Below are positions 1-64,000 of a stretch of 64,000 nucleotides of DNA, one piece after another. Made by a program: the position numbers and the translations under genes. Under the pieces are notes generated by a model. It had not been told where the DNA came from. It made no database searches and saw only the letters and a program-made list of their open reading frames with translations. Source of the DNA: Terasakiella brassicae (GTDB lineage Bacteria > Pseudomonadota > Alphaproteobacteria > Rhodospirillales > Terasakiellaceae); contig NZ_BMHV01000013.1 of the NCBI RefSeq assembly GCF_014641495.1, positions 1-64,000 on the forward strand. Reading direction: 5' to 3'. Position 1 is the first letter of the stretch, and each line of letters starts with the position of its first letter.

Positions 1-52
1 GTGCAAGCTGGACGGCTTCGCTTTTAAATTCATCAGATTTTTTGAGACTCAT
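1..52 (-). CDS. IS3-family transposase OrfA, N-terminal fragment
   Basis: Only the first 17 codons are inside the window. They read MSLKKSDEFKSEAVQLA, which fits the start of IS3/IS911-type OrfA proteins, where a basic head leads into a helix-turn-helix that binds the element ends. A very good ribosome-binding site (AGGAGG) lies 5-10 bases upstream of the ATG. In this family OrfA is normally joined to the DDE-type OrfB by programmed frameshifting; that part is beyond the left edge. The family call is good although the fragment is short. Confidence 0.65.
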   Translation of the reverse strand, partial: MSLKKSDEFKSEAVQLA

Positions 53-114
53 TTATTCCTCCTGTAAATCTCAGTTTAACAGAAGGTGCTCTCCAGTTTT
101 AGGGGACGGGTCCA
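1..114 (-). mobile_element. IS3-family insertion sequence, left end (partial)
   Basis: The minus strand begins at about 114 with TGGACCCGTCCCC, a TG-start terminus of the kind seen at IS3-family ends. An untranslated stretch and a strong Shine-Dalgarno (AGGAGG) follow, then a transposase reading frame that runs off the window. The boundary is inferred from the terminus sequence and from the neighbouring tnsB frame, which stops being transposase-like there. The other inverted repeat and the target duplication lie outside the window. The element sits inside the 3' end of the Tn7-like tnsB gene. Confidence 0.7.
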
Positions 115-1907
115 GTCCTCTTTTTACCTGTTTTCTCAGATGTTTCCCGAATTTTGCGATGAATGCTTTCTTTCGCTTCGGCAAGCGTCTGGGTATCAAT
201 ACCTGCTTCACGTAATTCACGATAATACCTACTAACCACTCTGTGTTGCCAGTATCCCAAGCCTTTCGCGTAGTCTTGTTCAAGTGCAGGTACAGCTAAA
301 TATTCTTCTGTGCGAGGATCTAAAACATAAATTTGCCCAAGATCCATGTGGTCAAATTTAAAATCAACCTTTACTCCTTGCGGGAGGCTATTTCTCATCA
401 CTGATAATTCTGGAGAATTATACCTGAGGCGATTGAACACAATACCCTGGGGATGAAGTCTTCTCTGAGGTTGATTGCCTGCCAGTAAAATGTCTAAATC
501 TTCAGATGATGAGAACAAGCGTGGTGGGAAAACTTCCACTCCCTCTTCCCATCTCTCCAAAGGAATAGCGTTTATTCCTTCATGCATCTGAACAGCGTGA
601 ACATCCACAATCCACTGACAGATCACTTCATCCAGTTTTTCTAATGAAATAATAGCTTCTTCAACGGACTTATATTCCGCTCTGGCATCCACCTTATGGA
701 ATGTTTTGCCAGGAGCTTGAGATAAAAGAGAACGACTAATTTCTCCAAGAAACCTCTCGACGGTACCCTTAGTCCAAGGTGATTTAACTTTGTTATGTTG
801 AATCAAAATGCCTAACTGTGCACACGCAAGATCTAAATCGTTTGAATGAAATTCAGCGCCATTATCTGTCACCAACATTTCTGGCACACCATAGCAAGGC
901 CACTTCCCTTTAATATCAGGATATCTTTCATTCACCCAATCTTTAGGGGAAAATGCATTTCGAAGGGCCATCATAACTGATGCTGTGCTTGGCGGCTCAA
1001 AGCCCACATAATAGCCAAGAGGCATTCTTGTAAAATGATCAATGACCATAGTCAAAGTCGGACGGCCATATACAATTCTCTCATTCTCAGCAGCAACAAC
1101 CATTATATCCATTACAGTGTGATCAATTTCTATACGTTCTAAAGGTCTCGTGGACTCTGCTCCCTTACCTATATGTCGTGTTTCTTTTTGTGCAATCGCC
1201 TTCCCATAACGGCCCTCAAGGAATGTATACTTATCAAGCTTAGCAATCTCTCGATAAAGCGTTCGAATATTTGGCGTTGGAAGCTGCTCCCATTCAGGGC
1301 GCATTTGATTTTGGCGTTTAATGGCTACAATTACGGCACTGTATACATCAGAAACTCGTGGACGGGTGGTTATGAGAAACCTCTCTTTGATAATTTCCTG
1401 GATTGACTGATGAACCTCGATAGGGAGCTTACTACGTCGATTACCTCTTTTCTTCGTCTTTGGAATCAACGCACATATATCGCAACCACCATCTCGATAT
1501 AACTTCAGCCATCTATATAACTGCTGCCAACTTGGAGGATTAACATCGCCCATTTTTTCTGCAGCTAAGGGAATTACAGCTTTCACCAAATTTTTCCCGG
1601 TTTGTGCAATTTGAGGAAATTCAACCATTTTGATGTATTCCCAACGGCGCATAACCTCCTTCTGGTCTTTCTGAGGTAACGCCGAAAGATCTGCCTTTGG
1701 GGACGATACAATTTTATTTTTTATTGAATGTATTTGCGCATCTCCGACAACCAAAGCATTCGCCAATGTAATTCGGGGAATACGCTGTAATTCACCGTCC
1801 ATTTTCGCTTCGAGTTGAAGGATCCCATTCCCAAGGTTCTGTCGAACTGCAAAAATTTTATCTTTAATTGATAATTCAGTACCGATACCAATTCTAACAG
1901 CACTCAT
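99..1907 (-). pseudogene. tnsB: TnsB-like DDE transposase, 3' end cut by an IS
   Basis: This is the strand-transfer subunit of a Tn7-like heteromeric transposase. An N-terminal helix-turn-helix region (about residues 80-240) precedes an rve/RNase H-fold core whose catalytic residues appear as D262 (in IDHT), D348 (in TDNG) and E384 (in VERF). A beta-barrel-like region follows. The frame is 602 codons, whereas Tn7 TnsB is about 700. The last codons (for GPVP and the stop) come from the terminus of the IS, so the natural C-terminus is lost. In Tn7 the TnsB C-terminus contacts TnsC, so activity is probably impaired. The ATG follows a GGAGGG site and lies one base after the tnsA stop, suggesting translational coupling. 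Confidence 0.85.
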
Positions 1908-1908
1908 G

Positions 1909-2556
1909 CTACCCTCCGTCCGGCCTATAGAGAATAGATTTTGCGTCGAATTTTTGGTCTATATCTGTCCACAAAAGACCTTTGGCAATCATTGCGCAGA
2001 GGTCAAAAAATGTGAGCTCAGTTGACCGCAATTGATCCAAAAGTTCATCAGCTGCGCATGGGCTAAGCACCAATAAATCCAAGACCTTATGAATTTTAAG
2101 CAAGGAAACATTTTGTCTTTGATAACGCAAAATTAGACTAATATTTGCTAAACGCGGTTCTCTGCGAATTTCAACATCAGTCATCACAGAAAAGGGAATA
2201 TTCTGTCCATCATAATACTCTCTAATAACAGGCAGCAAACTGCAGAAAGGTTCCTTTGTCAGGTGTGCGGCAGGTTTCACCTCTATAACAGATAGGCCTG
2301 AGCGCGTTTCTACCAAGAAATCCGGTGTATATTGGCGCTGCTTTCCATTCTGTAGATATTTCATAGGCGTCGGCTGTTCAGCATAACGAAGAACTGCTGG
2401 GTCAAACTCAAGAAGCTTGATCATGTCTCGTTCAATCTGAGACTCCCAATGGATCATTCTGCCCACTTTTAAACTTGGGGATCGGCCAACGACCCGGTGA
2501 GTTGTTCGCCGAACAACTTTTCTGCTACGCGGAGCATTAATATCAAGCTTCTTCAA
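1909..2556 (-). CDS. tnsA: TnsA-like heteromeric transposase endonuclease
   Basis: TnsA makes the 5'-end cuts that let Tn7-like elements excise fully instead of forming cointegrates. The 215-residue protein has a PD-(D/E)xK restriction-endonuclease fold: an early helix with E42, then D79 in TPDF and the pair E92 and K94 in IEVK, preceded by the family-typical EQP at 60-62. A C-terminal helical region follows that would carry the TnsC-contact part. The start is a TTG with GAGG about ten bases upstream. It leads an operon with tnsB and is divergent from an unknown gene. The intergenic region between them carries a 14-bp perfect palindrome that could control both. Confidence 0.85.
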   Translation of the reverse strand: MKKLDINAPRSRKVVRRTTHRVVGRSPSLKVGRMIHWESQIERDMIKLLEFDPAVLRYAEQPTPMKYLQNGKQRQYTPDFLVETRSGLSVIEVKPAAHLTKEPFCSLLPVIREYYDGQNIPFSVMTDVEIRREPRLANISLILRYQRQNVSLLKIHKVLDLLVLSPCAADELLDQLRSTELTFFDLCAMIAKGLLWTDIDQKFDAKSILYRPDGG

Positions 2557-2570
2557 ATTATGCCTCGATT

Positions 2571-2584
2571 ATGAAACGTTTCAT
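2571..2584. promoter_or_regulatory. 14-bp perfect palindrome between tnsA and divergent gene
   Basis: ATGAAACGTTTCAT is a perfect dyad 15 bases upstream of the tnsA start. Related half-sites follow at 2595-2601 (ATTTCAT) and 2638-2645 (ATGAAACG). Around them lie AT-rich near-repeats of the type TCATATTATGCAAC, TCATAATTTGTGCAAC and TTATTTTATGCTAC. This looks like an operator for a dimeric repressor of tnsAB and/or the divergent gene. The binding protein is unknown. Confidence 0.45.
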
Positions 2585-2667
2585 ATTATGCAACATTTCA
2601 TAATTTGTGCAACGATTTATTTTATGCTACTTCTCATATGAAACGCATTATTAAACGAGCAACACTT

Positions 2668-3660
2668 ATGAGTTCTGAGTTCTTCATTGAGCAATTTGAA
2701 AAAATTCAAGGCGCAAAAGCTAAAAGAATGGACTGGCTGGAGCTAGCTTCATGTGTGGAGAAAATGCTCCAAAGCCCAGAACTTTTGAGCGTGTATCCGA
2801 ATAGAGAAGCTTTTTGGAACGATGTGGAACAAGCGACAGGATACAGCCGAAATGCCCTACAACGACAAAGCACAACAAAACGCCTCTTAGAGAATCACGA
2901 AAAAGCGGAAAAAGATTTCCTGCAAGAAATGTTGGGCTTGAAAGAATGGAAGCCAGGAATTGTTGCTGAGATAATTGGTCAATTCCCTAAAATGGAATTG
3001 TACTTTCGAATTTATAAATACGATCCAATGGAAGCGATTAAGCTTCTTAAAAGAATGCAGGAAGAACCTGTCTCAGTTGCTAAAATTCGAGATATATTAA
3101 GTCGCCTCCTTGATAAAAACCCAACTTTCGAGCCTTATACCCCGACACATACGTTTCAAAGCCGTCACAACAAAAGCAGGGCTAATGAAGAAAGAGAACG
3201 AACAGCAGCGCTTGAGCAACAACAGGCTATTATTTATGAAAGCGAGAACGTCAGTATTTATTTCGACCACTTCCAATTTCGCTATGTGAGCATTGACGCT
3301 GTAGCGCTCCAGCACGGTGAAGAAGGTCAAATATCAAATTTAGACGGTTTTCTTATTCTTAAAGGCCTAACTCCAAAAAGAGATAGTACCTTTCAGCGAC
3401 TGCTAGCAACAATTGATTATCGCTCAAGTTTCTTCCGGCACTTGTGGCTATATTCAATGAACACTTCACCATGGCCTTTAGATCAAATCAATTCAGCCAT
3501 TGATGAGCTTGGAATCCAGCAAATTGGTATAATTGAGTATAATCCCAAATCGGGATTAGAAATCATGCGTAAACCTGAAAGCAGTGAAAAACCTATGCGA
3601 TATAATATCGTAATGAACGAAATTATGCGCCAAGGCATCAAAGATTACGGTTTAGCTTAA
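2668..3660 (+). CDS. unknown protein of a Tn7-like element
   Basis: I do not recognise this 330-residue protein. The first half is predicted helical and highly charged and could contain a DNA-binding region (about residues 35-85, with a GYSRNALQRQ segment). A basic linker near residues 155-190 leads to a mixed alpha/beta C-terminal domain (about residues 195-310). No signal peptide, membrane segment, zinc-finger cysteines or TniQ-type features are seen. The reading frame is open from a TTG at 2605, but ATG at 2668 has a weak GAG upstream and leaves room for the intergenic repeats, so I use it; ATG at 2638 is the alternative. It lies between tnsA and the transposon end, divergent from tnsA, and might regulate transposition or be cargo. 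A 19-bp hairpin follows its stop. Confidence 0.7.
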   Translation: MSSEFFIEQFEKIQGAKAKRMDWLELASCVEKMLQSPELLSVYPNREAFWNDVEQATGYSRNALQRQSTTKRLLENHEKAEKDFLQEMLGLKEWKPGIVAEIIGQFPKMELYFRIYKYDPMEAIKLLKRMQEEPVSVAKIRDILSRLLDKNPTFEPYTPTHTFQSRHNKSRANEERERTAALEQQQAIIYESENVSIYFDHFQFRYVSIDAVALQHGEEGQISNLDGFLILKGLTPKRDSTFQRLLATIDYRSSFFRHLWLYSMNTSPWPLDQINSAIDELGIQQIGIIEYNPKSGLEIMRKPESSEKPMRYNIVMNEIMRQGIKDYGLA

Positions 3661-3672
3661 ATATAGAATTTG

Positions 3673-3716
3673 AAATGAGAACACCCCGATAGGGTTGTAT
3701 CGGGGTGTTCTCATTT
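3673..3716. terminator. 19-bp perfect inverted repeat at transposon right end
   Basis: The arms AAATGAGAACACCCCGATA (3673-3691) and its exact complement (3698-3716) enclose a six-base loop. The structure follows the stop of the unknown gene and faces the 3' end of gyrB, so it could end transcription from both sides. Its right arm runs into the first of the terminal repeats, and it may also matter for transposition. Confidence 0.6.
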
Positions 3717-3776
3717 TATGCGTCATAGAATTCGCATTTTATGTGTCAGGTTTCTCACTTTATGAGTCATTTGACA
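3708..3776. repeat. Tn7-like right end with three TnsB-site-like direct repeats
   Basis: Three related 19-mers lie in a row: TTCTCATTTTATGCGTCAT (3708-3726), TTCGCATTTTATGTGTCAG (3731-3749) and TTCTCACTTTATGAGTCAT (3752-3770), with periods of 23 and 21 bp. The last runs into TTGACA, so the minus strand starts 5'-TGTCAA at 3776. Phased roughly 22-bp TnsB sites and TGT termini are the hallmark of Tn7-type ends. Bases 3777-3781 (GGAAC) would be the five-base target duplication if the boundary is right. Confidence 0.7.
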
Positions 3777-3788
3777 GGAACAATCGCC

Positions 3789-6263
<2,475 letters not shown>

Positions 6264-6289
6264 CTATCTACCCAAGTTTAACCTTCGTC

Positions 6290-7480
6290 TTATTCGTTTA
6301 CCCGTTCAACAGCCGATTTTTCCACATTGAAAAAATTGGCTTGTCCCGATAAGGGGGCAAAAACCTCCTGATCGGTCCCTGTCATCCAGGCTTGTGCGCC
6401 GATGGCACGGATGGCTTCGAACAACGCCTTGCGGCGATCCTGATCAAGATGGGCCCCCACCTCGTCCAGCAACAGAAGCGGAACCCGCCCCCGGTCCAAA
6501 GCCAACGCTTTGGTGTTGGCCAGCACCATGCCGGTCAACAACGCTTTTTGTTCCCCGGTGGAACAAACTTCCGCCGGTTGATCTTTGGGCACATGACGTA
6601 CCGAAAGATCACTTTTATGTACCCCGTCTGATGCCCCGCCAAGCTGGGCATCAATGCTGCGATGCTCCGCCAGAAAGACACGGAATTTATCTTCGACCTC
6701 CAGCGCGCTGAAGTCATCCAGCCAGCTTTCGATCATCCCGCTCGGTTGCAGGCGCGCACCGGGAAAAGGGCCATAACCTTCAACGGCCAGAATATTCAGC
6801 CTTTGCCCAATATCCTTGCGCGCCGCCGCAACAGCCACCGCCTTGGTTGCCATCTGATCTTCCAGACCAGACAGCCAGCGATCGTCCTTGCGACCGGTTT
6901 TGAGCAGTTTGGCACGCTCGCGCATCCCATGCTCATACGCATTCATTCGTCCGGCATGTTTGTCATCAAAGCCAAACACCAAACGATCCAGAAAACGGCG
7001 TCGCGCAATAGGGCCATCCAGAAACAGACGATCCATCTGCGGTAACAACCAAACGGCATCGACATATTGAGCCAGAACATTTTGCCCCCGTGCCGTTTCG
7101 CCTTCAATCCTTACAACACGACGTTCACGTGTTCCGCTCCGTCCTGTTTCTTCACGGCCTGTCCCGATATCAATTGGACCGCCAACGGTATGCACCGTTG
7201 CAGCCACCCCCCACGGGCGACCGCTATCTTCATCACAACCTTCGTCGCGGCGGGCAAGATCAACAGCCTTGGCCCGGCGCATTCCCCGTCCCGGTGTCAA
7301 CAGCGACACCGCTTCGAGGATATTTGTCTTGCCGGCCCCGTTGCGCCCACACAGCACCACAGGCCGACTGTCCAGATCAAGGCGTTGAAATTCATAACAT
7401 CGAAAATTACTGAGTGTCAGGCGCGTCACACTGATCGGCACCGCCCCTCCAAGAACGTTTTTTTCGACGGCTTCATTCAC
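6290..7480 (-). CDS. recF: DNA replication and repair protein RecF
   Basis: RecF is an SMC-like ATPase that helps load RecA onto gapped DNA with RecO and RecR. The Walker A motif is visible in GRNGAGKTN, the ABC-type signature region around STGEQKALL, and Walker B in LLLLDEVGAHLD. At 396 residues it is slightly long, because RecF proteins usually begin near the VTRLTLSNFRCY segment (residue 18). A GTG at residue 14 or 18 downstream of GGAGGGG is a credible alternative start, since the ATG has only a cramped AAGG. It lies 27 bp after dnaN in the usual order. Confidence 0.95.
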   Translation of the reverse strand: MNEAVEKNVLGGAVPISVTRLTLSNFRCYEFQRLDLDSRPVVLCGRNGAGKTNILEAVSLLTPGRGMRRAKAVDLARRDEGCDEDSGRPWGVAATVHTVGGPIDIGTGREETGRSGTRERRVVRIEGETARGQNVLAQYVDAVWLLPQMDRLFLDGPIARRRFLDRLVFGFDDKHAGRMNAYEHGMRERAKLLKTGRKDDRWLSGLEDQMATKAVAVAAARKDIGQRLNILAVEGYGPFPGARLQPSGMIESWLDDFSALEVEDKFRVFLAEHRSIDAQLGGASDGVHKSDLSVRHVPKDQPAEVCSTGEQKALLTGMVLANTKALALDRGRVPLLLLDEVGAHLDQDRRKALFEAIRAIGAQAWMTGTDQEVFAPLSGQANFFNVEKSAVERVNE

Positions 7481-7507
7481 CTTGAATAATCACTTTGCCT
7501 GCGTCGA

Positions 7508-8626
7508 TCACACACGCATCGGCATCAAAACGTACAGGGCGCTGCTATCGGCGGCATCGCGTACAATGGTTGGTGCCCCACCGTCAGACAACATAAACTG
7601 TGCGGTTTCGCCCTCGACTTGCTGCGCGATATCCAGCAGGTATTTGGAATTGAACCCGATCTCGATTCTGTCGTGAGCGTAACTGACTTCGATTTCTTCG
7701 GTCGCACTGCCCGCATCCGGACTGCTTGCCGACAGAACCAATGAACCCGGGGTGATCTCCAATTTAATCCCACGGGATTTTTCGGTCGAAATTGCAGATA
7801 CACGATCCACCGCCGCAGCGAAGGTTTTACAATCCAGCTCCATCATCTTGTCGTTATTGGTCGGAATAACCCGTTCATAATCGGGGAAAGTCCCGTCGAT
7901 AAGCTTGGAGGTCAAAACCACCTCGCCGAAAGCAAAACGAACCTTGGTTTCTGACAGGGAAATCGAAACATCATCGTTGCTTTCATCAATCAGTTTGCGC
8001 AATTCTGCAACGGTTTTGCGCGGCACGATAACGCCCGGCATGTCAGACGCACCTTCCGGCATGGGCACTTCCACACTGGCAAGACGGTGACCGTCCGTTG
8101 CCACCGCACGCAAGACCGGTACGCCGTTATTTTCACCGGCATGCACATAAATACCATTCAGGTAATAGCGGGTTTCTTCGGTCGAAATCGCAAAACGGGT
8201 ACGATCAATAATGCCTTTGAGCTCGCCAGCGGGCAGGGCGAAGTTATGATCAAGTTCCCCGCCGGACATCAACGGGAAATCCATCGTCGGCAAACAAGCC
8301 AGCGTAAATTTGGAACGCCCGGCACGCAAGGTCAGCAATCCTTCATTGGCGCCGTTATCCAGTTCAACCTGCGAACCATCGGGCAGTTTGCGCACGATGT
8401 CGTACAGCATATGAGCCGGAGCGGTGGTCGCACCTTCGCTAATCACTTCACAATCAACCGTTTCAACGATATCGAGGTCCATATCCGTTGCGTTCAGAGA
8501 CAAACGCCCCCCATGAGCATCCAGTTTCACATTGCTTAAAATCGGAATAGTGGTGCGGCGTTCCACAACACTTTGCACGTGAGCCAGAGACTTCATAAGC
8601 TTTGCGCGTTCGATAGTAATTTTCAT
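7508..8626 (-). CDS. dnaN: DNA polymerase III sliding clamp (beta subunit)
   Basis: This is the ring-shaped processivity clamp that tethers DNA polymerase III and many repair proteins to DNA. The 372 residues form the usual three repeated clamp domains. The N-terminus MKITIERAKLMKSLAHVQSVVERR, given here only for its first part MKITIERAKLMKSLA, and the C-terminal LYVLMPMRV are typical. The C-terminal domain keeps the hydrophobic pocket that binds clamp-binding motifs. A 257-bp spacer containing a DnaA-box-like site separates it from dnaA, so it may have its own promoter. The upstream ribosome-binding site is weak. Confidence 0.98.
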   Translation of the reverse strand: MKITIERAKLMKSLAHVQSVVERRTTIPILSNVKLDAHGGRLSLNATDMDLDIVETVDCEVISEGATTAPAHMLYDIVRKLPDGSQVELDNGANEGLLTLRAGRSKFTLACLPTMDFPLMSGGELDHNFALPAGELKGIIDRTRFAISTEETRYYLNGIYVHAGENNGVPVLRAVATDGHRLASVEVPMPEGASDMPGVIVPRKTVAELRKLIDESNDDVSISLSETKVRFAFGEVVLTSKLIDGTFPDYERVIPTNNDKMMELDCKTFAAAVDRVSAISTEKSRGIKLEITPGSLVLSASSPDAGSATEEIEVSYAHDRIEIGFNSKYLLDIAQQVEGETAQFMLSDGGAPTIVRDAADSSALYVLMPMRV

Positions 8627-8782
8627 AACGTTCTTATCGCTTCAAATATGATTACAAATAACTGATTTCGCTTATCCATCGAATACCATTTTATCTTGGA
8701 TTCACAAAGGATTAACCCCACCCCCGACAAAACGGTCCGCCATTATAACAAAGCCTGCGAGAAATCGAAGCTTTTTCGCCTG

Positions 8783-8791
8783 TTTTTCACA
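8783..8791 (+). promoter_or_regulatory. possible DnaA box in the dnaA-dnaN spacer
   Basis: TTTTTCACA agrees with the relaxed DnaA-box pattern TTWTNCACA. It lies in the 257-bp dnaA-dnaN spacer (8627-8883), which also has a weaker TTATCCATC nearby and AT-rich runs. A single relaxed match can occur by chance. Confidence 0.35.
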
Positions 8792-8883
8792 GAAAAATTA
8801 AAGGCTTTCGCTTACCCGTGATACAGACTCAACCATGCGGTTCAAACCGAGATAGATTATATGGATTTTTTTACTAAAAAGGA

Positions 8884-10329
8884 TCAGCTGACACCACCCA
8901 GCATGCGACGCAGAAGCTCCACATCCTCGGCAAAATCACGATCATGGAGGCCGAGTTCCTCAACCTTCTTAACCGCATGCATAACGGTTGTATGATCACG
9001 TCCACCGAACTTGCGCCCAATTTCAGGTAATGAGCGCGACGTCAATTGCTTGGACAGATACATGGCGATTTGGCGAGGACGCGCCACAGAACGGGCACGG
9101 CGTGCAGAATGCATATCCGAAACACGGATATTGAAATGTTCAGCGACTTTTTTCTGGATTTCCTCAATCGTCACCCGGCGATCATTGGCCCTGAGAAGGT
9201 CGTGCAACACCTCTTGCGAGGTTTCCAGCGTAATGGGTCGCCCGACAAGCTGGGAATGCGCCACAATACGATTTAACGCGCCTTCCAGCTCACGCACGTT
9301 CGAGGCGATCTTGTATGCTAGAAATTCTGTAACCTTACTCGGCAGTTCAACACCCAGTTGTTCTGCCTTGGAGAGCAAAATTCCCAAACGGAGTTCGTAA
9401 GTCGTCGCATGTAAATCCGCCACAAGGCCGTGGTTCAAGCGTGATTTCAAGCGATCTTCCAACCCTTCAATATCGGACGGCGATTTATCCGCAGACAGAA
9501 CGATCTGACGGCCCTGATCCACCAACGAGTTAAAGGTGTGGAACAATTCTTCCTGCGTTGATTCTTTTCCGGCAATAAATTGCACATCATCAATCAACAA
9601 CATATCGACACTGCGAAACTGTTCTTTGAAATCGACGGTTTTTTGTTCACGCAGCGCCCGAATAAAACGATACATGAACTTTTCAGCCGACAAATAAACC
9701 ACGGTGCGATTGGGATGCACGAGGCGCATATGATGGGCAATTGCATGCATCAAGTGGGTTTTACCAAGACCGACCCCCCCGTAAAGAAACAGCGGATTAA
9801 ATGGCGGTATGTCGGCTTCGGCCACACGTTTAGAGGCAGCATGGGCAAATTCGTTCGGCTTGCCCACCACAAAATTATCAAAGGTATAGCGCGGATCAAG
9901 CTGCGCGCCGAGTTGGTCGGCAAGGTTTGGCATTTCCTGCGGGCGTCCATAAGAAGGTGCCTCCTGCGCCTGCACAGGTGTTTTTTGCATTGGCTGCGCC
10001 GGATTGCCCTGCGCTTGACGGGCGTTTTGACTGGCTTGCGCCAGAATCCCATGACCGGATTGCGTATTGGTCACAATGATTTCCACATCCGTAATCTGAT
10101 GGTTCAAGGATGACCACAACGCCCTAATCTGATTGAGGTAGTTATTCGCGATCCAGTCCCGCATAAATCGAGTCGGCACGCAGATATTTGCCGTCCCCGC
10201 ATCCACGGAATGAACGGCCATCGGTTTAAACCAACTATCAAATGCCGCTTCGCCAATTTCGTCACGCATATGGGAACAAACCTGCGCCCATTCACCGTCC
10301 AATGTTGAAGTCATACTCGCCTGAGACAT
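8884..10329 (-). CDS. dnaA: chromosomal replication initiator DnaA
   Basis: DnaA is the AAA+ protein that opens the origin. Domain I begins at EWAQVCSHMRDEIGEAAFDSW. A Gln/Pro-rich linker (domain II) leads to the ATPase with Walker A GGVGLGKTH, Walker B LLIDDVQF and sensor 2. Domain IV ends with the DNA-binding signature in GGRDHTTVMHAVKKVE. The frame is open to an ATG at 10392 (502 residues), but the added 21 residues look unlike DnaA, so I take the internal ATG at 10329 (481 residues). Neither start has well-spaced Shine-Dalgarno. Expression may be autoregulated through the DnaA box at 10568. Confidence 0.95.
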   Translation of the reverse strand: MSQASMTSTLDGEWAQVCSHMRDEIGEAAFDSWFKPMAVHSVDAGTANICVPTRFMRDWIANNYLNQIRALWSSLNHQITDVEIIVTNTQSGHGILAQASQNARQAQGNPAQPMQKTPVQAQEAPSYGRPQEMPNLADQLGAQLDPRYTFDNFVVGKPNEFAHAASKRVAEADIPPFNPLFLYGGVGLGKTHLMHAIAHHMRLVHPNRTVVYLSAEKFMYRFIRALREQKTVDFKEQFRSVDMLLIDDVQFIAGKESTQEELFHTFNSLVDQGRQIVLSADKSPSDIEGLEDRLKSRLNHGLVADLHATTYELRLGILLSKAEQLGVELPSKVTEFLAYKIASNVRELEGALNRIVAHSQLVGRPITLETSQEVLHDLLRANDRRVTIEEIQKKVAEHFNIRVSDMHSARRARSVARPRQIAMYLSKQLTSRSLPEIGRKFGGRDHTTVMHAVKKVEELGLHDRDFAEDVELLRRMLGGVS

Positions 10330-10567
10330 GCCCAATAATATTCCTAACCCGAATCGATCACGCGTTCTGGCGCCCTCGATTGCCCAACTCATTTATTCTT
10401 AAAGGCTCCTAACCGCGATCCATCAACCAATAGATCACTGCAGGCACCGCTCTCCTTCAATGAAGAAGAAACCTCGCTTATGCGTAGTTCATTTTTTATA
10501 TGACAGATCCGGCCTTTATGATTTTTGTGCAGTGTTCATCAACACCGCCGTGTAACCGGATCAAGGT

Positions 10568-10576
10568 TGTGGATAA
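10568..10576 (-). promoter_or_regulatory. consensus DnaA box upstream of dnaA
   Basis: TGTGGATAA is the exact complement of the consensus DnaA box TTATCCACA. It lies in the 363-bp rpsT-dnaA spacer (10393-10755), about 240 bp from the dnaA start, where it could serve autoregulation or origin function. Apart from this box and the rpsT terminator I see no further clear site there. Confidence 0.6.
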
Positions 10577-10683
10577 CTTTATCGCCACGAGCGCGAAGAG
10601 TCCACCGCTTCATTTGTACTATTACGAAAAAAATAACTTGACGCCGCCCGGCAAAACCCTAGGTAACTCTGGGTTTTAAGCAC

Positions 10684-10725
10684 GACAAAAGGGTCGCAAC
10701 GGCAAATGCTTGCGACCCTTTTGTC
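10684..10725 (-). terminator. rpsT terminator hairpin
   Basis: A 16-bp perfect stem (GACAAAAGGGTCGCAA and its complement) encloses a ten-base loop about 30 bases after the rpsT stop. It contains T-rich arms on either strand and can act as a strong transcription terminator. Confidence 0.8.
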
Positions 10726-10755
10726 AGAACTTCGAATCCCGATTTTGTCTTACGA

Positions 10756-11019
10756 TTAAGCGAGTGCTTTAATGCGTGTAGACAAACGGGACAGCTTGCG
10801 TGCAGCTGTATTTTTGTGCACAACGCCTTTAGAGACGCCACCGTGCAAGGCCGGCATAGCAACTTGAAACGCAGACTGTGCAGCGGCTTTATCGCCAGCT
10901 TCAATCGCAGCTTCTACTTTTTTGATGAAGGTGCGGATACGGCCAACACGTGCAGAGTTTACTGCAGTGCGGCGTGCATTTTGACGGTCGCGTTTTTTTG
11001 CGTTTTGGGTGTTAGCCAT
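10756..11019 (-). CDS. rpsT: 30S ribosomal protein S20
   Basis: S20 binds the 16S rRNA body in the small subunit. The 87-residue protein begins [13 protein letters not shown] and is Lys/Arg-rich and helical throughout, matching the family's usual length. The open frame extends 34 codons further upstream, but that extension does not look like S20, and AGGA lies just upstream of the ATG at 11019. It is transcribed toward dnaA, an arrangement common in alphaproteobacteria, and ends in a strong hairpin. Confidence 0.97.
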
Positions 11020-11202
11020 CACTAGTTCCTGAAAAATCTGATTTCTAAAATCGGTTGGGGGCTTATAAGGAGTTCCCACAACCACGTCAAGACTCAATTG
11101 CAGAAAAGTTACAAACGGCACTTTTCAATGCGAAACCCGCAACCTTTAAAAATGTAAAAGACTGACATCTGTCAAAAGTCGCGGGGTTTATGAGCGATAT
11201 AT

Positions 11203-11236
11203 AAAAAAGCAAACAGCGATTCTTCTGTCTGCTTTT
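11203..11236 (-). terminator. terminator after enoyl-CoA hydratase
   Basis: AAAAGCAGACAG pairs imperfectly with CTGTTTGCTTTT across a short loop, and on the minus strand the stem runs into a T tract. It begins nine bases after the gene's stop. Confidence 0.7.
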
Positions 11237-11244
11237 CTTTATCA

Positions 11245-12021
11245 TTACTTGTTTTGGAAGTTGGGTTGGCGCTTTTCTGCAAAAGCGGACATCCCTTCTT
11301 TGCGGTCTTCCAGGGCAAATGTGGTATGGAACGCACGGCGTTCAAACATAACACCTTCCGCCAAAGTCGTCTCAAATGCCTTATTGACCGATTCTTTTGC
11401 CATCATCACAACGGGTTGAGACAGTTTGGCAATTTTATCCGCCGTTTCCAGTGCATTTTCAAGCAGGTTATCCAGCGGGACAATACGTGTGACCAAGCCG
11501 GAACGTTCGGCTTCTTCTGCGTCCATAATACGGCCTGTCAGGCACATTTCCATCGCTTTGGCCTTGCCAACTGCACGCGTCAAACGTTGCGTACCACCGG
11601 CCCCCGGGATGGTCCCGATTGTGATTTCCGGCTGACCGAATTTGGCGTTATCTGCCGCAATGATAAAATCACACATCATGGCCATTTCACACCCGCCGCC
11701 CAGTGCGTAACCGGCAACAGCGGCAATGACGGGTTTGCGGCACTTGGCCACTTTTTCCCAATCATCTGTAATGAAATCATTGGAATAAACGTCGATAAAA
11801 TCACGTTCAGACATTTCTTTAATATCGGCACCGGCAGCAAAGGCTTTCTCGCTACCTGTCAGGACGATACACCCGATTTCGCTATCTGCCTCAAAGACGT
11901 CCAGCGCAGCGCCCAACTCGTCAATCAACGGCGTACACAACGCGTTCAATGCCTTGGGGCGGTTAAGTGTAATCAGACCGACGCGGCCTTTTTTCTCTGC
12001 GAGAATATGTTCGTAAGCCAT
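11245..12021 (-). CDS. enoyl-CoA hydratase
   Basis: This crotonase-family enzyme hydrates trans-2-enoyl-CoA to 3-hydroxyacyl-CoA in fatty-acid beta-oxidation. The 258 residues contain the oxyanion-hole segments [10 protein letters not shown] and [15 protein letters not shown]. The conserved [19 protein letters not shown] carries the catalytic glutamates. The length fits short-chain hydratases (PaaF/FadB1-like). It stands alone on the minus strand with its own terminator and is separated from the next upstream gene by 30 bp, so it may be the last gene of a mutM-led unit. The exact chain-length preference cannot be read from the sequence. Confidence 0.93.
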
Positions 12022-12051
12022 ATTTCCTATCCCTAAATTATTCTGGAACGT

Positions 12052-12432
12052 TTAGTTCCCTCGTTTCGGTGACAATGCAAAATGAACGGTCACATTGTTG
12101 TCCTGCGTGGAGACCGAAATCTTCAAATATTCCCCCTCACGCATAAAAGTACCCCTTGCGATTTGCTTCCATCCCAATGCGGGTAGGCTTTCTTTATAAT
12201 AAGACAACACGGACTTTTTTGTGACATTGCCAACCGCATAAGACTCGACGATACGACCCGATGGCGTGTCGAAATTTACCGTATCCTGCGTTGCTTCCTG
12301 CAAACCTTCCATCAAGGGCACATCCTCAAGAGCCGACAAAAATGTCAGATCCTGTGACAATGCCTGCCTGTTGAAAAGCAACAGAACCGCCAGCAATCCT
12401 ATGCGCAATGCATGTTTCATGTCCAACCTCAT
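12052..12432 (-). CDS. small exported protein of unknown function
   Basis: The 126-residue protein has a basic N-terminus, a hydrophobic core (about residues 9-20) and a likely cleavage after QALSQ, so it should be periplasmic or outer-membrane facing. The mature part is small and mixed alpha/beta, with a YYKESLPALGWK segment resembling small conserved proteins that compare mutated and matured forms of lipid-binding domains; no activity can be assigned. It lies three bases after mutM on the same strand and is probably co-transcribed with it. A second ATG at codon 5 is a possible start. Confidence 0.75.
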   Translation of the reverse strand: MRLDMKHALRIGLLAVLLLFNRQALSQDLTFLSALEDVPLMEGLQEATQDTVNFDTPSGRIVESYAVGNVTKKSVLSYYKESLPALGWKQIARGTFMREGEYLKISVSTQDNNVTVHFALSPKRGN

Positions 12433-12435
12433 ACC

Positions 12436-13263
12436 TTATTGTTGGCACCTCGAACAGTAAAAAGTGGATCGTCCTTGCTGAACCATACGCTGAATGATCT
12501 CGCTTTGGCAATTCAGACAAGTCTCTCCCTCGCGTCCATAGACTTGAAAGGAATGTTGAAAATATCCCAGTTCCCCATCCGTTTGGCGATGATCTTTCAA
12601 AGATGATCCCCCGGCACAAATCGCCTCTTGCAAGACATCTTTAATCACCTTGACCAGTTTTTCAGCCTGTGCACGGCTCAGACTCCCCGCTTTTTTCTGC
12701 GGTGTGATCCCGGCACGAAACAAGGCTTCATTGACATATATATTCCCCAGTCCCGCAATAATGCGTTGATCCATCAAAACCGCCTTCATCGTGGTTTGAC
12801 GTCCTTTCAATCGATCATAAAGTACGTCCCCTTCAAAGGCAGCATCCAACGGTTCCGGCCCTAATTTAGCCAATGACGGATAAAGATCGACCTGCCCGGC
12901 CTGGATCAAATCGACAAAACCAAAACGGCGCGGGTCGCCAAAACGGATACAATGGCGCGAATCGGTTATGAATTCGATATGATCATGTTTATCCGGTTCA
13001 CAAGGATTACCCTCTTCAATTCTGATCCGGCCCGACATCCCCAGATGAATGATAATTGTCTCGCCGCTTTCCAACAAAATCAGGATATATTTGGAACGTT
13101 GGCTCAAGCCTAAAACTTTTTGATTTCGTACACGATCTTCAAAATTTTCAGGCACCGGTGTACGTAAATCCCGCCTACGGACAACCACATCATTGATCGT
13201 TCTGCCTTCCAAGGCGGGCAACAGACCAAGGCGTACTGTTTCGACTTCGGGTAATTCAGGCAA
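12436..13263 (-). CDS. mutM: formamidopyrimidine-DNA glycosylase (Fpg)
   Basis: Fpg removes 8-oxoguanine and formamidopyrimidines and cuts the backbone by beta,delta-elimination. The protein has the PELPEVETV N-terminus, the DNA-binding helix-two-turn-helix (AGLGNIYVNEALFRAGI) and a C-terminal zinc finger with CLNC and CSRC pairs. The longest frame starts at ATG 13275, giving MEKNL before the conserved proline. The catalytic nucleophile of Fpg is the N-terminal proline, so the start must be the TTG at 13261-13263. GGAG at 13270-13273 is well placed for it. The resulting length is 275 residues, normal for the family. Confidence 0.96.
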   Translation of the reverse strand: MPELPEVETVRLGLLPALEGRTINDVVVRRRDLRTPVPENFEDRVRNQKVLGLSQRSKYILILLESGETIIIHLGMSGRIRIEEGNPCEPDKHDHIEFITDSRHCIRFGDPRRFGFVDLIQAGQVDLYPSLAKLGPEPLDAAFEGDVLYDRLKGRQTTMKAVLMDQRIIAGLGNIYVNEALFRAGITPQKKAGSLSRAQAEKLVKVIKDVLQEAICAGGSSLKDHRQTDGELGYFQHSFQVYGREGETCLNCQSEIIQRMVQQGRSTFYCSRCQQ

Positions 13264-13344
13264 ATTCTTCTCCATTAATGCTAGCCTATTGCATGACCTT
13301 AGGCTATTTTCTCGCTCATTCTATATTAAAAGAGAATTTAAGGC

Positions 13345-14103
13345 ATGTCCGATCAAGATACGACACATTTCGGTTTCCGTACGGTAGCCAAGGATGAAAA
13401 AGCGAAGATGGTGCGCGGTGTCTTCGACAGCGTTGCCTCCAGCTACGATATTATGAACGATTTGATGAGCGCCGGCATTCACCGCCTGTGGAAGAATCAA
13501 ATGGTTGATTGGCTCAACCCACAACCGGGATGGAACACCATTGATGTCGGTGGCGGAACAGGTGACATTGCCTTTCGTATTCAGGACCGTTTTACAAAAC
13601 GCGGCGGTCAGGGTCATATTACGGTCACCGATATCAACCATGAAATGTTGAAGGTTGGGCGGCGTCGCGCCGTCGATGCCCATCGGCTTGAAGGACTGAG
13701 CTGGCTATGTGGCAATGCCGAACAACTGCCCGTGCCCGACAATTCAATGGATGCCTACACCATTGCTTTTTGTATTCGCAACGTGACAGACATTCCCGCA
13801 GCCTTACGCGATGCCCAGCGTATTCTAAAACCGGGCGGGCGTTTCATGTGTCTTGAATTTTCTCAGGTGGTTATGCCGGTTCTGGATAAAATTTACGACC
13901 TCTATTCCTTTAAACTGCTGCCTGAAATCGGGGCGGTTGTTGCCAAGGATCGCGATTCCTATCAATATCTGGCCGAAAGTATTCGCAAATTTCCACCACA
14001 GGAAACCTTTGCGCAAATGATCCGCGATGCCGGTTTCGATCAGGTGAAATACCGCAACCTTACCGGCGGTATTGCCGCCATTCATTCAGGCTGGAAGATT
14101 TGA
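13345..14103 (+). CDS. ubiE: ubiquinone/menaquinone C-methyltransferase UbiE
   Basis: UbiE is the SAM-dependent C-methyltransferase of ubiquinone biosynthesis. The 252 residues contain the SAM-binding motif [11 protein letters not shown], the family signature around [20 protein letters not shown], and the C-terminal [17 protein letters not shown]. The start is supported by an AAGG upstream. The stop overlaps the ubiB start in TGATG, so the two are translationally coupled. The gene is divergent from mutM across an 80-bp spacer. Confidence 0.97.
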
Positions 14104-15644
14104 TGTTTCGGTCCCTCACTATTTTGAAACGTCTGATGAGCGTGGCTCTCACGCTGGCGCGCTATGATGTTTTGTTCCTGTTTGAACAATTGGGCATTGC
14201 CCCGGTCATCGTCTTTATGGCCCGTTTGGTTCCGGTTGGACGTGTGCGCGGGATCAAACAGATGCGCCCCGGTCAACGCCTTGCCCGCGCCTTGCATGAT
14301 TTGGGACCGACCGCCATTAAACTGGGGCAGGCTCTGTCCACACGCCCTGATGTCATGGGGGATGAAATTGCCGACGATCTGACCGAACTGCAAGATCGCC
14401 TGCCGCCGTTTTCCGGCAAAGAGGCCCGACGCATTATTGAAGAAGATCTTGGCGGTCCTGTCGAAAAATTCTTCAGTGAATTTGACGATGAAGCGGTTGC
14501 CGCAGCCTCCATCGCACAAGTTCATTTTGCAAAAACCATTGAGGGTGAAGAAGTCGCCGTCAAAGTTTTGCGTCCCAACATTCGCCGCGATTTCAAGGCT
14601 GACTTCCACCTGATGAGCACAATAGCCCAGTGGGTAGAACGCGCCCGCCCTGACCTGATGCGCCTTAAATTGGTCGAATCTGTTCAGGCCTTGGAAGATA
14701 CCGTGCGTTTTGAAATGGACTTGCGATTTGAAGCCGCTGCCGCTGATGAAATGCGCGAAAACTTCAAAGATGACGACTATTTCTATATCCCGGAAGTCAA
14801 ATGGCCCTATTGCGCCAAACGCGTCATGGTGCTGGAACGTATTCACGGCCTGAATGTGGACGAAATCGACGAACTGAACAAAGCCGGACATAATCCCAAC
14901 GATATTCTGGAAAAAGCCTCTATGGCCTTTTTCAACATGGTGTTCCGTGACGGTTTCTTCCATGCCGACCTGCACCCCGGTAACATGTTCGTCCTGAATG
15001 ACGGGCGCTTGGCGGCAGTTGATTTTGGCATCACCGGACGTTTGGATCATGCAACGCAACGCCATTTGGGTGAATTGCTGCTTTCCTTTATCACACGCGA
15101 TTACAAACGGGCCGCCGAAGTCCATTTCGAGGCAGGCTGGGTTCCCATGAACCAATCGGTGGAACTTTTCACCCAAGCCGCCCGCTCAATCGCCGAACCC
15201 ATTATGGGTTTACCGCAAAATGAAATTTCGATGGCCCGCCTGCTGGCACAATTGTTTGAAGTCACCGAATATTTCGCAATGGAAACCCAGCCGCAATTAA
15301 TTCAGTTGCAAAAAACCATGCTGATTGCCGAAGGCGTGGGGCGCAACCTGAACCCCAATGTCAATATGTGGTTTTTGGCCGAACCGTTTATCGAACGCTG
15401 GATGCGTGACAACCTCGGTCCGCAAGCCCGCGTTAAAGCGGTTGCCACCGAAACCCGCGATACCTTGCTGCGCCTGCCCCGTATCATCGCCAATATCGAA
15501 GAACGATTGGACGATATCGGTAAAAACGGTTTGAAACTGGATACCGGCAAACGCCCCGGTGTGCGACATACCGGGTTTAATTGGATGGGGTGGGTCATTG
15601 CCCTTGGTCTCGCGGCGGCTTTGATCGTCGAATATCTGGATTAA
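14103..15644 (+). CDS. ubiB: ubiquinone biosynthesis kinase-like protein UbiB
   Basis: UbiB is a membrane-bound ABC1/ADCK-type atypical kinase or ATPase needed for ubiquinone formation. The family KxGQ motif is present in KLGQALSTRPD. The kinase-like lobe has VAVKVLRP, FHADLHPGNMFV and AAVDFGITGRLD. A C-terminal membrane helix follows (about residues 490-508). The ATG overlaps the ubiE stop; a TTG three bases earlier is a less likely start. The 513 residues fit the family. Confidence 0.96.
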   Translation: MFRSLTILKRLMSVALTLARYDVLFLFEQLGIAPVIVFMARLVPVGRVRGIKQMRPGQRLARALHDLGPTAIKLGQALSTRPDVMGDEIADDLTELQDRLPPFSGKEARRIIEEDLGGPVEKFFSEFDDEAVAAASIAQVHFAKTIEGEEVAVKVLRPNIRRDFKADFHLMSTIAQWVERARPDLMRLKLVESVQALEDTVRFEMDLRFEAAAADEMRENFKDDDYFYIPEVKWPYCAKRVMVLERIHGLNVDEIDELNKAGHNPNDILEKASMAFFNMVFRDGFFHADLHPGNMFVLNDGRLAAVDFGITGRLDHATQRHLGELLLSFITRDYKRAAEVHFEAGWVPMNQSVELFTQAARSIAEPIMGLPQNEISMARLLAQLFEVTEYFAMETQPQLIQLQKTMLIAEGVGRNLNPNVNMWFLAEPFIERWMRDNLGPQARVKAVATETRDTLLRLPRIIANIEERLDDIGKNGLKLDTGKRPGVRHTGFNWMGWVIALGLAAALIVEYLD

Positions 15645-15649
15645 ACCCC

Positions 15650-16384
15650 ATGAATGCGCTTTTTGACCTCAGCGGCAAAACTGCCCTCGTGACCGGGGCA
15701 AGCCGGGGATTGGGGTTCGAAATGGCAAAAGCATTATGCGAAGCCGGGGCAACTGTCTATTTCAATGGTCGCACTCAGACCACATTGGAAACCGCAATCC
15801 AGAACATCCCGAATGCCAAAGCCTCAGCCTTCGACATCACAGACAGCTCTGCTATTGCCCCAATTCTGTCCGACCTCGGCCCCTTGGATATTCTGGTGAA
15901 TAATGCCGGGGGACGGGATCGTCGGAACGTGGATGAGTTTGATCTGGGCGATGTGCGTAAATTGCTCGACAGCAACCTTGTCGCCCCTTTTGAACTCAGC
16001 CGACAAGTTGCGCGTCATATGCCTGTCGGCGGACGGATTATCAATGTGACCTCCATCGCCGGGGATATCGCACGCGCAGGCGATGCCATTTATACCGCCA
16101 GCAAAGCGGGACTGACCGGATTGACCCGCGCATTGGCGGCAGAACTTGGCCCGCGTGGCATCAACGTCAATGCCATTGCCCCCGGTTTTTTTGCCACCAA
16201 AGCCAATCAGTCTATGGTTGAGGATGAAACGATCGCCGCCTTTTTAAAAATGCGAACATCCCTTCAACGATGGGGCACCCCCGAAGAGATCGCAGGCGCC
16301 TGCCTTTTCCTCGCATCTGCAGCATCTTCTTATGTAACCGGGCAGGTTTTGACTGTTGACGGTGGGTTACGGGCTCATTTTTAA
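15650..16384 (+). CDS. short-chain dehydrogenase/reductase
   Basis: This is a classical NAD(P)-dependent SDR of 244 residues. It shows the cofactor motif TGASRGLG, the NNAGG structural motif, the catalytic Ser in VTSIAG and Tyr-Lys in YTASKAG. The nearest named relatives by eye are gluconate 5-dehydrogenase and 3-oxoacyl-ACP reductase; the substrate is unknown. The frame is open further upstream inside ubiB, but ATG at 15650, six bases after the ubiB stop, gives the normal N-terminus. Position after ubiB suggests co-transcription, not necessarily a quinone role. Confidence 0.9.
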   Translation: MNALFDLSGKTALVTGASRGLGFEMAKALCEAGATVYFNGRTQTTLETAIQNIPNAKASAFDITDSSAIAPILSDLGPLDILVNNAGGRDRRNVDEFDLGDVRKLLDSNLVAPFELSRQVARHMPVGGRIINVTSIAGDIARAGDAIYTASKAGLTGLTRALAAELGPRGINVNAIAPGFFATKANQSMVEDETIAAFLKMRTSLQRWGTPEEIAGACLFLASAASSYVTGQVLTVDGGLRAHF

Positions 16385-16515
16385 TTATAATATATACAAT
16401 TAAATCATATAGTTATTCTTTTTTGTTGAATAACCCTACATATTTCCTTGCGCCATTACGTCCTTGTGACTAGGTTATGTACAAATTTTGCGCGTAATTC
16501 GCATGGGAACACATC

Positions 16516-17721
16516 GTGTATAAGAACAAAAGCATACTCCTGATCGTTACTGGTGGAATCGCCGCTTATAAAACGCCAGAACTGGTTCGCCGACTGCGCG
16601 AACAACACATCGACGTACGTTGTATCCTGACCCGTGCCGCCAAGGAATTTGTGACTCCTTTGGCATTGGCCGCTGTTTCCAACGATAAAGTCTATGAAGA
16701 GCTGTTCGATCTGGATGAAGAATCGGAAATGGGTCATATCCAGCTTTCGCGTAGCGCCGATTTGGTCGTCGTTGCCCCGGCAACCGCTGACATAATGGCA
16801 AAAGCCGCACAGGGTCTGGCCAATGATCTGGCCTCCACAACGCTGCTGGCAACGGACAAACCTGTCCTGATGGCCCCGGCCATGAATGTGCGTATGTGGG
16901 ATCATCCGGCGACACAGGCAAACGTGGACACTTTAACCGGACGCGGTGTGGAAATGATCGGCCCTGATGAAGGTGATATGGCCTGTGGGGAATATGGTCT
17001 GGGTCGCATGGTGGATCCGCTGGACATCGTTGCGGCCGTAAAACGCCGCCTGTTCAAGACGGGTCCCCTTTTCGGTAAAAAAGCCATTGTAACCTCCGGT
17101 CCAACCCATGAACCGATTGATCCGGTACGCTACATTGCCAATCGTTCCTCCGGTAAACAAGGCCATGCCATTGCTGCAGAACTGGCAAAACTGGGCTGTG
17201 AAGTCACCCTTGTCAGCGGACCAACCCGCCTTGAAGCCCCCAATGGGGTCAAGCTGGTCGAGATCGAGTCCGCACGCGATATGCTCGTCGCCTGCCAGAA
17301 CGCCCTGCCTGCCGATATTGCGGTTTGCGCCGCCGCCGTTGCCGATTGGCGGGTGGATAACGAAGCCGGTCAAAAGCTGAAAAAGGACGGATCGGGCCAA
17401 ATTCCCGAACTGAAGCTCACAGAAAACCCGGATATTTTAGCCACCCTGTCCCAAGCCGGCGATCAACGCCCCAAACTGGTTGTCGGGTTTGCCGCCGAAA
17501 CACAAAATATTCGTGAATACGCAAGTGCTAAACGGATACGCAAACAATGTGACTGGATCGTTGCCAATGATGTCTCCCCATCTACAGGGACATTTGGTGG
17601 AAATGAAAATAAGGTCCACGTCATTGCGAGAAATCAATGCGAAGACTGGCCAACTCTGTCTAAAAAAGAGGTAGCCAAACGTCTTGCCGCAAAAATTGCA
17701 GATTATTTGAAAGAAGATTAA
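16516..17721 (+). CDS. coaBC: phosphopantothenoylcysteine decarboxylase/synthase
   Basis: CoaBC joins cysteine to 4'-phosphopantothenate and decarboxylates the product in coenzyme A synthesis. The N-terminal flavoprotein (CoaC) half shows TGGIAAYK, the PAMNVRMW motif and the catalytic cysteine in [10 protein letters not shown]. The C-terminal CoaB half begins at [20 protein letters not shown], given here as its first 20 residues, and has the later KLKKDG lysine motif. The start is GTG at 16516 with a weak GGGA upstream. The 131-bp gap before it is AT-rich without a clear promoter. It is followed after three bases by dut. Confidence 0.96.
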
Positions 17722-17724
17722 CAA

Positions 17725-18186
17725 ATGGATCATGTAGTAAAGGTCAATGTCGTTCAGCTTCCTCATGGCGCCGACTTGGCCCTGCCCCATTACGCAACCG
17801 AACATGCTGCCGGTATGGACCTTTTGGCTGCCATTGACGACACGCTGATTTTGCCGGTTGGGAAACGCGCAATTGTGCCCACCGGCCTCAGTATCGCCCT
17901 TCCCGCAGGGTACGAGGCTCAAGTACGACCGCGTTCCGGCCTTGCCGCCAAAAACGGGGTCACGGTTGCCAACGCGCCCGGCACAATTGATGCCGATTAT
18001 CGTGGTGAGGTCGGCGTTATTTTAATCAATCTAGGGGATGACGATTTTGTCATAGAGCGCGGTATGCGTATTGCACAAATGGTCGTCGCACCCGTTACCG
18101 CCATTACATGGGAGAAAACCGACACACTTCCCGACACACAAAGAGGAAGCGGCGGTTTTGGCTCTACGGGGCTGAACAACAAATAA
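17725..18186 (+). CDS. dut: dUTP diphosphatase
   Basis: This trimeric enzyme hydrolyses dUTP to dUMP, keeping uracil out of DNA and feeding thymidylate synthesis. All five Dut motifs are seen in 153 residues: [32 protein letters not shown] and the C-terminal GSGGFGSTG arm. The coaBC-dut order is widely conserved. The short spacing suggests one transcript, which may continue 28 bp further into the Rrf2 gene. Confidence 0.97.
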
Positions 18187-18214
18187 ACTATAATATTTAA
18201 GCGGAAAAAGTAGG

Positions 18215-18670
18215 ATGTTACGTTTGTCTAAGAAAATGTTATTTGCGATCGAGGCTGTATTGGATATCGCCTACCACAGCGGTGGTCAGCCGGTCCAAAG
18301 CCGGGAAATTACCCGCCGTCAGGGTATTCCACGGCGTTATTTGGAACAAGGCCTGCAGCAACTGGTCCGTGAAGGAATTCTGGTTGGCGTACGTGGCCCA
18401 CGTGGCGGATACCGTCTCGCCCGGGAACGCCGCCGGATCACGGTTGGTGAAATTGTTCGTATCGTTCGAAAGATGGAAACGGCGGACGATCCCCTCAATG
18501 ATCCCGCAGGTTCCGAACTCGGCCACAAGGTTGTGCGTCCGGTCTGGATGGAAATGCAGGAAGAACTGATGAAACAACTGGATGAAGTCAGTATTGATGA
18601 CCTGTGTACACGCGCAAACCTCGCCGGGCTTGTGAGCGAAGGCCGTCAAAATTTGGACTTCACCATCTGA
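18215..18670 (+). CDS. Rrf2-family transcriptional regulator (CymR-like)
   Basis: This 151-residue protein has the Rrf2 winged helix-turn-helix (MLFAIEAVLDIAYHSGG, then IPRRYLEQGLQQLVREGIL and the GPRGGYRLAR wing) and a dimerisation helix. Only one cysteine is present, in DDLCTRA, so the three-cysteine iron-sulfur cluster of IscR/NsrR types is absent. That, together with cysK 130 bp downstream on the same strand, favours a CymR-like role in cysteine metabolism. In that model the CysK enzyme or its substrate state would tune DNA binding. This role is inferred from context, not shown. Confidence 0.88.
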   Translation: MLRLSKKMLFAIEAVLDIAYHSGGQPVQSREITRRQGIPRRYLEQGLQQLVREGILVGVRGPRGGYRLARERRRITVGEIVRIVRKMETADDPLNDPAGSELGHKVVRPVWMEMQEELMKQLDEVSIDDLCTRANLAGLVSEGRQNLDFTI

Positions 18671-18737
18671 TTATTCAATACACATAATTATTTTGTGATA
18701 CTGGTAATTTTACAGTTTAAAACTATCTTTGAGTTGA

Positions 18738-18749
18738 CAAGCCCGCTTG
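18738..18749. promoter_or_regulatory. short dyad in cysK promoter region
   Basis: CAAGCCCGCTTG has five-base arms around two bases and partly overlaps a TTGACA at 18734-18739 that could be a -35 element for cysK. It is a possible operator for the adjacent Rrf2 protein. The match to known Rrf2 sites was not tested. Confidence 0.3.
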
Positions 18750-18800
18750 CCAACACCATACATTTAGATAGTGGAATATAACCGAACAAAGAGAGTCAAC

Positions 18801-19778
18801 ATGTCTGAGCAATTCGCATCCGATGCCCCGACCCGTGGTAAAATCTACGATAGCATTATCGATACCATTGGTGCTACGCCGCTGGTGAAACTGTCCGGTC
18901 TCGCCAAAGCCCATAACGTCAAGGCAAATATCCTCGGCAAATGTGAGTTCTTCAACCCGTTGAACTCGGTCAAAGACCGGATCGGTTTTGCCATGATCGA
19001 AGCGGCAGAGGCCGCAGGTAAAATCAAGGAAGGGACTGTTCTGGTTGAACCAACGTCTGGGAACACGGGTATTGCGCTGGCGTTTGTATGTGCCTCTCGC
19101 GGGTACCGTTTGATCCTGACCATGCCGGAAAGCATGTCCAAAGAACGCCGCAAAATGTTGGCCCTTCTGGGGGCGGAGCTGGAACTGACACCGGCCGCAA
19201 AAGGCATGTCCGGTGCCATTGCCCGCGCAGAAGAACTGGTCAAGGAATTGCCCGATGCCTTCATGCCGCAACAATTTAAAAACGCGGCAAACCCGGCTAT
19301 TCATAAACGCACAACCGCCCATGAAATCTGGACGGATACGGATGGCAAAGTTGACGTTCTGGTCTCAGGTGTCGGTACAGGCGGAACCATCACCGGAACC
19401 GGTGCAGCCTTAAAAGAGAAAAACCCGAATATCAAACTGGTTGCTGTTGAGCCCGAAGACAGCCCGGTTTTATCCGGTGGCGTGCCCGGTCCGCACAAAA
19501 TTCAAGGGATTGGCGCAGGCTTTATCCCCGATATCCTTAATACCGGACTGATTGACGAGATCTTGAAAATTGGCAACGAAACCGCTTTTCAAATCGCGCG
19601 CGAAGTCGCTGCAACAGACGGCGTTCCCGTTGGCATTTCTTCCGGCGCAGCCCTTGCGGCTGCCTTGGAACTGGGTCAACGTGACGATATGGTCGGTAAA
19701 AACATCGTGGTTATTCTGCCGTCCTTTGCAGAACGTTACCTCTCTACTGCTTTGTTTGACGGTATCGTCGGCGACTAA
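18801..19778 (+). CDS. cysK: cysteine synthase A
   Basis: CysK is the PLP-dependent O-acetylserine sulfhydrylase that makes cysteine from O-acetylserine and sulfide. The 325 residues hold the PLP lysine in [15 protein letters not shown], the substrate loop [12 protein letters not shown], the phosphate-binding [12 protein letters not shown] and the late [10 protein letters not shown]. The frame is open from a GTG at 18771, but ATG at 18801 preceded by AGAG is the likely start. A shared hairpin terminator follows. Confidence 0.96.
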
Positions 19779-19797
19779 TCAAAACGCCCACAAACAT

Positions 19798-19833
19798 AAA
19801 AAGGCCCGTCTCATATATGGGACGGGCCTTTTT
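19798..19833. terminator. bidirectional terminator between cysK and cyclase gene
   Basis: AAAAAGGCCCGTC pairs with GACGGGCCTTTTT around a ten-base loop. A/T tracts on both sides let it end cysK and the converging adenylate cyclase gene. Confidence 0.9.
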
Positions 19834-19854
19834 GCTGGGAAACGTTGCTACACT

Positions 19855-21132
19855 CTACAGACGTGCGATATTCAACGGATCTTTGCGGCCTTTGACGTTG
19901 ATCGTTTCCAAATGGCTTGTGCCCTTGAAGTCGCAACTTGCCAGACTTTTTTGGTCGATCACAATCTCCCCGCCTTTTGCAGCAGAACACAAACGGGACG
20001 CCACATTGACACTATCGCCAATGACGGTAAAATCTTTCCGGTTTGCCGCCCCGATCGTCCCAATAACAACATCACCGCTATAGATACCGATCCCGGTTTG
20101 TTTGGCTAACTTGGCGTTTTTGATTTGTCGCAACGCTTCCTGGGCCGCCTTTAACGCACGATCAGCGGCATCATCGCCTTGAAAATGCGCCAGAACCGCA
20201 TCACCAATCATTTTATCCACATCGCCGCCCTGTTGGCGCACGGCATCAATCACCAGCCCCAGAGATTGATTGAGGAACTCCACGACACGTTCCGGGGTTT
20301 CATTTTCACAAAAATCTGTAAACCCCCGAATATCCGAAAATAAAATTGTTGCCCTGACCCGCTTGGACGTCAGCGCCCCTTTTCCTGTTGCCGCGCGCAA
20401 GGTGTGGACGGCCTCATCCGATAAGAGTTCCTGAAGGCGCATGCGAAATTCACCCAGCAAATCGGTCCGGTAATTAATATCCTTTTGCGCGCGCCCAACC
20501 AACGTATTCATGCCAAAACCCAATAAAATCAAAACTGCAACGGGTACAATCGTCGCCGGGATAATGACTTCCATCGAAATGGCATCCAGATAATTCACCG
20601 GCTCATACAGTTCCATCACGATATTATTGGTATTGTCCGGCACACGCACATAAAGTTCATAAAGTTTTGTGCCATCTTTCCCCTGTTTTTCAATCAGGTT
20701 GCGTTGCCCGTTCAACGCAGACAGATAACCTGCGCTGAGATCAAATTCGCCGATCCGGTCTTCTTCGCTGGAATAAAGCAACAACCCACCTTGACCGTAT
20801 ATTTTTAAATGAGATAACCCCAGTTCCTGAACCTCGCCGCGCAAAGAGTCAAGAAGGTGGCGGCCCTTATCGTTCTTAAAAACGTCCCACGGATTATCGC
20901 TTACTTGAAGATCATTCCAGGCAATTCGGTCTTCGCCTTGCAAAGCACGGTCAATAATCCCGGCTCTGTTTTCAGAAATTTCCAGATAGATTTTCTGGAT
21001 CAGCCATGTGCTGCCATTGCTCATTAAAAACCCAATGACAAGGGTTAAAAACAACAAGACTGGTAAAACGATTTTCCGAAAACGCAATTGCAAGGGATAA
21101 GGCGCTTCGAACGAAACATCTTTCTGACTCAA
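19855..21132 (-). CDS. membrane class III adenylate/guanylate cyclase
   Basis: This 425-residue protein is built as an N-terminal membrane helix (about residues 21-40), a roughly 150-residue periplasmic sensor region, a second helix (about 190-210) and a cytosolic cyclase domain. The catalytic domain shows the metal-binding FSDIRGFTDF, a second aspartate in KMIGDAVLAHF, and TVIGDSVNVASRL near the substrate and transition-state residues. It should make cAMP (or cGMP) in response to an envelope signal. It lies 27 bp after a membrane LuxR-type gene, so the two may be co-transcribed. Confidence 0.9.
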   Translation of the reverse strand: MSQKDVSFEAPYPLQLRFRKIVLPVLLFLTLVIGFLMSNGSTWLIQKIYLEISENRAGIIDRALQGEDRIAWNDLQVSDNPWDVFKNDKGRHLLDSLRGEVQELGLSHLKIYGQGGLLLYSSEEDRIGEFDLSAGYLSALNGQRNLIEKQGKDGTKLYELYVRVPDNTNNIVMELYEPVNYLDAISMEVIIPATIVPVAVLILLGFGMNTLVGRAQKDINYRTDLLGEFRMRLQELLSDEAVHTLRAATGKGALTSKRVRATILFSDIRGFTDFCENETPERVVEFLNQSLGLVIDAVRQQGGDVDKMIGDAVLAHFQGDDAADRALKAAQEALRQIKNAKLAKQTGIGIYSGDVVIGTIGAANRKDFTVIGDSVNVASRLCSAAKGGEIVIDQKSLASCDFKGTSHLETINVKGRKDPLNIARL

Positions 21133-21159
21133 CTTTTCTCTCCCCCCATATTTTCTGAT

Positions 21160-21672
21160 TTACGGCTCAAACATACGTTCGCCGGCCAACAGGTCTTCCA
21201 CAAAATAGGCGACAAGTTCATTGCGCCCTTTCACACCTGCTTTTTGATATATGGCACTGGTCTGGCTTTTGACTGTGCCGATCTTGGTATCGCGGATATC
21301 GGCAATTTCCTGAGTGGACATGCCTTTGATTAAAAGAAGGGCCACTTCGCGTTCGGATGGGGAAAACTTCCACATATCGAAATGGCGCTGAATGACCCCC
21401 CAAAGTTCCCCTGATGCTACATCAATCGTATCCTGGGCCTGACGGTTTTGTCTCAATAATCTCACAATCTGAGTTGCAATAACGATCATCGACAACCCCA
21501 GTGTGAGGGTTGAAAACAATTCTATCTGTTCGTGTTCAATCCAAAGCGTATCAATATTCAACCGAAAGAAATCGGCAAAAACATCCAAAAGGAAGAAGGC
21601 TTCGCAAATACTGATCACAATAAAAGAAAAAATGAGTGAACGGACTTCGAATTTATTGTTATTCGGTTTCAT
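21160..21672 (-). CDS. membrane-anchored LuxR-type regulator
   Basis: This 170-residue protein has two hydrophobic segments (about residues 12-32 and 52-70) followed by a LuxR/GerE helix-turn-helix (SPSEREVALLLIKGMSTQEI, then GTVKSQTSAIYQKAGVKGRN). No receiver, PAS or autoinducer domain is visible. Membrane-tethered LuxR-type proteins are unusual but known in Rhodospirillales and related groups. The Shine-Dalgarno is poor, so the exact start is uncertain. It is co-directional with the cytochrome genes upstream (54-bp gap) and the cyclase downstream. Confidence 0.82.
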   Translation of the reverse strand: MKPNNNKFEVRSLIFSFIVISICEAFFLLDVFADFFRLNIDTLWIEHEQIELFSTLTLGLSMIVIATQIVRLLRQNRQAQDTIDVASGELWGVIQRHFDMWKFSPSEREVALLLIKGMSTQEIADIRDTKIGTVKSQTSAIYQKAGVKGRNELVAYFVEDLLAGERMFEP

Positions 21673-21726
21673 AGCGCCATTTCAGTTTATTTCCTACCAA
21701 TCTCTAATATGATACTGCGCTTTCAC

Positions 21727-22200
21727 TCAGTCGTCATCATAATAGCCGCGCTTGGCATCTCGGTGACAGGCTTGACAGTTGGCTTTTGTTTTAACTTTCG
21801 GGTCATCCCATGCCCGTGCCGGAACTTCCTTTCTGTGTTCACGGACCCAATAAGGCATCTCGGTAATACGCATTGGTGCATCTCCCTCTTTTATACCGCG
21901 CATGAATTTACCGCTCCACCAACCGGCATCAGCCGCATTGGCAACCAGATAATCCCGGATTTCCTGGCTGACATCCGCGCTTAAGCTTGCATCTTCGCCA
22001 AAATGATCATCCAAACCATCCATGATTTTCTCCCAAGATCGTTTCGGCATCATTTGCGGTTGAAACGCCATATGACAGGATCCGCATTCCTTTTCGACAA
22101 CCGGGTTATCGATCGGGCGATAACGTTCATCCGCCATTGCGACCGAAAACTGCGACATCATAAAGACACCGCCCCATAAAAGGGCTTTCACTTTCAACAT
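21727..22200 (-). CDS. diheme cytochrome c (DHC)
   Basis: This is an exported c-type cytochrome of 157 residues with a signal peptide (cleavage near AMADE) and two heme sites, CGSCH near residue 39 and CQACH near residue 143. The segment between them (SWEKIMDGLDDHFGEDASL) is typical of the diheme cytochrome c that partners sphaeroides heme protein in Rhodobacter. It probably passes electrons between the membrane b-type cytochrome and SHP. The same domain occurs at the C-terminus of the b561 protein of this operon, so the domain is duplicated here. Confidence 0.9.
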   Translation of the reverse strand: MLKVKALLWGGVFMMSQFSVAMADERYRPIDNPVVEKECGSCHMAFQPQMMPKRSWEKIMDGLDDHFGEDASLSADVSQEIRDYLVANAADAGWWSGKFMRGIKEGDAPMRITEMPYWVREHRKEVPARAWDDPKVKTKANCQACHRDAKRGYYDDD

Positions 22201-22224
22201 ATCTCACTCCTTGTTCTAAAAAAT

Positions 22225-22641
22225 TCAACGCGTTTTCATAAAGGTGATGAAGTCACCTTTTTCACGGGCGGAACAGGTCCGTCCCAACACGCTGGTACAA
22301 TTGCGACGAAACCATTTTTCCACTTTTTCAAAATCGCTATATCGATCCGGTGTTTTGGAAATTGCCAAAGGGGCAATCGTTTTGCCCGCCCGTGTCTGTC
22401 CCGCACCACTCGGGTCTGCTGTATGGCACGTTGTGCAAGACGGGGTCTGCGGTTTGCCACCCGTATGGTTTTGTGAAAAGAATTCTTGTCCACGTTCTGC
22501 AGAAAACTCACGAAAGGCTGGGTCATCCATTTGAGCTTGCGCCTGATAGCCTTCGAGGATCAACACAGAATTGGCCTGTGCCGCATAACTGGTTCCAAGC
22601 AAGGCACCTACGCCCAACAGGGTGAAAATCATCTTTCTCAT
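22225..22641 (-). CDS. sphaeroides heme protein-type cytochrome c (SHP, DUF1924)
   Basis: The 138-residue protein has a signal peptide and one heme site (C69, C72, H73 in CTTCH). The C-terminal half has two further cysteines (NCTSVLGRTC) that could form the disulfide known in SHP. SHP-type cytochromes have a high-spin heme that binds oxygen or nitric oxide; the physiological job is not settled. It lies between the b561-DHC fusion, whose stop it overlaps by four bases, and a separate DHC gene. That is the arrangement expected of an SHP electron-transfer operon. Confidence 0.88.
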   Translation of the reverse strand: MRKMIFTLLGVGALLGTSYAAQANSVLILEGYQAQAQMDDPAFREFSAERGQEFFSQNHTGGKPQTPSCTTCHTADPSGAGQTRAGKTIAPLAISKTPDRYSDFEKVEKWFRRNCTSVLGRTCSAREKGDFITFMKTR

Positions 22642-23756
22642 TTTTTAACGCCTTTCGGTAATTTGATTGCACTTTCACTGAAACGTCCATCGGCAGCATC
22701 CTGATGGCAGGCATTACAGTTCACCTTTGATCCGATTTCTGCATGGGTGAAAGTTGCGGGTTTGAAATCATCATGTTTCTTTTGCCAATAACGCGTATCG
22801 GTCATGCGCAGGGAAGCCGTTTCAATCCGTCCAATTTTATGGGCCACCTTGGTATCAAAGGTGGTTGCATTGTTTTCTTGCAGGTAAGCCAAGATTTCCG
22901 CACGCTTTTTAGGTGTCAGGCTGGCATCCTCGCCATAGTGGTTTTCCAAACTCAACAGCATTTTTTGCCAGCTATCGCCTGTGCGCATACTCGGATGATA
23001 AGCCAGATGGCAATCCCCGCATTCCTGTGTATAGGTCGCATTTTGTGCCCCGATAAAACGAGGGCCTTGCGCCGCATTCACCCAAAGGGCAACACCGCAG
23101 ACAATCGCAACAAACAGGCCGATCCCCAACACGGAATGCGCAACACGCACTTGACCTTGTGCAATCGCACCTTCTTTTCGCCCGGTAATCATCGCCTTGA
23201 TCAAAGGATGCTTGAAAATAAAATTTTCAACCAGCACACCGCCAACGTGAAAAGCAATTGCTGCCATCAACAGGCCCGCCAGAACTTCGTGAACTTCTTC
23301 ACTGGCTTTACCGATACCGTAACTGGCAACGGAGGCCAACGGGCCACTATTTTCCTGCCCACCCCAAACGAAAAGGCCACTTAAGACCAAAAGAACCAGC
23401 GTCGAGAGCAGAATAACAATCATCCATGCCCCAACCGGGTTATGCCCGACATACTCTTTTGATCGCCCTTTCAACAGGCTTTTGATATGTGCAATGACCT
23501 CGCCACGGGCCAAGGGGAAATGATGAAATCGGCTGTAATAACTGCCCATAAATCCCCAGACGAGACGAAAGAGCAACAGGCACAACAACGCATACCCTGC
23601 ATAAACATGAATGTTGAGCCACCAGCCTTCAAACAGATATCCTGTCAAGGCCGCAATGGCGACCACCCCCACCATCGCCCAATGAAAAAACCGTAAAGGG
23701 AAATCCCATATAACGGCGCCTTCTTTCGGCATCTTATTTTGTTCAATGAGCGCCAT
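22638..23756 (-). CDS. cytochrome b561 fused to a diheme cytochrome c domain
   Basis: The first part (to about residue 230) is a di-heme b561/Ni-Fe-hydrogenase-type cytochrome b with four membrane helices and histidines in FHWAMV, NIHVYAGY and AFHVGG. After a further anchor helix it carries a periplasmic DHC domain with CGDCH and CNACH. It should take electrons from the quinone pool and hand them to periplasmic SHP. In Rhodobacter these two domains are separate proteins. The gene starts the leftward cytochrome operon. Confidence 0.9.
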   Translation of the reverse strand: MALIEQNKMPKEGAVIWDFPLRFFHWAMVGVVAIAALTGYLFEGWWLNIHVYAGYALLCLLLFRLVWGFMGSYYSRFHHFPLARGEVIAHIKSLLKGRSKEYVGHNPVGAWMIVILLSTLVLLVLSGLFVWGGQENSGPLASVASYGIGKASEEVHEVLAGLLMAAIAFHVGGVLVENFIFKHPLIKAMITGRKEGAIAQGQVRVAHSVLGIGLFVAIVCGVALWVNAAQGPRFIGAQNATYTQECGDCHLAYHPSMRTGDSWQKMLLSLENHYGEDASLTPKKRAEILAYLQENNATTFDTKVAHKIGRIETASLRMTDTRYWQKKHDDFKPATFTHAEIGSKVNCNACHQDAADGRFSESAIKLPKGVKK

Positions 23757-23891
23757 GGCTCATCTCCTTGTGCAATTTGTGTTTCGTGGCCTCAACGTGG
23801 CCCCATTTCCCACACTGCACAATCAACCCAATCCATATTTGGGTGTTCTATGACTTTAGTTTATGATTGTTTTTAAACGTTTTTTGCGCAT

Positions 23892-23932
23892 AAAAAAAGC
23901 GCCAACCCTTCATTTATCAAGGGTGGCGCTTT
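23892..23932 (-). terminator. terminator with T tract on minus strand
   Basis: AAAGCGCCAACCCTT pairs, with one bulge, with AAGGGTGGCGCTTT, and the minus strand continues into a run of T. It serves the ankyrin gene 140 bp upstream on that strand, giving it a long 3' untranslated part with two palindromic repeats. The 313-bp spacer 23757-24069 contains this hairpin and those repeats and nothing else I can identify. Confidence 0.75.
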
Positions 23933-23966
23933 AAACACGCCCCAATGGGACGTGGCGGGAAACAAG

Positions 23967-24019
23967 AGCAAATCCCGAGCAATCTTTTTAGATCGCGACA
24001 ACGCATTTGCGTAAAATCA
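23967..24019. repeat. dispersed two-stem palindromic repeat, copy A
   Basis: The element begins AGCAAATCCCGAGCA and ends GCATTTGCGTAAAATCA. The outer arms GCAAAT and ATTTGC can pair, and inner bases form a second, weak stem. Copy B lies at 57974-58027 with the same outer sequence but a different, better paired inner stem. Confidence 0.65.
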
Positions 24020-24025
24020 AGAATT

Positions 24026-24067
24026 TAGAGCATGACACATCATTCAAATTTAAAAAGACATGATCTA
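24026..24067. repeat. imperfect palindrome with TAGAGCATG ends
   Basis: TAGAGCATG and CATGATCTA form arms that pair at eight of nine positions, directly next to repeat copy A. The GAGCATGA core resembles palindromic intergenic repeats widespread in alphaproteobacteria. It lies two bases from the ankyrin gene's stop. Confidence 0.45.
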
Positions 24068-24069
24068 AT

Positions 24070-24537
24070 TTATTTCGCGTTATAATAAGGTTCCAGAATG
24101 GCTATGTATTTGGTTGCCTCTTCTTCACGGGCAAATTCCATCGCATCCATATTCTGATTATCTTTAATGTGCGGGTCCGCACCTTGTTCCAGCAGATAAA
24201 TCAATGCCTCTTTATTTTCGGCTTTAACAGCATCATGCAAGGGGGTAAAACCGGTTTCGGTACCACGTGCATTGATATCAAACCCATACTCAACCAAGGC
24301 CTTGATGATACGGATATCGTCCTGCCAAATGGCGGCATTTAAAACCGTTCCACCAAATTTATCGCGTTCATCCACATTGATGTTCGGATCTTTTAACAGC
24401 TCCATCACCTGATCATATTGACCAAAATGGGCAGCAACATGCAATCCGGCATCCTTGTAGATATTTGCCATGACAATCGTCAGACCGATTATAAAGATTA
24501 AAAAAATTGAGACGCGCTTAAGCATTTTCGTATCCAC
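24070..24537 (-). CDS. membrane-anchored ankyrin-repeat protein
   Basis: The 155-residue protein begins with a signal anchor (about residues 8-25). About three ankyrin repeats follow (recognisable in GLHVAAHFGQYDQVMELL, GTVLNAAIWQDDIRIIKALV and GFTPLHDAVKAENKEALIYL), and then a helical end. The repeats should face the periplasm and mediate protein contacts; no partner is evident. It is divergent from pabA across 61 bp and transcribed alone. Confidence 0.82.
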   Translation of the reverse strand: MDTKMLKRVSIFLIFIIGLTIVMANIYKDAGLHVAAHFGQYDQVMELLKDPNINVDERDKFGGTVLNAAIWQDDIRIIKALVEYGFDINARGTETGFTPLHDAVKAENKEALIYLLEQGADPHIKDNQNMDAMEFAREEEATKYIAILEPYYNAK

Positions 24538-24598
24538 TGCCTTTTTAAAAAATGATATACAACGCCTTTATAGCGTCTTATCCGAATGAAAGAAACCG

Positions 24599-25174
24599 AT
24601 GCTTCTGCTGATCGATAATTACGATTCTTTCGTCTATAATCTATCGCGCTATTTTCGCGAGCTTCACGAAGATACCCGCGTTGTACGCAATGACGAAATC
24701 TCGCTGGACGAAATCGCAGAACTGGACCCGCAAGCCATCGTTCTTTCACCGGGACCATGTGGCCCGAATGAGGCCGGCATTTCCTTGAACCTCGTCAATT
24801 CCTATCAAAAAAACATTCCCATGTTGGGCGTTTGTCTGGGTCACCAAGTCATTGCCCAAGCCTGTGGAGCACGCGTACAACGCGCTGGAAAACCTGTTCA
24901 TGGGAAACCCAGCCGGATTACACATAACAACACAGGCCTGTTTGATGGCCTTGCTAATCCACTGATCGTTGGACGTTATCATTCCCTCAGCATCGATATT
25001 CCAAAACAAAGTGATTTGATTATTGATGCGACCAGCGAAGATGGGGAAATCATGGCCATTTCCCACAAAACACGCCCGATATGGGGGGTACAGTTTCACC
25101 CGGAATCTATCCTGACGGAACAAGGTCACGACCTGTTGAAAAACTTTCTCAAACTTGCGGGGATTATGCCATGA
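24599..25174 (+). CDS. pabA: aminodeoxychorismate/anthranilate synthase glutamine amidotransferase
   Basis: This class I glutamine amidotransferase (191 residues) supplies ammonia to a chorismate-using partner. It has the oxyanion strand LSPGPCGPNEAG, the nucleophile cysteine in GVCLGHQ and the His-Glu pair in HPES. TrpG and PabA cannot be separated by sequence alone. Here the stop overlaps the start of an aminodeoxychorismate-lyase-type gene (ATGA), which favours folate synthesis (PabA). No PabB/TrpE gene is adjacent, so the synthase subunit must be elsewhere. Confidence 0.88.
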   Translation: MLLLIDNYDSFVYNLSRYFRELHEDTRVVRNDEISLDEIAELDPQAIVLSPGPCGPNEAGISLNLVNSYQKNIPMLGVCLGHQVIAQACGARVQRAGKPVHGKPSRITHNNTGLFDGLANPLIVGRYHSLSIDIPKQSDLIIDATSEDGEIMAISHKTRPIWGVQFHPESILTEQGHDLLKNFLKLAGIMP

Positions 25175-25983
25175 TTGCCTGGTTTAACGGCGACTTATTG
25201 CCACTGGACGGTGTCGCGATCAAAGCAACGGACCGTGGATTTACCCTCGGTGATGGTTTTTTTGAAACCATGCTGGCCCAACACGGGCAAGTCACACATT
25301 TTGACGCGCATATGACCCGCTTGCACGAAAGTGCGCATATCATGGATATCCCCCTTCCCTACAATACAGATGAAATCCGCAAGGCAATTGATGATGTTTT
25401 AACGGCCTGCCAACTCAAAGACAAACGGGCCGCCTTGCGCCTGACCATCAGCCGGGGCAGCGGCCCGCGCGGACTGCTGCCGCCTTTGGAAATAACACCG
25501 CAGGTCTTGCTCAGTGCCAGTGACGTACCGGACCATTTCCCCAGTGCAAAACTGGCCTTGGTCACCATCCGGCGCAACGAATTCAACCCCACCAGCCGGA
25601 TCAAAAGCCTCAATTACCTTGATAATATTTTTGCCCTGCGCGAAGCCGTGGCAAAAGGCGCGGACGAAGCCTTGCTTTTAAATACACAAGGGCATATTGC
25701 CGAAGGCAGTGTCAGCAATATTTTCTTTATCAAAAATAATGCGCTTTACACACCGCGCATTGATGACGGTTGCCTGCCCGGTGTTATGCGGGCCCATGTC
25801 TTGCAAACGGCGCGAAAACTTGGGTTAAACACACACGAAACCTCAATGGGTGTAGGAATTATTCAAACCTGTAACGAAGCCTTTCTCACCAATTCATTGG
25901 TCGGCATTCGTCCCGTTCATCAAATCGACGGGTTGCAAATCCCCAATCAGGTTTGGACAGAAAAACTCCGCGCGAACCTTTAA
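25171..25983 (+). CDS. pabC: class IV aminotransferase, probable aminodeoxychorismate lyase
   Basis: This PLP-dependent fold-type IV protein has 270 residues. It has the DRGFTLGDGFFET entry segment, the PLP lysine in RIKSLNYLDN and EGSVSNIFF near the cofactor phosphate. It could be PabC (4-amino-4-deoxychorismate to p-aminobenzoate and pyruvate) or a D-amino-acid/branched-chain aminotransferase. Overlap with the PabA-type amidotransferase supports PabC. The longer open frame starting inside pabA is an artefact. The 3' end overlaps the converging 97-residue gene by four bases. Confidence 0.85.
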   Translation: MIAWFNGDLLPLDGVAIKATDRGFTLGDGFFETMLAQHGQVTHFDAHMTRLHESAHIMDIPLPYNTDEIRKAIDDVLTACQLKDKRAALRLTISRGSGPRGLLPPLEITPQVLLSASDVPDHFPSAKLALVTIRRNEFNPTSRIKSLNYLDNIFALREAVAKGADEALLLNTQGHIAEGSVSNIFFIKNNALYTPRIDDGCLPGVMRAHVLQTARKLGLNTHETSMGVGIIQTCNEAFLTNSLVGIRPVHQIDGLQIPNQVWTEKLRANL

Positions 25984-26273
25984 TCGTTGATAAAAACGAT
26001 CCAGGCTTCAACCGCCTGAAAGAAAATATTGCGCGTATAAGATTGCACCTTGCTGTCGTCGAACAAGCATTCAATCGTCACATTTTGATCATCAAATGTT
26101 GCGCAAAACGCATTACCAACCCGTTCGCCTTTTTTCTTTTCCAGAAAATTCAGCAATTCAATGGCGGAAACTTTATCGCTTTGAATATCGTCTTCCAAAA
26201 ATTCTGCCAAAACGGCGAATTCCGGCTTCGCCTCAACGCGCGGAATATTTTGTTCGTCACGATAAAGTTTCAT
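25980..26273 (-). CDS. small acidic protein of unknown function
   Basis: This 97-residue soluble protein has 19 acidic against 11 basic residues and no signal peptide or membrane helix. Its fold looks alpha then beta (FCATFDDQNVTIECLFDD) with a C-terminal helix. I do not recognise a family. The ribosome-binding site AAGGTGG is well placed. It begins 13 bp after the stop of an exported EndoU-type nuclease, so it may be an immunity or accessory protein; that is inferred only from position and charge. Confidence 0.7.
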   Translation of the reverse strand: MKLYRDEQNIPRVEAKPEFAVLAEFLEDDIQSDKVSAIELLNFLEKKKGERVGNAFCATFDDQNVTIECLFDDSKVQSYTRNIFFQAVEAWIVFIND

Positions 26274-26286
26274 ACGCCACCTTGAT

Positions 26287-26796
26287 TTAGTTATAGACCG
26301 GATAGGCGGTGTTAATCGCGCCTTTCGGACAGGTTTGGGAATTATCCGGACACATATACCCGTTAACGGTGATGCCGTCCACTGTCGCCCCCCATTTTCC
26401 GCTCATCGGATTACCTGCGGCCTGATGCGCCTTTAAAATCAAATCCATCACCTGCTGCTGGTTCATCGCATCCGGGAAGAAAGAGCTGAATTTCCCCTTC
26501 CAGCTATGTCCATTACAGACCTCAATATCCGCCGTATAAAGCCCCTTTGCGTTCGGACCGGCTGTCACCTTTACAACACGGGCCCCTGCCGGATCCTTAC
26601 TGTCGAAACGGGAATGAAACCCTACCGCTTTACCTTTTTTATTAATCTCGCCTTCAAAAACATGAGTTAAATTTAATTTCGGTGTGGTGTTACTCCAAAC
26701 CGTATGATTGACAACACTGCAACTATCCGCAAACGCCGCAGAAAAGCCAATAACAACCAATAAGCATGCCACAAGGCCAACAAGGCTTCTTTTCAT
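26287..26796 (-). CDS. exported EndoU-domain ribonuclease-like protein
   Basis: After a signal peptide (cleavage near AAFAD), the 169-residue protein shows features of bacterial EndoU domains. Histidines H45 (in THVFEGE) and H61 (in GFHSR) are 16 positions apart, lysines lie at 100-102 (WKGKFSSFFPD), and a terminal T163-A-Y165 occurs before PVY. EndoU enzymes cut RNA and occur as effector domains in contact-dependent inhibition and polymorphic toxins. Here the domain is a small stand-alone secreted protein with extra cysteines. The start used (ATG 26796) has a strong GGAGGGG; the frame is open six codons further. It follows a membrane transferase by 14 bp. Confidence 0.78.
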   Translation of the reverse strand: MKRSLVGLVACLLVVIGFSAAFADSCSVVNHTVWSNTTPKLNLTHVFEGEINKKGKAVGFHSRFDSKDPAGARVVKVTAGPNAKGLYTADIEVCNGHSWKGKFSSFFPDAMNQQQVMDLILKAHQAAGNPMSGKWGATVDGITVNGYMCPDNSQTCPKGAINTAYPVYN

Positions 26797-26810
26797 AATC
26801 CCCTCCGATA

Positions 26811-28742
26811 TCAATTAAAGTGATAGTTATGAGAATAGAACATATCATACGCTGTTTGTGTTTGTGCAATGGCCTTGCGTTCAAGTTCCAACGGCACATG
26901 GTCTTCACGTTTCAGGCTGAGATGATCCTTGGAAATACGGTAAGCTTCGCTCGGTCCATTCGGTTTTAAGATGGTTACTTCATCATTCTGTGCATAAGCA
27001 ATCGTGAAATTGTAAGACATGCTTGCCCGTCCATCATCTGCTTCAACGAGTTGCAAATCCCGGCCAAAAAATGGGCTGTCATATTCAAGACCCAGCAAGC
27101 CCAGTAATGTCGGCGCAACATCCAGACTGGAACCGGTTACGTTATGCCGAGACGGCACAATTTCGCCCGGCGCGTAAAAAACCAAAGGCACGCGAAAGGC
27201 TTGTATGGGCACTGTTTCGTGGCCAAAAACTTTAGGGCCATGATCACCAATAATCACAAAAATAGTCTCATCAAACCAATCATGACTTTTCGCTTTTTCA
27301 ATAAACTGCCCCAAAGACCAATCGGCATAGGCAGCTGCATTTTCACGTTGCTTATCATCCGGGTTTGCCTGAATACGTCCCTTGGGATAAACAAATGGTC
27401 GGTGATTGGTCGTGGTCAGCAGGCTTAAAAAAAACGGTTTATCCTTTTTGGTATGCTCATCCATTCGTTTCAGGGCTTCTTTAAACAAATATTCGTCTGC
27501 AACACCCCAAACCGTTGTAAACCCTTGATCTTTAATATCATCTTGTTCCCATACGTGATGGAAACCAATGCTGTCCCAATATTGACGCATATTGTCAAAA
27601 CCGGAATGCCCTGCATAAAGAAAAGCCGTCTCGTACCCCTTGTTACCCAAAACCCACGGCAAAGAATACATCTGATCATGTTCAGGTCGTCGCACTGTTG
27701 AAATGCCGGGGATCGGTGCAAAGGATGTCAACAGGGCCTCCAACCCCCGAACCGTGCGATCACCCGTACTATAGATGTTACTGAAGAACATGCCCTGTTC
27801 CGCAATTTTATGGAAATTTGGCGAAACGGTTTGCGCAACCTTCGGCCCCATATCATCGTAATAGACAGACCCAAATGATTCTTCGATCACCAGTACTACG
27901 TTCTTTTTTTGCACGGGGCGCACGGGTGTAACATGACGCAAAGTTGGTTTTTCGGTTTTTTCTTGCGATAAAAATACCGTGTTCTGCTGCACGAGTGTCG
28001 ATTGCAAGGTTTGCTGCGCTTCATTTGAAGCCAAACCGGGGTAAATCCCGTGATATTCGGTTTTACGGTGGATCAACGAGGCGAGAAAAGTATAATAACC
28101 AGACTCCGCAATTTGATTAAGCTGACGACTTTCAAAAGAATAAACTGGTGTCATCCAGATATAAAGCGCGGACACCACCGCCAACATACCAGCCAGCAAA
28201 ACGGGCTTCTTCACTTGCGCTAAAGAAGCCTTGTCATTCAGGGCGGCAAAAAACTTCCGCCTCATTAAGAAAAACAGGACAATCGCCCCGACAAAAACCG
28301 GCGGTAATAAAAGCGATAGATCAAATGATTCCTTGATATTCCCCAAAACTTCACGCGGGAAAATCAGATAATAAACCGCTGTGGTGTTGAAACGGCTATC
28401 AAATTCATTCCAAAAGATAACCTCTGCCAATGCGGTAAAATTCAACACGATTAAGGTCGAAAGGAATAGAGCAATCGCAATCGTTTTACCGACAATTCTA
28501 TTCCAGAAGTTTTTCAAAAGATGCAATCCAACAAAAAAAACGAAGCTTAAGAGCGCACCAATCGCAACATCATTCACAGCCCCCATCAACAGGGCCGCTA
28601 TCGTTTGCATGCTGACATATTGGGCTTGTGGCACAGATATGCCCACCAAAACGCAACGAACAACTGCGTTCACTAAAGTAAAAATAACAAAACACGCAAT
28701 CCAGAAATGAATGGCGTGATTACGGCTGTCTTGATTGTGCAT
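26811..28742 (-). CDS. LtaS-like membrane sulfatase-fold transferase
   Basis: This 643-residue protein has five membrane helices in the first 200 residues and a large periplasmic alkaline-phosphatase-superfamily domain. The catalytic threonine is likely in STGDRTVRGLEA. Metal-site residues appear in VLVIEESFGS, TTTNHRPFV and IGDHGPKVFG. The family includes lipoteichoic-acid synthase, MdoB phosphoglycerol transferase and, more distantly, EptA. It probably transfers a phospho-head-group to an envelope glycan or lipid. The start ATG 28742 has GGAAG eight bases upstream; a TTG five codons earlier is less likely. A two-component system lies 70 bp upstream on the same strand. Confidence 0.87.
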   Translation of the reverse strand: MHNQDSRNHAIHFWIACFVIFTLVNAVVRCVLVGISVPQAQYVSMQTIAALLMGAVNDVAIGALLSFVFFVGLHLLKNFWNRIVGKTIAIALFLSTLIVLNFTALAEVIFWNEFDSRFNTTAVYYLIFPREVLGNIKESFDLSLLLPPVFVGAIVLFFLMRRKFFAALNDKASLAQVKKPVLLAGMLAVVSALYIWMTPVYSFESRQLNQIAESGYYTFLASLIHRKTEYHGIYPGLASNEAQQTLQSTLVQQNTVFLSQEKTEKPTLRHVTPVRPVQKKNVVLVIEESFGSVYYDDMGPKVAQTVSPNFHKIAEQGMFFSNIYSTGDRTVRGLEALLTSFAPIPGISTVRRPEHDQMYSLPWVLGNKGYETAFLYAGHSGFDNMRQYWDSIGFHHVWEQDDIKDQGFTTVWGVADEYLFKEALKRMDEHTKKDKPFFLSLLTTTNHRPFVYPKGRIQANPDDKQRENAAAYADWSLGQFIEKAKSHDWFDETIFVIIGDHGPKVFGHETVPIQAFRVPLVFYAPGEIVPSRHNVTGSSLDVAPTLLGLLGLEYDSPFFGRDLQLVEADDGRASMSYNFTIAYAQNDEVTILKPNGPSEAYRISKDHLSLKREDHVPLELERKAIAQTQTAYDMFYSHNYHFN

Positions 28743-28812
28743 GCCCAATTCTTCCAAATTAAAGTAAAATTTGGAGGCATTGTGATCAATCTACCTGACA
28801 GCAAGCTGAATG

Positions 28813-30147
28813 CTATTCAAATTTTACAACAACTTCAAAACCGCTGGCATGCCCTATCCTTGGTGAAAAGAGGTCTAAATGCCCTGCACTATTTTTGATA
28901 AACGCATCGACAATTGCCAATCCCAAACCAGATCCATCAGCTTGTGAGCTAGCTCTCTCAAAACGATGTGTCAAAATATCCAATTTCTCAGGCGCTAAAA
29001 CATCACAATCATTTTGAATATGAAGCGCGTTCTCATCATCGCAAAAAATCACGATCGGTATATCGCGCGCCCCATGACGCAAGGCATTTTCCAGCAGGTT
29101 CCGTAAAATAATAGCCGTTGCATCCATATCCACAGGCCAAAACAGATCAACTGTTTTATCCTCAATGATTTCAATGGAACGTGCCTTATTGCTTCCCTGT
29201 TTTATTTCATCGATTAACATCAACAGAATAGGATAGACCTGTGATCTGTCCCCTGTTCGCAAAACAGAAGCATCCGCACGCGATAATTGGTGTAATTTTT
29301 CAGATAACCTTTGCAGACGTTTAAGGCTGGACTCGATTTCCTGCGCACGTTTTTGGGTCTTAACATCTGGGCTTGTTGCCATTAAACGCTGTGTTTGGGC
29401 AAGACTGGTTGCTATCGGCGTTCTTAATTCGTGTGCACTATTGGATGCAAATTCCCGCTCAGCCACAATCGCTTTTTGGATGCGGATCATAAGGGCGTTT
29501 AAAGAATGGAGAATAGATAAAAGTTCCTGCGGCTGGTCATGATCTTGAAAGGGCACCAAATTGCCCGCATCGCGCTGGTTAATTTCGCGATCCAACAAAA
29601 TCAAAGGGGCCAAAATTTTATCAACCACCCAAAACACAATCAGCCCCACCAGCGGAACAAGCAATAGAATAGGAAATAACAGCCCCTTAACGCTATCAAC
29701 AATTGCTTCCCAGCGTTCTTCCTTGGGTTCAGCAACTTGAACAAATATCTGTTTGTCCGGAGTGGTTTTTGTATAAAAACGGTAATCGGGTGTATCTGCA
29801 AAACCCGGCGTCAACCCAATCAAAAACGGCGTCAATGGTGCATTGTCAGAACGCAAAAGAACGTTTCCATTTACATCACGGACTTGATAGCGCAAATATT
29901 CGTCATCTTGATCAGGAAGGGACGCAACATCGTATTCTACGGAACCGTCCTCATTTTTCTGCTGAAGCTGTGCAACCGCAAAAGGCAACAAGCGTTGCGC
30001 TGTTTTTTCCAAAGAACTGTCAAATGTCTCCGCCATTTCCTGAAATAAAATTGAAACGGATACCCCTGTTGCAATCAACCACATCAGAGTGACGCTCAGC
30101 GTTATATATAAAATCAGCTTTTTCTTAAGGCTATTTGATTTCATCAT
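28813..30147 (-). CDS. sensor histidine kinase
   Basis: This 444-residue kinase has membrane helices at about residues 11-35 and 155-175, enclosing a roughly 115-residue periplasmic sensor. A HAMP-like linker, the HisKA box (ASNSAHELRTPIA, phospho-acceptor H239) and a HATPase_c domain (LRNLLENALRHGA and GSGLGLAIVDAF) follow. It resembles QseC/PmrB-type kinases. The start overlaps the response-regulator gene by 17 bp, so both come from one transcript. The downstream envelope transferase suggests an envelope-stress or cation-sensing role. Confidence 0.93.
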   Translation of the reverse strand: MMKSNSLKKKLILYITLSVTLMWLIATGVSVSILFQEMAETFDSSLEKTAQRLLPFAVAQLQQKNEDGSVEYDVASLPDQDDEYLRYQVRDVNGNVLLRSDNAPLTPFLIGLTPGFADTPDYRFYTKTTPDKQIFVQVAEPKEERWEAIVDSVKGLLFPILLLVPLVGLIVFWVVDKILAPLILLDREINQRDAGNLVPFQDHDQPQELLSILHSLNALMIRIQKAIVAEREFASNSAHELRTPIATSLAQTQRLMATSPDVKTQKRAQEIESSLKRLQRLSEKLHQLSRADASVLRTGDRSQVYPILLMLIDEIKQGSNKARSIEIIEDKTVDLFWPVDMDATAIILRNLLENALRHGARDIPIVIFCDDENALHIQNDCDVLAPEKLDILTHRFERASSQADGSGLGLAIVDAFIKNSAGHLDLFSPRIGHASGFEVVVKFE

Positions 30148-30805
30148 CTGTCACTTTGAAGCGATATCCGACACCGCGCAGTGTTTCGATATATTTTTTT
30201 CCAATTTTTTTACGTAAACGACTGATATAGACTTCAACAGTATTGCTTTCGACTTCCGCACCATATTCATACAGGCAATTTTCAATTTGCACTTTGGAAA
30301 CAATGGCATCTTTTTTACGGAGTAACCTTTCCAGAACGGCCCACTCCCTTGCGCTCAAATCAATTGCCTGCCCACAACGTGAAATCAGTTTATGGTCAAT
30401 CTCGATGGAAAGTTCCCCTATTTCCAATGCAACTGGCCCCGTCATATTCAAACGACGTTGCATGGCTGTTATCCGGGCACTGAGTTCACCCAGATCAAAA
30501 GGTTTTACCAAATAATCATCTGCCCCGGCATTCAATCCTGCAATACGATCAGAAATTTGATCCAGCGCCGTCAGAATAATCACGCCAACCTGCCCCCCAG
30601 ATCGTCGAAGGTTTTTTAAAAAATCAATCCCTCGTCCATCGGGTAACATAAGGTCCAGCAAAATAAGATCATATGGTGTCGTGGCAAGACTGGTAGACGC
30701 ATCGGCAAGGGTCATAAACCAATCAACAGCGTGGCCTTCATCGGCAACATGTTCTTTGATCGCCTGCCCAAGACCTTTTTCATCTTCTACAAGTAAAACA
30801 CGCAC
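30131..30805 (-). CDS. OmpR-family response regulator
   Basis: The 224-residue protein has a receiver domain with acidic pocket EDE, phospho-acceptor D51 in LILLDLMLPDG and the conserved lysine in LVKPF. A winged-helix DNA-binding domain follows (SAREWAVLERLLRKKDAIVS, then YISRLRKKIG and TLRGVGYRF). It is QseB/PmrA-like. It leads an apparent operon with its kinase and probably the membrane transferase, the EndoU protein and the small acidic protein. The 169-bp spacer upstream is shared with the divergent pmp3-like gene. Confidence 0.95.
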   Translation of the reverse strand: MRVLLVEDEKGLGQAIKEHVADEGHAVDWFMTLADASTSLATTPYDLILLDLMLPDGRGIDFLKNLRRSGGQVGVIILTALDQISDRIAGLNAGADDYLVKPFDLGELSARITAMQRRLNMTGPVALEIGELSIEIDHKLISRCGQAIDLSAREWAVLERLLRKKDAIVSKVQIENCLYEYGAEVESNTVEVYISRLRKKIGKKYIETLRGVGYRFKVTDDEIK

Positions 30806-30974
30806 TCTTTTTGCTCCTCCGGCACACTATAACGTCAAATAGTCGCTATAAACCAGCACATCTGCTTTCCTTTTTTAAAAATGAAGCGTCAAAAATAAAT
30901 TATGGACTTGCAAAAGTCAGTTCTGCCTGCAACATTCCCTTTATCGAAAAAGATAAGAACACAAAGGCCGTTAC

Positions 30975-31139
30975 ATGGACATTCTTCGCATTATTATCGC
31001 CATTTTCATTCCGCCGCTGGCCGCATTTCTGACGGTCGGTATTGGCTTGCATTTTTGGCTGAACCTTATTTTAACCCTGCTTTTCTTCTTCCCCGGCATG
31101 ATCCATGCCTTGTGGCTGGTGGTTAAAAAGAAAGGTTAA
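30975..31139 (+). CDS. YqaE/Pmp3-family small membrane protein
   Basis: This is a 54-residue proteolipid-like protein with two membrane helices. It begins MDILRIIIAIFIPPLAAFLT and has the family FPGMIHALWLV segment before a KKKG end. Pmp3/YqaE proteins are induced by salt, cold or envelope stress and influence membrane potential in yeast and plants; the bacterial role is poorly known. It is divergent from the response regulator and ends directly before a bidirectional hairpin, supporting a real, separately transcribed gene. Confidence 0.88.
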   Translation: MDILRIIIAIFIPPLAAFLTVGIGLHFWLNLILTLLFFFPGMIHALWLVVKKKG

Positions 31140-31142
31140 CAT

Positions 31143-31183
31143 AAAAAAAGCGGCACCCTGAAATCAGGTCAGCCGCTTTTTTT
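31143..31183. terminator. bidirectional terminator between pmp3-like gene and folD
   Basis: AAAAAAAGCGGC pairs with GCCGCTTTTTTT, with a further CCTG/CAGG stem inside. A/T tracts on both sides serve the two converging genes. Confidence 0.9.
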
Positions 31184-31198
31184 CACATTGATTTAGAC

Positions 31199-32095
31199 TT
31201 AATCGACTTTGGGTTCGTCGATCTTATTTTGACGGCATGCCGCTGTAACCGTATTGGCCAACAGACACGCGATTGTCATGGGGCCAACCCCGCCCGGAAC
31301 CGGTGTAATGGCACCGGCAACTTCGACAACTTCGTCAAAATCCACATCACCAACCAGTTTGGTCTTGCCGTCCGGGGTTTCAATACGGTTGATGCCCACA
31401 TCAATCACCGCCGCACCCGGCTTGACCCAGTCTGCCTTGATCATTTTCGCACGACCAACAGCCGCAACCAGAATGTCGGCACGGCGGCATTCTTCTTCAA
31501 TATCAACCGTGCGCGAATGAACGGTCGTTACCGTACAGCTTTCATTCAACAACAAGGCACCCATCGGTTTGCCGACGATATTAGAACGCCCGACAACAAC
31601 AGCGCGCTTACCGGACAATGAGCCACCGAAATAATCTTTCAACATCATCAAACAGCCCAGCGGTGTACAAGGAACCATCGCATCCTTGGACCCGGTTGCC
31701 AGCAATCCTGTGTTGATCACATGAAAGCCATCTACGTCTTTTTCCGGGGCAATGGCTTCAATCACTTTTTCTTCGCTGATATGTTTGGGCAGGGGCAACT
31801 GAACCAAGATACCGTGAACTTCGGGGTTTTCGTTCAGGCTTTGCACCAAGGTCAGAAGTTCCTGTTCGGAAATATCGGGATCACGGCGATATTCCAGCGA
31901 CTTCATGCCGCATTCTTCGGTTTGCTTCACCTTGTTGCGCACATAGACCTGACTTGCAGGGTCCTCGCCCACCAAAACAACCGCCAGACCGGGGGTCAGG
32001 TTTTCGTAGTGTTTCAGCTCTTCCACCTGTTTGGCGACACGTTTGCGCACATTTTGTGCAAAGGCTTTACCATCAATGATTTTTGCGTCAGACAT
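31199..32095 (-). CDS. folD: methylenetetrahydrofolate dehydrogenase/cyclohydrolase
   Basis: FolD is the bifunctional NADP-linked enzyme that interconverts 5,10-methylene-, methenyl- and 10-formyl-tetrahydrofolate. The 298 residues contain the catalytic [13 protein letters not shown], the substrate-binding [15 protein letters not shown], and the cofactor motif GRSNIVGKP. The final [10 protein letters not shown] signature is present. Together with the formate dehydrogenase further right it links the cell's one-carbon pool to formate, though the genes are not co-located. Its start overlaps the yggU-like gene by eight bases. Confidence 0.97.
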
Positions 32096-32414
32096 TGTTC
32101 TGCTTCATCCAATCTATAAGGCGTTGTTTCAAGACGCTTGGCTCGCCTTTCAACAACAACGTTTTGTGCCGGGACAGTTCTCCGGCGGTGAGTTCCATAT
32201 CCGATTTCGCCAATTTCCATTCCTTGCTCAAAAATTTGATCAAGGCGGCATTGGCTTTCCCTTTTTCCGGCGCTGCCGTTACGGACAGCTTCAGGACGAC
32301 CGTCCCGTCCGCCTCTTCCATAATCGCATTGATCGCCGTTTTCTTTGCCTTCGGTGTCAGTTTTAAACGTAACTGAAGGCCATCGCTCACTTCGTTAAAG
32401 AAAACGCCGACCAT
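32088..32414 (-). CDS. DUF167 (YggU) family protein
   Basis: The 108-residue protein matches the DUF167/UPF0235 family, with [11 protein letters not shown], the [18 protein letters not shown] core and [10 protein letters not shown]. The family has no settled function. Neighbours YggT upstream and FolD downstream are a common alphaproteobacterial arrangement. The start codon overlaps the yggT stop in TAATG, and its own 3' end overlaps folD, so all three are probably translated from one message. Confidence 0.9.
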
Positions 32415-32713
32415 TAAACCAGTTTAAACATCAATTGCTGAACAACGCTTTGCAGGAAAAAAACAACCAACAACAAAACGATCGGCGAAAGGTCAATTCC
32501 GCCCATATCCGGCAAGAACTGACGAATACGCGACAACAGCGGTTCCGTCAACTTGGAACAGATATCCCATACGATCCGAACAAACTGATTGCTGTAGTTA
32601 ATGACATTGAAATGGAACAACCAACTCATCACAACCGTCACAACCACGATCAGTTCATATATATTCAAAATTGCCAGAAGCACTTGAAACAGGGGTACGA
32701 GTACAACGTCCAT
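32414..32713 (-). CDS. YggT family membrane protein
   Basis: This 99-residue protein has two YggT-type membrane helices (about residues 3-33 and 70-95) around a central loop with the family NQFVRIVWDICSKLTEPLL segment. YggT proteins are linked by context to osmotic tolerance and cell-division site proteins; the mechanism is open. The frame extends 12 codons further, but ATG at 32713 follows AGGGA at a good distance and gives the normal N-terminus. It leads the yggT-yggU-folD unit. Confidence 0.9.
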   Translation of the reverse strand: MDVVLVPLFQVLLAILNIYELIVVVTVVMSWLFHFNVINYSNQFVRIVWDICSKLTEPLLSRIRQFLPDMGGIDLSPIVLLLVVFFLQSVVQQLMFKLV

Positions 32714-32803
32714 CAAGATCCCTTTAAATATCCTATTACATTTGGGCAAACCCTATACCGAGCCGCCCATATGCGCAAGTCTGCGTTTTTATCTCTGCAC
32801 GAT

Positions 32804-33316
32804 CTATTTAAACAAATCGCGCGTCACCACACCGACAAATTTCGTAAAATGTTCCGAAGTGGCATCAAAATCCTTATGCATCCAACCGGACATATTACGA
32901 TAGACTTCATCATCCACACAAAAGACGATTGCAAACGTTGCCTTATCGCCGGGCACACTTTGCGGGATGTCGCCTTTACATATCCGATTGGCATTATAAT
33001 TTTTTGGTGGCGCAATCACCCAAATCACACGATAGGCTGGTGATTCTGCCTCTTCCATGCGGGTTGTTGCCTTAAACGGGCGTGTTTGCATGCCGCGTTC
33101 CATCCCCTTGGTAATGGCGTTTACAACCTCTGTCCCTTCAAAACCGGGGTAAGAACCATGTATATCCACCAAAAGCGGCCCGCGCGAGGTGGCCGTAAAA
33201 AAGTACGGTTCCATACTTTCGCGTGCGGAAAATTTTTCTATGGATCCATAGGGGGCATCCTCGCCACAGGCCACCAGACCCAGCAAAGTTGCCATACCCG
33301 CCAGTATTTTCTTCAT
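32804..33316 (-). CDS. putative lipoprotein of unknown function
   Basis: The 170-residue protein has a lipoprotein signal sequence with lipobox LVAC (cysteine at residue 17) followed by GED, so it should be anchored in the inner or outer membrane. The mature part is mixed alpha/beta with two further cysteines (RICKGDIPQ and VFCVDDE) that could form a disulfide. I recognise no family. It is 90 bp upstream of the yggT unit and on the same strand. Confidence 0.8.
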   Translation of the reverse strand: MKKILAGMATLLGLVACGEDAPYGSIEKFSARESMEPYFFTATSRGPLLVDIHGSYPGFEGTEVVNAITKGMERGMQTRPFKATTRMEEAESPAYRVIWVIAPPKNYNANRICKGDIPQSVPGDKATFAIVFCVDDEVYRNMSGWMHKDFDATSEHFTKFVGVVTRDLFK

Positions 33317-33523
33317 TCTATGGTCCTTTCCAAATTAACCTGACAATGTCATATTTAATCCAATATCCCCACAATGGGAAGTGTTTCCCCCGAACAATCA
33401 ACCTATACGAAAGAATAAGTGATTCTTTTTATTATAATTTTTTGACAAGCGAAAAAACCATTAGGAATTTGCCGAGTCGCACGTTAGAATCCCTCTATTA
33501 CAGACGGATTCAAGGAGATGCAT

Positions 33524-33706
33524 ATGCAGCTTCTCAGGTTGTCTATATCAACCGATCACAAAACGGCACCGCCAGATTTTCTGGACGCTGCGTTGTCGCC
33601 GGGTCCGACTGACACTCTTTCCATTCTGGACATTCCACGTCAAAAATGCCTTTCGCCTTGCACGCCTTGTGTGAGGTTTTTTTATGGGCATTATCCAAGC
33701 TGTTAG
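33524..33706 (+). CDS. possible 60-residue leader ORF upstream of phoH-like gene
   Basis: This short frame has a good ribosome-binding site (AAGGAG six bases before ATG) and stops nine bases before the phoH-like gene's ATG. The C-terminal part is cysteine-rich (KCLSPCTPC and a final SC). No family is recognised and codon use is only weakly coding-like, so it may be a leader peptide or chance. The 399-bp spacer 33317-33715 also holds a small GGTTG/CAACC hairpin within this frame and nothing else I can support. Confidence 0.3.
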   Translation: MQLLRLSISTDHKTAPPDFLDAALSPGPTDTLSILDIPRQKCLSPCTPCVRFFYGHYPSC

Positions 33707-33715
33707 GAGAGACAC

Positions 33716-34483
33716 ATGGGTAAACACGTACGTAAATCCGCCAAAGTCGATGCCGATGTCAGAGCTTTATTCTTCGACGACCATCAAAGAGAGCAGGAAA
33801 TGACCAAAAAAGCATGGGACCCGCTCGGTTCCCACCAGCCCAATTCTCCGAGGGATCAAAAATACGTTAAAAATGTTCGCCCCAGAAGCGACAACCAAGC
33901 CCAACTGATGCAAGCCATTGATGAACGCCACATGGTTGTCGCCCTTGGTCCGGCAGGTACCGGCAAAACCTATCTTGCCGTTGCCAAGGCCGTCGAAGCC
34001 TTGGACGCCGGAAAAATAGAACGCATCATCCTGTCTCGTCCGGCTGTTGAGGCTGGTGAAAGTATCGGCTACCTGCCCGGTGATATGGAAGAGAAGCTCG
34101 CACCTTACCTGCGCCCGCTTTACGATGCGCTGACCGACCGTCTTGGTAGTAAACGGCTCAAAGCAATGATGGGCAATGGCACAATTGAGCTTGCCCCTGT
34201 CGGTTATATGCGCGGACGCACACTCAATAACGCCTTTGTCGTGATTGACGAGGCACAAAACTGCACCTACGGTCAGATTAAAATGCTCATTACCCGACTG
34301 GGTTGGAATTCCACAATGGTTTTAACCGGCGACCCGGACCAAAGTGATCTGTTACCCGGTATTTCCGGCCTGAAAGACATCGCTGATAAGCTGGAACAAC
34401 TCGAAGATGTTGCAACGATCCGCCTGAAAGACCCCGATATTGTGCGTCACCCATTGGTTGCCAGTATCCTGAGCGTTGTTTAA
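33716..34483 (+). CDS. PhoH-like ATPase
   Basis: This 255-residue protein has the PhoH ATPase core: Walker A GPAGTGKTY, the PAVEAGESIGYLPGDMEEK segment and Walker B FVVIDEAQNC, followed by GDPDQSDL. PhoH proteins are predicted RNA-acting ATPases related to superfamily 1 helicases. It lacks the PIN domain of PhoH2 and the extra N-terminal region of PhoL/YbeZ, although a short basic head precedes the core. It is probably a second, short PhoH paralogue. A terminator hairpin follows. Confidence 0.93.
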   Translation: MGKHVRKSAKVDADVRALFFDDHQREQEMTKKAWDPLGSHQPNSPRDQKYVKNVRPRSDNQAQLMQAIDERHMVVALGPAGTGKTYLAVAKAVEALDAGKIERIILSRPAVEAGESIGYLPGDMEEKLAPYLRPLYDALTDRLGSKRLKAMMGNGTIELAPVGYMRGRTLNNAFVVIDEAQNCTYGQIKMLITRLGWNSTMVLTGDPDQSDLLPGISGLKDIADKLEQLEDVATIRLKDPDIVRHPLVASILSVV

Positions 34484-34509
34484 CCGACCGATCCTTTTCC
34501 AACAGTTTG

Positions 34510-34545
34510 AATGCCCCGTTTTGAAAATCAAGACGGGGCATTTTT
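34510..34545 (+). terminator. terminator after phoH-like gene
   Basis: AATGCCCCGTTTTG pairs with CAAGACGGGGCATT (one mismatch pair) and is followed by T residues. It faces the converging fumC. Confidence 0.85.
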
Positions 34546-35940
34546 CTATTTCAACCAGTTTTCCAAAGATGTCAGACGGTCATAATCTTCTTCACTGACA
34601 ACCTGCAAAGCCAAGGCGGCTTGTTTAATGCTGGTTTTTTCACGGTGGGCTTTTTTGGCAACTTCTGCCGCCCGTTCATAACCGATTGTCGGGGCCAAGG
34701 CCGTCACCATCATCAGGGTTTGATCAAGATGTTGTTGAATGCGGTCTTCATCGGCCTTTATCCCATCCACACAATGCGCAGTGAAACACCGCATCCCGTC
34801 CGCCAACAACTGAACAGATTGCAAGATATTATAGACAATCAACGGCTTATAAGTATTCAGTTCAAAATGCCCATGCGCACCGCCCACAGTCACCGACACA
34901 TGGTTACCCATAACTTGTGCGCAAATCTGGCTCAATGCTTCGGCCTGTGTCGGATTGACCTTGCCCGGCATGATAGACGATCCCGGTTCATTGGCAGGGA
35001 GCAACAACTCCCCAATGCCACATCGGGGACCAGAACCCAGCAAGCGGATATCATTGGCGATTTTATTAAGCGAGACTGCCAATGCGTTCAACTGTCCCGA
35101 AAATTCCACCAGCGCATCATGGGTTGCCAAACCTTCCATCGGTAGTGGGTTTTCACAGAATTCAAACCCGCTGAGCTTGCGGATATGTTCGATGAAGCAA
35201 TCAACAAAGCCGGGCGGACAATTTGCCCCATTGCCCACAGCCGTTCCGCCTTGGGGAACAATCATTAACCGTTGCCAAGCTTCCTCTAACCGCTTTTTAC
35301 CCGTTGCAACCTGTTGGGCAAAAACGGCAAAAACCGTGCCTAAGGATACCGGAACCGCATCTTGTAAATGCGTGCGTCCCACTTTCATAATCCCGTCAAA
35401 TTCATCCGCCTTTTGCAGTAAGGCCTTATGTAGTTGATCCAGTGACGGCCACAAAAGGTCATGTGTCTGCAAGGCAATCGCGATATGCATCACGGTTGGA
35501 AAACTATCGTTGGAAGATTGGCTGCGGTTTACATGATCATTGGGGTGAACCTCGCCATCCGTTCCCCGTTTCCCCGATAAAATCTCGTTTGCGCGTGAGG
35601 CCAGAACCTCATTCACATTCATATTGGTTTGCGTCCCGGACCCGGTTTGCCAGATACGAATGGGGAATTCTTCGGACAATTTCCCATCCAAGACATCCCA
35701 TGCCGCCTGACAAATCGCGTCCCCCCGGCGTTCATCCAGGACATCCACATTCATATTGGCTTGGGCCGCCGCCATTTTCTGAAAGGCAAAGGCACGAATA
35801 AGCACAGGCGGCAGTCCCTCCCATCCGATATCGAAGTTGCTGAGACAGCGTTGTGTCTGTGCCCCCCAATATCGTTGCGCAGGGACTTCAATTTCCCCAA
35901 TGGAATCGCGCTCAATCCGCATCTCGGTTTTACCACTCAT
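34546..35940 (-). CDS. fumC: class II fumarate hydratase
   Basis: FumC is the oxygen-stable fumarase that interconverts fumarate and malate in the TCA cycle. The 464 residues include SGTQTNMNVNEV, HPNDHVNRSQSSND, the catalytic histidine in GRTHLQDAVP and the superfamily signature GSSIMPGKVNPTQ. It is followed upstream on the same strand by aconitase after 23 bp, so two TCA-cycle enzymes may be co-transcribed with acnA first. Confidence 0.97.
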   Translation of the reverse strand: MSGKTEMRIERDSIGEIEVPAQRYWGAQTQRCLSNFDIGWEGLPPVLIRAFAFQKMAAAQANMNVDVLDERRGDAICQAAWDVLDGKLSEEFPIRIWQTGSGTQTNMNVNEVLASRANEILSGKRGTDGEVHPNDHVNRSQSSNDSFPTVMHIAIALQTHDLLWPSLDQLHKALLQKADEFDGIMKVGRTHLQDAVPVSLGTVFAVFAQQVATGKKRLEEAWQRLMIVPQGGTAVGNGANCPPGFVDCFIEHIRKLSGFEFCENPLPMEGLATHDALVEFSGQLNALAVSLNKIANDIRLLGSGPRCGIGELLLPANEPGSSIMPGKVNPTQAEALSQICAQVMGNHVSVTVGGAHGHFELNTYKPLIVYNILQSVQLLADGMRCFTAHCVDGIKADEDRIQQHLDQTLMMVTALAPTIGYERAAEVAKKAHREKTSIKQAALALQVVSEEDYDRLTSLENWLK

Positions 35941-35963
35941 TCGTACCTCTCCATCCTTTCGGA

Positions 35964-38639
35964 TTATTTCTTGCTTAGATTTTGCAGAACATATTCCAGA
36001 ATACCGCCTTTAAGCAGATAGGCCGCTTCTTCCTTTGTATCGATACGTGAACGCAGGCCATAGGTTTTTGTACTGCCATCTCCACGTGTCACAACCAGTT
36101 CAAGGTCCTGTGAAGGAACCAATTGGCTGTCCAGCCCCCGGATATCGAACAATTCGGTACCATCCGGGTTCATATCTGCCAAGGCTGTTTCACTGATAAA
36201 CTGCAAGGGCAGAACCCCCATCCCGACAAGGTTGGAGCGATGAATACGTTCATAACTTTGCGCAATAACCGCCTTCACCCCCAACAACCGCGTGCCCTTG
36301 GCGGCCCAGTCGCGTGACGATCCAGTGCCATATTCACGACCGGCCAGAACAATCAAAGGGGTCTTTTCCTGCTGGTATTTCATGGCTGTGTCAAAAACAC
36401 TCATAACCGTGCCATCAGGCTGGTGTTTGGACCAACCGCCTTCGGTGCCCGGTGCAACCTTGTTGCGGATACGGATATTGGCAAATGTGCCACGCATCAT
36501 AACTTCGTGGTTGCCGCGACGCGACCCGTAGGAATTGAAATCCGCCGGCTTCACACCCTGTTCTATTAAATACTGCCCGGCGGCACTGTCCTTGGCAATC
36601 GAACCGGCAGGGGAAATATGATCCGTGGTGACAGAATCCCCCAGTATCAACAAAGCGCGCGCCTGTTCAATATTGTCAATTTCAACCGATTGCCCGGCTT
36701 CAAAGAACGGCGGATTACGCACATAGGTCGACTCACTTTTCCAGTGGTAGGTTTTGGTCTTGCTGACCGCAATATCTTGCCAGCTTTGCGGGCCTGTAAA
36801 CACATCGCTATAACGTGAGCGGAACATTTCCGGTGTTAAAATATCACGAATAAGATCGTCACATTCCCGGTTGCTCGGCCAGATATCTTTCAGATAGACG
36901 GGATTTCCCTGTTGATCTTCCCCAATCGGATCATTCACCAAATCAAGACGTGTTGTCCCAGCCAGCGCATAAGCCACCACCAAAGGCGGAGAGGCCAGAT
37001 AGTTGGCTTTGACATGCTGGTTGATCCGGCCTTCAAAATTGCGGTTGCCGCTCAGGACCGAAGCCACAACAAGATCACCCTCTTGTACCGCATTGGCAAT
37101 CGGGGCTGCCAAGGGACCGGAATTGCCGATACAGGTTGTGCAGCCATATCCCGCCAATGTGAAGCCCAACTCGTCCAATGCCCCTTGCAGACCTGCGGCC
37201 TTCAGATAATCGGTGACAACTTGCGACCCCGGTGCCAGCGATGTTTTGACCCACGGCTTGACCTTTAGACCTTTTCCCAAAGCTTTTTTGGCCAAAAGCC
37301 CCGCCCCCAACATCACACTGGGATTAGATGTATTGGTACAGGATGTAATCGCCGCAATCACAACATCACCGTCATGCAGATTATAAGACTGCCCCTGTAC
37401 CTCCACGCTGCGCGGCTTATCCTGACTGGCAAGTTCCTGCAACGTTTGATCAAAGGAAGCCGCAACACCGGAAAGCTCAATCCGGTCTTGTGGGCGTTTT
37501 GGCCCGGCGAGACTCGGTTCGACAGTTGCCAAATCCAATTCGAGCGTATCGCTATAAATCGGGTCAGGCCCGGCGCTTTCACGCCACAAGCCTTGTTCTT
37601 TGGCATAAGCTTCAACCAATTTCACCTGATCGGGTTGGCGCGATGTAAAGTTCAGATAACGGATTGTTTCCCCGTCGATGGGGAAAAAGCCGCAAGTCGC
37701 CCCATATTCCGGGGCCATATTGGCAATGGTTGCACGATCCGGTAAGGGAAGGTGGTCCAGCGCCGGACCATAAAATTCAACAAATTTACCGACAACACCG
37801 CGTTCGCGCAGCATTTGCACCACACGTAACACCAGATCGGTCGCCGTGGTGCCTTCGCGTAATCGTCCGTTTAGCTTGAAACCAACCACATCAGGTAAAA
37901 CCATTGAAACGGGTTGACCAAGCATGGCGGCTTCGGCCTCAATCCCGCCGACACCCCAGCCTAACACGCCCAGCGCATTGATCATGGTGGTATGAGAATC
38001 GGTCCCGACCAACGTATCGGGGAAAGCCAGTAATTCGCCTTGATCTTGTGTCATAACAACTTGGGCGAGGTATTCCAGATTTACCTGATGGCAAATACCG
38101 GTCCCCGGTGGCACCACCCGGAAGTTTTCAAACGCCTGCTGACCCCAGCGCAAAAACTCGTAACGTTCGCGGTTTCTTTTGAATTCAAGTGTTTCGTTGA
38201 TTTTCAAAGATTGAGCATGACCGTAATCATCCACCATAATAGAATGGTCAATCACCAGGTCAACCGGACAGATCGGGTTAATCGCCGCCGGATTATCGCC
38301 ACGTTCTGCCGCTGCATCGCGCATGGCCGCCAGATCAACAACCGCAGGAACACCGGTAAAATCCTGCATCAAAACACGCGCGGGTCGAAAGGCGATTTCA
38401 CAGTCCGAGGATGCCTGATCCAGCCATTTTTCAAGCTGGTCAATATCGGAAACATGAACATCCTTACCATTTTCCCAGCGCAACAGGTTTTCCAGTAAAA
38501 CCTTTAAACTAAAAGGCAAGCGGGTGATATCCGCGCCACTTTTTTGCGCCAGTGCTTTCAAACTGAAATAACTGTATTGCGTCTCACCAAGCGTCAATGT
38601 GCGTTTGGTGTTTAATGTATCCTGACCATATTGGGGCAT
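35964..38639 (-). CDS. acnA: aconitate hydratase A
   Basis: AcnA converts citrate to isocitrate through a [4Fe-4S] cluster. The 891 residues are full length. Cluster cysteines lie in AITSCTNTSNPSV and GYGCTTCIGNSGPL. The C-terminal swivel domain contains GREYGTGSSRDWAAKG and SYERIHRSNLVGMGVLPLQF. Substrate-loop residues in VGTDSHTTMINALGVLGWGVGG, quoted here only as VGTDSHTTM, are present. It is IRP1/AcnA-like, not AcnB-like. It precedes fumC on the same strand. Confidence 0.97.
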   Translation of the reverse strand: MPQYGQDTLNTKRTLTLGETQYSYFSLKALAQKSGADITRLPFSLKVLLENLLRWENGKDVHVSDIDQLEKWLDQASSDCEIAFRPARVLMQDFTGVPAVVDLAAMRDAAAERGDNPAAINPICPVDLVIDHSIMVDDYGHAQSLKINETLEFKRNRERYEFLRWGQQAFENFRVVPPGTGICHQVNLEYLAQVVMTQDQGELLAFPDTLVGTDSHTTMINALGVLGWGVGGIEAEAAMLGQPVSMVLPDVVGFKLNGRLREGTTATDLVLRVVQMLRERGVVGKFVEFYGPALDHLPLPDRATIANMAPEYGATCGFFPIDGETIRYLNFTSRQPDQVKLVEAYAKEQGLWRESAGPDPIYSDTLELDLATVEPSLAGPKRPQDRIELSGVAASFDQTLQELASQDKPRSVEVQGQSYNLHDGDVVIAAITSCTNTSNPSVMLGAGLLAKKALGKGLKVKPWVKTSLAPGSQVVTDYLKAAGLQGALDELGFTLAGYGCTTCIGNSGPLAAPIANAVQEGDLVVASVLSGNRNFEGRINQHVKANYLASPPLVVAYALAGTTRLDLVNDPIGEDQQGNPVYLKDIWPSNRECDDLIRDILTPEMFRSRYSDVFTGPQSWQDIAVSKTKTYHWKSESTYVRNPPFFEAGQSVEIDNIEQARALLILGDSVTTDHISPAGSIAKDSAAGQYLIEQGVKPADFNSYGSRRGNHEVMMRGTFANIRIRNKVAPGTEGGWSKHQPDGTVMSVFDTAMKYQQEKTPLIVLAGREYGTGSSRDWAAKGTRLLGVKAVIAQSYERIHRSNLVGMGVLPLQFISETALADMNPDGTELFDIRGLDSQLVPSQDLELVVTRGDGSTKTYGLRSRIDTKEEAAYLLKGGILEYVLQNLSKK

Positions 38640-38715
38640 GTGCCACCTCTCTTTTGCGGGTCTCTATTCCAATTCTATCTCGCTTTGGCCTCTTCTCCCT
38701 CTAACCCCATGAGCA

Positions 38716-38752
38716 TGCAGGACACATGGCGGGCCACGCCATATCCCCTGCA
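38716..38752 (-). terminator. hairpin between ferritin-like gene and acnA
   Basis: TGCAGG/CCTGCA and ATGGCG/CGCCAT form a two-part stem with a four-by-four internal loop, 14 bases after the ferritin gene's stop. There is no T tract, so factor-independent termination is doubtful. Confidence 0.4.
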
Positions 38753-38765
38753 TCCAAATTCGATT

Positions 38766-39053
38766 CTATTTATGAGCGATTTCTTTATCGGTGAACAAGT
38801 AATCGCGCAATTCCTTGTCCATCACCTTATCCTTGCGACGGATCCATTCCAGCACCATCGCCGCATGTTCTTTTTCTTCGTCGCGGTTATGGATCAGAAT
38901 ATTTTTCAGATCCTCATCCTTACAGGCATCAATGCGTTGGTTGTACCAATCAACAGCTTCCAGTTCTTCCATCAAGGAAACAACCGCACGATGGTAATCG
39001 CGCGTCTCGTCTGTCAATTCCTCAACCGGTTCGTGATAACCTTCATTAGACAT
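38766..39053 (-). CDS. encapsulated-ferritin-type protein without targeting tail
   Basis: The 95-residue protein matches the encapsulated ferritin (EncFtn) core known from Rhodospirillum rubrum. Its first helix contains EELEAVDWYNQR with E29, E30 and E32. The second contains HNRDEEKEHAAMVLEW with E59, E62 and H63 as likely iron ligands. In that family two-helix subunits assemble into decamer rings with ferroxidase sites at the interfaces. The protein ends after DKEIAHK. The usual extension ending in an encapsulin targeting peptide is missing, and no encapsulin gene is adjacent. It may work outside a nanocompartment or be targeted some other way. Confidence 0.88.
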   Translation of the reverse strand: MSNEGYHEPVEELTDETRDYHRAVVSLMEELEAVDWYNQRIDACKDEDLKNILIHNRDEEKEHAAMVLEWIRRKDKVMDKELRDYLFTDKEIAHK

Positions 39054-39077
39054 GGGTTCTTCTCCCTAAAAATGTAA

Positions 39078-39115
39078 CTGAAAAATATCCTACAAATTAG
39101 AGTTATATTTTTCAG
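39078..39115. promoter_or_regulatory. dyad upstream of ferritin-like gene
   Basis: CTGAAAAATAT at 39078-39088 and its exact complement at 39105-39115 lie 25-62 bases upstream of the ferritin-like start. It could be an operator (for an iron regulator, for example) or a 5'-UTR hairpin. The rest of the 305-bp spacer 39054-39358 is AT-rich with no other clear signal; no cobalamin riboswitch was recognised before the mutase genes. Confidence 0.4.
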
Positions 39116-39358
39116 AAGTGATTGCAAGAGGATAAATCATATCCGACTGCCCATACGAAAGCCGCCGAACCACCAACGACAAAAGTAATAATATTTCAAT
39201 AACATTCCTTACTTGCGAAACTTTCGACAAATCTTTATAACCCGAGAGCGAAAAAACACCTGTTTTGACAGATTACCCTATAGCCATTGCGGTTTTAATT
39301 TGGTAAAACGGTATTGTAATGCGTATTTATTTATCGATGTGTCTCGCAAAGGATTAAC

Positions 39359-41329
39359 ATGAGCGAAGAACGTTTAGCCTTGGCGGCTGAATTTCCGGCG
39401 ACTTCTGTAGAAGCCTGGAAAGAGTCTTTGGAAAAAGTTCTCAAAGGTGCCCCTTTTGAAAAAAAGATGGTTGTCAAAACCTACGATGGTATCGACATCC
39501 AGCCTCTTTATACAAAAGCAGATTGGAACGCAGACGGCAATCCGTCCGGTTTCCCCGGTAGCGCCCCGTTCACACGTGGCAATTCCGCCGTGGGTCGCAG
39601 CGTGGATGGCTGGGATATTCGCCAAATTCACGCCCATGCAGACAAATCTGTTGCCAATGATCAAATTCTTGAAGATCTGGAACGCGGCGTCACCTCGATT
39701 ATTTTGCAGTTTGACGAAGCCGCACGCGCGGGTAAAAACGGCACCGATGCCCCGGACCTTGCGGGTCGTGGCGGGATTATGATTTATTCCAAAGAAGACC
39801 TCGCCGATGTTTTGGACGGCGTTCTTCTTGATCTCGCGACAGTTTCACTGGAAGCCGGTGCACAAGGTGCGGCAGCCGCTTCTTTGTTGAAAGCTTTGTG
39901 GGCTGATAAAAATATCGCCAATGACAAAGCAATGGGGGCCTTCAACCTTGACCCCCTTGGTACATTGGCAGCCACAGGCACCTTGCCGACATCCGTTGAA
40001 GACGCCCTTGCCGATATGGCGAACTTAGCCAAAGAGACAGCGGCAAATTACCCCAAGGTCACCTCTGTTAAAGTTGATACCTCCGCCTATTACGGTGCTG
40101 GTGCGACAGAAACACAGGATCTGGCAATCGCCTTGGCAACCGGTGTGGCTTACCTGCGTGCAATGGTCGATGCGGGTCTAAGCGTGGATGAGGCGGCGCG
40201 TCAAATCACCTTCTCCTTTGCTAATGGTGCCGATATCTTTACCGGGATTGCCAAATTACGTGCGGCACGTTTCCTGTGGGCACAAGTCATAAAGGCATCC
40301 GGGGGTTCTGCTGAGGCACAAGGTATGAAACTGCATGCTGTCACCGCAGCCCGTGCCATGTCCAAACGCGACCCTTGGGTCAATATGTTGCGCACAACAG
40401 CGACCTGTTTTGCCGGGGCCATCGGTGGTGCAGATGCCATTACGGTCTTGCCGTTTGATTATCACTGTGGTGTTGCCGATAACTTCGCCCGCCGCATTGC
40501 CCGCAATACCCAAATTGTTTTGCAGGAAGAAAGCTCACTCAATAAAGTCATCGACCCCGCAGGCGGGTCCTGGTTTATTGAAAACCTGAGCGAACAATAT
40601 GTTAAAAAAGCATGGGAATTGTTCCAGGATATTGAAAATCGCGGTGGTATGGCTGCGGTTCTTGCCGATGGGTCTATTCAGTCCCAAATCGCTGAAGTCT
40701 GGCAGGCGCGGCTTAAAAATATCGCCAAACGCAAAGATGCGGTCACAGGCGTTTCTGAATATCCAAATATCATGGAAGACGCGGTTGTGCGCAGCACCCC
40801 TGATTACGCCGCCTTGATCGCCAAGATCAACAAAGCCGATATCACCATCGCCAGCTTGGCCACACAAGGCAACGCGACAACCATCACGGCCCTGCCCGCC
40901 CATCGTCTGGCTGAAGGGTTTGAAAAACTCCGTGATGCTGCCGATGCTTACAAAGCTGCAAATGGCGACTTCCCGAAAATCTTCTCTGCCAACATGGGGG
41001 CCATTGCCAAACATACGGCGCGCGCGACATTCGCCAAAAACTTCTTCGAAGCTGGCGGTGTACAGGCCGTAACCAACAACGGTTTTGCCAACGTAGATGA
41101 TGCGGTTGCCGCCTTCAAAGACAGTCAAGCTGAAGTTGCCGTTCTATGTGGCAGTGATGATCAGTATGAAGAACTCGCCGCCCGTTTTGCCACAGCCTTA
41201 AAAGCCGCTGGTGCGAAAAAAGTATTCCTCGCCGGGCGCGGTGAATTTGACGGTGTCGATGCTGCCATCGGCATGGGTAGCGATGTGCTCGCCACATTGC
41301 AGGACCTCCACACTGTATTGGGAGTGTAA
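39359..41329 (+). CDS. mutA: methylmalonyl-CoA mutase small (beta) subunit
   Basis: This is the non-catalytic partner of the heterodimeric B12-dependent mutase that interconverts methylmalonyl-CoA and succinyl-CoA. The 656 residues keep the TIM-barrel part (for example [20 protein letters not shown], quoted at its 20-residue limit). The C-terminal flavodoxin-like domain lacks the cobalamin-binding DxHxxG, as expected for the small subunit. RBS AAAGGA precedes the ATG. It is followed by the catalytic subunit after five bases and meaB further on. Confidence 0.94.
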
Positions 41330-41334
41330 GACAG

Positions 41335-43527
41335 ATGAGCAATATTCCTAACTTTGCAAATGTTGCGCTGGACACTTCCGGCCTGAACAAAGAACAAGCC
41401 AGCGACTGGAAAGGCCGTATCGAAGGTCAAACAGGCAAAAAACTGGATGACCTGACATGGAACACACCGGAAGGGATCGGCGTTAAACCGCTTTATACCG
41501 CCGAAGACCTGAATGGTTTGGACAGTCTGGACAGTGTTCCGGGGTTTGCCCCGTTCAAACGCGGCCCGTACAATTCCATGTACACCACACGCCCGTGGAC
41601 GGTGCGCCAATATGCGGGTTTCTCCACCGCCGAAGAATCCAACGCTTTTTACCGCCGCAACCTTGCGGCTGGTCAAAAAGGCCTGTCTGTCGCCTTTGAC
41701 CTTGCCACACACCGAGGTTATGATTCCGATCACCCGCGCGTTGCCGGGGATGTCGGCATGGCGGGTGTGGCGATTGACAGTATTTACGATACACGTACCC
41801 TGTTTGACGGGATCCCGCTGGATCAAATGTCTGTTTCCATGACCATGAACGGTGCGGTTCTGCCTGTTCTGGCCCTGTACGTTCTGGCGGCTGAAGAACA
41901 AGGTGTCACACCGGATAAACTGTCCGGGACCATTCAGAACGATATTCTCAAAGAATTCATGGTGCGTAACACCTATATCTACCCACCGACCCCGTCCATG
42001 AAGATCATTTCTGATATCTTTGGCTTTACCTCAACAGAAATGCCGAAATTCAACTCGATCTCTATTTCCGGTTACCACATGCAGGAAGCCGGTGCGACAG
42101 CCGATCTGGAACTGGCTTACACGCTGGCAGATGGTGTGGAGTATCTGCGGGCCGGTATTGCAACCGGTCTGGATGTCGATGCCTTCGCCCCGCGCTTGTC
42201 CTTCTTCTGGGCCATCGGCATGAACTTCTTTATGGAAGTTGCCAAAATGCGCGCAGGTCGGATGTTATGGTCACGTCTAGTAAACCAGTTTGATCCGAAA
42301 AACCCGAAATCACTGGCCTTGCGGACGCACTCCCAAACATCGGGCTGGTCTTTGACGGCACAGGACGTGTTTAACAACGTCACGCGTACCTGTATCGAGG
42401 CAATGGCATCAAGCCAAGGTCATACGCAATCGCTGCACACCAACGCACTGGACGAAGCCTTGGCCCTGCCGACGGATTTCTCCGCCCGTATTGCCCGTAA
42501 CACACAGATTTTCCTGCAACAGGAAACAGGCACCTGTGATGTGATCGACCCGTGGGGTGGTTCCTACTACGTTGAAAAACTGACACAGGATCTGGCCGAA
42601 AAAGCATGGGCACATATTCAGGAAGTTGAAGAACAAGGCGGCATGGCCAAAGCCATCGAAGCCGGCATTCCCAAAATGCGCATCGAAGAAGCCGCAGCAC
42701 GGACCCAGGCCCGCATTGACAGTGGCCGTCAGACCGTTGTCGGTGTCAACAAATATCAACTTGAAAACGAAGATGCGATCGATGTTCTCAAGGTTGAAAA
42801 TTCCGAAGTGCGCAAGTCCCAGATTGCCAAACTGGAACGCCTGCGTGCAGAACGTAATGAAGCTGATACACAAGCCTCACTGGATGCCTTGAGCGAAGCC
42901 GCAAAAACCGAAAATGGCAACCTGCTTGATCTGGCGATTAAGGCCGGGCGCGCCAAAGCCACAGTTGGTGAAATCTCGCTTGCTCTGGAAAAAGTCTATG
43001 GGCGCCATCAAGCCACCATTCGTGCCATTTCCGGTGTTTATAAAAACGAAGTGGGTGAAATGAACGAAAAGATTGAAGACGTAACCAAGCTGGTTAAAAA
43101 ATTCGAAAACCATGAAGGGCGTCGCCCGCGTATTCTGATTGCAAAAATGGGCCAAGATGGACACGATCGCGGTCAAAAAGTAATCGCAACCGCCTTTGCC
43201 GATCTTGGTTTCGACGTGGATATCGGACCGTTGTTCCAGACACCGGAAGAAACTGCGCGTCAAGCGGTTGAAAACGATGTCGATATTGTTGGCGCTTCCT
43301 CCTTGGCTGCGGGTCACCTGACCTTGGTGCCGCAACTGCGCGAAGAACTGACAAAACTGGAACGCGACGATATCCTGATTGTCTGCGGCGGCGTTATTCC
43401 ACCGCAAGACTTCGACGCCTTGTATGAAGGGGGCGCAGAAGCGATCTTCCCACCGGGCACCGTCATTTCCGAAGCCGCCATTGATTTAATGAAAAAGCTG
43501 AACGAAGTTGTCGGTATTGAGGACTAA
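41335..43527 (+). CDS. mutB: methylmalonyl-CoA mutase large (catalytic) subunit
   Basis: This catalytic subunit (730 residues) uses adenosylcobalamin to rearrange methylmalonyl-CoA to succinyl-CoA. The barrel contains [37 protein letters not shown] and the active-site HTNALDEA region. The C-terminal domain has the base-off cobalamin motif [12 protein letters not shown] (DxHxxG) and later SSLAAGH and the GG pair VCGGVIPP. It lets the cell feed propionyl-CoA into the TCA cycle. No epimerase or propionyl-CoA carboxylase gene is adjacent. Confidence 0.97.
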
Positions 43528-43542
43528 GTCCTGAGCCAACAA

Positions 43543-43583
43543 ACATCATCCCGGATCGGCACTTGCGCTTGTCCGGGATGACG
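43543..43583. repeat. palindrome with CATCCCGGA/TCCGGGATG arms
   Basis: CATCATCCCGGA at 43543-43554 pairs with TCCGGGATGACG at 43572-43583 (one mismatch) around a 17-base loop, between mutB and meaB. The sequence resembles CCGGGATGA-type palindromic repeats common in alphaproteobacterial spacers. It could also slow transcription or protect the mutase mRNA. Confidence 0.55.
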
Positions 43584-43622
43584 TGTTTTATAAGCACAGA
43601 TTAAGTAATTAAGAGATTCCCC

Positions 43623-44663
43623 ATGAACGACATTGTCAATCATTCCGTCAAAAAAGGCCCGGTTCGTCGGCGCAGACAACCGTCTGTCGATGAATATGTC
43701 GAAGGTGTTTTAAGCGGGGACCGGACAATGTTGGGCCGCACCATCTCTTTGGTGGAAAGCACCAGTCCGCGCTACCGTAAAATCGCGCAGGAAGTTTTGT
43801 TAAAACTTCTGCCTCATAGCGGTAAGGCACACCGTGTCGGGATTACAGGTGTACCCGGTGTCGGGAAATCCACAACGATTGAGGCCTTGGGCTGCAATTT
43901 ATGCGAAGCCGGTCACAAGGTTGCGGTTCTCGCCGTTGACCCGACCAGTTCGGTTTCCGGCGGATCCATTCTGGGCGACAAGACCCGCATGAATAACTTG
44001 GCTATTCAGGAAAACGCCTTTATCCGGCCAAGTCCGAGTTCCTGCACATTGGGCGGCGTCACCAAAATGACCCGTGAAACCATGATCGTATGCGAGGCCG
44101 CAGGCTATGACGTTGTCTTGGTGGAAACCGTTGGTGTCGGACAAAGCGAAACCGTTGTTGCCGATATGGTGGACTTCTTTCTTGTGTTGATGTTGCCCGG
44201 CGCCGGGGATGAACTGCAAGGTATCAAAAAAGGTGTGTTGGAACTGGCCGATATGATCGCCGTCAACAAATCCGATGGCCCCAACGAAAAACGCGCAAAA
44301 ATGGCGGCGCGTGAATATAAAAACGCCCTGCATATTATGCGCCCGCAAAGCCCGAACTGGTCCCCGCCTGTGGTCTGTATTTCCGGCCTGTCCAATATGA
44401 ACCTTGATGAAATGTGGACCAAGGTTGAAGACCATCGCAGCAAATTAGGCGAAACGGGTGAATTGAAAACAAAACGCACCGAACAGCAATTTCGCTGGAT
44501 GTGGGCAATGGTCGAAGACCGCTTGATGGATGCGCTTAAATCCCATCCCGATGTGGTCAATTTAATTGATCCGATCCATGAAGCCATTACCCGTGACGAA
44601 TTAACCGCTACCGTTGGCGCACAACGTATCCTTAATGCGTTTGGACTGACCGATACCCTATAA
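43623..44663 (+). CDS. meaB: MeaB-type GTPase chaperone of methylmalonyl-CoA mutase
   Basis: MeaB is a G3E-family GTPase that loads and protects the cobalamin of methylmalonyl-CoA mutase. The 346 residues show Walker A GVPGVGKST, the DPTSSVSGGSILGDKTRM switch region, ETVGVGQSE and the base-recognition NKSD. The C-terminal dimerisation arm (about residues 270-330) contains EQQFRWMWAMVEDR. It is directly downstream of the mutase genes after a 95-bp spacer containing a palindrome, consistent with joint expression. Confidence 0.96.
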   Translation: MNDIVNHSVKKGPVRRRRQPSVDEYVEGVLSGDRTMLGRTISLVESTSPRYRKIAQEVLLKLLPHSGKAHRVGITGVPGVGKSTTIEALGCNLCEAGHKVAVLAVDPTSSVSGGSILGDKTRMNNLAIQENAFIRPSPSSCTLGGVTKMTRETMIVCEAAGYDVVLVETVGVGQSETVVADMVDFFLVLMLPGAGDELQGIKKGVLELADMIAVNKSDGPNEKRAKMAAREYKNALHIMRPQSPNWSPPVVCISGLSNMNLDEMWTKVEDHRSKLGETGELKTKRTEQQFRWMWAMVEDRLMDALKSHPDVVNLIDPIHEAITRDELTATVGAQRILNAFGLTDTL

Positions 44664-44725
44664 AGACAGTTGTAAACTGTACTTTTAAAGCCTACATTTA
44701 TATTCAAATAGATAATGAGGCCGAG

Positions 44726-45979
44726 ATGAAAAAACTGCTTCTTGTTGAAGATATGAAATTCTTCAACTCGCTTGTCGAAAAGCATGTCCGACGCAATCTG
44801 GATATTGATGTCGTTTCCTGCACCAGCTATGCCGAAGCCGTTGCCGTTCTCAAAAACGGGTTTGATGATTACTTTCTCGCCATTCTGGATTTAAACCTGC
44901 CGGACGCACCTGATGGTCAAATCGTTGATCTGGTGATTGGATACGGCATACCGTCTGTCGTTTTCTCCGCGCAATTCAGTGAAGATACCCGCGACCAGAT
45001 TTTATCCAAAAATGTGATCGATTATGTCGTCAAACAAAATCCATCCAGTCTGGATTATCTGGTTTCCTTAATCTCGCGCCTGTATTTCAATGCCAATGTC
45101 AAAGTTCTTGTGGTGGATGATTCCACCACGGCGCGCAAATACGTCATGGATTTGATGAAACGCTACCAGTTCAAGGTTGAAGAAGCCGAAAACGGTATTG
45201 AAGCCTTGGAAATACTGGAAAAACACCCCGATATTCGGCTGGTCATTACCGATTATAACATGCCACAGATGGATGGGTTCGAACTCACCCGCGAAATTCG
45301 ACGCAAATATCCCAAACACAAAATCGGCATTATCGGCCTGTCCACCGCCGGAAGTAACATTTTATCCGCCCAATTCATTAAAAACGGTGCTAATGATTTT
45401 CTCAATAAACCTTTTTTGCGCGAAGAGTTTTTCTGCCGGGTCTGCCAAAACGTCGAACTGATCGAATATATGGACGATCTAAAATCCGCCGCGACCCATG
45501 ATTTTCTAACCGGGCTGCACAATCGGCGTTTCCTCAACGATATCGGCAGCAATTCCGTTGCACGCGCCTTGCGTGACGATATGCCACTGAGTGTCGCCTT
45601 ACTGGATATCGATCATTTTTCAAAAATTAACAATGAATACGGGCATAGTGCAGGCGATGAAATTCTCATTCAATTGGGGGAACTTCTAAACGAACGCTGC
45701 CGTCGCTCAGACGTGCTGGCACGCACAGGCGGCGAAGAACTCTGCATCATTGCCAACAATCTACCGGCACATCAATGCCATGATTTTTTTGACGGATTAC
45801 GCCACATGATCGAAAAGCATGACTTCAAGGCAGGTCAGAAAACATTAAAGCTAACCGTCAGTATCGGTGTATGCAATCACGTTCACGAAAGTTTCGATGC
45901 CATGATTGCCTCTGCAGAAGAGGCCTTGCTCTATGCCAAAAACGAAGGGCGCAATCGCACCAGCATTCAAACTAACTAA
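44726..45979 (+). CDS. PleD-like response regulator with GGDEF diguanylate cyclase
   Basis: This 417-residue protein has two receiver domains (phospho-acceptor Asp in FLAILDLNLPD, and in RLVITDYNMPQMDG) and a GGDEF domain with the active motif GGEEL. The inhibitory site RxxD (RRSD) sits five residues before GGEEL, so product feedback should work. Conserved lysines in YVVKQ and LNKPF suggest both receivers are functional. It should make cyclic di-GMP when phosphorylated. It stands alone downstream of meaB; no kinase is adjacent. Confidence 0.94.
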   Translation: MKKLLLVEDMKFFNSLVEKHVRRNLDIDVVSCTSYAEAVAVLKNGFDDYFLAILDLNLPDAPDGQIVDLVIGYGIPSVVFSAQFSEDTRDQILSKNVIDYVVKQNPSSLDYLVSLISRLYFNANVKVLVVDDSTTARKYVMDLMKRYQFKVEEAENGIEALEILEKHPDIRLVITDYNMPQMDGFELTREIRRKYPKHKIGIIGLSTAGSNILSAQFIKNGANDFLNKPFLREEFFCRVCQNVELIEYMDDLKSAATHDFLTGLHNRRFLNDIGSNSVARALRDDMPLSVALLDIDHFSKINNEYGHSAGDEILIQLGELLNERCRRSDVLARTGGEELCIIANNLPAHQCHDFFDGLRHMIEKHDFKAGQKTLKLTVSIGVCNHVHESFDAMIASAEEALLYAKNEGRNRTSIQTN

Positions 45980-45988
45980 AACCAACAA

Positions 45989-47272
45989 TCACACACCCAG
46001 TAAAACCTTTTTGGCCTTGCGTAAACCTGACCAGATCAAAACCGCCACAACCGGAACAGCAATACCAATGGCAAGGTCCGGGTTGATCGGCACCCCCCCT
46101 GCTTTGACGCCTTTAAAGGCATAGCCCAATAAACCAACCAGATAGTAACTGATCGCGACAACAGACAGCCCTTCCACCGTTTCTTGCAAACGCAGTTGAA
46201 GTTCTGCGCGTTTATTCATGGTCTTCAGGACTTCTTGATTTTGTTTTTCCAGTTCCACTTCAACACGTGCGCGTAACAAGCTCGCGACCCGACTGATGCG
46301 TTGTGACAAGGAATGCTGGCGCATGCTGGTATGGTCACATGTTTTCATCGCCGGGGCCATCCGCCGTTCAATGGTTTCCGATAAAGTCGGCAATCCTGTC
46401 AAACGTCCTTCGCGCAATTCATTCAGGCGTTGCTGCACAATGGCATAGTACGCTTTGGTCGCGCCGAAACGATAACTGTTACGCGCAGAAATCGCCTCGA
46501 CCTCTGCTGCCAGAACGGACAGTTCCTCCAACAAATCACCATCTTTTTGCGGATGTACGCGATCTGACATCTTGGCTGCAATCACCGCCAGACTTTCATC
46601 AATTGCGCGGATACGCGGGCTGGCCTCACGCGCCAAGGGAAAACCGAGCAAAGCCATAATCCGGTAGGTTTCCACTTCCAACACCCGCTGGACAACACGC
46701 CCGGCTTGACGGTCCGGCATAGAAATATTGCGCATCAAAATACGCATGAAACGATCATCATGCACCCGCATATCCGTCCAGACCAACGCAGCCCCGCCTG
46801 CCATTTCGCAGCCCACATAGGTATGGCCGTCAAAATAGCGCGACATCTCAATCGGGCTGCGTTCCGGTGCATCATTTGTTTCCAGTTCCAGATGTACCGC
46901 ATTCATCACCTGACCGGGGATTTCACTGATCCAGTCTTGTGGCACAAAATCAATGACCGGATGAAGGAACGGTTCTTCACAGGGTTCATTGCGAAAAAAA
47001 GTATAAGTGGAAAATTCCGTATGACGTTCCCAACGCAAGCGAAAGGGGCCCATCTCCGAAATAAAATGGGTTGCTTCATCCAAGGGCTTTGCCACGTCAA
47101 ACTTTTCACACAGACGCGACAAATGGACCCGTTCCGCATCCCCGCCATCCTCGCCGGATAAAACCGCCAGATGCGTGATACGTTCCGGCATATCCAGCGC
47201 AATATAAGGCCGTGCGCGGATTTCTTTATCCAGTGTGTCGCGTAACGGATGTTCCTGTCCCAAATAAGTCAT
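45989..47272 (-). CDS. DUF3422 family membrane protein
   Basis: The 427-residue protein matches the DUF3422 family. The N-terminal region contains HPLRDTLDKEIRARP and a conserved RWERHTEFSTYTFF. A central coiled-coil-like helical stretch (about residues 220-370, ending with ELQLRLQETVEGLSVVAISYY) is followed by two C-terminal membrane helices. The topology recalls CorA-like or coiled-coil-anchored proteins, but no function is established. It converges with the GGDEF gene and is separated from it by nine bases. Confidence 0.88.
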   Translation of the reverse strand: MTYLGQEHPLRDTLDKEIRARPYIALDMPERITHLAVLSGEDGGDAERVHLSRLCEKFDVAKPLDEATHFISEMGPFRLRWERHTEFSTYTFFRNEPCEEPFLHPVIDFVPQDWISEIPGQVMNAVHLELETNDAPERSPIEMSRYFDGHTYVGCEMAGGAALVWTDMRVHDDRFMRILMRNISMPDRQAGRVVQRVLEVETYRIMALLGFPLAREASPRIRAIDESLAVIAAKMSDRVHPQKDGDLLEELSVLAAEVEAISARNSYRFGATKAYYAIVQQRLNELREGRLTGLPTLSETIERRMAPAMKTCDHTSMRQHSLSQRISRVASLLRARVEVELEKQNQEVLKTMNKRAELQLRLQETVEGLSVVAISYYLVGLLGYAFKGVKAGGVPINPDLAIGIAVPVVAVLIWSGLRKAKKVLLGV

Positions 47273-47451
47273 TTACCCTAAACCCTTACCTGTATTCCAC
47301 TTTTGTAAAATTGGTAGTACCACTATGCACATAATGAAAACAAGTGTTAAAGTGCAAATCATGTGATTTTTCTGTTTCGCCGTGTTTTACGTGGCAAATT
47401 CTCAAATCCATGATATGAAGCGCCATCTTTCCAGACAAAAGGTTTCAAGTT

Positions 47452-48798
47452 ATGAGCGAAAATCAAACCAAGTCGGCATATGGACTGGGCCGCGCTGCCC
47501 GTCTGAATCTGGCATACGAGATTTTAACCGAACTGGCTGAAACCTCGCGTCCTTTGGATGCCATCCTGTCCAGTCGTTTCCGCCATTTGCAAGATGCACT
47601 GGAACGGCGTGACCGCCGCGACCTGGAACAACGCGTGCGTTCCGTTCTGCTGCATTATCGTCGCCTGTTATGGTGGCTGAAACAGGTCCGTCTGGACATA
47701 AACATGCGCTCCATGCTGCTCGCCGATATGATTTTAAACGACGATGCCGATATTCCTCAGTTGGAAAAACTGTGTAACGGTGCCCATAACCGCATGGACA
47801 TGTTGCGCAAAGAAGAAATCGCCAGCTTAAAACGCTTGCTGGGAAAAAATATCAATCACCCTGACATGAACGAAGCCATGTTGGCCGAATGCCCAGACTG
47901 GGCAGCTGCGGGCCTCAAACGAATTTTTGGCGATAACTTCGCCGCTGAAATGCGCGCCCTCAGCGACAAACCCACATCCGATTTTCGTGTAAATACACTG
48001 CTTGCCAGCCCGGCAGATACCGCTGAAAGTCTCGCTTCACAAGGTTTCAAGGTCGACGCCACGCCGCTTTCACCGATCGGATTGCGCCAAAGCCAACCCG
48101 GTGGGCCGATCCTTTCTGAAACCGAAGCTTTTCGCCAAGGCTGGCTGGAAGTTCAAGACGAAGGGTCCCAACTCGTTGCATTAATGGTCGGGGCGAAAAA
48201 AGGCATGCAGGTTGTTGATTTCTGTGCCGGTGCGGGCGGAAAAACTTTAGCACTGGCTGCTGAAATGGAAAATTCAGGGCATCTGGTTGCTTGTGATGTC
48301 CATAGCAAACGCCTGAATCGTGCGAAAGTACGCTTAAAACGTGCCGGTGTGGTCAATGCCGAACGCCGACAACTTGAAAATACTTTCGATAAATGGGTGA
48401 AAAAAAGCCGGGGCAAGTTCGACCGCGTTCTGATTGATGCCCCTTGCAGCGGCACCGGAACATGGCGGCGCAATCCAGACTCAAAATGGTCCAAGGATGA
48501 AACCGATTTGACAGAACTGGTCCAACTGCAAAAAGAAATTCTGGACAGTGCGTCACGCCTTGTAAAAAGCGGCGGACGGCTTATCTATGCCACCTGTTCC
48601 TTGCTGCCCGAAGAAAATGAAGATCAGATCGAACGCTTTCTATCCAGCAACACGGCTTTTAAACGCCTATCTGCACAAGATGTATGGCAAGAACGTCTGG
48701 CAACCGATTATCCGGCAAAAGACCCGAACTACCTGCGCCTTAGTCCTTACCTGAACGGTTGCGATGGATTTTTTGCCGCCATCCTGGAAAGAGAATAA
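47452..48798 (+). CDS. RsmB/NOP2-family RNA cytosine-5 methyltransferase
   Basis: The 448-residue protein has an NusB/RsmB-like helical N-terminal part (residues 1-140). A linker and a Rossmann SAM-dependent methyltransferase follow: SAM motif VVDFCAGAGGKTLALA, then the catalytic cysteines in IDAPCSGTGTWRRNPDSKW and YATCSLLPEEN. It makes m5C in rRNA or tRNA. Sequence alone does not show whether the target is 16S C967 (RsmB) or another site. It may be co-transcribed with the genes downstream. Confidence 0.93.
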   Translation: MSENQTKSAYGLGRAARLNLAYEILTELAETSRPLDAILSSRFRHLQDALERRDRRDLEQRVRSVLLHYRRLLWWLKQVRLDINMRSMLLADMILNDDADIPQLEKLCNGAHNRMDMLRKEEIASLKRLLGKNINHPDMNEAMLAECPDWAAAGLKRIFGDNFAAEMRALSDKPTSDFRVNTLLASPADTAESLASQGFKVDATPLSPIGLRQSQPGGPILSETEAFRQGWLEVQDEGSQLVALMVGAKKGMQVVDFCAGAGGKTLALAAEMENSGHLVACDVHSKRLNRAKVRLKRAGVVNAERRQLENTFDKWVKKSRGKFDRVLIDAPCSGTGTWRRNPDSKWSKDETDLTELVQLQKEILDSASRLVKSGGRLIYATCSLLPEENEDQIERFLSSNTAFKRLSAQDVWQERLATDYPAKDPNYLRLSPYLNGCDGFFAAILERE

Positions 48799-48876
48799 AT
48801 CAGAAGGTTCTTCTCTTTTCTTGTCATAAGCCTCCTCAATCTCTAGGTTATAGGGTGATATAAGGAGATGGCATGC

Positions 48877-49644
48877 ATGGCTGAAAACAAAACGGAAAAA
48901 TCAGATATCCCCTGCCGCCAAACATATGCAGCGGCTGTGGATCTGTTTTTACAGCTTGCCAAAGAACGTGCGCAAAACGGTGTCATCAGTGTCGATACAC
49001 TGGATATTGTCGCCCACGCCATTCAAAACGATCCAAATGTGCGCAAAAAATATTGCGATACTCAGTTTGAACGCTGTTCGGAATACGTCCGTTTATCTTT
49101 GCAAAATACGCCCCGCATCAATGTTTATGGGCGCATCATTTCAGAACCGTTTGAACATCTGTTCAAAAAAGAACCACCGCTTATGTCCAGTGGTCAACTG
49201 GTTAACTATTTCCATGCCATTCAGGCCATTTTAGGACGCGCTGAATATGAAAACCTCATGGAACGTTCGCTGCGCCTGATGGAACAGGTTTCCCGTGATC
49301 GTGGAGATGAATTTAAATATTCAGACCTGTATGAAACCAAAGCCTGTTGGGAAATTCGCTGGGATAGTTTTGTTGCCTTGGCTGATTTTTTTACAAAATT
49401 CGATCTGCGCAAGGAATGGTATAAACGGGTTATGCAAAGTGACCCTGATACACCGGGACAAGGCATTGGCCCCTATCCATTTAGCGAATTTCAATTTAAA
49501 CAACAAATGATGTGCATCTTCGATCGGTTCGCCAACTTATCCGATGACGAACATGACGTCTTTGAAAAACGTTACAGCAAAAAACAACGAAAAGATTTTT
49601 CCACTTTTCTTGCCAATGTGGTTTCGATAGAAGACGAGGTATGA
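48877..49644 (+). CDS. unknown 255-residue cytosolic protein
   Basis: I do not recognise this protein. It is predicted mostly helical, with no signal peptide, membrane segment or clear motif; C residues are scattered and not arranged as a metal site. ATG 48877 lies nine bases after AAGGAG; an ATG three codons earlier is too close to the ribosome-binding site. Its stop overlaps the hrpB start (ATGA), so expression of the two is coupled. A role in RNA metabolism or with HrpB is only a guess from position. Confidence 0.8.
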   Translation: MAENKTEKSDIPCRQTYAAAVDLFLQLAKERAQNGVISVDTLDIVAHAIQNDPNVRKKYCDTQFERCSEYVRLSLQNTPRINVYGRIISEPFEHLFKKEPPLMSSGQLVNYFHAIQAILGRAEYENLMERSLRLMEQVSRDRGDEFKYSDLYETKACWEIRWDSFVALADFFTKFDLRKEWYKRVMQSDPDTPGQGIGPYPFSEFQFKQQMMCIFDRFANLSDDEHDVFEKRYSKKQRKDFSTFLANVVSIEDEV

Positions 49645-52154
49645 CATACGATATCGCGCAATTGGACTACCCCGTTCAGGAAACATTCCCCGCCCTGAAA
49701 CAAGCTCTGCACTCTCAGCAACGTGCGTTATTGGAAGCGCCCCCCGGTGCAGGGAAAACAACGTTGGTTCCCCTTGCCTTACTGGATGAACCTTGGTTAG
49801 CTGGTAAAAAAATTATCATGCTTGAACCCCGCAGGCTGGCGGCGCGCATGGCGGCCAAGCGTATGGCTGACTTGCTGGGGGAAAAAGTCGGACAAACGGT
49901 TGGCTATCGTATTCGCCAAGATAAAAACATCGGACGCAACACCCGTATTGAAGTCGTCACAGAAGGGATCCTGACCCGACAACTTCAATCCGACCCGGAA
50001 CTCAACGGTGTTGGTCTGGTTATTTTTGACGAATTTCACGAACGCAACCTGCAAGGCGACCTCGGTCTTGCCTTTTGCATGGAAACACAAGACGCTTTGC
50101 GCGATGATTTGCGTCTTTTGGTCATGTCGGCAACCCTTGACGGGGAAAATCTCGCCTCTTTTTTAGGGGATGCAGCGCGCATCACCAGCGCAGGGCGTGC
50201 CTTTGACGTCACTGTCCATAACTTGCCCCGCCCGGACAGGTTTTCTCTGGTCAACGATACAGTCCGCACCATTTCCAAGGCCATTGCCGACGAAAGCGGT
50301 AGTCTGCTGGTCTTTTTGCCGGGTGAGGGGGAAATTCGCAAAGCGCAATCCCTGCTGAATGAGCGTTATGCAAACGATCCGCACATTCTGGTTGCCCCCT
50401 TATACGGCGCTTTGCCCCCGCAAGAACAGGACAAGGCCATTGCACCGCCCCCAAAAGGTGTGCGCAAAATCGTTCTTGCCACAACCATTGCCGAAACCAG
50501 CTTGACCATTGAAGACATCCGCATCGTTATCGATTGTGGCTATAAACGGGTTGCCCGTTTTGACAATGCCAGATCCATGTCGCGCCTTGAAACCGTGCGT
50601 GTGTCCAAGGCTGCGGCTACCCAACGCAAAGGCCGCGCCGGACGCATGCAAGACGGCATCTGTTATCAGCTTTGGCCGCAAGCCGAAACGCACGCCTTGG
50701 CAGAACGTGATAAGCCTGAAATTCTCGAAAGTGACCTGACACCACTGGCCTTGGAACTGAGTGCTTGGGGCGTTCATGTTCCCGAAGATCTGAAACTTCT
50801 AGATTACCCGCCTAAAAATGCATTTCAACAAGCACAAGACCTGTTGTTTCAATTAGGCGGGCTGGATAAAGACGGCAAAATAACCGCGCATGGCAAAGAG
50901 ATGATGGCCCTGTCTCTTCATCCCCGTCTTGCTCATATGATTCTAACGTCCTCTCATAGAAACAAAAATGATGCCGCTTTGGCCTGTGATATTGCCGCAA
51001 CCTTGCAAGACGGTCCCCTGTTAAAAGGTGCGCGTGATTGCGATCTGCGCACAAGCCTTGCCGTCTTACATAATCAGGCAGGATCAACACAAAATATCGC
51101 AAAAGGGGCCTTGCATCGGGCACGGCAAACCGCAAAGAACCTGAAAAAACGTCTCAAAATATCGGATACCCCGCCCACCAGCTATCTGGAAACGGGGCGG
51201 ATTTTGGCCTTGGCGTATCCTGACCGAATTGCCAAACAGCGCAACAATGGACAAAACAGCTATCACCTGAGTGCAGGTATGGGGGCCGTCCTGCCGGATA
51301 GCGATGCCTTATCTATCGAACCCTTTCTGGTTATTGCCCATATGGATGGCGCCAACGCACAGGCACGCATTTTCAGCGCGGCCCCCCTCCATATTCAGGA
51401 CATTGAAAATAATTTCCCCGACCTTATTCAGGAAAAAACCGAAACAGGTTGGGACAAACGCACACAAAGCGTCAGTGCCGCCCGTGTGCGCAAGCTTGGT
51501 GCCCTCACCCTGAAATCCACCCCTTTGCGCCATATCGACCCTGAAGAACAAGCCCGTGGACTGTGTTACGGTATTCGCCAGCTTGGTTTACACGTTCTGC
51601 CTTGGACAAAGGACAGCGACTTTTTGTGCAAGCGTGTGGAATTTTTACGCAAACGAGATGACAAATGGCCCGATATGAGTGAAGCGGGCCTTTTGAACAC
51701 CCTCGAAGACTGGTTGCTGCCTTATCTAAATGGTGTCAACCGGATTGAGCAATTAAAAAAAATAGATCTGGATGCGGCCCTGCTCTCCCGCCTGGACTGG
51801 CACACCCAACAGGAACTTGCAAAACGGGCCCCCACCCATTACCGCGTGCCCAGTGGATCACAGATTCGACTGGATTACACCAACCCGGAAAAACCGATTT
51901 TGTCGGTAAAACTACAGGAGATGTTCGGCGAACCTCATACACCTTGCATAGACAATGCAACAATTGCTTTGCAAATTCACCTGCTTTCCCCCGCCGGACG
52001 CCCCCTGCAAGTCACGGAAGATCTGGAAAGTTTTTGGCAAAACGGCTACGATTCGGTGAAAAAAGAAATGAAAGGGCGCTACCCAAAGCACCCTTGGCCC
52101 GATAATCCGATAGAAGCCCAAGCCACAGGGAAAACCAAACGAAAACACGTATGA
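49641..52154 (+). CDS. hrpB: ATP-dependent RNA helicase HrpB
   Basis: HrpB is a DEAH-box helicase of 837 residues. It shows Walker A PPGAGKTT, the DEFH box in IFDEFHERN, SAT in VMSATLDGENL, then LVFLPGEGEI, TTIAETSLTIEDI and QRKGRAGRM. The C-terminal HA2 and OB-like domains and the HrpB-specific tail follow. Its cellular role is poorly defined; some homologues affect mRNA processing or biofilm growth. The start overlaps the upstream unknown gene. Confidence 0.95.
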   Translation: MTYDIAQLDYPVQETFPALKQALHSQQRALLEAPPGAGKTTLVPLALLDEPWLAGKKIIMLEPRRLAARMAAKRMADLLGEKVGQTVGYRIRQDKNIGRNTRIEVVTEGILTRQLQSDPELNGVGLVIFDEFHERNLQGDLGLAFCMETQDALRDDLRLLVMSATLDGENLASFLGDAARITSAGRAFDVTVHNLPRPDRFSLVNDTVRTISKAIADESGSLLVFLPGEGEIRKAQSLLNERYANDPHILVAPLYGALPPQEQDKAIAPPPKGVRKIVLATTIAETSLTIEDIRIVIDCGYKRVARFDNARSMSRLETVRVSKAAATQRKGRAGRMQDGICYQLWPQAETHALAERDKPEILESDLTPLALELSAWGVHVPEDLKLLDYPPKNAFQQAQDLLFQLGGLDKDGKITAHGKEMMALSLHPRLAHMILTSSHRNKNDAALACDIAATLQDGPLLKGARDCDLRTSLAVLHNQAGSTQNIAKGALHRARQTAKNLKKRLKISDTPPTSYLETGRILALAYPDRIAKQRNNGQNSYHLSAGMGAVLPDSDALSIEPFLVIAHMDGANAQARIFSAAPLHIQDIENNFPDLIQEKTETGWDKRTQSVSAARVRKLGALTLKSTPLRHIDPEEQARGLCYGIRQLGLHVLPWTKDSDFLCKRVEFLRKRDDKWPDMSEAGLLNTLEDWLLPYLNGVNRIEQLKKIDLDAALLSRLDWHTQQELAKRAPTHYRVPSGSQIRLDYTNPEKPILSVKLQEMFGEPHTPCIDNATIALQIHLLSPAGRPLQVTEDLESFWQNGYDSVKKEMKGRYPKHPWPDNPIEAQATGKTKRKHV

Positions 52155-52368
52155 ACCGCCACGTTCAGCTAAGGTCTTATACGTATGTATGTATGAAAAG
52201 AAGTACTTTTCCACAGTTGCCTGTTGCCCCATCGGATAAACGTAATGTAAAACTGTGACTTAGGAATGGGTGAACGGGGATGTTTTTATCGAAATTAGGA
52301 ACTTGGTAAGAACTCATCGCTAAGCTTGAAGAATAACCGCAGGCAGATAACAAGAACGGCAAAACTAA

Positions 52369-53133
52369 ATGGATCTCGGAACGCTATTAGGTATCGCTAT
52401 CGGTCTCGTCCTTATCGTGATTTCAATCATGTTGGGAGGCGACATCGGTTCGTTTGTCAATATTCCCTCTATTGTCGTTGTGTTCGGTGGTGTAACAGCC
52501 GCTACCCTTGTAAAATTCCCGCTCAAAGATTGTATCGCCGCCTTGAAAATCGGTGGCAAAATCGCCTTCAAAAATTCAGCCGACGACCCGCGCAGTGTCT
52601 ACGATATGGCCATTGAACTGGCAGGTATCGTACGCCAAAAAGGCTTGCTGGGTCTGGAAAGTGTCGCCATCGAAAACGAATTGATGGCCCGTGGCATCCG
52701 CATGTGTGTGGATGGTATGGCTGCCGAAGTCATTAAAGAAAGCATCACCAAAGAAGTCGATATGGCGATCAAGGCAGAAATGGCCGGGGAAAGTTTCTGG
52801 CGTGGTATCGGTGATATGGCCCCGGCATTCGGGATGATCGGGACATTGATCGGTCTGGTACAAATGCTGGCAAATCTATCAGACCCTGCCGCCATTGGTC
52901 CGGCGATGGCCGTTGCGATGTTGACAACATTTTACGGTGCGGTTCTGGCCAACCTGATTGCCATTCCCTTGGCCGACAAACTTGGAATCAAGATCGACAA
53001 TACCAAAAACACCCGCGCTTTGATTATCGAAAGCGTGATGCAAATCCATGCCTCCCAAAACCCGATGGTTCTGCAAGAACTGCTGGGCGTATATCTTCCG
53101 GGTGGAAAGCCGCCGGAAGAAGAGGGTGAGTAA
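52369..53133 (+). CDS. flagellar motor stator protein MotA/PomA
   Basis: This stator subunit has 254 residues, closer to the short PomA of sodium-driven motors than to the 295-residue E. coli MotA. Four membrane helices are expected: about residues 5-22, 31-50, 150-175 and 182-205. The family MAPAFGMIGTLIGLVQML and TTFYGAVLANLIAIPLADKL segments are clear. The paired downstream gene carries the channel aspartate. The upstream 214 bp show no clear promoter and the Shine-Dalgarno is weak. Confidence 0.94.
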   Translation: MDLGTLLGIAIGLVLIVISIMLGGDIGSFVNIPSIVVVFGGVTAATLVKFPLKDCIAALKIGGKIAFKNSADDPRSVYDMAIELAGIVRQKGLLGLESVAIENELMARGIRMCVDGMAAEVIKESITKEVDMAIKAEMAGESFWRGIGDMAPAFGMIGTLIGLVQMLANLSDPAAIGPAMAVAMLTTFYGAVLANLIAIPLADKLGIKIDNTKNTRALIIESVMQIHASQNPMVLQELLGVYLPGGKPPEEEGE

Positions 53134-53144
53134 GGTTATAGCTG

Positions 53145-54020
53145 ATGGCTGAAGAACAAAAAAAATGCCCCCCTTCGGGCGCACCGGCATGGATGGCGAC
53201 TTTCGCCGATCTGATGTCCTTGCTATTGGTGCTTTTTGTTCTTTTGCTGACCTTTTCTGAAATGAACGTGATCAAATATAAGCAAATGGCTGGTGCCATG
53301 CGCAATGCGTTCGGCATTTCCAAACAGGACCGTCTGGCCGGTGTTATCGAAGTTGATGGACAGCTTCAACGCAAAGCTGCCCGTAATATTTCACCGACGA
53401 AATCACCGGTCCCGACCGTATCAATGGAAATACCTGACACCACAGATCAGGAAGAATTCGATATCAACCCGGCTGAATCACCGGAAGAACAAGCCTCTGA
53501 CGTTGAAAATGAAGTCGCCAAAATCATCGCGGAAGAAGCCGCTGACAAAGGTGTCGATGTCGAACGTGACGGAAACGAGGTCAAAATCCGCTTTCCCAGT
53601 GAAATCGCCTTTGATTCCGGTTCCGCCAATATTGGTCAGGCGTTTGCAGACCTACTCGACAAACTCACCGATGTGATTAAAAAATCCAAAGGCGAAGTTC
53701 TCGTTGGCGGTCATACCGACAACATCCCGCTGGGCAGCGGTGGTCCCTATCGTTCTAACTGGGAACTGTCTGCCGCGCGGGCCACATCCGTGGTTCACCA
53801 CTTCCTGAATTATTCAGACATTGAGCCCAGCAAAATGGCTGTGCAGGGTTTTGGCGATTCGCGCCCGCTTGTCCCCAATGACACCCCGGAAAGTCGCGCC
53901 AGAAACAGACGTGTCGAGATTACCCTTGTTTTGGGTGAAAAAGAGAAAGAACAGGTCAATGACGTTCAAAACCAACTGGAAAGTGTTTTTGGGCCACGAC
54001 CGGACTCCGGCTTGAAATAA
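53145..54020 (+). CDS. flagellar motor stator protein MotB/PomB
   Basis: The 291-residue protein has a single N-terminal membrane helix carrying the ion-channel aspartate D22 (in FADLMSLLLVLFVLLL). A plug-like acidic linker (about residues 60-150) and a C-terminal OmpA/peptidoglycan-binding domain (GHTDNIPLGSGG, NWELSAARA, GFGDSRPLV and NRRVEITL) follow. It anchors the stator to the wall and forms the ion channel with the preceding PomA-like protein. Whether protons or sodium drive it cannot be told for certain. Confidence 0.94.
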   Translation: MAEEQKKCPPSGAPAWMATFADLMSLLLVLFVLLLTFSEMNVIKYKQMAGAMRNAFGISKQDRLAGVIEVDGQLQRKAARNISPTKSPVPTVSMEIPDTTDQEEFDINPAESPEEQASDVENEVAKIIAEEAADKGVDVERDGNEVKIRFPSEIAFDSGSANIGQAFADLLDKLTDVIKKSKGEVLVGGHTDNIPLGSGGPYRSNWELSAARATSVVHHFLNYSDIEPSKMAVQGFGDSRPLVPNDTPESRARNRRVEITLVLGEKEKEQVNDVQNQLESVFGPRPDSGLK

Positions 54021-54101
54021 TTCCCTTTAAAAATCGCTTAAGAGTTGAACTGTTTTATTATCCGTTTATTATACTTTTGTGGGATAACAATCTGAAGAAA
54101 A

Positions 54102-55562
54102 ATGTCTAGCATAGGCCCCCTCATGACGGATTTCGATTTTAGCACACATAAGGTCATTTTCTGCGATATAGACCCGGAAAGTATTGATATCGCAAGAACA
54201 ACCTATATGGATAATGATATCGGTGATTTCATCGCAACCCCATCTCCGCAAAAAGCGATTGAACATATCGGCAATATCAACCCGGACCTTATCCTTCTTG
54301 CCCTTAAATTCCCCGATACCAACGGTATCGAGATTGTGCGTCAAATTCGCAGCCTGAACGATGGTGCTTTTTATAAAACACCGATCCTTTTATTATTGGA
54401 AAAAGTCTCACAACATATGCTGCGCGAAGCCTGTCGCGCGGGTATTGAAGGGGCTTTGCGCAAACCGCTTAACCCGGAAAAACTCCTGCGCTTTACCCGC
54501 GCAGTGATCTTGAAGCCCCGGCGTTTTATTTGCGTTGCCAAATATTTCGGCCCCGAACGCCGTATGCGTGACGACCCCCATTTTGATGGACAGAATCGCC
54601 GGAACTCCTTAAACCAGAATGATTTCAAACTGGACAGTTACACTCGTTCACGCCCGGTCGGTGGTGTGACCTTAAGTGCGGATAGCTCTTCCGGTGGTCG
54701 CAATCCAACCCCGAAAACCTCGCTTGATGATTTAATGGGGCCGTCTCAAAGAAAACAAAATACATCCGCGCAGGACGATGCATTTGATTGGGGAACCAGC
54801 CAACCCCGTCCCGATGCCGATAAAGGCAGCATGTCTTTTCAGGATAGTGATTTAACAGGCCCTTCAACAGAAGACCGTCCCCGTTACGATCTGGTCGATG
54901 AAACCAAGTCTTCCCCTGTTGCCCATAAAGAAAACAATGCATCCAAGGCAGCCGAAGAAACCGAAAAACAAAGCCGTGCTGTCGCCTCACAACCGGTTGA
55001 GGACTCTCCCGCGCCTACCATCGAGCCTGTCGGACCGGAGAGCGACAATTTTGAAGAAATCATTGATTTAGACGAATGCTTGGACCTACATAAATTGTGG
55101 GTCAACAGCGGGGGACGTGATGGTTTGCGCGCCAATCGTCCACATTCTGATTTTCGTGGACAATCTATTATGGAGGTGGACTTTACCAAAGCCATTCTTC
55201 CCCAGTCCAATTTTGAAGCCGTCAATTGCACCAGCAGCGTTTTTCGTAAAGCCGATCTCAGCGGGTCCACGTTTAAAGATGCGCTGCTCTCCAGCGCGGA
55301 TTTGCGCGTTTCTCGCCTGACCCGTGCCGATATGCGCAATGCACGACTGGACCGGGCCAATATGTTGGGAACCGACCTGTCCGGGGCCAATCTGGAAGGC
55401 GCATCTCTTCGCGGTGTCAACCTCAGTGGGGCAAACCTGCATCGCGCAAATTTGTGTGGCGTCAATTTGAGCTCTGTACAAGGCTTAATCCGCGAACAAA
55501 TTCGGCGCGCGATTACCGATTCAAGCACCCGCCTGCCAAATGCCTTAAAGGAGACGCCGTAA
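54102..55562 (+). CDS. pseudo-receiver protein with C-terminal pentapeptide repeats
   Basis: The first 135 residues fold like a CheY receiver (D22, D24 and the conserved K121 in LRKPL), but the phospho-acceptor position reads A67 in LILLALKFPD, where LILLD is expected. It should therefore not be phosphorylated. A motif GPERRMRDDP, common after alphaproteobacterial receivers, comes next, then about 190 low-complexity, acidic residues. From about residue 350 to 465 a pentapeptide-repeat solenoid follows (for example TDLSGANLEGASLRGVNLSG). It lies 81 bp after the stator genes on the same strand, so it may affect motility. Its 3' end overlaps the converging ADH-like gene. Confidence 0.88.
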   Translation: MSSIGPLMTDFDFSTHKVIFCDIDPESIDIARTTYMDNDIGDFIATPSPQKAIEHIGNINPDLILLALKFPDTNGIEIVRQIRSLNDGAFYKTPILLLLEKVSQHMLREACRAGIEGALRKPLNPEKLLRFTRAVILKPRRFICVAKYFGPERRMRDDPHFDGQNRRNSLNQNDFKLDSYTRSRPVGGVTLSADSSSGGRNPTPKTSLDDLMGPSQRKQNTSAQDDAFDWGTSQPRPDADKGSMSFQDSDLTGPSTEDRPRYDLVDETKSSPVAHKENNASKAAEETEKQSRAVASQPVEDSPAPTIEPVGPESDNFEEIIDLDECLDLHKLWVNSGGRDGLRANRPHSDFRGQSIMEVDFTKAILPQSNFEAVNCTSSVFRKADLSGSTFKDALLSSADLRVSRLTRADMRNARLDRANMLGTDLSGANLEGASLRGVNLSGANLHRANLCGVNLSSVQGLIREQIRRAITDSSTRLPNALKETP

Positions 55563-56636
55563 CAGCGGCGTTTCCAAATCATTTAAATCGGGATGGATTG
55601 GCAAGACCGTCTCATCCCAATCGCGTTCAATCGTGCGGCATATACCGGTTAAGGCCGTTTCCTTGAGCGAAATTTTGGATAAATTCAAACGCGCCACCCA
55701 TCGGCGCAATGTCCCGACAAGAGACGCATAAGCCTCTTCCCGGTCTTCAAAAGGACGTTCTGCAATTAATTCCCCAATCAGGGCATATTTATCCATTGCC
55801 GCATGATCAGGGAATAAATCAGCCAGCAATTGCAACTGCAAATCTGTTGTTTCCGCACAAACGGTTGCACAAGCCTGTGCATAGGTTAAGCCTGTTTTTT
55901 GCTCAACGATGGCACCATAACGATGGGTCAACCCAAACCCGGCCTGCCCTGTTCCAACCCCAGCCATTAAGGATGCGTAAAAAACGTCATCGCGACCCTG
56001 CGGATCCCCTTCAACACCGCGCACAAAGCCACGCACAAAGGCTTCCAGCCCCGACCAGACCAAGGCATCCGATAAAACCGATGCCTTGGGTGAAACGTAA
56101 GCTTCCCCCAGCAGCATCAAAACGGTCAAGGCACGAGCGGCAAAATCATCGCGATCCATTTCATCAATAAATGCCGGATCACCGATCACCAGATCCGGGA
56201 CCAAAAATGAATTGAACGTTTCTTCAACCGCTTCGGCCCCGCCAAAAATCACGCCATTCATCGGGGCACCGGACCCGGCAGTTGTGGGCACAGCGATATG
56301 AGGGCACGATTTTGCAACCAGCTTGCCGGTATCTATTGCGCGTCCCCCACCCAACGAGATCACACAATCATATTGTTCCAGATCATAAGTGTTGGTGATT
56401 TTACGGCTGGCTTCCTGCGTTTGCTTCCCACGCGCGCTGACATGATCCACCCGCAATCCGGCAACAATCAGTTTGTCGCTCACTTCTTTCAGCAGGCTCG
56501 GGTGATTTTGTAAATAGGCATCCCCGATCAACAACACATTCGTGCCATAAGCCGCAGCTCGTCGAGGCAAGCGGTCAAAAGAGCCGCGCGCAAAAATCAG
56601 TTCCGGCACGGTATGGGTCGCAAATGCAATCGTCAT
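55545..56636 (-). CDS. iron-ADH-family protein with degenerate metal site
   Basis: The 363-residue protein has the overall fold of iron-dependent alcohol dehydrogenases and maleylacetate reductases. The NAD-binding SLGGGRAIDTGKLVA and AVPTTAGSGAPMNG segments are clear. The metal site is eroded: the region that normally reads GMDAxxH becomes VLMLLGEAYVSPKAS, and the later His pair is reduced to GLTHRYGAIVEQKTGLTYAQ (20 residues quoted). It may bind cofactor but probably lacks normal dehydrogenase activity or uses another mechanism. Divergent from the BaiN-type gene. Confidence 0.82.
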   Translation of the reverse strand: MTIAFATHTVPELIFARGSFDRLPRRAAAYGTNVLLIGDAYLQNHPSLLKEVSDKLIVAGLRVDHVSARGKQTQEASRKITNTYDLEQYDCVISLGGGRAIDTGKLVAKSCPHIAVPTTAGSGAPMNGVIFGGAEAVEETFNSFLVPDLVIGDPAFIDEMDRDDFAARALTVLMLLGEAYVSPKASVLSDALVWSGLEAFVRGFVRGVEGDPQGRDDVFYASLMAGVGTGQAGFGLTHRYGAIVEQKTGLTYAQACATVCAETTDLQLQLLADLFPDHAAMDKYALIGELIAERPFEDREEAYASLVGTLRRWVARLNLSKISLKETALTGICRTIERDWDETVLPIHPDLNDLETPLLRRLL

Positions 56637-56788
56637 TGCTTCATCACCTTTATGTTTATGGTGAACAATCTGTCACATTCTTTCGAAAAATCAATTCCCA
56701 AAAGTCATTTCACACGTACAAAGCTGGACAGAACGGCCAACTTCATGCAGAAGGTAGTTTTTTAGCACCGCACAATATGGAAGATGTC

Positions 56789-57973
56789 ATGGCGACTCAA
56801 AAAGTGGATGTACTGATTATCGGAGCCGGTGCAGCCGGCATGATGTGTGCGATTGAGGCTGGAAAACGCGGGCGAAAAACATGGGTGATTGATCACGCAA
56901 AAAAACTGGCGGAAAAAATCAGAATTTCCGGCGGTGGGCGATGCAATTTCACCAATATGGATATTACTGCGAAAAACTATCTGTCAGAAAATCCGCACTT
57001 TTGTAAATCCGCCCTGAAACGCTATACCAACTGGGATTTCATCAGTCTGATTTCCGAATACGGTATCACCTACCATGAACGCGACCACGGGCAACTTTTT
57101 TGTGACGACAGCGCCCAGCAAATCATCGATATGCTGGAAAAAGAATGCAAAAAAGCCAACGTAGACATCCGCCTGAACACCAAAGTAGAAGGTGTCAGCA
57201 AACGCGATGGTGGCTTTCTGATTATGAGTAACGAGCACGAAATTGAATGTGAACATCTCGTCATTGCCACAGGCGGGCTATCCATCCCGAAAATCGGGGC
57301 GAGCAATTTCGGTTTGAAACAGGCCGAAGTGATGGGATTAAACGTGATCCATCCCCGCCCCGCCCTTGTGCCCTTTACCTTTGATCAGGACACCCGCGAT
57401 AAATTGGCCGGATTTCAAGGCATTGCCCTTGAGGCTGTTATCAAACTGGGCAAGACCGAATTTCGCGAAGCTTTATTGTTTACCCACAAGGGCATTAGCG
57501 GTCCGGCCGTTTTACAAATTTCATCCTTCTGGACACCGGGTCAAGAAGTCCAGATTAACCTTGCCCCCGACACGGACGTCTTTGAATTGCTGAAAAAAGC
57601 AAAACAGGACCAGCCGAAACAAGAAGCCCAGACCGTCATCGCAACCATCCTGCCCAAACGATTGGCACAACGTCTGAGCGAACAAGCCGATTGCAAAGGA
57701 AAGCTCGCTGATCAACCCGATAAAAAACTACATGCCTTGGCGGCATCCATCAATGACTGGCACCTGCTGCCCAGTGGCACGGAAGGATATCGCACAGCCG
57801 AAGTCATGCGCGGTGGCGTGGATACCAACGAGCTGTCATCCAAAACGTTTGAGGCAAAAAAAGTGCCCGGTCTTTTCTTCGTCGGGGAGGTTATTGACGT
57901 GACCGGGCATTTAGGAGGCTTTAATTTCCAATGGGCATGGGCATCCGGCTATTGCGCCGGACAGTATGTCTAA
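56789..57973 (+). CDS. BaiN/HI0933-family NAD(P)/FAD-dependent oxidoreductase
   Basis: The 394-residue flavoprotein begins MATQKVDVLIIGAGAAGMMC with the dinucleotide-binding GxGxxG. It then shows the family ISGGGRCNFTN, ATGGLSIPKIGAS, GVDTNELSSKTFEAKKVPGL and a final GGFNFQWAWASG. HI0933/YhiN proteins resemble the 2,3-dihydroxy-type or bile-acid 3-dehydro reductases (BaiN) but most members have no known substrate. The frame opens 55 codons earlier, but GGAAG five bases before ATG 56789 marks the better start. Repeat copy B begins just after the stop. Confidence 0.92.
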   Translation: MATQKVDVLIIGAGAAGMMCAIEAGKRGRKTWVIDHAKKLAEKIRISGGGRCNFTNMDITAKNYLSENPHFCKSALKRYTNWDFISLISEYGITYHERDHGQLFCDDSAQQIIDMLEKECKKANVDIRLNTKVEGVSKRDGGFLIMSNEHEIECEHLVIATGGLSIPKIGASNFGLKQAEVMGLNVIHPRPALVPFTFDQDTRDKLAGFQGIALEAVIKLGKTEFREALLFTHKGISGPAVLQISSFWTPGQEVQINLAPDTDVFELLKKAKQDQPKQEAQTVIATILPKRLAQRLSEQADCKGKLADQPDKKLHALAASINDWHLLPSGTEGYRTAEVMRGGVDTNELSSKTFEAKKVPGLFFVGEVIDVTGHLGGFNFQWAWASGYCAGQYV

Positions 57974-58027
57974 AGCAAATCCCGAGCAGGTTATCTCAAC
58001 CTGCGACGATGCATTTGCGTTAAATCA
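57974..58027. repeat. dispersed two-stem palindromic repeat, copy B
   Basis: AGCAAATCCCGAGCA is followed by GGTTATCTCAACC, then TGCGACGATGCATTTGCGT. The inner arms GCAGGTT and AACCTGC form a perfect seven-base stem and the outer GCAAAT/ATTTGC pair as in copy A (23967-24019). The element starts one base after the BaiN-type gene's stop. Confidence 0.65.
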
Positions 58028-58046
58028 CTATCCCATCGAAAAAGAA

Positions 58047-58079
58047 CGGTGCTTCTTTACGGGCAACAAAGAAGCACCG
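58047..58079 (-). terminator. terminator after ald
   Basis: CGGTGCTTCTTT pairs perfectly with AAAGAAGCACCG around a nine-base loop, and the minus strand continues into TTCTTTTTC. A second perfect hairpin (58087-58104, GAACCTGA/TCAGGTTC) touches the ald stop codon. Confidence 0.8.
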
Positions 58080-58104
58080 GTTTCAAGAACCTGATTTCAG
58101 GTTC

Positions 58105-59217
58105 CTAGATCAGGGTTGTCGGATCGAGATAATCATAACCCAGATCATCCGCAACGGCCTTGTAAGTCACACGACCATTGTGAACGTTCAGACCTGCCAG
58201 CAAATGCACATCATCTGCACAGGCTTTTTTCCAGCCTTTATCGGCCAGCGCCAAAGCAAACGGCAAGGTGGCATGGTTCAGTGCAAAAGTTGACGTCCGG
58301 GCAACCGCCCCCGGCATATTGGCCACACAGTAATGAACCACATCATCAACGATATAAGTCGGGTCTTGGTGGGTCGTGGCTCGGGATGTTTCAAAACACC
58401 CGCCCTGATCGATTGCAACATCTACAATGACGGAACCTTTTTTCATTGAAGACAATTGCTCTTTACGGATCAGCTTAGGCGCAGCTGCACCCGGAACCAG
58501 GACCGCACCAACAACCAGATCGGCACCATAGACAAGTTCTTCTGTGGCATCGACCGTTGCATATTGTGTTTTCAAACGTGACCCAAAGATATCATCAAGA
58601 TAGGCCAAACGTGCCAGTGATTTATCCAGCACAGTTACGTCCGCGCCCAGCCCCATTGCCATACGAACCGCGCTTGTACCGACAACACCGCCGCCAATAA
58701 CAACAACGCGCCCGGGCTGAACACCCGGCACACCACCCAGCAGGATCCCACTGCCGCCATTGGCTTTTTGCATGGCATTTGCACCCACCTGAATGGACAT
58801 ACGCCCGGCAACTTCAGACATCGGTGCCAGCAAAGGCAGGCCGCCATGTGCATCCGTAATCGTTTCATAGGCAATGCAGGTTGCCCCGGATTTCACCAGA
58901 CCGGCTGTTTGCTCAGGATCTGGCGCAAGGTGCAGATATGTAAAGAGCAACTGATCTGCACTCAGTTGCTCATATTCAACTTTCTGCGGTTCTTTGACCT
59001 TGATGATCATTTCGGCACGATCAAAAATTTCAGCCGCCGTTCCAACAACTTTAGCGCCCGCAGCTTCATAATCTGTATCACTGAATCCGATACCGTTTCC
59101 GGCGTAGGTTTCGACCAGAACTTCATGGCCGTGATGTACCATTTCGCGTACAGAGCTTGGCGTCATACCAACGCGATATTCATGGTTTTTAATTTCTTTG
59201 GGTACACCGATAAGCAT
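58105..59217 (-). CDS. ald: alanine dehydrogenase
   Basis: This NAD-dependent enzyme interconverts L-alanine and pyruvate plus ammonia. The 370 residues begin MLIGVPKEIKNHEYRVGMTP with the substrate arginine and lysine sites. They include YLHLAPDPEQ with the catalytic histidine, the NAD-binding VVIGGGVVGTSAVRMA and the conserved VDVAIDQGGCFETSR. ATG 59217 has AAGGAG seven bases upstream and gives the normal N-terminus; the open frame begins 15 codons earlier. It is divergent from an Lrp-family gene, the arrangement expected for alanine-responsive control. Confidence 0.97.
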   Translation of the reverse strand: MLIGVPKEIKNHEYRVGMTPSSVREMVHHGHEVLVETYAGNGIGFSDTDYEAAGAKVVGTAAEIFDRAEMIIKVKEPQKVEYEQLSADQLLFTYLHLAPDPEQTAGLVKSGATCIAYETITDAHGGLPLLAPMSEVAGRMSIQVGANAMQKANGGSGILLGGVPGVQPGRVVVIGGGVVGTSAVRMAMGLGADVTVLDKSLARLAYLDDIFGSRLKTQYATVDATEELVYGADLVVGAVLVPGAAAPKLIRKEQLSSMKKGSVIVDVAIDQGGCFETSRATTHQDPTYIVDDVVHYCVANMPGAVARTSTFALNHATLPFALALADKGWKKACADDVHLLAGLNVHNGRVTYKAVADDLGYDYLDPTTLI

Positions 59218-59386
59218 TCTCTCTCTCCTTGAAAACCAGGGTGACTCATCCCTTGAATACATATAATTTTGTTATGCGATGATGCTATATCAAGATCTCT
59301 CGAATGTGCTACGAAATCGCACTATGAAAACCATCAATTAACGCATATAATTCGAATTATTTTTAATTTTACAGAATTATTATGCA

Positions 59387-59857
59387 ATGAACGAACTAGA
59401 TATAACAGATCGTAAGATTCTCACCCTCCTGCAACGCGATGGTCGTATGAGCAACGCAGACCTCGCCGATGCGGTTAACCTGTCCCCTTCGGCCTGCTTA
59501 CGCCGTGTCAAACGACTGGAAGACGATGGTTACATCGATGGTTATGCCATGCTGGTCAATCAGGCAGCCGTTGGCAAACCGACCAATGTTTTCGTGGAAA
59601 TCACCTTGCGTAGTCTCAGTGAGGAAACCGTCGATGCCTTCGAACATGCGGTTATCAATTGCCCGGACGTGCGCGGCTGTTATCTGATGTCAGGTGATGC
59701 GGATTATTTATTGCGCATTGCGTGCGCTGGCCCGGAAGGCTACGAACATATCCATCGTAATTACCTGTCACGTATGCCCGGTGTCTCCCGCATCCGATCC
59801 AGTTTTGCCCTGCGCACCGTCTGCAAGAAAACCGGCGTGAAAATGGCTGATATCTGA
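59387..59857 (+). CDS. Lrp/AsnC-family regulator, probable alanine-responsive
   Basis: The 156-residue protein has an N-terminal helix-turn-helix (LDITDRKILTLLQRDGRMSN, then VNLSPSACLRRVKRL) and a C-terminal RAM ligand domain (with CYLMSGDADYLLRI). Divergence from ald across a 169-bp spacer suggests it controls alanine dehydrogenase, as AldR and related proteins do. The spacer is very AT-rich and likely holds both promoters and Lrp sites, though no clear motif was assigned. The formate dehydrogenase genes begin 12 bp after its stop. Confidence 0.93.
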   Translation: MNELDITDRKILTLLQRDGRMSNADLADAVNLSPSACLRRVKRLEDDGYIDGYAMLVNQAAVGKPTNVFVEITLRSLSEETVDAFEHAVINCPDVRGCYLMSGDADYLLRIACAGPEGYEHIHRNYLSRMPGVSRIRSSFALRTVCKKTGVKMADI

Positions 59858-59869
59858 TATAGTTTGTCT

Positions 59870-61333
59870 ATGAAAAAGAGATTCTTCCCCAAAGGTCGCC
59901 TGACAGACCCAAGCCGTTGTGAAATGATCGCTCAGTTACTTGGGCCTAAGGCACAACAACGCGACCTGTTGATCGAAAACCTGCATGTCGTTCAGGACCA
60001 CTTTGGTCATCTGGATAAAGAAAGCATCACTGCACTCGCCGAGGTTATGCGTCTGTCACAGGCTCAAGTCTATGAAGTTGCCAGTTTTTATGCACATTTT
60101 CATTTAAACGGGCCACCTGCCCCGCAACAATCCTGTGTCAGTCTGACCTGCGCGATGTTTGGGGTCGGTAAGGGTGCACCTGTTCCGTGCGTGGGGCGGT
60201 GTGCTGAAGCCCCGGTTTCCCTGCCGCGCGCACAGAAATCGCCACCCGATTATATAGATTATGCGGCCTACGATTATACCACCTATCGCCAATATAAGGG
60301 GCAATCCGATCAGGTTTTACATGCCTTGGAAGCCGCAAACCTGCGCGGTTTGGGCGGGGCCGGATTTAAAGTCGCTGATAAATGGCGTTTTTTTGATAAG
60401 GCCACAAATGCCGTTTTGGTCATCAATGCCGATGAGGGCGAACCCGGCACGTTTAAAGACCGTCACTGTCTGGAAAGAAACCCGCATAAAGTTATTGAAG
60501 GGGCATTGATCGCCGCCGATGTCATCAACGCCAAAGACATCTACATCTATTTGCGCGATGAATATGCCGATATCCGCCAGATCCTGCAAATCGAATTGCC
60601 AAAGATTGATACAGACGGGCGTGTTATTCACCTGCGCCGTGGAGCCGGGGCCTATATCTGCGGGGAAGAAACCGCCCTTCTGGAAAGTCTGGAAGGTAAA
60701 CGCGGCCTTCCCCGCATCAAACCACCCTATCCCGCCCAGCAAGGGTTATTTGGTCGTCCAACCCTGATCAATAATGTGGAAACGCTTTGGCGGGTACAAG
60801 ATATCCTGCAAAACGGGATTGAGGCCGGATCAAAACGGTTTTATTCCCTATCCGGTCGCATCCAAAAACCGGGCGTTTACGAAGCCCCCCTGACCATCAC
60901 CGCCCAAGAACTGATCACCCACTATGGGGGTGGTCTGTTAGACGGTCACAAATTCAAGGCTTATTTGCCCGGCGGGGCATCCGGCGGGATTTTACCGGCC
61001 TATCTGGCAAACCTGCCACTGGGATTTGGACAGCTGGAACAATACGGCTGTTTTATCGGGTCGGCCGCCGTCATTGTGTTATCAGATCACGACAATATGA
61101 AAACCGTCTGCACAAATTTGCTGGATTTCTTTAACCACGAAAGCTGCGGACAATGCACGCCTTGTCGCGTGGGTTGTGACAAACTGTCAAATATGCTTCG
61201 GCACACTCTGGATACAGACTTGGCACAAGAATTATGTGCGGTCATGCGCGATAGCTCCATCTGCGGACTGGGACAAGCCGCCCCCAATCCGCTGCTGTCT
61301 GCCCTGACATATTTTGCGGAGGATTTTACATGA
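59870..61333 (+). CDS. formate dehydrogenase diaphorase subunit (FdsG-FdsB type fusion)
   Basis: This 487-residue protein joins a NuoE/FdsG-like head to a NuoF/FdsB-like body. The head has a [2Fe-2S] cysteine set, CVSLTC and CVGRC, but only 12 residues separate the pairs, against about 36 in NuoE, so the thioredoxin-like domain is shortened. The body has the FMN/NADH sites GLGGAGFKVADKW, NADEGEPGTFKDR and GAGAYICGEETALLESLEG, and the [4Fe-4S] motif ESCGQCTPC. It should pass electrons from the catalytic subunit to NAD+. The stop overlaps the next start (ATGA). Confidence 0.9.
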   Translation: MKKRFFPKGRLTDPSRCEMIAQLLGPKAQQRDLLIENLHVVQDHFGHLDKESITALAEVMRLSQAQVYEVASFYAHFHLNGPPAPQQSCVSLTCAMFGVGKGAPVPCVGRCAEAPVSLPRAQKSPPDYIDYAAYDYTTYRQYKGQSDQVLHALEAANLRGLGGAGFKVADKWRFFDKATNAVLVINADEGEPGTFKDRHCLERNPHKVIEGALIAADVINAKDIYIYLRDEYADIRQILQIELPKIDTDGRVIHLRRGAGAYICGEETALLESLEGKRGLPRIKPPYPAQQGLFGRPTLINNVETLWRVQDILQNGIEAGSKRFYSLSGRIQKPGVYEAPLTITAQELITHYGGGLLDGHKFKAYLPGGASGGILPAYLANLPLGFGQLEQYGCFIGSAAVIVLSDHDNMKTVCTNLLDFFNHESCGQCTPCRVGCDKLSNMLRHTLDTDLAQELCAVMRDSSICGLGQAAPNPLLSALTYFAEDFT

Positions 61334-64000
61334 TTTCCTTCACCCTGAACGGCAAAACCGTTCACGCAGAACAAGATGAAACCCTGTTTGATATTGCCCA
61401 ACGCGAAGGCCTTTCCCTGCCGCATCTTTGTTCCGGCTATCATACACATAACAAAGCGGACGGGAATTGCCGCCTTTGCGTGGTCGAGGTCGAAGGCGAA
61501 CGCACATTAAGCGCATCTTGCAAACGCACCGTCCACGATGGCATGAAGGTTCACACCCATTCAGAACGGGTCACAAAATCACGCAAGATGATTATGGAAC
61601 TGTTGCTTGCGGACCATCCTGAACACAACCAAAGCCCAGACCCGAACGCGCACTTCTGGCAAATGGCGGATGAGGTCGGGATCCAAACTTCACGCTTTTC
61701 GCCACGCCCAACCCTTGAGCCCGATTTTACCCATCCGGCCTTGGCTGTCAATTTGAACGCCTGTATTCAATGTACCAACTGTATTCGCGCCTGTCAGGAC
61801 CTGCAAAGCAATGATGTCCTCGGTATGTTTGGGCGCGGGGCGCGTTCCACCATTGCCTTTGATCAAAACGATCCGGTGTTTGACAGTACATGTGTGGCCT
61901 GCGGGGAATGCATCCAGTCCTGCCCAACCGGGGCCTTGTTGCCGCGTGATCCACAAACGGGGGACGCTGTTACAGCATCAAACAGTTTGAAACGTGTGGA
62001 CTCGCTCTGTCCCTTCTGCGGGGTCGGCTGTCAGTTGACCTATCATGTGCGCGATAACCGTCTTATACGTGTCGATGGCCGCGATGGTCCGGCAAATGAA
62101 GAAAAGCTCTGTGTAAAAGGGCGTTTTGGTTTTGATTACATCCATCATCCGCAACGCCTGACCAAACCTTTGATCCGCAAGGAAGGCGCACCAAAAGAAC
62201 AAATGGATCCCGCTAATCCCTTGAGCCATTTTCGCGAAGCCACATGGGATGAGGCACTGGAAAAGGCAGCCAATGGTTTTAAATCGTTCAAGGGGCCGGA
62301 ACTCGCTGGTTTTGGGTCGGCCAAAGGGTCCAATGAAGAAGCCTACCTGTTTCAAAAACTGATCCGCACCGGATTTGGCACCAACAATGTGGATCACTGC
62401 ACCCGCCTGTGTCATGCATCTTCCGTTGCCGCCTTGATGGAAGGCATTGGATCTGCCGCCGTTTCCGCCCCGTTTATGGATGCGTTAAAATCCGATGTCA
62501 TTATCGTTATTGGGGCACGCCCGGCCCAAAACCATCCGGTTGCCGCCACTTATATTAAAAAGGCGGTTAAACAAGGGGCCAAACTGATCGTCATGGACCC
62601 GCGTCGCCAAGCCCTTAGTCGATTTGCCGATCATATGGTGCAATTTAAATCCGGGGCCGATGTTGCCCTGCTGAACGCCATGATCCACACCATTATCGAC
62701 GAAAACCTTGTTGATGAAGAATATATCAAAACCTACACACAGGATTTTGAAAAACTGCGCAGCCGTATCCAATCTTTCAGCCCGGAAGACATGGCGCCTG
62801 TTTGCGGTATTGCACCCAATGAAATTCGCAAAATTGCCCGCCTTTATGCTGGTGCCAAACGTGCCCTGATTTTTTGGGGAATGGGCGTGAGCCAACATGT
62901 CCACGGCACCGATAATGCCCGTTGCCTGATCGCATTGGCCCTGATCACCGGGCAAATCGGGCGCGATGGCACCGGCTTGCATCCTTTGCGGGGACAAAAT
63001 AATGTGCAAGGCGCATCGGATGCCGGATTAATCCCGATGGTCTATCCCAATTATCAGGCCGTTGGCGATAAAACCATCCATGACCGTTTTGCCGATTTTT
63101 GGCAGGCTGAGCTTGATCCCGATCCCGGACTGACGGTTGTTGAAATCATCCATGCCATTCAGGCCCGACAGATTAAATCCATGTATATTATGGGGGAAAA
63201 CCCCGCCATGTCGGACCCGGACACCACCAACACCCGCAAGGCTTTGGCCTCCTTAGATCATCTGGTCGTGCAGGATATCTTTTTGACAGAAACAGCTATG
63301 TATGGCGATGTGGTCTTGCCCGCCAGCGCCTTTCCTGAAAAAACAGGTACATTCACCAACACCAACCGACAGGTACAACTAGGCCGACAAGCCGTTGATC
63401 CGCCGGGTGATGCCAAACAAGACCTTTGGATTATTTGCGAGATTGCCAACCGGCTGGGGCTGAACTGGTCTTATGATCATGTGCGTGATGTCTATCGTGA
63501 AATGGCCAGTGTCATGAATTCCCTCAACGCGATTACATGGGAACGGTTGGAAACTGAAAACAGCCTGACCTACCCCAACGATCAGGCCGTTCTATTCAGA
63601 AACGGTTTCCCCACAGAGACGGGCAAAGGACGTATCGTCCCCACCGATTTGATCCCACCGGATGAAGTACCGGACACGGATTATCCTTTCGTCCTGACAA
63701 CCGGGCGCATGCTGGAACATTGGCACACCGGGGCCATGACACGGCGCGCAGGCGTACTGGATCAGATCGAAGCCCTGCCCGTTGCCTGTTTAAACCCGAA
63801 GGAAATGAAAAAACGCGATATCGAAGCCGGTGACATCATCACCGTTTCCACGCGGCGTGGCACGGTTGATATTCATGCGCGCCCGGACCGCGATGTCCCC
63901 CCGGGGATGGTGTTTATTCCATTCTGTTTCAAAGAAGCGGCAGCCAACCTTCTCACCAACCCGAAACTTGATCCTTACGGTAAAATACCCGAGGTCAAGA
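61330..64000 (+). CDS. NAD-dependent formate dehydrogenase catalytic subunit (partial at right edge)
   Basis: This large subunit is truncated by the window end after about 890 codons. It begins with a NuoG-like [2Fe-2S] domain (cysteines in LCSGYHT, GNCRLC), then 4Fe-4S ferredoxin motifs (NACIQCTNCIRAC, CVACGECIQSCPTG). The molybdopterin domain follows, with CPFCGVGC and the active-site cysteine in CTRLCHASSV; it is the cysteine, not selenocysteine, form. A molybdopterin C-terminal domain (TTGRMLEHWHTGAMT) is near the edge. It oxidises formate to carbon dioxide. Accessory genes such as fdhD and fdsD would be expected beyond the right end. Confidence 0.93.
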   Translation, partial: MISFTLNGKTVHAEQDETLFDIAQREGLSLPHLCSGYHTHNKADGNCRLCVVEVEGERTLSASCKRTVHDGMKVHTHSERVTKSRKMIMELLLADHPEHNQSPDPNAHFWQMADEVGIQTSRFSPRPTLEPDFTHPALAVNLNACIQCTNCIRACQDLQSNDVLGMFGRGARSTIAFDQNDPVFDSTCVACGECIQSCPTGALLPRDPQTGDAVTASNSLKRVDSLCPFCGVGCQLTYHVRDNRLIRVDGRDGPANEEKLCVKGRFGFDYIHHPQRLTKPLIRKEGAPKEQMDPANPLSHFREATWDEALEKAANGFKSFKGPELAGFGSAKGSNEEAYLFQKLIRTGFGTNNVDHCTRLCHASSVAALMEGIGSAAVSAPFMDALKSDVIIVIGARPAQNHPVAATYIKKAVKQGAKLIVMDPRRQALSRFADHMVQFKSGADVALLNAMIHTIIDENLVDEEYIKTYTQDFEKLRSRIQSFSPEDMAPVCGIAPNEIRKIARLYAGAKRALIFWGMGVSQHVHGTDNARCLIALALITGQIGRDGTGLHPLRGQNNVQGASDAGLIPMVYPNYQAVGDKTIHDRFADFWQAELDPDPGLTVVEIIHAIQARQIKSMYIMGENPAMSDPDTTNTRKALASLDHLVVQDIFLTETAMYGDVVLPASAFPEKTGTFTNTNRQVQLGRQAVDPPGDAKQDLWIICEIANRLGLNWSYDHVRDVYREMASVMNSLNAITWERLETENSLTYPNDQAVLFRNGFPTETGKGRIVPTDLIPPDEVPDTDYPFVLTTGRMLEHWHTGAMTRRAGVLDQIEALPVACLNPKEMKKRDIEAGDIITVSTRRGTVDIHARPDRDVPPGMVFIPFCFKEAAANLLTNPKLDPYGKIPEVK

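Follow-up and report, generated by a model that had tools for sequence, protein, structure and literature searches.

A Tn7-like transposon end behind gyrB in Terasakiella brassicae points to a recurrent, probably TniQ-targeted attachment site at the gyrB 3' end

We analyzed a stretch of 64,000 nucleotides of the Terasakiella brassicae genome (the window), which is the start of contig C13 in a 3.64-Mb assembly of 83 contigs. Phased repeats there lie between an intact gyrB and the genes of a Tn7-like transposon. With high probability, they belong to the gyrB-proximal end of a Tn7-like element that a TniQ protein targeted to the 3' end of gyrB, which serves as a recurrent attachment site. This explanation builds on direct observation of the position and orientation of such elements relative to gyrB, their ends, their 5-bp duplications, their gene set, their recurrence in what we take to be three proteobacterial classes, and the link between the type of TniQ and the site that is occupied.

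The element end in the window

The minus strand of the window carries gyrB, tnsA, and most of tnsB (1907 down to 115), and a plus-strand gene, ORF351, lies between tnsA and gyrB (Table 1). As in Tn7-like elements generally, the encoded TnsB is a DDE transposase with a Mu-type C-terminus and TnsA is its neighbor. The end itself (3708-3776) contains three repeats spaced 23 and 21 nt apart, of which copies 2 and 3 are 89% identical to copy 1; three phased repeats of such similarity did not arise in any of 200 dinucleotide-shuffled versions of this sequence. The original prediction had described three phased 19-bp repeats ending in TGTCA. Their number and phasing stand, but the units are 18 nt long and TGTCA closes just one of them, the 3' termini of the other two being CGTCA and AGTCA. 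TGTCA also stands at the very tip of the element, where 3772-3776 spell it on the minus strand. Counts of this pentamer across the window are uninformative (138 seen versus 127 expected, no enrichment).

That the repeats are TnsB-type sites at a Tn7-like end, as had been proposed, is borne out by the adjoining tnsA and tnsB and by complete relatives that share such ends. The proposed distance of 12 bp beyond an intact gyrB stop is also exact, with 12 nt between the last base of the element (3776) and the stop, which is whole (TTA on the plus strand, 3789-3791). Tn7 makes a 5-bp target duplication. The partner of the presumed duplication GGAAC is invisible because the contig starts at window base 1.

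Table 1. Features of the gyrB-proximal transposon end and its surroundings in the window
Feature	Position	Strand	Basis or remark
Insertion sequence end, interrupting tnsB; also the contig edge	1-114	.	Repeat copies in the genome; homology to the sister element from 115
tnsB, DDE transposase, C-terminus lost; last few residues are insertion-sequence sequence	99-1907	-	Pfam rve and Mu-transpos_C
tnsA, endonuclease subunit	1909-2556	-	Pfam PF08722 Tn7_TnsA-like_N, E 1.1e-12
Perfect 16-nt palindrome TATGAAACGTTTCATA, candidate operator	2570-2585	.	Between the divergent tnsA and ORF351
ORF351, conserved accessory gene of alphaproteobacterial elements	2605-3660	+	ATG at 2638 gives 340 aa
Hairpin with fully complementary 19-nt arms; scores as an intrinsic terminator for the gyrB sense strand	3673-3716	-	Just inside the end
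Putative TnsB-type site 3, innermost	3708-3725	-	Repeat alignment; motif common to other gyrB elements
Putative TnsB-type site 2	3731-3748	-	Repeat alignment
Putative TnsB-type site 1, outermost	3752-3769	-	Repeat alignment
Terminal 8 bp of the element, TGTCAAAT reading inwards	3769-3776	-	Same 8 bp at both ends of the G054 element
GGAAC, presumed single copy of the 5-bp target duplication	3777-3781	.	By analogy to the flanking duplications of five complete elements
gyrB, intact; presumed attachment site at its 3' coding end	3789-6260	-	NCBIfam and Pfam GyrB

The first 114 bases of the window recur in nine more copies of 111-117 nt (95-100% identity) in the same genome, five of them at contig edges, and homology to the intact sister element of genome G054 starts at window position 115. 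From the look of an OrfA start in the reverse complement, we take the insertion sequence in tnsB to be of the IS3 family. What is left of TnsB is 98.7% identical to residues 1-598 of the 669-aa TnsB of G054. A DNA search of the T. brassicae assembly with the tnsC-tniQ region of the sister matched only the tnsB piece at 115-327, and a search with the left end of the sister matched nothing. A TniQ family search of the same genome also gave no match; it was likewise blank in all 14 control genomes, and therefore the DNA searches were relied on. In place of the complete tnsABC-tniQ set and two ends of a self-mobile element, the window copy thus has a cut tnsB, with tnsC, tniQ, and the far end unmatched, and so is a remnant, or the rest of the element was left unassembled.

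Complete relatives and recurrence at gyrB

A TnsB search in 297 genomes of the same order (E <= 1e-20) matched 46 of them, the T. brassicae genome counted. The best match outside the latter is in G054, from the same genus, at 99% identity, and it belongs to a complete element (G054:C24:149922-172474; 22,553 bp; TGTCA...TGACA) that is flanked on both sides by CAAAG and whose gyrB-proximal end lies 14 nt beyond the gyrB stop. It carries the equivalent of ORF351 (ORF340), tnsA, tnsB, tnsC (332 aa; TniB/AAA_22), and a gene for a 650-aa TniQ with an HTH_17 domain, and then cargo. The TnsC-type AAA+ and TniQ-family proteins are recognized with E values of 1.6e-30 (TniB) and 4.9e-15 (TniQ), respectively, and no tnsE was noticed in passing among the ORFs. 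The cargo of this element (L039:13677-18716) and that of G119 (L041:13666-18673) include type I restriction-modification methylase and specificity subunits, together with matches to the PADLOC candidate defence families PDC-S14 and PDC-M60. The G054 element also has within it an inverted copy of its own left end (G054:C24:165434-165644, equivalent to L040:5434-5644; 84-85% identical) with an extra TnsB-like site, probably a trace of an older nested element.

Ends of the same build lie 9-14 nt past the gyrB stop in seven other genomes (G119, G201, G103, G134, G060, G083, and G293), whose TnsB proteins are only about 38-60% identical to that of the window. A left end with matching sites and a 5-bp duplication, which the original prediction had proposed as a check, was present in five of the eight relatives tried, and the other three gave none. 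Exact flanking duplications delimit complete elements in G054, G119 (16,952 bp, AGGTG), G134 (28,195 bp, CGTGT), G103 (6,189 bp, ATGAC), and G060 (17,441 bp, GGAAG). These five are the matches with end motifs that were kept from a scan for ACA followed by the duplication, which returned ten matches; the five without end motifs were dropped. Their ends are of the form TGT...ACA with several putative TnsB-type sites, as in Tn7-like transposons. In G103, an internal deletion joins tnsB residues 1-260 to tniQ from residue 401 (L056:12267-13761; also L095, Thalassospira profundimaris WP0211), and the deleted 6.2-kb element retains both ends and its 5-bp duplication. In G201, the left end adjoins a second gyrB-type end and shows no duplication, and a further gyrB-type end lies directly outside the left end of G134: elements have stacked at the gyrB site. 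For G083 and G293, the stretches examined did not reveal a left end. For two further related elements (G157 and G101), the neighbors were listed and the ends not located. In a tblastn search of plasmids with TnsB, all of the matches listed (at least 5000 records) were under 60% identity. As a separate observation, two end sequences follow gyrB in Methylobacter sp. KS41 (L133), one beginning 4 nt and the other 45 nt beyond the stop, an arrangement that would result if an element had jumped into the end of an earlier one.

To gauge the breadth of this association, the TniQ proteins of seven gyrB elements were aligned (A2), and a search of 84,980 genomes with this alignment returned 92 candidate stretches, which reduce to 42 loci that we assign, from the record titles, to the Alpha-, Beta-, and Gammaproteobacteria. 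A gyrB gene was found in 41 of the 42 genomes: within the locus in 15, in larger stretches in 3 (L087, L089, and L093), and by genome search in 23 of the remaining 24, the search of L121 giving none. Judged by eye, 38 of these 41 have a Tn7-like end that begins with TGT, continues into TnsB-type repeats, and is 2-16 nt away from the gyrB stop on its downstream side, which answers the proposal to look for such ends near gyrB in related genomes. The exceptions are a scar (L124), a locus with no end (L125), and an ambiguous case (L128); the loosest of the 38 are L149 and L140, and in L130 and L148 the contig stops within 62 nt of gyrB. A single contig carries gyrB and tniQ, in one orientation, in 26 of the 38 (13 in the locus, 3 in the larger stretches, and 10 by contigs of equal length). 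For the remaining 12, the two genes are on separate contigs or were not established to share one. Across 41 measured gaps, namely the 38 together with the window, G119, and G201, the distance from stop to end is 9-14 nt in 12 alphaproteobacterial cases and 2-16 nt (median 3) in the 29 others. The TniQ/TnsD-type protein that the original prediction had asked for is present in the intact relatives, at about 620-660 aa. A second, shorter TniQ is encoded upstream of the long one, with a gap of at most about 2.2 kb, in eight of the nine beta- and gammaproteobacterial elements examined (L102, L104, L109, L112, L116, L118, L120, and L123), and possibly represents an extra target pathway.

Of 32 comparison gyrB loci, 2 are carriers (the window and G054), and among the remaining 30, in line with the suggested comparison with empty loci, 27 have no end. 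The other 3 have an end or a scar: a full gyrB-type end follows gyrB in G029 (L184), which is not among the genomes with a TnsB match in the search above, and single-site scars are seen in G016 and G027. Four of the five genomes with a distant TnsB have an empty gyrB locus (G042, G057, G067, and G079), the fifth being G027 with its scar. Repeats without a transposon, which the original prediction had named as a finding that would speak against it, therefore do occur, though weakly; because complete elements occupy the same spot elsewhere, the simpler reading is that these three are remnants, and the G029 end is that of a cargo-only or decayed element.

The 110 nt downstream of gyrB were also scored statistically for three phased repeats. 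The carrier set comprised 42 sequences (44 less 2 that were too short), including the three without a clean end as well as the window, G119, and G201. Values of p < 0.01 were obtained for 28 of these 42 versus 1 of the 30 controls, the latter being G029 with its real end. The other 14 sequences fell short of the 0.01 level, and 7 of the 42 have p above 0.05, among them L149 (p 0.59) and L099, L106, L131, and L150 (p 0.085-0.124). One control without an end, G037 (L164), reached p 0.015.

These data bear on whether gyrB is read at all. The elements might instead land anywhere, with only those insertions that fall between gyrB and its terminator being tolerated and inherited. The stop-to-end gap of 2-16 nt is looser than would be wanted from a single fixed complex, and several copies are decayed or stacked and could reflect old vertical inheritance, both of which would suit such a passive hot spot. 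Yet the 26 single-contig cases share one orientation and one side of gyrB, an end is found at gyrB in 38 of 41 genomes of what we take to be three classes, two elements with a diverged TniQ are located elsewhere, and 27 of the 30 comparison loci are empty, including those of four of the five distant-TnsB genomes. We accordingly regard undirected landing as highly improbable.

TniQ, ORF351, and the terminator-like hairpin

The recurrence at gyrB goes together with a particular type of TniQ, and this co-occurrence is the basis for considering the homing to be guided by a protein. The 650-aa TniQ of G054 is of the long kind with a C-terminal HTH array, comprising HTH_17 and a predicted total of about five winged-helix units. 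Its C-terminal half is alignable in all seven alphaproteobacterial gyrB elements of A2, and an alignment of 31 TniQ sequences, including beta- and gammaproteobacterial proteins, has conserved positions up to the C-terminus. In an AlphaFold2 model (pLDDT 83.6), the TniQ fold extends over residues about 32-350 (Z 17-19 against the five best solved TniQ chains), and residues 355-647 form about five predicted winged-helix units, of which those at 356-413 and 543-597 match MerR-type and Xis folds (Z 8-8.8). Profile comparison relates units 1, 2, and 4 to each other and unit 5 to them via 1 and 2, and leaves unit 3 unsupported by sequence. The solved TnsD chains 8v32, 8glu, and 8glw align over the TniQ core only and are uninformative on the C-terminal array. 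Available passages of an earlier study describe TnsD-like proteins with multiple C-terminal HTH domains (PMC10293859).

Related elements in other places had been named in advance as a second finding that would count against a gyrB site. Two such elements exist, but neither has a TniQ with a full-length match to the gyrB type. In G251, related TnsA, TnsB, and TnsC and a relative of ORF351 accompany an end about 190 nt upstream of rplM, the gene for ribosomal protein L13; its TniQ has 487 aa and matches over the first ~370 residues, alignment of the C-terminus being lost. The second element of G153 (G153:C20) has its end about 11 nt from a tRNA-Met gene, and its TniQ aligns weakly (23%, residues 36-510, nothing beyond). 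The location of both elements away from gyrB thus fits targeting by TniQ, and because the G153 protein still aligns weakly, only G251 offers a clear contrast between TniQ types.

Across 41 carriers, and in the 30 comparison loci alike, the final gyrB codons show conservation of their first and second positions. Passages of the glmS work describe the same codon-position pattern for the TnsD site (PMC2918618). This conservation is consistent with reading of the gene end and is no proof of it, because the protein would conserve its end anyway and the comparison loci do likewise. Our best inference, by analogy with TnsD at glmS, is that the conserved 3' coding sequence of gyrB is what TniQ recognizes. 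In the mechanism that we propose, the TniQ/TnsD-type protein would bind the conserved last codons of gyrB through its C-terminal winged-helix array and, once bound, would recruit TnsC; TnsA and TnsB would then join the element to the DNA 2-16 nt beyond the stop, always facing the same way, and GyrB would stay whole. The copy in the window would later have been cut in tnsB by the insertion sequence. The role of TniQ as the reader of gyrB, the bases read, and the following of TnsC are what we infer here.

A different candidate for the selector is ORF351, with TniQ serving only as an adaptor, as with TnsF in Tn6022. ORF351 has no match in Pfam or NCBIfam, and a sequence search of solved structures gave nothing convincing (best E 0.47). 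Its homologues are 35-95% identical in six relatives and 22% in G251. In an AlphaFold2 model from eight sequences (pLDDT 78.7), the N-terminal half resembles, by VIA-align, the DNA-binding domains of Noc (Z 8.8), Spo0J (8.7), KorB (8.0), and ParB (7.7 and 7.2), and the C-terminal half resembles PaqCI (Z 9.9), a fold that, from the restriction enzymes matched, we take to be of the PD-(D/E)XK class. ORF351 is thus predicted to combine a ParB/Noc/KorB-like DNA-binding domain with a PD-(D/E)XK-fold domain, with the proviso that such Z scores may reflect common structural arrangements. Conservation in the alphaproteobacterial elements, a predicted DNA-binding domain, and the position on the gyrB side would all suit a selector, and selectors of the TnsF type are described in passages of PMC10293859. 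Against this, tblastn (E up to 1e-4) finds ORF351 in just 6 of the 42 loci, each with an alphaproteobacterial record title, and has no match in the beta- and gammaproteobacterial loci; six of the eight betaproteobacterial loci examined have instead an HTH gene of Xre look before tnsA, one of them confirmed by Pfam; and G251 has an ORF351 relative yet is not at gyrB. Site choice by ORF351 is therefore, if anything, slightly less probable than undirected landing, and we read the protein as a probable regulator of the tns genes. In two further alphaproteobacterial loci (L092 and L093), the same position is occupied by an ORF with about 19% identity.

A perfect palindrome before tnsA was considered as a general operator and rejected, being present in only four of the ten elements examined: TATGAAACGTTTCATA occurs in the window and in G054, and other perfect ones in G060 and G293. 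Palindromes with one mismatch are found in G119, G134, G103, G201, G251, and G083.

The hairpin in the window overlaps the innermost putative TnsB-type site. In a scan allowing loops of at most 8 nt, terminator-scored hairpins were found within 220 nt past gyrB in 17 of the 42 sequences of the carrier set, the ambiguous L145 included, whereas shuffled sequences would give 2.0; among the 30 comparison loci, 5 have one. A terminator inside every gyrB element end is thus not the rule: it is common rather than universal (17/42), and the complete G054 and G119 ends are not scored as such. In these two, a hairpin is visible by eye immediately beyond the left end, which is where the native gyrB terminator would lie after being displaced by the insertion. 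The element's own hairpin, where present, may take over termination of gyrB. Neither does such a hairpin belong to the transposon alone, given the G054 hairpin outside the left end and a similar one in G067, of the same genus, that lacks TnsB-type sites; because of the latter, hairpin and repeats are separable. It is hardly credible that repeats and hairpin are simply the normal gyrB 3' region of this lineage, as terminator or regulatory repeats without a transposon end, for although G067 has its hairpin after gyrB without repeats and G016 has one TnsB-like site and a hairpin without a TnsB match, complete elements with matching ends and duplications occupy the same spot in five genomes, and tnsA and tnsB adjoin.

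Relation to known Tn7-like systems and implications

A Tn7-like transposon inserted behind gyrB under the direction of TniQ most closely recalls Tn7 itself. According to passages of published accounts, the TnsD site is the last 36 bp of glmS, with insertion about 20 bp past the stop (PMC2918618), and the TnsB sites of Tn7 are clustered at the end nearest the attachment gene (PMC11406308). Both systems have tnsA, tnsB, tnsC, and a TniQ/TnsD gene, and both enter, with a fixed orientation, just behind the stop codon of a conserved gene that is essential; the elements described here differ in using gyrB, in lying 2-16 nt past the stop, and in having ORF351 or an HTH gene before tnsA. The gene parE is a paralogue of gyrB. 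The type I-F3 CAST Tn7017 (EasCAST) is described, in the part of the source available, as having a TniQ/TnsD aimed at parE, together with CRISPR-Cas and a second TniQ for RNA-guided insertion (PMC11406308). It resembles the gyrB elements in that a TniQ-family protein directs insertion beside the gene for a type II topoisomerase B subunit. It differs in the gene, parE versus gyrB, and in carrying CRISPR-Cas: in the five complete gyrB elements there is no CRISPR-like array (no triple of identical 22-mers spaced 50-85 nt), and no cas genes were recognized in the ORF lists or in the subset of proteins scanned. Tn6022, which per partial texts uses TniQ and a recombinase-derived TnsF at comM (PMC10293859) and inactivates comM by inserting in it (PMC11406308), shares the Tn7-like core and a dedicated selector for a conserved gene, whereas the gyrB elements leave their gene whole. 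Also comparable are the G251 and G153:C20 elements, which have related TnsA, TnsB, and TnsC (G251 also with ends of the same motif and the ORF351 relative) and differ in their diverged TniQ and their location at rplM and tRNA-Met.

Targeted insertion of Tn7-like elements beside conserved genes is known from passages of PMC11406308 for glmS, parE, tRNA genes, yhiN, and comM. Within the portions available of the literature on gyrB or DNA gyrase with Tn7 terms, supplements being outside this scope, no report of gyrB as a Tn7-like attachment site was found, and a prior notice is possible. The same holds for the available portions of PMC10293859, PMC8649781, PMC11406308, PMC12452197, PMC2918618, PMC10702557, PMC5955447, PMC2936356, PMC13055272, PMC10763512, and PMC9951949, which carry no mention of such a site; the string "gyr" is absent from the main text of PMC10293859, PMC8649781, PMC11406308, and PMC10702557. 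Elsewhere in these excerpts, gyrB figures as a typing or qPCR marker or, in PMC2936356, as a gene near the origin. Because this literature gave no mention of it, we consider gyrB a new attachment gene for a known kind of element.

We lean, with some reserve, toward a wider formulation: gyrB would be a widespread and unreported proteobacterial attachment site for one Tn7-like lineage, in which a TniQ module of about five winged helices reads roughly the last 36 bp at codon-constrained bases and many elements bring their own terminator, so that the essential gene keeps its 3' end. In any event, related elements appear to have landed at the end of gyrB repeatedly, in dozens of bacteria, without damage to the gene. 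The classic "safe site" system is Tn7 at glmS, from which widely used tools for genome insertion derive. Another essential gene served by a protein-guided Tn7 lineage, across what we take to be three proteobacterial classes, provides a natural data set that links the TniQ C-terminus to target DNA, and the gyrB site is a possible new site for protein-guided insertion. For the biology of these bacteria, the gap behind gyrB is an island site and a place in which to seek mobile cargo.
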